Positions 1-9,765 of a stretch of DNA of 9,765 nucleotides are shown piece by piece. How positions within the stretch are numbered: position 1 is the first letter of the stretch; the number at the start of each line of letters is the position of its first letter. The notes under the pieces are model-generated. The model ran no database searches. It was not told the origin of the DNA and saw nothing but the letters and a program-made list of their open reading frames with translations. The position numbers were made by a program, and so were the translations under genes. Where the stretch lies: assembly GCA_014730235.1 (NCBI GenBank), contig WJIO01000285.1, forward strand, positions 1 through 9,765. The letters run 5' to 3'. This DNA is from Candidatus Poribacteria bacterium (GTDB lineage Bacteria > Poribacteria > DTPJ01 > WJIO01).

Positions 1-1505
1 ATAATATCCAGATTCGAGTCGTTGTCTACATCGGCGAAGTTTACCGAACCGGCCAGAACATTGTCCTTTTTCCAGATTTTTTCCAGCTTCTTTACAGGAA
101 CATAGGCAACTGAATCGGGATTTTTGACGTATTCGACAGGATCAACACCGTATTTCAAGGCATTATCCAGAAAGCTGGTGTTAAATGCATCGCCGCCAAA
201 CTGACCCCATCGGATTTCCCCGCCGCCTTTGAATCTGAGTATATGAGGACCGATGCTGAGTTCCATCCTGCAGTCTTTATCCACATCTGCCAAAGCCGGA
301 TGGGATTTTATTTCTCCCACCAGGGGCCATTGATACAGGATTTGACCTATTTTACCCGCTTTTCCATTCAGTATATAAATCATGGATTTACCTTCCTGAA
401 CCGATACGGCCAGGATTTCCATGATGCCATCGCTGTTTACGTCGGCTACAAGGATAGAACCGGGGATTCTTCCCCCCAGATCTTTATCCAACATAAGTTC
501 ACCATGGGAAGAATAGATAAGAAGCCGCCCAGCTTGAGTTCCTGCGAGTATCTCTGTAAGTCCATCATTGTCAACATCAGCCAGGGTTATTGGTGAAATT
601 ATCTCTTTACCAAAACCTGAATATTTATGTGCGCTCCATTCTTCCTTTCCGGTTATGCCATCTATACAGAACATGTAACCGTTATTGTTTCCAACAACTA
701 TTTCCTGCTGGTTGTCGCTGTCTATATCACCAATGGCCACATCGGAACGGATTTCCGCCCGGGTGTTAAATGTCCACAAAACAGACCTGTTGCTACCTTC
801 GAAGGCATAGACCTTGCCATCCTCATTTCCAACAACTATATCTATATCATTATCTTTGTCAACATCTCCTATGGCCGGGGATGTGTTTATTGATCCGCCA
901 ACAGTTTCAACCCACAATAACTTTTTACTATACAGATCGTAAACAAGAAGCTGACCGTTATTTGTGCCCAAAGTAAGTTCAGGATAACCATCTTCTGTAA
1001 AATCAGCTATGGTATGTGAGGAATGTATTTTACAATTTGGATTAACAGTATGAACAGGCCAGCTATATAAGTCTGCCCTAACTCCCCTGATTTCTCCTAT
1101 ATCATTTGCATAATATATCTCTATATCATCATTTTTATTACGATCGGCAACAGCCGGTATTGTATTTATAGCATCCTTTGAATATTCATGTTGAATCTGG
1201 TTACCAAGGAGATCAGGGCCTTTAACCATAGTCAAACTGTTTTTTCTTCCGCGGCTATCTTCAGAACCTGAGACGACGAGATCAAGTATCCCATCATTGT
1301 TTATATCAGCGAACACTGAACCTGTGGCATGAGAGGCAAAATTCAATGTCCGGATTCTTTCCAGGAATATATTGGAATCCTGTTTTTCAACAGATGGTGA
1401 GGCCTTGGCTGATGGTAAAGTTTGGCATCCCGAAAAGGCAGCAATACATACAAAGCTCAGGAAAAATACCGCACACGGGACAGAGATATTCTTCACCCTA
1501 TCCAT
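1..1505 (-). CDS. FG-GAP/VCBS repeat lipoprotein, C-terminus beyond window
   Basis: The frame is open for 501 codons from an ATG at 1505 to the left edge, so the C-terminus is missing. A strong Shine-Dalgarno (GGAGGAGG, 1517-1524) sits 11 bases upstream. Residues 1-27 form a lipoprotein signal: K5, a hydrophobic run, then FSGC with the lipidated Cys at 27. The rest is a string of beta-propeller blades. Calcium-type loops of the form DxDxDGxxD begin near residues 67, 121, 168, 214, 260, 310, 355, 408 and 492 (for example DINNDGILD, DVDNDGLTE), mostly 45-54 residues apart. They alternate with blade strands such as GNEDGKVYAFEG. A WGQFGGDAFNTSF stretch near 433-445 resembles the segment that often closes such propellers. 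FG-GAP proteins bind ligands or partners at the cell surface or in the periplasm; no catalytic motif is visible. It lies 126 bases after the DUF4384 lipoprotein gene, beyond a hairpin, so membership of the sigma operon is likely but unproven. The substrate is unknown. Confidence 0.93.
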   Translation of the reverse strand, partial: MDRVKNISVPCAVFFLSFVCIAAFSGCQTLPSAKASPSVEKQDSNIFLERIRTLNFASHATGSVFADINNDGILDLVVSGSEDSRGRKNSLTMVKGPDLLGNQIQHEYSKDAINTIPAVADRNKNDDIEIYYANDIGEIRGVRADLYSWPVHTVNPNCKIHSSHTIADFTEDGYPELTLGTNNGQLLVYDLYSKKLLWVETVGGSINTSPAIGDVDKDNDIDIVVGNEDGKVYAFEGSNRSVLWTFNTRAEIRSDVAIGDIDSDNQQEIVVGNNNGYMFCIDGITGKEEWSAHKYSGFGKEIISPITLADVDNDGLTEILAGTQAGRLLIYSSHGELMLDKDLGGRIPGSILVADVNSDGIMEILAVSVQEGKSMIYILNGKAGKIGQILYQWPLVGEIKSHPALADVDKDCRMELSIGPHILRFKGGGEIRWGQFGGDAFNTSFLDNALKYGVDPVEYVKNPDSVAYVPVKKLEKIWKKDNVLAGSVNFADVDNDSNLDI

Positions 1506-1516
1506 AACTAAATTTT

Positions 1517-1524
1517 CCTCCTCC
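1517..1524 (-). promoter_or_regulatory. Ribosome binding site of the FG-GAP lipoprotein gene
   Basis: On the minus strand this reads GGAGGAGG, a near-perfect anti-16S match, 11 bases before the ATG at 1505. It supports that start and shows that the frame to its left is a real gene. Confidence 0.8.
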
Positions 1525-1553
1525 GATTGAGTTTATTTTAGCGTTAGATAAAG

Positions 1554-1586
1554 ATAGACACGGATAAATTATTCACCCGTGTCTAT
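1554..1586 (-). terminator. Hairpin between DUF4384 and FG-GAP genes, possible terminator
   Basis: A perfect 10-base stem (ATAGACACGG at 1554-1563, complement at 1577-1586) encloses a 13-base loop. On the minus strand the stem is followed by CTTTATCT, which is only weakly U-rich. The hairpin begins about 45 bases after the stop of the 793-residue lipoprotein gene. It could end or attenuate the sigma operon, or protect the 3' end of the mRNA; the poor U-tract makes full termination doubtful. Confidence 0.45.
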
Positions 1587-1631
1587 GGAATTCTACTGTA
1601 TTTTAAACTATGGGATGCTGTGAGTCAAGGA

Positions 1632-4013
1632 TTATTGAATTAATTCATCATCCCTGGGTTTGGAGGTAAACAAACACCAGCTATGGGCAAATTTTAAGCT
1701 GATTGGTCTTAAGCCGATGGATTTAGGCATTAACTTTAACTCCTCTGTAAGGCCTTTTGTCGTTACCCCTGATATGTTTATATTCAATTTGTCAAAAAAA
1801 TTGCGAATTAAATCTTCCTGCTCATGATCACTAAATAAACGCTCTACAGCAAAAGCATAAACCCTGTCCATACCAAGGGGTGGTTCAATGAAAAACTCAA
1901 AATCATGACCAGAGTTTTCATCGGGTATGATGTATGTCCTGCCGCCTTTTACCAGGTTACTACTGTGATATATGTTGGGAAAAATCCGGGCAACGTGTCC
2001 TTCTGAATTGATATTGCATAATATAAGGTAGCAATCCCTGTTAGCCCTGAAAAAAATCTTTATTTCTTCACCTTCATAGTAAACATATTTATCTGTCCAT
2101 ACCTCTACTTCCAGGTCGCCGGTATTAAGGTTTGGTATGTAGTTTATTAAATCAGTCAGACTTTCAGAATCCTGTTTTACCTTTAAATCCCAGTTCCGGT
2201 AAAATTTCGTGGTGTCATACTCAAGCCATGAATTTTCTATATCAAATACAAATTCTGGTATGGCTTCAAGTCTGTCTGCATGATTCTTATCTGACCATAT
2301 AATACTTGAATTACCGCCAGTATCGGTATGATTGTATTTCCTGCTTATCTCCAAACCATTATTATCGTAAAATATGTAGATTATTTTTTCATTTTTCAGA
2401 TTTTTACCATTTGTTGAATGTAATTGAAGGCCGAAATCCTGAGCGTTTTTATGTTTAGGTTTTATCTGTATATTCTCCATAGCTTCCCGGAAATTCGCTT
2501 CCAGATCAGCTTTAAGACTCATACTAAAACCATCAGCCTCTATTTGGCTTATCTTCTCGGCACATGACAGGCAGTAATCAATACATGCTGAAATATCATC
2601 CTCCATAAAAGCAGATTCCGCCAGAATAAATTGATCCAGAACTTCTGCTATATTCTGCATACGTTTCTTTAATATATAAGCCAGATACAGATTATCATAT
2701 TTTTTATATTCTACTCCATACAATTCTCTTTTGCTTTCAATATTTGTATAACTCTCATATTTCGATTCAACGTCCTCCCTTGTTGCTTTGATTTTACTAC
2801 TTGATTTATATTCTATCCTGGTTTTTGTATATCTGGATAATCGGCTTAAAGCCTCGTTTTCAGTATTACCGATTCCATAAAAATATTCCCCATAATCCCC
2901 TTCCTTTTGTTCCTGAACCCACCATTTCCAGCCATTAAGGGTTTGGTGGTATGTATCCCCTGATGGCTTGTCAGGGTTTTGGGATTGGGGTTTATTTGTC
3001 TTTGATCCCTGAATTAATACATCCAGGTTATTCATTATAACCCTGTTAATATCATCTTCAATCTGCTGTTTGTTGGTTTCTTTCATCACCTCGACAGCGG
3101 CGTTGATAAAATCCCTGGCTGTCCAGGCCCGATCAATAACGGCCCTGGAATAGGCTGTTTTTGTGTCTTTTGAGAAATATCTCTCCACTATTCTTGAACC
3201 TTCTAGCTCCACATCTGAAAATGATTCCACGATCCTGTCGTAGAAATCCCTTACTGATTCTTCATCGCCAAAGCTGCTCTTGTGGCTGTTTATCCACTGA
3301 CTGATGTCATTTATCACGCTGGTTCGCACCTGTCGGGCTAAAGCTGATCTGGCTACTAAATCCGCTTCGGACATGGCCAGGAACAGCTTGTCGGACATGT
3401 TCTTTTTGTTCATCTTGCCGGAAACAGAAGCATATCCAGTGGCCTCAATGGGATTTTCTCCTGTTGAATTTATAATTGACTTTATGGTGGAATCAAGAAC
3501 GATCTGATCTATCAATGAAGTTTTTTCTCCCAAAGCCTTCTTTGCTTTTAGCGATGCATCCTTTAAAACATTATCCCGATTAACCCGGGCCAGGGCATAT
3601 GTCAAACCGGTTTGGGGATCAATATAGTGGTCTACAATGGCTACCTCTTCCATTGTTTCCTCTGAATAAACCTTCCTTACAGCGTCAAAAACAACTGTAA
3701 ATTCAGTTTCATCAAGACTTCTGTTTGCGGAGACTGCTGTTCTTATGGAACTCATAACCGTAGAAGCCATTATAGAAGCCATCTCCCCCAGGGCCATCTC
3801 TTCAGCCATCTGCATGGATACTTCAGGAAGCGGCATTTCCATAGAATAACCGACAGCTTCAATAACATCATCCTTGTAATCAAGTCTGGTAACCCACGAA
3901 GGTTTTTCGCCGGGTATATATTCAACAACGCCGACCCGGTTTTGAACACCCGCTGCACAGCCAAGAAACGAAATTAAAAGAAGAACAATTATTAGCATGT
4001 AAAGAACTTTCAA
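1632..4013 (-). CDS. Lipoprotein with three LPP20-like segments and DUF4384
   Basis: A 793-residue envelope lipoprotein. The N-terminus (LKVLYMLIIVLLLISFLGC) is a lipoprotein signal with Cys19. Three segments share the LPP20 pattern: a G-Y/I-G opening, a helix with many Ala and Met, then a strand ending in a phrase such as YALARVNRD. They span roughly residues 50-147, 190-300 and 375-450. The third is shorter and is preceded by a polar linker (335-355). Residues 450-525 look helical. The DUF4384 domain lies at about 635-725: VWTDKYVYYEGEEIKIFFRA, then CYLILCN, then RIFPN, then the PPLGMDRVYAFAVE ending. DUF4384 occurs in secreted or periplasmic proteins; its biochemical role is not settled. 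LPP20 proteins include outer-membrane FlgP of Vibrio. The start is TTG at 4013, chosen because AAAGGGGA sits 7 bases upstream and supplies Lys2 for the signal peptide; an ATG at 3998 would leave no positive charge. It lies 24 bases after the FlgO-like gene. Confidence 0.88.
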   Translation of the reverse strand: MKVLYMLIIVLLLISFLGCAAGVQNRVGVVEYIPGEKPSWVTRLDYKDDVIEAVGYSMEMPLPEVSMQMAEEMALGEMASIMASTVMSSIRTAVSANRSLDETEFTVVFDAVRKVYSEETMEEVAIVDHYIDPQTGLTYALARVNRDNVLKDASLKAKKALGEKTSLIDQIVLDSTIKSIINSTGENPIEATGYASVSGKMNKKNMSDKLFLAMSEADLVARSALARQVRTSVINDISQWINSHKSSFGDEESVRDFYDRIVESFSDVELEGSRIVERYFSKDTKTAYSRAVIDRAWTARDFINAAVEVMKETNKQQIEDDINRVIMNNLDVLIQGSKTNKPQSQNPDKPSGDTYHQTLNGWKWWVQEQKEGDYGEYFYGIGNTENEALSRLSRYTKTRIEYKSSSKIKATREDVESKYESYTNIESKRELYGVEYKKYDNLYLAYILKKRMQNIAEVLDQFILAESAFMEDDISACIDYCLSCAEKISQIEADGFSMSLKADLEANFREAMENIQIKPKHKNAQDFGLQLHSTNGKNLKNEKIIYIFYDNNGLEISRKYNHTDTGGNSSIIWSDKNHADRLEAIPEFVFDIENSWLEYDTTKFYRNWDLKVKQDSESLTDLINYIPNLNTGDLEVEVWTDKYVYYEGEEIKIFFRANRDCYLILCNINSEGHVARIFPNIYHSSNLVKGGRTYIIPDENSGHDFEFFIEPPLGMDRVYAFAVERLFSDHEQEDLIRNFFDKLNINISGVTTKGLTEELKLMPKSIGLRPISLKFAHSWCLFTSKPRDDELIQ

Positions 4014-4019
4014 TCAAAA

Positions 4020-4027
4020 TCCCCTTT
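4020..4027 (-). promoter_or_regulatory. Ribosome binding site deciding a TTG start
   Basis: AAAGGGGA on the minus strand lies 7 bases before TTG (4013-4011) and about 22 bases before the first ATG (3998). The spacing favours the TTG codon as the start of the DUF4384 lipoprotein. Confidence 0.6.
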
Positions 4028-4037
4028 CTGAATATGC

Positions 4038-5171
4038 CTACTTAAAACTTACAGAGTATCTCGATGCTTCTTTAATACGTTGAAAATATATCTTCCAATC
4101 CTGCTTGTCCTCTTTTCTTAACTGCATGTAAAAGGAAAGCAGGGGGAGTTTTTGTATTGTACCATCGGCCAGGGTTATATCGGCAAAGAATTTTACACTG
4201 CAAGAGACCACGTTGCGGGAGTTTCGTTTTATATCATATACTTCAGGGTTGCTGAAATCAAAATTTGTAACTCTATATCTATCAAAAAACTCCACCATTA
4301 CTAATTCCAGAGAGTTTCTGTTCAAGACATTTGTAAGTTGTATCCTGGAATTCTGGCTCAGGGTTAAAGTAACTGCGCTGGCATTATCGTCATAAAATGA
4401 CATAACTTTGTTTACATCGCCTGTTTTCCATGCTTCAGTAAATTCTTTTACAAACTTTCTGACTGAATGTTGTATATCTCCGTCGGTTGATATTTCAAAT
4501 TCTATCATCTTAGCCATACTACTCTGGCTTATATTCATTGATATATCCGGCACATTTGGCAAATCCTGTATGGACTTGGGCACAGCCTGAACCGCTACAG
4601 GGGTATGATCCATATAAAGCTGGTTATCTTTCATTCTGAGAACCGTAAAGGCTGTCAGGGCTTGTTTATCCTTTAAGGTTATTTGTCCAAGGATAAGCAT
4701 ATCCACTTCACTTAGTATTTCCCCTAAACAATATCTAAGCTTTGAATCTTTACTGTATTCTGTGGATATTTCTGAAATATTCAGCTTTGATGCCGTTCCT
4801 AAACCCGATTTATCCAGAGCTTTAATCAATACATCCAGATCAACTATATCCAGCTTACCAACCGGTGCCAATCCTGCGGCTAATTTTAAGTATATGGCGT
4901 CCCGAAGCAAAAGGCTAAGCTGACTTTCGTAAAACTTCTGTTGTGGCAAAGTTCTGGTTACTATAGGCCCCATCAAAACCCTTGGGACATAAAATGGATC
5001 GCCCTGTTCGCTGGCCAGGACATTTACTTTTTTTGATATTTCCATCATAGATTGGCTGATCCAGTTTTCAATCATGGTTTCGGTTTCACCAGCTTTAACA
5101 TTGGAAAAAAGTCCAGAAACCAATCCCACTATAACCATCAATACACATAATACCGATTTTTGGAATTTCAT
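4038..5171 (-). CDS. Secreted FlgO/CsgG-like protein with NTF2-like C-terminal domain
   Basis: A 377-residue exported protein. Residues 1-27 are a Sec signal peptide (K2, K5, hydrophobic core, VKA cleavage site) with no lipobox. Residues about 60-190 resemble the FlgO/CsgG nucleotide-free alpha-beta fold: PVGKLDIVD, a helix, then CLGEILSEVDMLILGQITL, where an 'LGE...aDyli.G.i' pattern is typical, followed by a strand naming a parameter (LRMKDNQLYMDH). Residues about 235-370 fit an NTF2/SnoaL-like domain: KEFTEAWKTGDVNKVMSFYDD, then alternating strands ending in DWKIYFQRIKE. NTF2-like domains often bind small ligands or act as interaction modules; no catalytic set is evident. A ribosome site (GAGGTG, 5180-5185) overlaps the anti-sigma stop codon, so translation is probably coupled. 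FlgO and FlgP (LPP20) are partners at the Vibrio outer membrane, and here a FlgO-like gene precedes an LPP20-like one. No flagellar gene is present, so I do not assign a flagellar role. Confidence 0.75.
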   Translation of the reverse strand: MKFQKSVLCVLMVIVGLVSGLFSNVKAGETETMIENWISQSMMEISKKVNVLASEQGDPFYVPRVLMGPIVTRTLPQQKFYESQLSLLLRDAIYLKLAAGLAPVGKLDIVDLDVLIKALDKSGLGTASKLNISEISTEYSKDSKLRYCLGEILSEVDMLILGQITLKDKQALTAFTVLRMKDNQLYMDHTPVAVQAVPKSIQDLPNVPDISMNISQSSMAKMIEFEISTDGDIQHSVRKFVKEFTEAWKTGDVNKVMSFYDDNASAVTLTLSQNSRIQLTNVLNRNSLELVMVEFFDRYRVTNFDFSNPEVYDIKRNSRNVVSCSVKFFADITLADGTIQKLPLLSFYMQLRKEDKQDWKIYFQRIKEASRYSVSFK

Positions 5172-5183
5172 TTTTATTTCACC

Positions 5184-5675
5184 TCATTCTGATTCAAAGT
5201 GTATCTTGTAGCTATTAGACAGACCCTTATTTACCTTATCAAATGATAGCAGAGATTCTTCTATATCCCTCATGGAAAGATCAAGATCAGCGAAGCTGGA
5301 TATTTCATCTATTCCATTACTCTGATTATTTCCAGGGACAAAATAAATGCCAAGACTTATCACCAGGGCCACAGCCACCACCGTTACAGGTATTAAAAGA
5401 CGCATATTCATAAATTTGAATGATTCAAATATTTCCCTTAATTTATCAATTACGCTGGATGATTCCTTTATTGATTCTATGTCTCTAATCCTTTGCATAA
5501 CTGGGGATACGAAATCCGGCACTTCCTCACTCTTTGCCTTCTGGATATTTTCATATACCTTTCGACAATTTTGGCACTGGTTCAGATGTTCCCTGAAATT
5601 TTCGTCCAGAATCAATTCTCCATCTTCATTTACTATCAAACCATCCAGAATTATATTACAATCCTTACCGGTCAT
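5184..5675 (-). CDS. Zinc-binding anti-sigma factor, single-pass membrane protein
   Basis: A 163-residue anti-sigma factor that would hold the adjacent ECF sigma factor at the inner membrane. The N-terminal domain has the ZAS zinc-binding pattern: Cys6, His30, Cys34 and Cys37 (HLNQCQNC), with 24 residues between Cys6 and His30, as in the family. A helical stretch follows to about residue 88. One membrane segment lies near 92-112 (LLIPVTVVAVALVISLGIYF), and a short external tail of about 50 acidic and polar residues ends the protein. That tail is small for a sensor, so signal input may come through a partner, perhaps one of the exported proteins encoded just downstream. The start is ATG at 5675, one base after the sigma stop codon, with AGGGGGTGA 8 bases upstream. 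A longer GTG start at 5684 would have no ribosome site and would lie inside it. Expression is probably coupled to the sigma gene. Confidence 0.88.
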   Translation of the reverse strand: MTGKDCNIILDGLIVNEDGELILDENFREHLNQCQNCRKVYENIQKAKSEEVPDFVSPVMQRIRDIESIKESSSVIDKLREIFESFKFMNMRLLIPVTVVAVALVISLGIYFVPGNNQSNGIDEISSFADLDLSMRDIEESLLSFDKVNKGLSNSYKIHFESE

Positions 5676-5676
5676 A

Positions 5677-6240
5677 CTATTCACCCCCTATCTCGCTGTT
5701 TTTAAATAATTTCTTCAGGAGTTTTTCGCCGCGTTTTTTCCGTTTGCTGACCCATGGTTGACCGAAATTTAGAATTTCGGATATTTCGTCCACACCTTTA
5801 CCCTCCAGATAATACATCCTTATAACCAAAGCTTCTTTTTTGGGAAGCTTATCAATCATATTTTCGACTATTTCCTGCATTTCTGTTTCATCTATGGGAT
5901 TGGAATTGTCTGCTATTTTAAGTTTCTCTGTAAGTTCCAGAATAATGGGAAACTTACCATGTGATCTATGTAAATCCATAGACGTATTATAAGCAATTGT
6001 TTTTAAATAGGGCCAGAAGTTTTCAGGCTGCCTTGGTTCTTTTCTGTCACGCATTGCAGCATAGACCTTTATCAAAGCTTCCTGACAGCAGTCCTCGGCA
6101 TCCTGCAGGTTTGAAACCCAACCTCTGACCAGGTAATGCAAATTCCTTTGATATTTTTTAAATAGCATATCAAAGGCCTCGGTATTACCTTGCCAAACCC
6201 GCATCACCAACTCAGCATCATTATGAATATTTGCGTCCAT
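5677..6240 (-). CDS. ECF-type RNA polymerase sigma factor
   Basis: A 187-residue sigma-70-family factor of the extracytoplasmic function group, with only regions 2 and 4. Region 2 spans about residues 8-93: EAFDMLFKKY, then the core-binding DAEDCCQEALIKVYAAM, then the -10 recognition part FWPYLKTIAYNTSMDLHRS. A linker follows (95-122). Region 4 spans about 123-178: IDKLPKKEALVIRMYYLEGK, then the helix-turn-helix VDEISEILNFGQPWVSKRKK. Length and layout are ordinary for the family. The ATG at 6240 has a GGGGGAGG ribosome site 10 bases upstream (6251-6258). It heads an apparent operon with its anti-sigma factor one base downstream, then two exported proteins and perhaps a third. Such pairs usually respond to an envelope signal and autoregulate. 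A sigma-family promoter is guessed upstream at 6295-6322. The recognition helix has an unusual Gln-Pro-Trp, so promoter choice cannot be read off known groups. Confidence 0.95.
   Translation of the reverse strand: MDANIHNDAELVMRVWQGNTEAFDMLFKKYQRNLHYLVRGWVSNLQDAEDCCQEALIKVYAAMRDRKEPRQPENFWPYLKTIAYNTSMDLHRSHGKFPIILELTEKLKIADNSNPIDETEMQEIVENMIDKLPKKEALVIRMYYLEGKGVDEISEILNFGQPWVSKRKKRGEKLLKKLFKNSEIGGE
5681..5689 (-). promoter_or_regulatory. Ribosome binding site of the anti-sigma gene, inside sigma codons
   Basis: AGGGGGTGA on the minus strand lies within the last codons of the sigma gene, with 8 bases between its G-run and the ATG at 5675. It argues for the ATG over the in-frame GTG that overlaps the site itself. 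Confidence 0.65.
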
Positions 6241-6263
6241 TCAATTAGTGCCTCCCCCGGTAT

Positions 6264-6275
6264 TAGTAATTACTA
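6264..6275. promoter_or_regulatory. 12-base palindrome upstream of the sigma gene
   Basis: TAGTAATTACTA is a perfect palindrome lying between the sigma ribosome site and the guessed promoter. It could be a small dimeric operator, but at this AT content a 12-base palindrome can arise by chance. Confidence 0.2.
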
Positions 6276-6294
6276 TATTTGTTTTCCAATTACC

Positions 6295-6322
6295 TAGTCG
6301 TAAAATTAAGTCAAAATATTCC
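6295..6322 (-). promoter_or_regulatory. Possible ECF-type promoter for the sigma operon
   Basis: On the minus strand GGAAT (6322-6318), a 17-base spacer and CGACTA (6300-6295) resemble the GGAAC / CGTC pattern of many ECF-dependent promoters. The start would lie about 50 bases before the sigma ATG. It abuts the T-run of the hydrolase terminator. The match is loose in both boxes, and no second copy was found to compare with. Confidence 0.25.
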
Positions 6323-6361
6323 AAAAAATAAAGGCTGATCCTCCTGAATGAGAAATCAGCC
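6321..6361 (-). terminator. Rho-independent terminator of the SGNH hydrolase gene
   Basis: A 7-base stem GGCTGAT (6361-6355 with 6339-6333 on the minus strand) is extended inward by a CTC/GAG helix (6341-6343 with 6350-6352) around a 6-base loop. It is followed by TTTATTTTTT at 6332-6323. It starts 29 bases after the hydrolase stop codon and separates that gene from the sigma operon, which reads in the same direction. Confidence 0.85.
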
Positions 6362-6390
6362 AGTGTATAAAACTATTTACTATCGAGAGA

Positions 6391-7035
6391 TTAAGCCGAA
6401 AGGGTTTTAAGAACTTCAACAGCTATAAGAAGATGACCTGTCATATTGGGATGAACTGGTTCCTGGCAAAATGTACTGGGATCCCTGTATAGTAATTGCT
6501 CCTGGAACATATCGTGTGTTCTAACCAACCTGGTTTTGTATTTTTGGTGCATTTTATGAACTGTTTTCAGGTATTCAGGTAGTATATCCAGAACCTGACT
6601 TTGGAATGTCTGCCCCGAGGTGTCCCTGCTCATATAAAAAGGCTCGATTAGTATTATTGGACAATCGATTTTCTTTTTTGTCTTATCCAAAAGCTCTTCG
6701 TATATTTCCGCGTAAATCTCAGGAGTAACACCGTTGGGGTCACCCCGAAGATGAGAATGAAGGTCATTTATCCCAATCTTAATAGATAGCCAATCAGGTT
6801 TATGATCCAGAGCATCCTCATGCCATCTTCCTTTTAAATCAGTAATCCTGTTGCCACCAATACCAGTATTAATATAATTAATATCTCTATCAGGATAATA
6901 GGCCATTACAAGTTCAGCAAACAACCTGACATATCCATTACCAAGAGGTGCAGCTTCACCCCTTCGTCCACAATCCGTTATACTGTCACCTATAAATAAG
7001 ATTTTTTGTCCATCCTGTATACAAAGATCGCCCAT
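6391..7035 (-). CDS. SGNH/GDSL-family hydrolase (esterase-like)
   Basis: A 214-residue hydrolase of the SGNH superfamily, whose members deacylate lipids, sugars or polysaccharides with a Ser-His-Asp set. All four blocks are visible. Block I is FIGDSITDCGRR with nucleophile Ser18. Block II is NTGIGGNR (57-63). Block III is GIND (88-91), with Asn90 for the oxyanion hole. Block V is EPVHPNMTGH with His185. The residue three before the His is normally Asp; here it is Glu182, a conservative but uncommon change. There is no signal peptide, so the protein is probably cytoplasmic and the substrate cannot be told. The ATG at 7035 has a GGAGGAG ribosome site 5 bases upstream. The gene stands alone, with its own terminator at 6321-6361 and a repeat-rich region upstream. 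The GDSITDCGRR and IKIGINDLHS phrases place it with the lysophospholipase-L1-like branch, by recall. Confidence 0.92.
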   Translation of the reverse strand: MGDLCIQDGQKILFIGDSITDCGRRGEAAPLGNGYVRLFAELVMAYYPDRDINYINTGIGGNRITDLKGRWHEDALDHKPDWLSIKIGINDLHSHLRGDPNGVTPEIYAEIYEELLDKTKKKIDCPIILIEPFYMSRDTSGQTFQSQVLDILPEYLKTVHKMHQKYKTRLVRTHDMFQEQLLYRDPSTFCQEPVHPNMTGHLLIAVEVLKTLSA

Positions 7036-7133
7036 TTAACTCCTCCATTAAAAAATATAATTGCAAAGGCATAATATTTTATTCAAAAAAAAACTGTTTA
7101 TAAGTAATCGTTAAAAAATGGATATAATTTAGT

Positions 7134-7161
7134 TGTCATTCCTGCTTTTGCAGAAATGACA
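7134..7161. repeat. Solitary 28-base REP-like palindrome
   Basis: TGTCATTCCTGC (7134-7145), a TTTT loop, and GCAGAAATGACA (7150-7161) form a 12-base stem with one mismatch (7141/7154). It is the same unit that occupies the centre of both 121-base elements, here without their terminal repeats. Hairpins of this GTCATTCC...GGAATGAC kind are scattered in many bacterial genomes. Confidence 0.75.
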
Positions 7162-7230
7162 AATTTTGTAATTTACCATCATTATAAAGGTATATTATAA
7201 AGATATTTTCTAAACACATTTTTCATTTTT

Positions 7231-7351
7231 GGTTCTTCCGGGTTCAGTGTGGTAATAATTTGAAAATTTTCTCAGCTTGTCATTCCTGCGAAAGCAGGAA
7301 TGACAGCATGAAGAAGTCTCTTATCTTTACCACACTGAACCCGGAAGAACC
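7231..7351. mobile_element. MITE-like element, copy 1 (ISL3-like ends)
   Basis: A 121-base element with perfect 25-base terminal inverted repeats (7231-7255 and 7327-7351, starting GGTTCTTCCGGGTTC). TCATTTTT occurs immediately outside both ends (7223-7230 and 7352-7359), which is an 8-base target duplication. The centre holds the 28-base palindrome with a GAAA loop (7278-7305). It has no coding capacity, so it would need a transposase supplied from elsewhere. By recall, ISL3-family insertion sequences have ends beginning GGCTCTTC and make 8-base AT-rich duplications, which both fit. No parent transposase is in the window. Confidence 0.82.
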
Positions 7352-7432
7352 TCATTTTTTAACGATTACTATAAATAACATAAATGAATCTCCAAGTCAA
7401 GAAAAACTGTTTGGGACAGGTTGAATCAGTAC

Positions 7433-7644
7433 CCAAGCATAAAATTTATGTCTGTGAAAACTTTGGCTCTTCCGGTTTGAGTATGGTAATAATTTGAAAA
7501 TTTTCTCAGCTTGTCATTCCTGCTTTCGCAGGAATGACAGTATAAAGAAGTCTCTTATCTTTACCACACTGAACCCGGAAGAACCAAACTTTATTTGTTA
7601 CTCCGTTCTTCGCAATAACACTGGGATATAAAATTTATGCTTGG
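7433..7644. repeat. Inverted-repeat pair enclosing the second 121-base element
   Basis: CCAAGCATAAAATTTAT (7433-7449) pairs with 7628-7644 at 16 of 17 positions. Removing the 121-base element and one flanking repeat leaves arms about 50 bases apart. The arms are AT-rich, so part of the match could be chance. Confidence 0.4.
7465..7585. mobile_element. MITE-like element, copy 2 (ISL3-like ends)
   Basis: A second 121-base copy in the same orientation as copy 1, identical at 111 of 121 positions by direct comparison. Its right terminal repeat is identical to that of copy 1, while the left one (GGCTCTTCCGGTTTGAG...) differs at 4 of 25 positions. AAACTTT lies immediately outside both ends (7458-7464 and 7586-7592), a 7-base duplication that would be 8 if one A of the left AAAA run was lost from the right copy. 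The central palindrome is at 7512-7539 and has a TTTC loop, the reverse complement of the GAAA in copy 1. It has no coding capacity. Confidence 0.82.
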
Positions 7645-7660
7645 AATCAATACCTCTACC

Positions 7661-7690
7661 TTGACATTAAGATGAAAATTGGGGTATACT
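7661..7690 (+). promoter_or_regulatory. Sigma70-type promoter of the NtrC-type regulator gene
   Basis: TTGACA (7661-7666) is a perfect -35 box, followed by an 18-base spacer and TATACT (7685-7690), one base off the -10 consensus. Transcription would start near 7697, giving a leader of about 60 bases before the ATG at 7757. The regulator is therefore probably made constitutively by the housekeeping sigma factor. Confidence 0.75.
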
Positions 7691-7756
7691 TAATCACTGA
7701 AAAAGCTTGTTAATGTTGCGGAAAATACTATCCATATTCTTCCTGAGATAATAAAA

Positions 7757-9121
7757 ATGGGACAGGCAGCAAAAACAATCCTTGTGGTTGATGACGACGA
7801 GAATGTCAGGCGATCCATAACATTTGCTCTCAACGAAGAGGGCTATAACGCCATCCCTGCATCTGATGGTGAAAGCGCCCTGGATCATCTCAACGAAGAA
7901 AAAGTTGACCTGGTTATAACCGCCCTTAACGTTCCTACCATAGACGGCATGAAGCTTTTAGGAATAGCCAAAGAACAATTCCCCCAGGTTGACGTGATAA
8001 TGATGGCCGATGCTACCAATGTGGAAATAGCAGTTGAAGCTATTAAAAAAGGCGCTTATGACCTTCAGACCAAGCCTATAAATATTGATAAGCTGAAAAT
8101 ATCCGTTGATGAAATCCTGGAAAAACGTATAGTCGTGGTAAAGGATGATAGTATGGATCATCATCATCCCCTGGACAGCAAATATGGCCTGACCGGATTC
8201 GTAGGTAATTCAGACAGCATGCAGCAGGTGTATAAGACCATAACCCAGGTAGCACCTACCATGACCAACGTTTTATTAAATGGTGAAACCGGCACAGGTA
8301 AGAGTCTTGCAGCAAAGGCCATACACTATAACAGCCCGCGCCGAAATAAGCCTTTTATCGAGTTAAGCTGCGCCGCCTTATCGGAAAGTTTAATTGAAAG
8401 TGAGCTTTTCGGTCATGAACGAGGAGCATTTACCAACGCCGTAACATCCAAAAGAGGACGATTTGAGCTGGCCAACGGTGGAACGCTTTTCCTGAATGAC
8501 GTTTCGGATATTGCCCCTTACACCCAGGTTAAATTGCTGAGAGTATTAGAAGACCAGGAATTTGAAAGGGTTGGTGGGATGGAAACCGTTAAAGTTGATG
8601 TTAGGTTAGTGGCTGCCACCAATAAAAGCCTTGAAAATGCCATTGAAGAGGGACGTTTCAGAGAAGATTTATACTACAGGGTTAACACTGTAACCATTGA
8701 TCTTCCGGCCTTAAGGCAGCGCAAGGAAGATATACCCCTTCTGGTTGAGCATTTTATACAGGAACTTAACAGTCTTCATGGCAAAAATGTCAAAGGTATA
8801 ACGGATCAGGCCATGCAGTTTTTGATAAAATACGACTGGCCCGGTAATGTCCGGGAACTCAGGAACACCATTGAGGGAATGATAGTCATGACAACCCGTT
8901 CTTCCCTGGGGATAAATGACATACCAAAGCACATAAGACAGGTCGGGGATAAATCATGGCAGGTTGACATACATGTGGGAATGTCCGTAAAAGATGCAGA
9001 GCGGGAACTCATAGCCGAAACTTTGAAGTATACCAATAATAACAAGGCTATGGCAGCTAAAATTCTGAATATGGGACTCAGAACGCTATTCCGTAAAGTT
9101 AAGGAATATGATATAAGTTGA
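7757..9121 (+). CDS. NtrC-type sigma54 activator with degenerate receiver and altered AAA+ motifs
   Basis: A 454-residue protein with full family layout: receiver (about 6-122), sigma54-interacting AAA+ domain (about 145-372) and Fis-type helix-turn-helix (about 410-453, AAKILNMGLRTLFRKVKEY). In the receiver the acidic pocket (Asp12-Asp14) and Lys106 remain, but the phosphoacceptor site reads VITALNVP, with Ala56 where Asp is expected, and the Thr/Ser position is Ala84. In the AAA+ domain Walker A is intact (GETGTGKS, 176-183). Walker B reads LFLNDVS (Asn247-Asp248 in place of Asp-Glu), the sigma54-contact loop is GAFTNA (223-228), and the glutamate-switch Asn is Ser204. The arginine fingers (Arg302, Arg308) and the sensor II NVREL (364-368) are kept. 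So it should bind DNA and ATP, may not respond to phosphorylation, and may hydrolyse ATP poorly. No kinase gene is adjacent. The ATG at 7757 has only a weak GAG ribosome site but is the only good start after a strong promoter. Confidence 0.95.
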   Translation: MGQAAKTILVVDDDENVRRSITFALNEEGYNAIPASDGESALDHLNEEKVDLVITALNVPTIDGMKLLGIAKEQFPQVDVIMMADATNVEIAVEAIKKGAYDLQTKPINIDKLKISVDEILEKRIVVVKDDSMDHHHPLDSKYGLTGFVGNSDSMQQVYKTITQVAPTMTNVLLNGETGTGKSLAAKAIHYNSPRRNKPFIELSCAALSESLIESELFGHERGAFTNAVTSKRGRFELANGGTLFLNDVSDIAPYTQVKLLRVLEDQEFERVGGMETVKVDVRLVAATNKSLENAIEEGRFREDLYYRVNTVTIDLPALRQRKEDIPLLVEHFIQELNSLHGKNVKGITDQAMQFLIKYDWPGNVRELRNTIEGMIVMTTRSSLGINDIPKHIRQVGDKSWQVDIHVGMSVKDAERELIAETLKYTNNNKAMAAKILNMGLRTLFRKVKEYDIS

Positions 9122-9142
9122 GTTAATAGTAATGTAAATATA

Positions 9143-9156
9143 AGGAATGACAAGCT
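9143..9156. repeat. Possible relic half of the 121-base element's core
   Basis: AGGAATGACAAGCT is the exact reverse complement of 14 bases found in both 121-base elements (7274-7287 and 7508-7521), spanning half the palindrome and two bases of its flank. It sits just after the regulator stop codon. Nothing else of the element is recognisable here, so it may be a decayed remnant. Confidence 0.3.
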
Positions 9157-9216
9157 TAAATTTTCAGGATATAAGAAGCGTATTTATATCACAGTTTACG
9201 GGTGGTAGAATTAAAG

Positions 9217-9765
9217 TTAATTTAATCTATATACAATAAACCCATTATTCTGGTACATTATGGGAAAATTAAGCTTTTGTGATTTTCGCGTTACGGCAAT
9301 AGAAGCACCGTATTTCTCTTTTAATTCTTTAAATTTCTCTTCGTCAAATGAATCATAACCTTTAAGTTCCTGCATCCTGGCCCACCATTTTTTAGCATAT
9401 TTTTCCGAAAACACACAAGGTGCGCCGTCTTTCCAGTCGCCCACGATAGCACGCTGGGAATGGATACGAAATCCTCCAGTATTTCTTACTACCAGATGAA
9501 GCGCATCAACAGGCGTGTTTTCTTTACACCACCTCTGCACGTCAACCCAATCACTGTATGGCAATTTACCCGGTAGATTCACGATTTGTGTAATCTGATT
9601 TTTTATAATAGTTTGTTTTAAGGTGCTGAATCTGGGAACAACCAGCGCAAGGATAGTTGTGGCTATTATACCACTCATGGCTGCTTTCTTTAGTAACCCC
9701 CATTTCCTCCAGTTAGCAATAAAATATAAGACTAAAATAAAGGCAGTAACTATAATTATTATACG
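9217..9765 (-). CDS. Polytopic membrane protein, C-terminal part, DUF6798-like domain
   Basis: The frame is open from the right edge to a TAA at 9217, giving 182 residues of a longer protein whose N-terminus is outside the window. An internal ATG at 9678 has no ribosome site and lies inside a membrane segment, so it is not the start. Counting from the edge, one membrane segment occupies about residues 2-17, a positively charged loop (NWRKWGLLKK) follows, then a second membrane segment at about 28-45. The remaining 135 residues are soluble and should be outside the cytoplasm: WVDVQRWCKENTPVDALHLV, then TGGFRIHSQRAIVGDWKDG, then KKWWARM, ending in IMYQNNGFIVYRLN. The W..W...nTP.dA and gFr..s.R....wKd pattern matches, by recall, the C-terminal domain of DUF6798 membrane proteins, which resemble GT-C glycosyltransferases. 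Its function is unknown. It converges with the regulator gene, 95 bases apart. Confidence 0.72.
   Translation of the reverse strand, partial: RIIIIVTAFILVLYFIANWRKWGLLKKAAMSGIIATTILALVVPRFSTLKQTIIKNQITQIVNLPGKLPYSDWVDVQRWCKENTPVDALHLVVRNTGGFRIHSQRAIVGDWKDGAPCVFSEKYAKKWWARMQELKGYDSFDEEKFKELKEKYGASIAVTRKSQKLNFPIMYQNNGFIVYRLN

Follow-up and report, generated by a model that had tools for sequence, protein, structure and literature searches.

A probable four-gene ECF sigma factor operon with an LPP20-type DUF4384 lipoprotein: a possible new layout for an extracytoplasmic signalling domain

The window analysed here (the whole stretch of DNA, 9,765 bp) is an entire contig of a 5.5 Mb genome assembled in 451 contigs. 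Its minus strand carries five genes in succession, the first encoding an ECF sigma factor, as found in the ORF list and by domain searches. On the simplest reading of the sequence, the first four of these genes constitute an ECF operon (6240-1632) flanked by terminator-like hairpins, in which a sigma/anti-sigma pair is followed by an exported protein and by a lipoprotein that combines LPP20-type domains with DUF4384. Comparison with other genomes suggests a broader proposal, which we offer tentatively and rate somewhat below an even chance: DUF4384 may serve ECF signalling in several phyla as a modular domain outside the cytoplasm, either fused to the anti-sigma factor or to a kinase encoded beside sigma, or carried by a separate exported protein of the operon. 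The present locus would then represent a new layout, made of an LPP20-repeat lipoprotein and an orphan NTF2-like partner.

Gene order and limits of the transcription unit

The genes of the proposed operon are tightly spaced (Table 1). The sigma stop codon TAG (5679-5677) is separated by one base from the anti-sigma ATG at 5675, the anti-sigma gene lies 12 bp (5172-5183) from the gene of the exported 377-aa protein, and the latter lies 24 bp (4014-4037) from the gene of the DUF4384 lipoprotein. Of the two bounding hairpins, the one at 1586-1554 has a z of -4.85, with equal stability reached in 0/200 shuffles, and the one at 6361-6333 folds at -15.1 kcal/mol (z -2.65). The first-pass annotation had described five successive minus-strand genes and a sigma/anti-sigma pair heading an operon with exported proteins. 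The former are seen in the gene calls, including the one-base gap within the pair, and the latter agrees with the short same-direction gaps and the hairpins on both sides.

Table 1. Features on the minus strand of the window
Feature	Position	Strand	Basis or remarks
ECF sigma factor, 187 aa, regions 2 and 4	5677..6240	-	TIGR02937, Sigma70_r2, Sigma70_r4_2
ZAS-type anti-sigma factor, 163 aa	5184..5675	-	motif, hydropathy, position one base after sigma
Exported protein, 377 aa, with signal peptide, orphan N-terminal domain and weakly NTF2-like C-terminal domain	4038..5171	-	
Lipoprotein, 793 aa, two to three LPP20-type domains and one DUF4384	1632..4013	-	domain searches
FG-GAP beta-propeller lipoprotein, incomplete at contig end	3..1505	-	FG-GAP_3 1.2e-26
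Hairpin, 15 bp, short T-rich tail, terminator- or attenuator-like	1554..1586	-	3' of DUF4384 gene, before FG-GAP gene
Terminator-like hairpin, then TTTATTTTTT (T-rich tail)	6333..6361	-	between upstream GDSL gene and sigma gene

The same annotation had placed the FG-GAP gene, as a third exported gene, behind a hairpin. The hairpin itself is there, but its strength, together with a promoter-like site that also precedes the gene, makes membership in the operon doubtful. The FG-GAP gene probably has its own transcript, or is attenuated, because terminator-like hairpins bound the four-gene unit. The promoter-like site, TTGACT-17-TAAAAT at 1628-1600, stands shortly before the hairpin at 1586-1554. 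It is a mere hint, since such sites are no more frequent on the contig than in shuffled sequence.

The sigma factor has only regions 2 and 4, the architecture of ECF sigma factors, which measure about 190 aa. It scored 87.4 bits against TIGR02937 (cut-off 42.9), 46.1 bits against Sigma70_r2 and 32.2 bits against Sigma70_r4_2, the last two also exceeding their cut-offs, and no relative above 37 percent identity was among the matches listed. Its neighbour carries the motif Cx23Hx3Cx2C (Cys6, His30, Cys34, Cys37) and, by hydropathy, a single TM-like segment from residue 93 and an outer tail of 43 aa. These are the traits of a ZAS protein (Hx3Cx2C with an upstream Cys or His, one TM helix, a gene adjoining that of the sigma factor), and they bear out the earlier designation as a ZAS anti-sigma factor with a short external tail; the match to Pfam zf-HC2 stays below the cut-off (12.7 bits, cut-off 22.2). 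A search of 84 related genomes returned weak matches to the anti-sigma factor, and no clear ortholog.

Two further elements were seen on the contig. At 9217-9765 the minus strand encodes a membrane protein that has a DUF6798 domain and runs off the contig. Two copies of a palindromic, MITE- or REP-like repeat about 128 bp long stand at 7225-7352 and 7462-7585; genome-wide the repeat has at least 40 scored places, an initial look having given 913 candidates.

The exported products and the FlgO question

The gene at 5171-4038 had been labelled FlgO-like, and together with the LPP20 lipoprotein it had been likened to the Vibrio FlgO/FlgP pair. The two loci share an LPP20-type lipoprotein and an exported partner, but here there is no detectable FlgO and no nearby flagellar gene. 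The FlgO identity was rejected: there is no PF17680 match, a FlgO search across the whole genome did not return the gene, the FlgO/CsgG profile gave 0.6 bits, a score reached by 129/1000 shuffles, and hhalign to FlgO gave a probability of 0.14 on a scale of 100. The FlgO/FlgP analogy is unsupported since it depends on this identity. A flagellar-motor outer-membrane pair under ECF control is accordingly a reading to which we give hardly any credence. In its favour are the LPP20-type domains of the lipoprotein and the presence of FliG elsewhere in the genome, on another contig (G000:C101:19986-20306), so that the genome probably encodes a flagellar motor and the organism could well have flagella. 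Against this reading stand the undetected FlgO and the contig itself, where the gene list and domain search found no flagellar gene, as the first-pass annotation had remarked.

What the 377-aa protein does contain is a C-terminal part of 150 residues with weak NTF2-like matches (best 20.7 bits against a Pfam cut-off of 23.6), a trait that the earlier annotation had not reported. Its N-terminal 196 aa have no Pfam match, and a single-sequence AlphaFold model (pLDDT 35) was too poor to judge the fold. No ortholog was found in the named-genome contig scan or in viral contigs, and 145 related genomes yielded just one weak partial match, in a 1040-aa frame.

The 793-aa lipoprotein carries DUF4384 at about residues 630-735 (PF14326, 77.9 bits, cut-off 27, 6.4e-22). 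Against LPP20 (PF02169) it scores 24.2 bits, slightly under the cut-off of 25.9. With a local LPP20 profile, built from the LPP20 regions of DUF4384 proteins from five genomes, segments 1, 2 and, weakly, 3 beat all 500 shuffles each. The description as an LPP20 lipoprotein carrying DUF4384 is supported, the LPP20 part being probable. The gain of DUF4384 by an LPP20 protein, as the earlier annotation put it, is not special to this locus. The same genome encodes a single-chain LPP20-FlgO-DUF4384 protein (L057:7015-8640, equivalent to G000:C169:43014-44639), with single-chain relatives at L056, L066, L152 and L154. LPP20 and DUF4384 are regular partners, because single chains with both occur in this genome and in several relatives. 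As in our lipoprotein, LPP20 and DUF4384 share one exported chain there, but that chain includes a FlgO domain and no ECF pair was seen alongside.

A model of the DUF4384 domain, computed from a 49-sequence alignment, is Ig-like (pLDDT 86). Its best VIA-align match, with a Z of 7.5, is to complement C4b (Ig/macroglobulin-like sandwich), a likeness that is within the range of common arrangements and may reflect just that. A Foldseek search with the model gave no match at E <= 0.001, and the sequence matched PDB entries, mainly antibody chains, at chance level. The predicted fold is a generic one, in which no known ligand site could be recognised.

DUF4384 beside ECF sigma factors in other genomes

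To our knowledge, DUF4384 is a common domain without an assigned function. A survey was made by scanning DUF4384 gene neighbourhoods from many families with sigma and DUF4384 profiles. About nine in ten of the surveyed regions have no ECF sigma factor, which means that DUF4384 is not an ECF-only domain. Of the regions with a sigma gene within 7 kb, 12 have it upstream in the same direction and 4 have it in another placement, or 10 against 4 after merging kin. This gives p = 3e-4 against one in four (four placements equally likely) and 0.09 against one in two (the chance of co-directional placement). Because of the latter value, the neighbourhood survey alone is only suggestive as evidence for a DUF4384-ECF link.

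Gene-order conservation together with fusion provides stronger evidence. In the phylum of genome G292, a single DUF4384 gene passes the search threshold in 17/20 genomes, and each of the 17 has sigma, anti-sigma, exported protein and DUF4384 protein co-directionally in this order; these genomes represent one family, and hence not 17 independent events. In the class of genome G346, searched with an anti-sigma/DUF4384 fusion, 25 rows corresponded to 23 distinct places, and an ECF sigma gene lies upstream, co-directional and within 1.5 kb in 21 of them, a set that is not a random sample given that the query itself was a fusion. The earlier statement that no named system of such composition was known so far holds for the exact composition, which was unmatched, but the DUF4384/ECF pairing within it recurs elsewhere (17/17 and 21/23).

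The fusions themselves take several forms. At L157/L228 a zinc-finger anti-sigma factor with a C-terminal DUF4384 comes directly after the sigma factor, and L230, L231 and L236 have the same layout; in all of these a zinc-finger motif, a TM segment and DUF4384 could be read directly in one protein. L233 and L234 have a clear TM segment and DUF4384, with a zinc-finger motif that is not clear. The gene after sigma encodes a Ser/Thr kinase-TM-DUF4384 protein at L146 and L147. In the fusions of the G346 class, as in our locus, DUF4384 is outside the membrane and directly tied to the ECF pair, but a single protein there corresponds to a separate lipoprotein here.

Other arrangements occur as well. 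In a Nitrospirae genome (L194), sigma and a zf-HC2 anti-sigma factor are followed by a caspase-DUF4384 protein. In a Nitrospirota genome (L187, on a contig shared with L108), the ECF cluster also has Secretin_N and CsgG-type proteins, a FlgO/CsgG-DUF4384 fusion and a TPR/CHAT-like protein, the last read from the sequence. The operon of the G292 phylum and the L187 cluster, with its extra genes, resemble ours in that sigma, zf-HC2 anti-sigma, exported and DUF4384 genes follow one another in the same order and direction. They differ in the third protein (Secretin_N-type in L187), in the anti-sigma tail and in having no LPP20 domains.

Some neighbourhoods were noted by sequence reading. At L106:9569-9033 and L116:6351-6887, the gene after sigma seems to encode an anti-sigma factor with an outer part similar to a glycogen-binding (AMPK/CBM48-like) domain, and next comes a DUF4384 protein whose repeats are PEGA- and PKD-like. 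At L139, caspase-like, VWA-like and DUF4384 genes form a cluster that includes an ECF sigma factor; except for sigma and DUF4384, the assignments were made by eye.

These comparisons bear on the possibility that our locus is a chance, lineage-specific assembly, in which an ECF pair came to stand before two functionally unlinked and unrelated exported genes. Such an origin would fit the 84 to 145 related genomes without an ortholog of the anti-sigma factor or the exported protein, the 36 sigma-70 region-2 genes of the genome, and the fact that we deal with a single contig of a draft MAG. It is at odds with the very short gaps, the hairpins on both sides and the identical sigma/anti-sigma/exported/DUF4384 order fixed in another phylum, and we consider it improbable.

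Envelope input or sigma target

The reading that we favour, at close to an even chance without quite reaching it, is that the exported products of the four-gene operon act as a sensor or co-inhibitor module. It builds on what is seen directly, namely the order and spacing of the genes, the domains they encode, the hairpins on either side and the recurrence of DUF4384 in ECF operons. The anti-sigma factor would retain sigma at the inner membrane, while the LPP20-DUF4384 lipoprotein and the exported NTF2-like protein would form an envelope-side module. We infer a contact between the DUF4384 protein and the anti-sigma factor, through which the module would report the state of the envelope, as the presumed signal, to the short-tailed anti-sigma factor, as RseB does for RseA. 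Upon stress the anti-sigma factor would be released or cleaved by proteolysis, and the freed sigma would transcribe its own operon (autoregulation) and other targets.

The RpoE-RseA-RseB system of Escherichia coli is an envelope-stress module. Our operon shares with it an ECF sigma factor, a one-TM anti-sigma factor, an exported partner and the order of the genes, but the anti-sigma factor here is ZAS-type with a short tail, and the third and fourth proteins match no RseB/RseC relatives in the searches made. The first-pass annotation had proposed an exported protein as sensor or co-inhibitor, a reasonable idea given that in other genomes DUF4384 is joined to the anti-sigma factor or encoded fourth in an ECF operon that is conserved. 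Counting against our reading, DUF4384 is here on a separate protein and not on the anti-sigma factor, most DUF4384 neighbourhoods have no ECF sigma factor, the exact operon was not found in a second genome, and the Ig-like fold of the domain is generic.

The exported proteins might instead be targets: sigma would be freed by anti-sigma proteolysis on another cue, and the operon would put out envelope-repair or surface proteins. We regard this as quite possible, if on balance doubtful. Targets usually sit downstream of an autoregulated ECF pair, and ECF operons elsewhere pair DUF4384 with a wide variety of partners (OmpA, PEGA/PKD, CHAT, caspase, secretin-like), a repertoire that resembles an output. 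Yet where DUF4384 is fused directly to an anti-sigma factor or to a sigma-adjacent kinase, an input role is suggested for those systems. The fusions thus favour input and the diversity of partners leaves room for output; for this locus the two are close rivals.

ECF sigma/anti-sigma operons with exported partners are an already known kind, and the pairing of DUF4384 with ECF genes recurs in other phyla. The exact four-gene composition has so far been found only here, with no second genome among the related genomes and in the named-genome scan, and it seems unique to date because searches of the phylum, which included one other genome of the same order, gave no ortholog of either the anti-sigma factor or the exported protein. 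Publications that name DUF4384 include two in which it is an accessory domain in caspase relatives from cyanobacteria. No publication tying it to ECF systems was found in a search that did not extend to the 2021 ECF reclassification and its supplements, which may list such context. The fusions and fixed gene orders offer a testable first function for DUF4384, as the outside-facing part of ECF switches. If this were true, many uncultured lineages would use envelope sensors or co-inhibitors of a class that has gone unrecognised.

A separate observation concerns the sigma factors of the phylum relatives. Many sigma-like matches, with several in a genome, fall in long open frames of 700 to 1100 aa (for example G047:C1, G017:C10 and G034:C2), and look as if ECF sigma domains were joined to large proteins.
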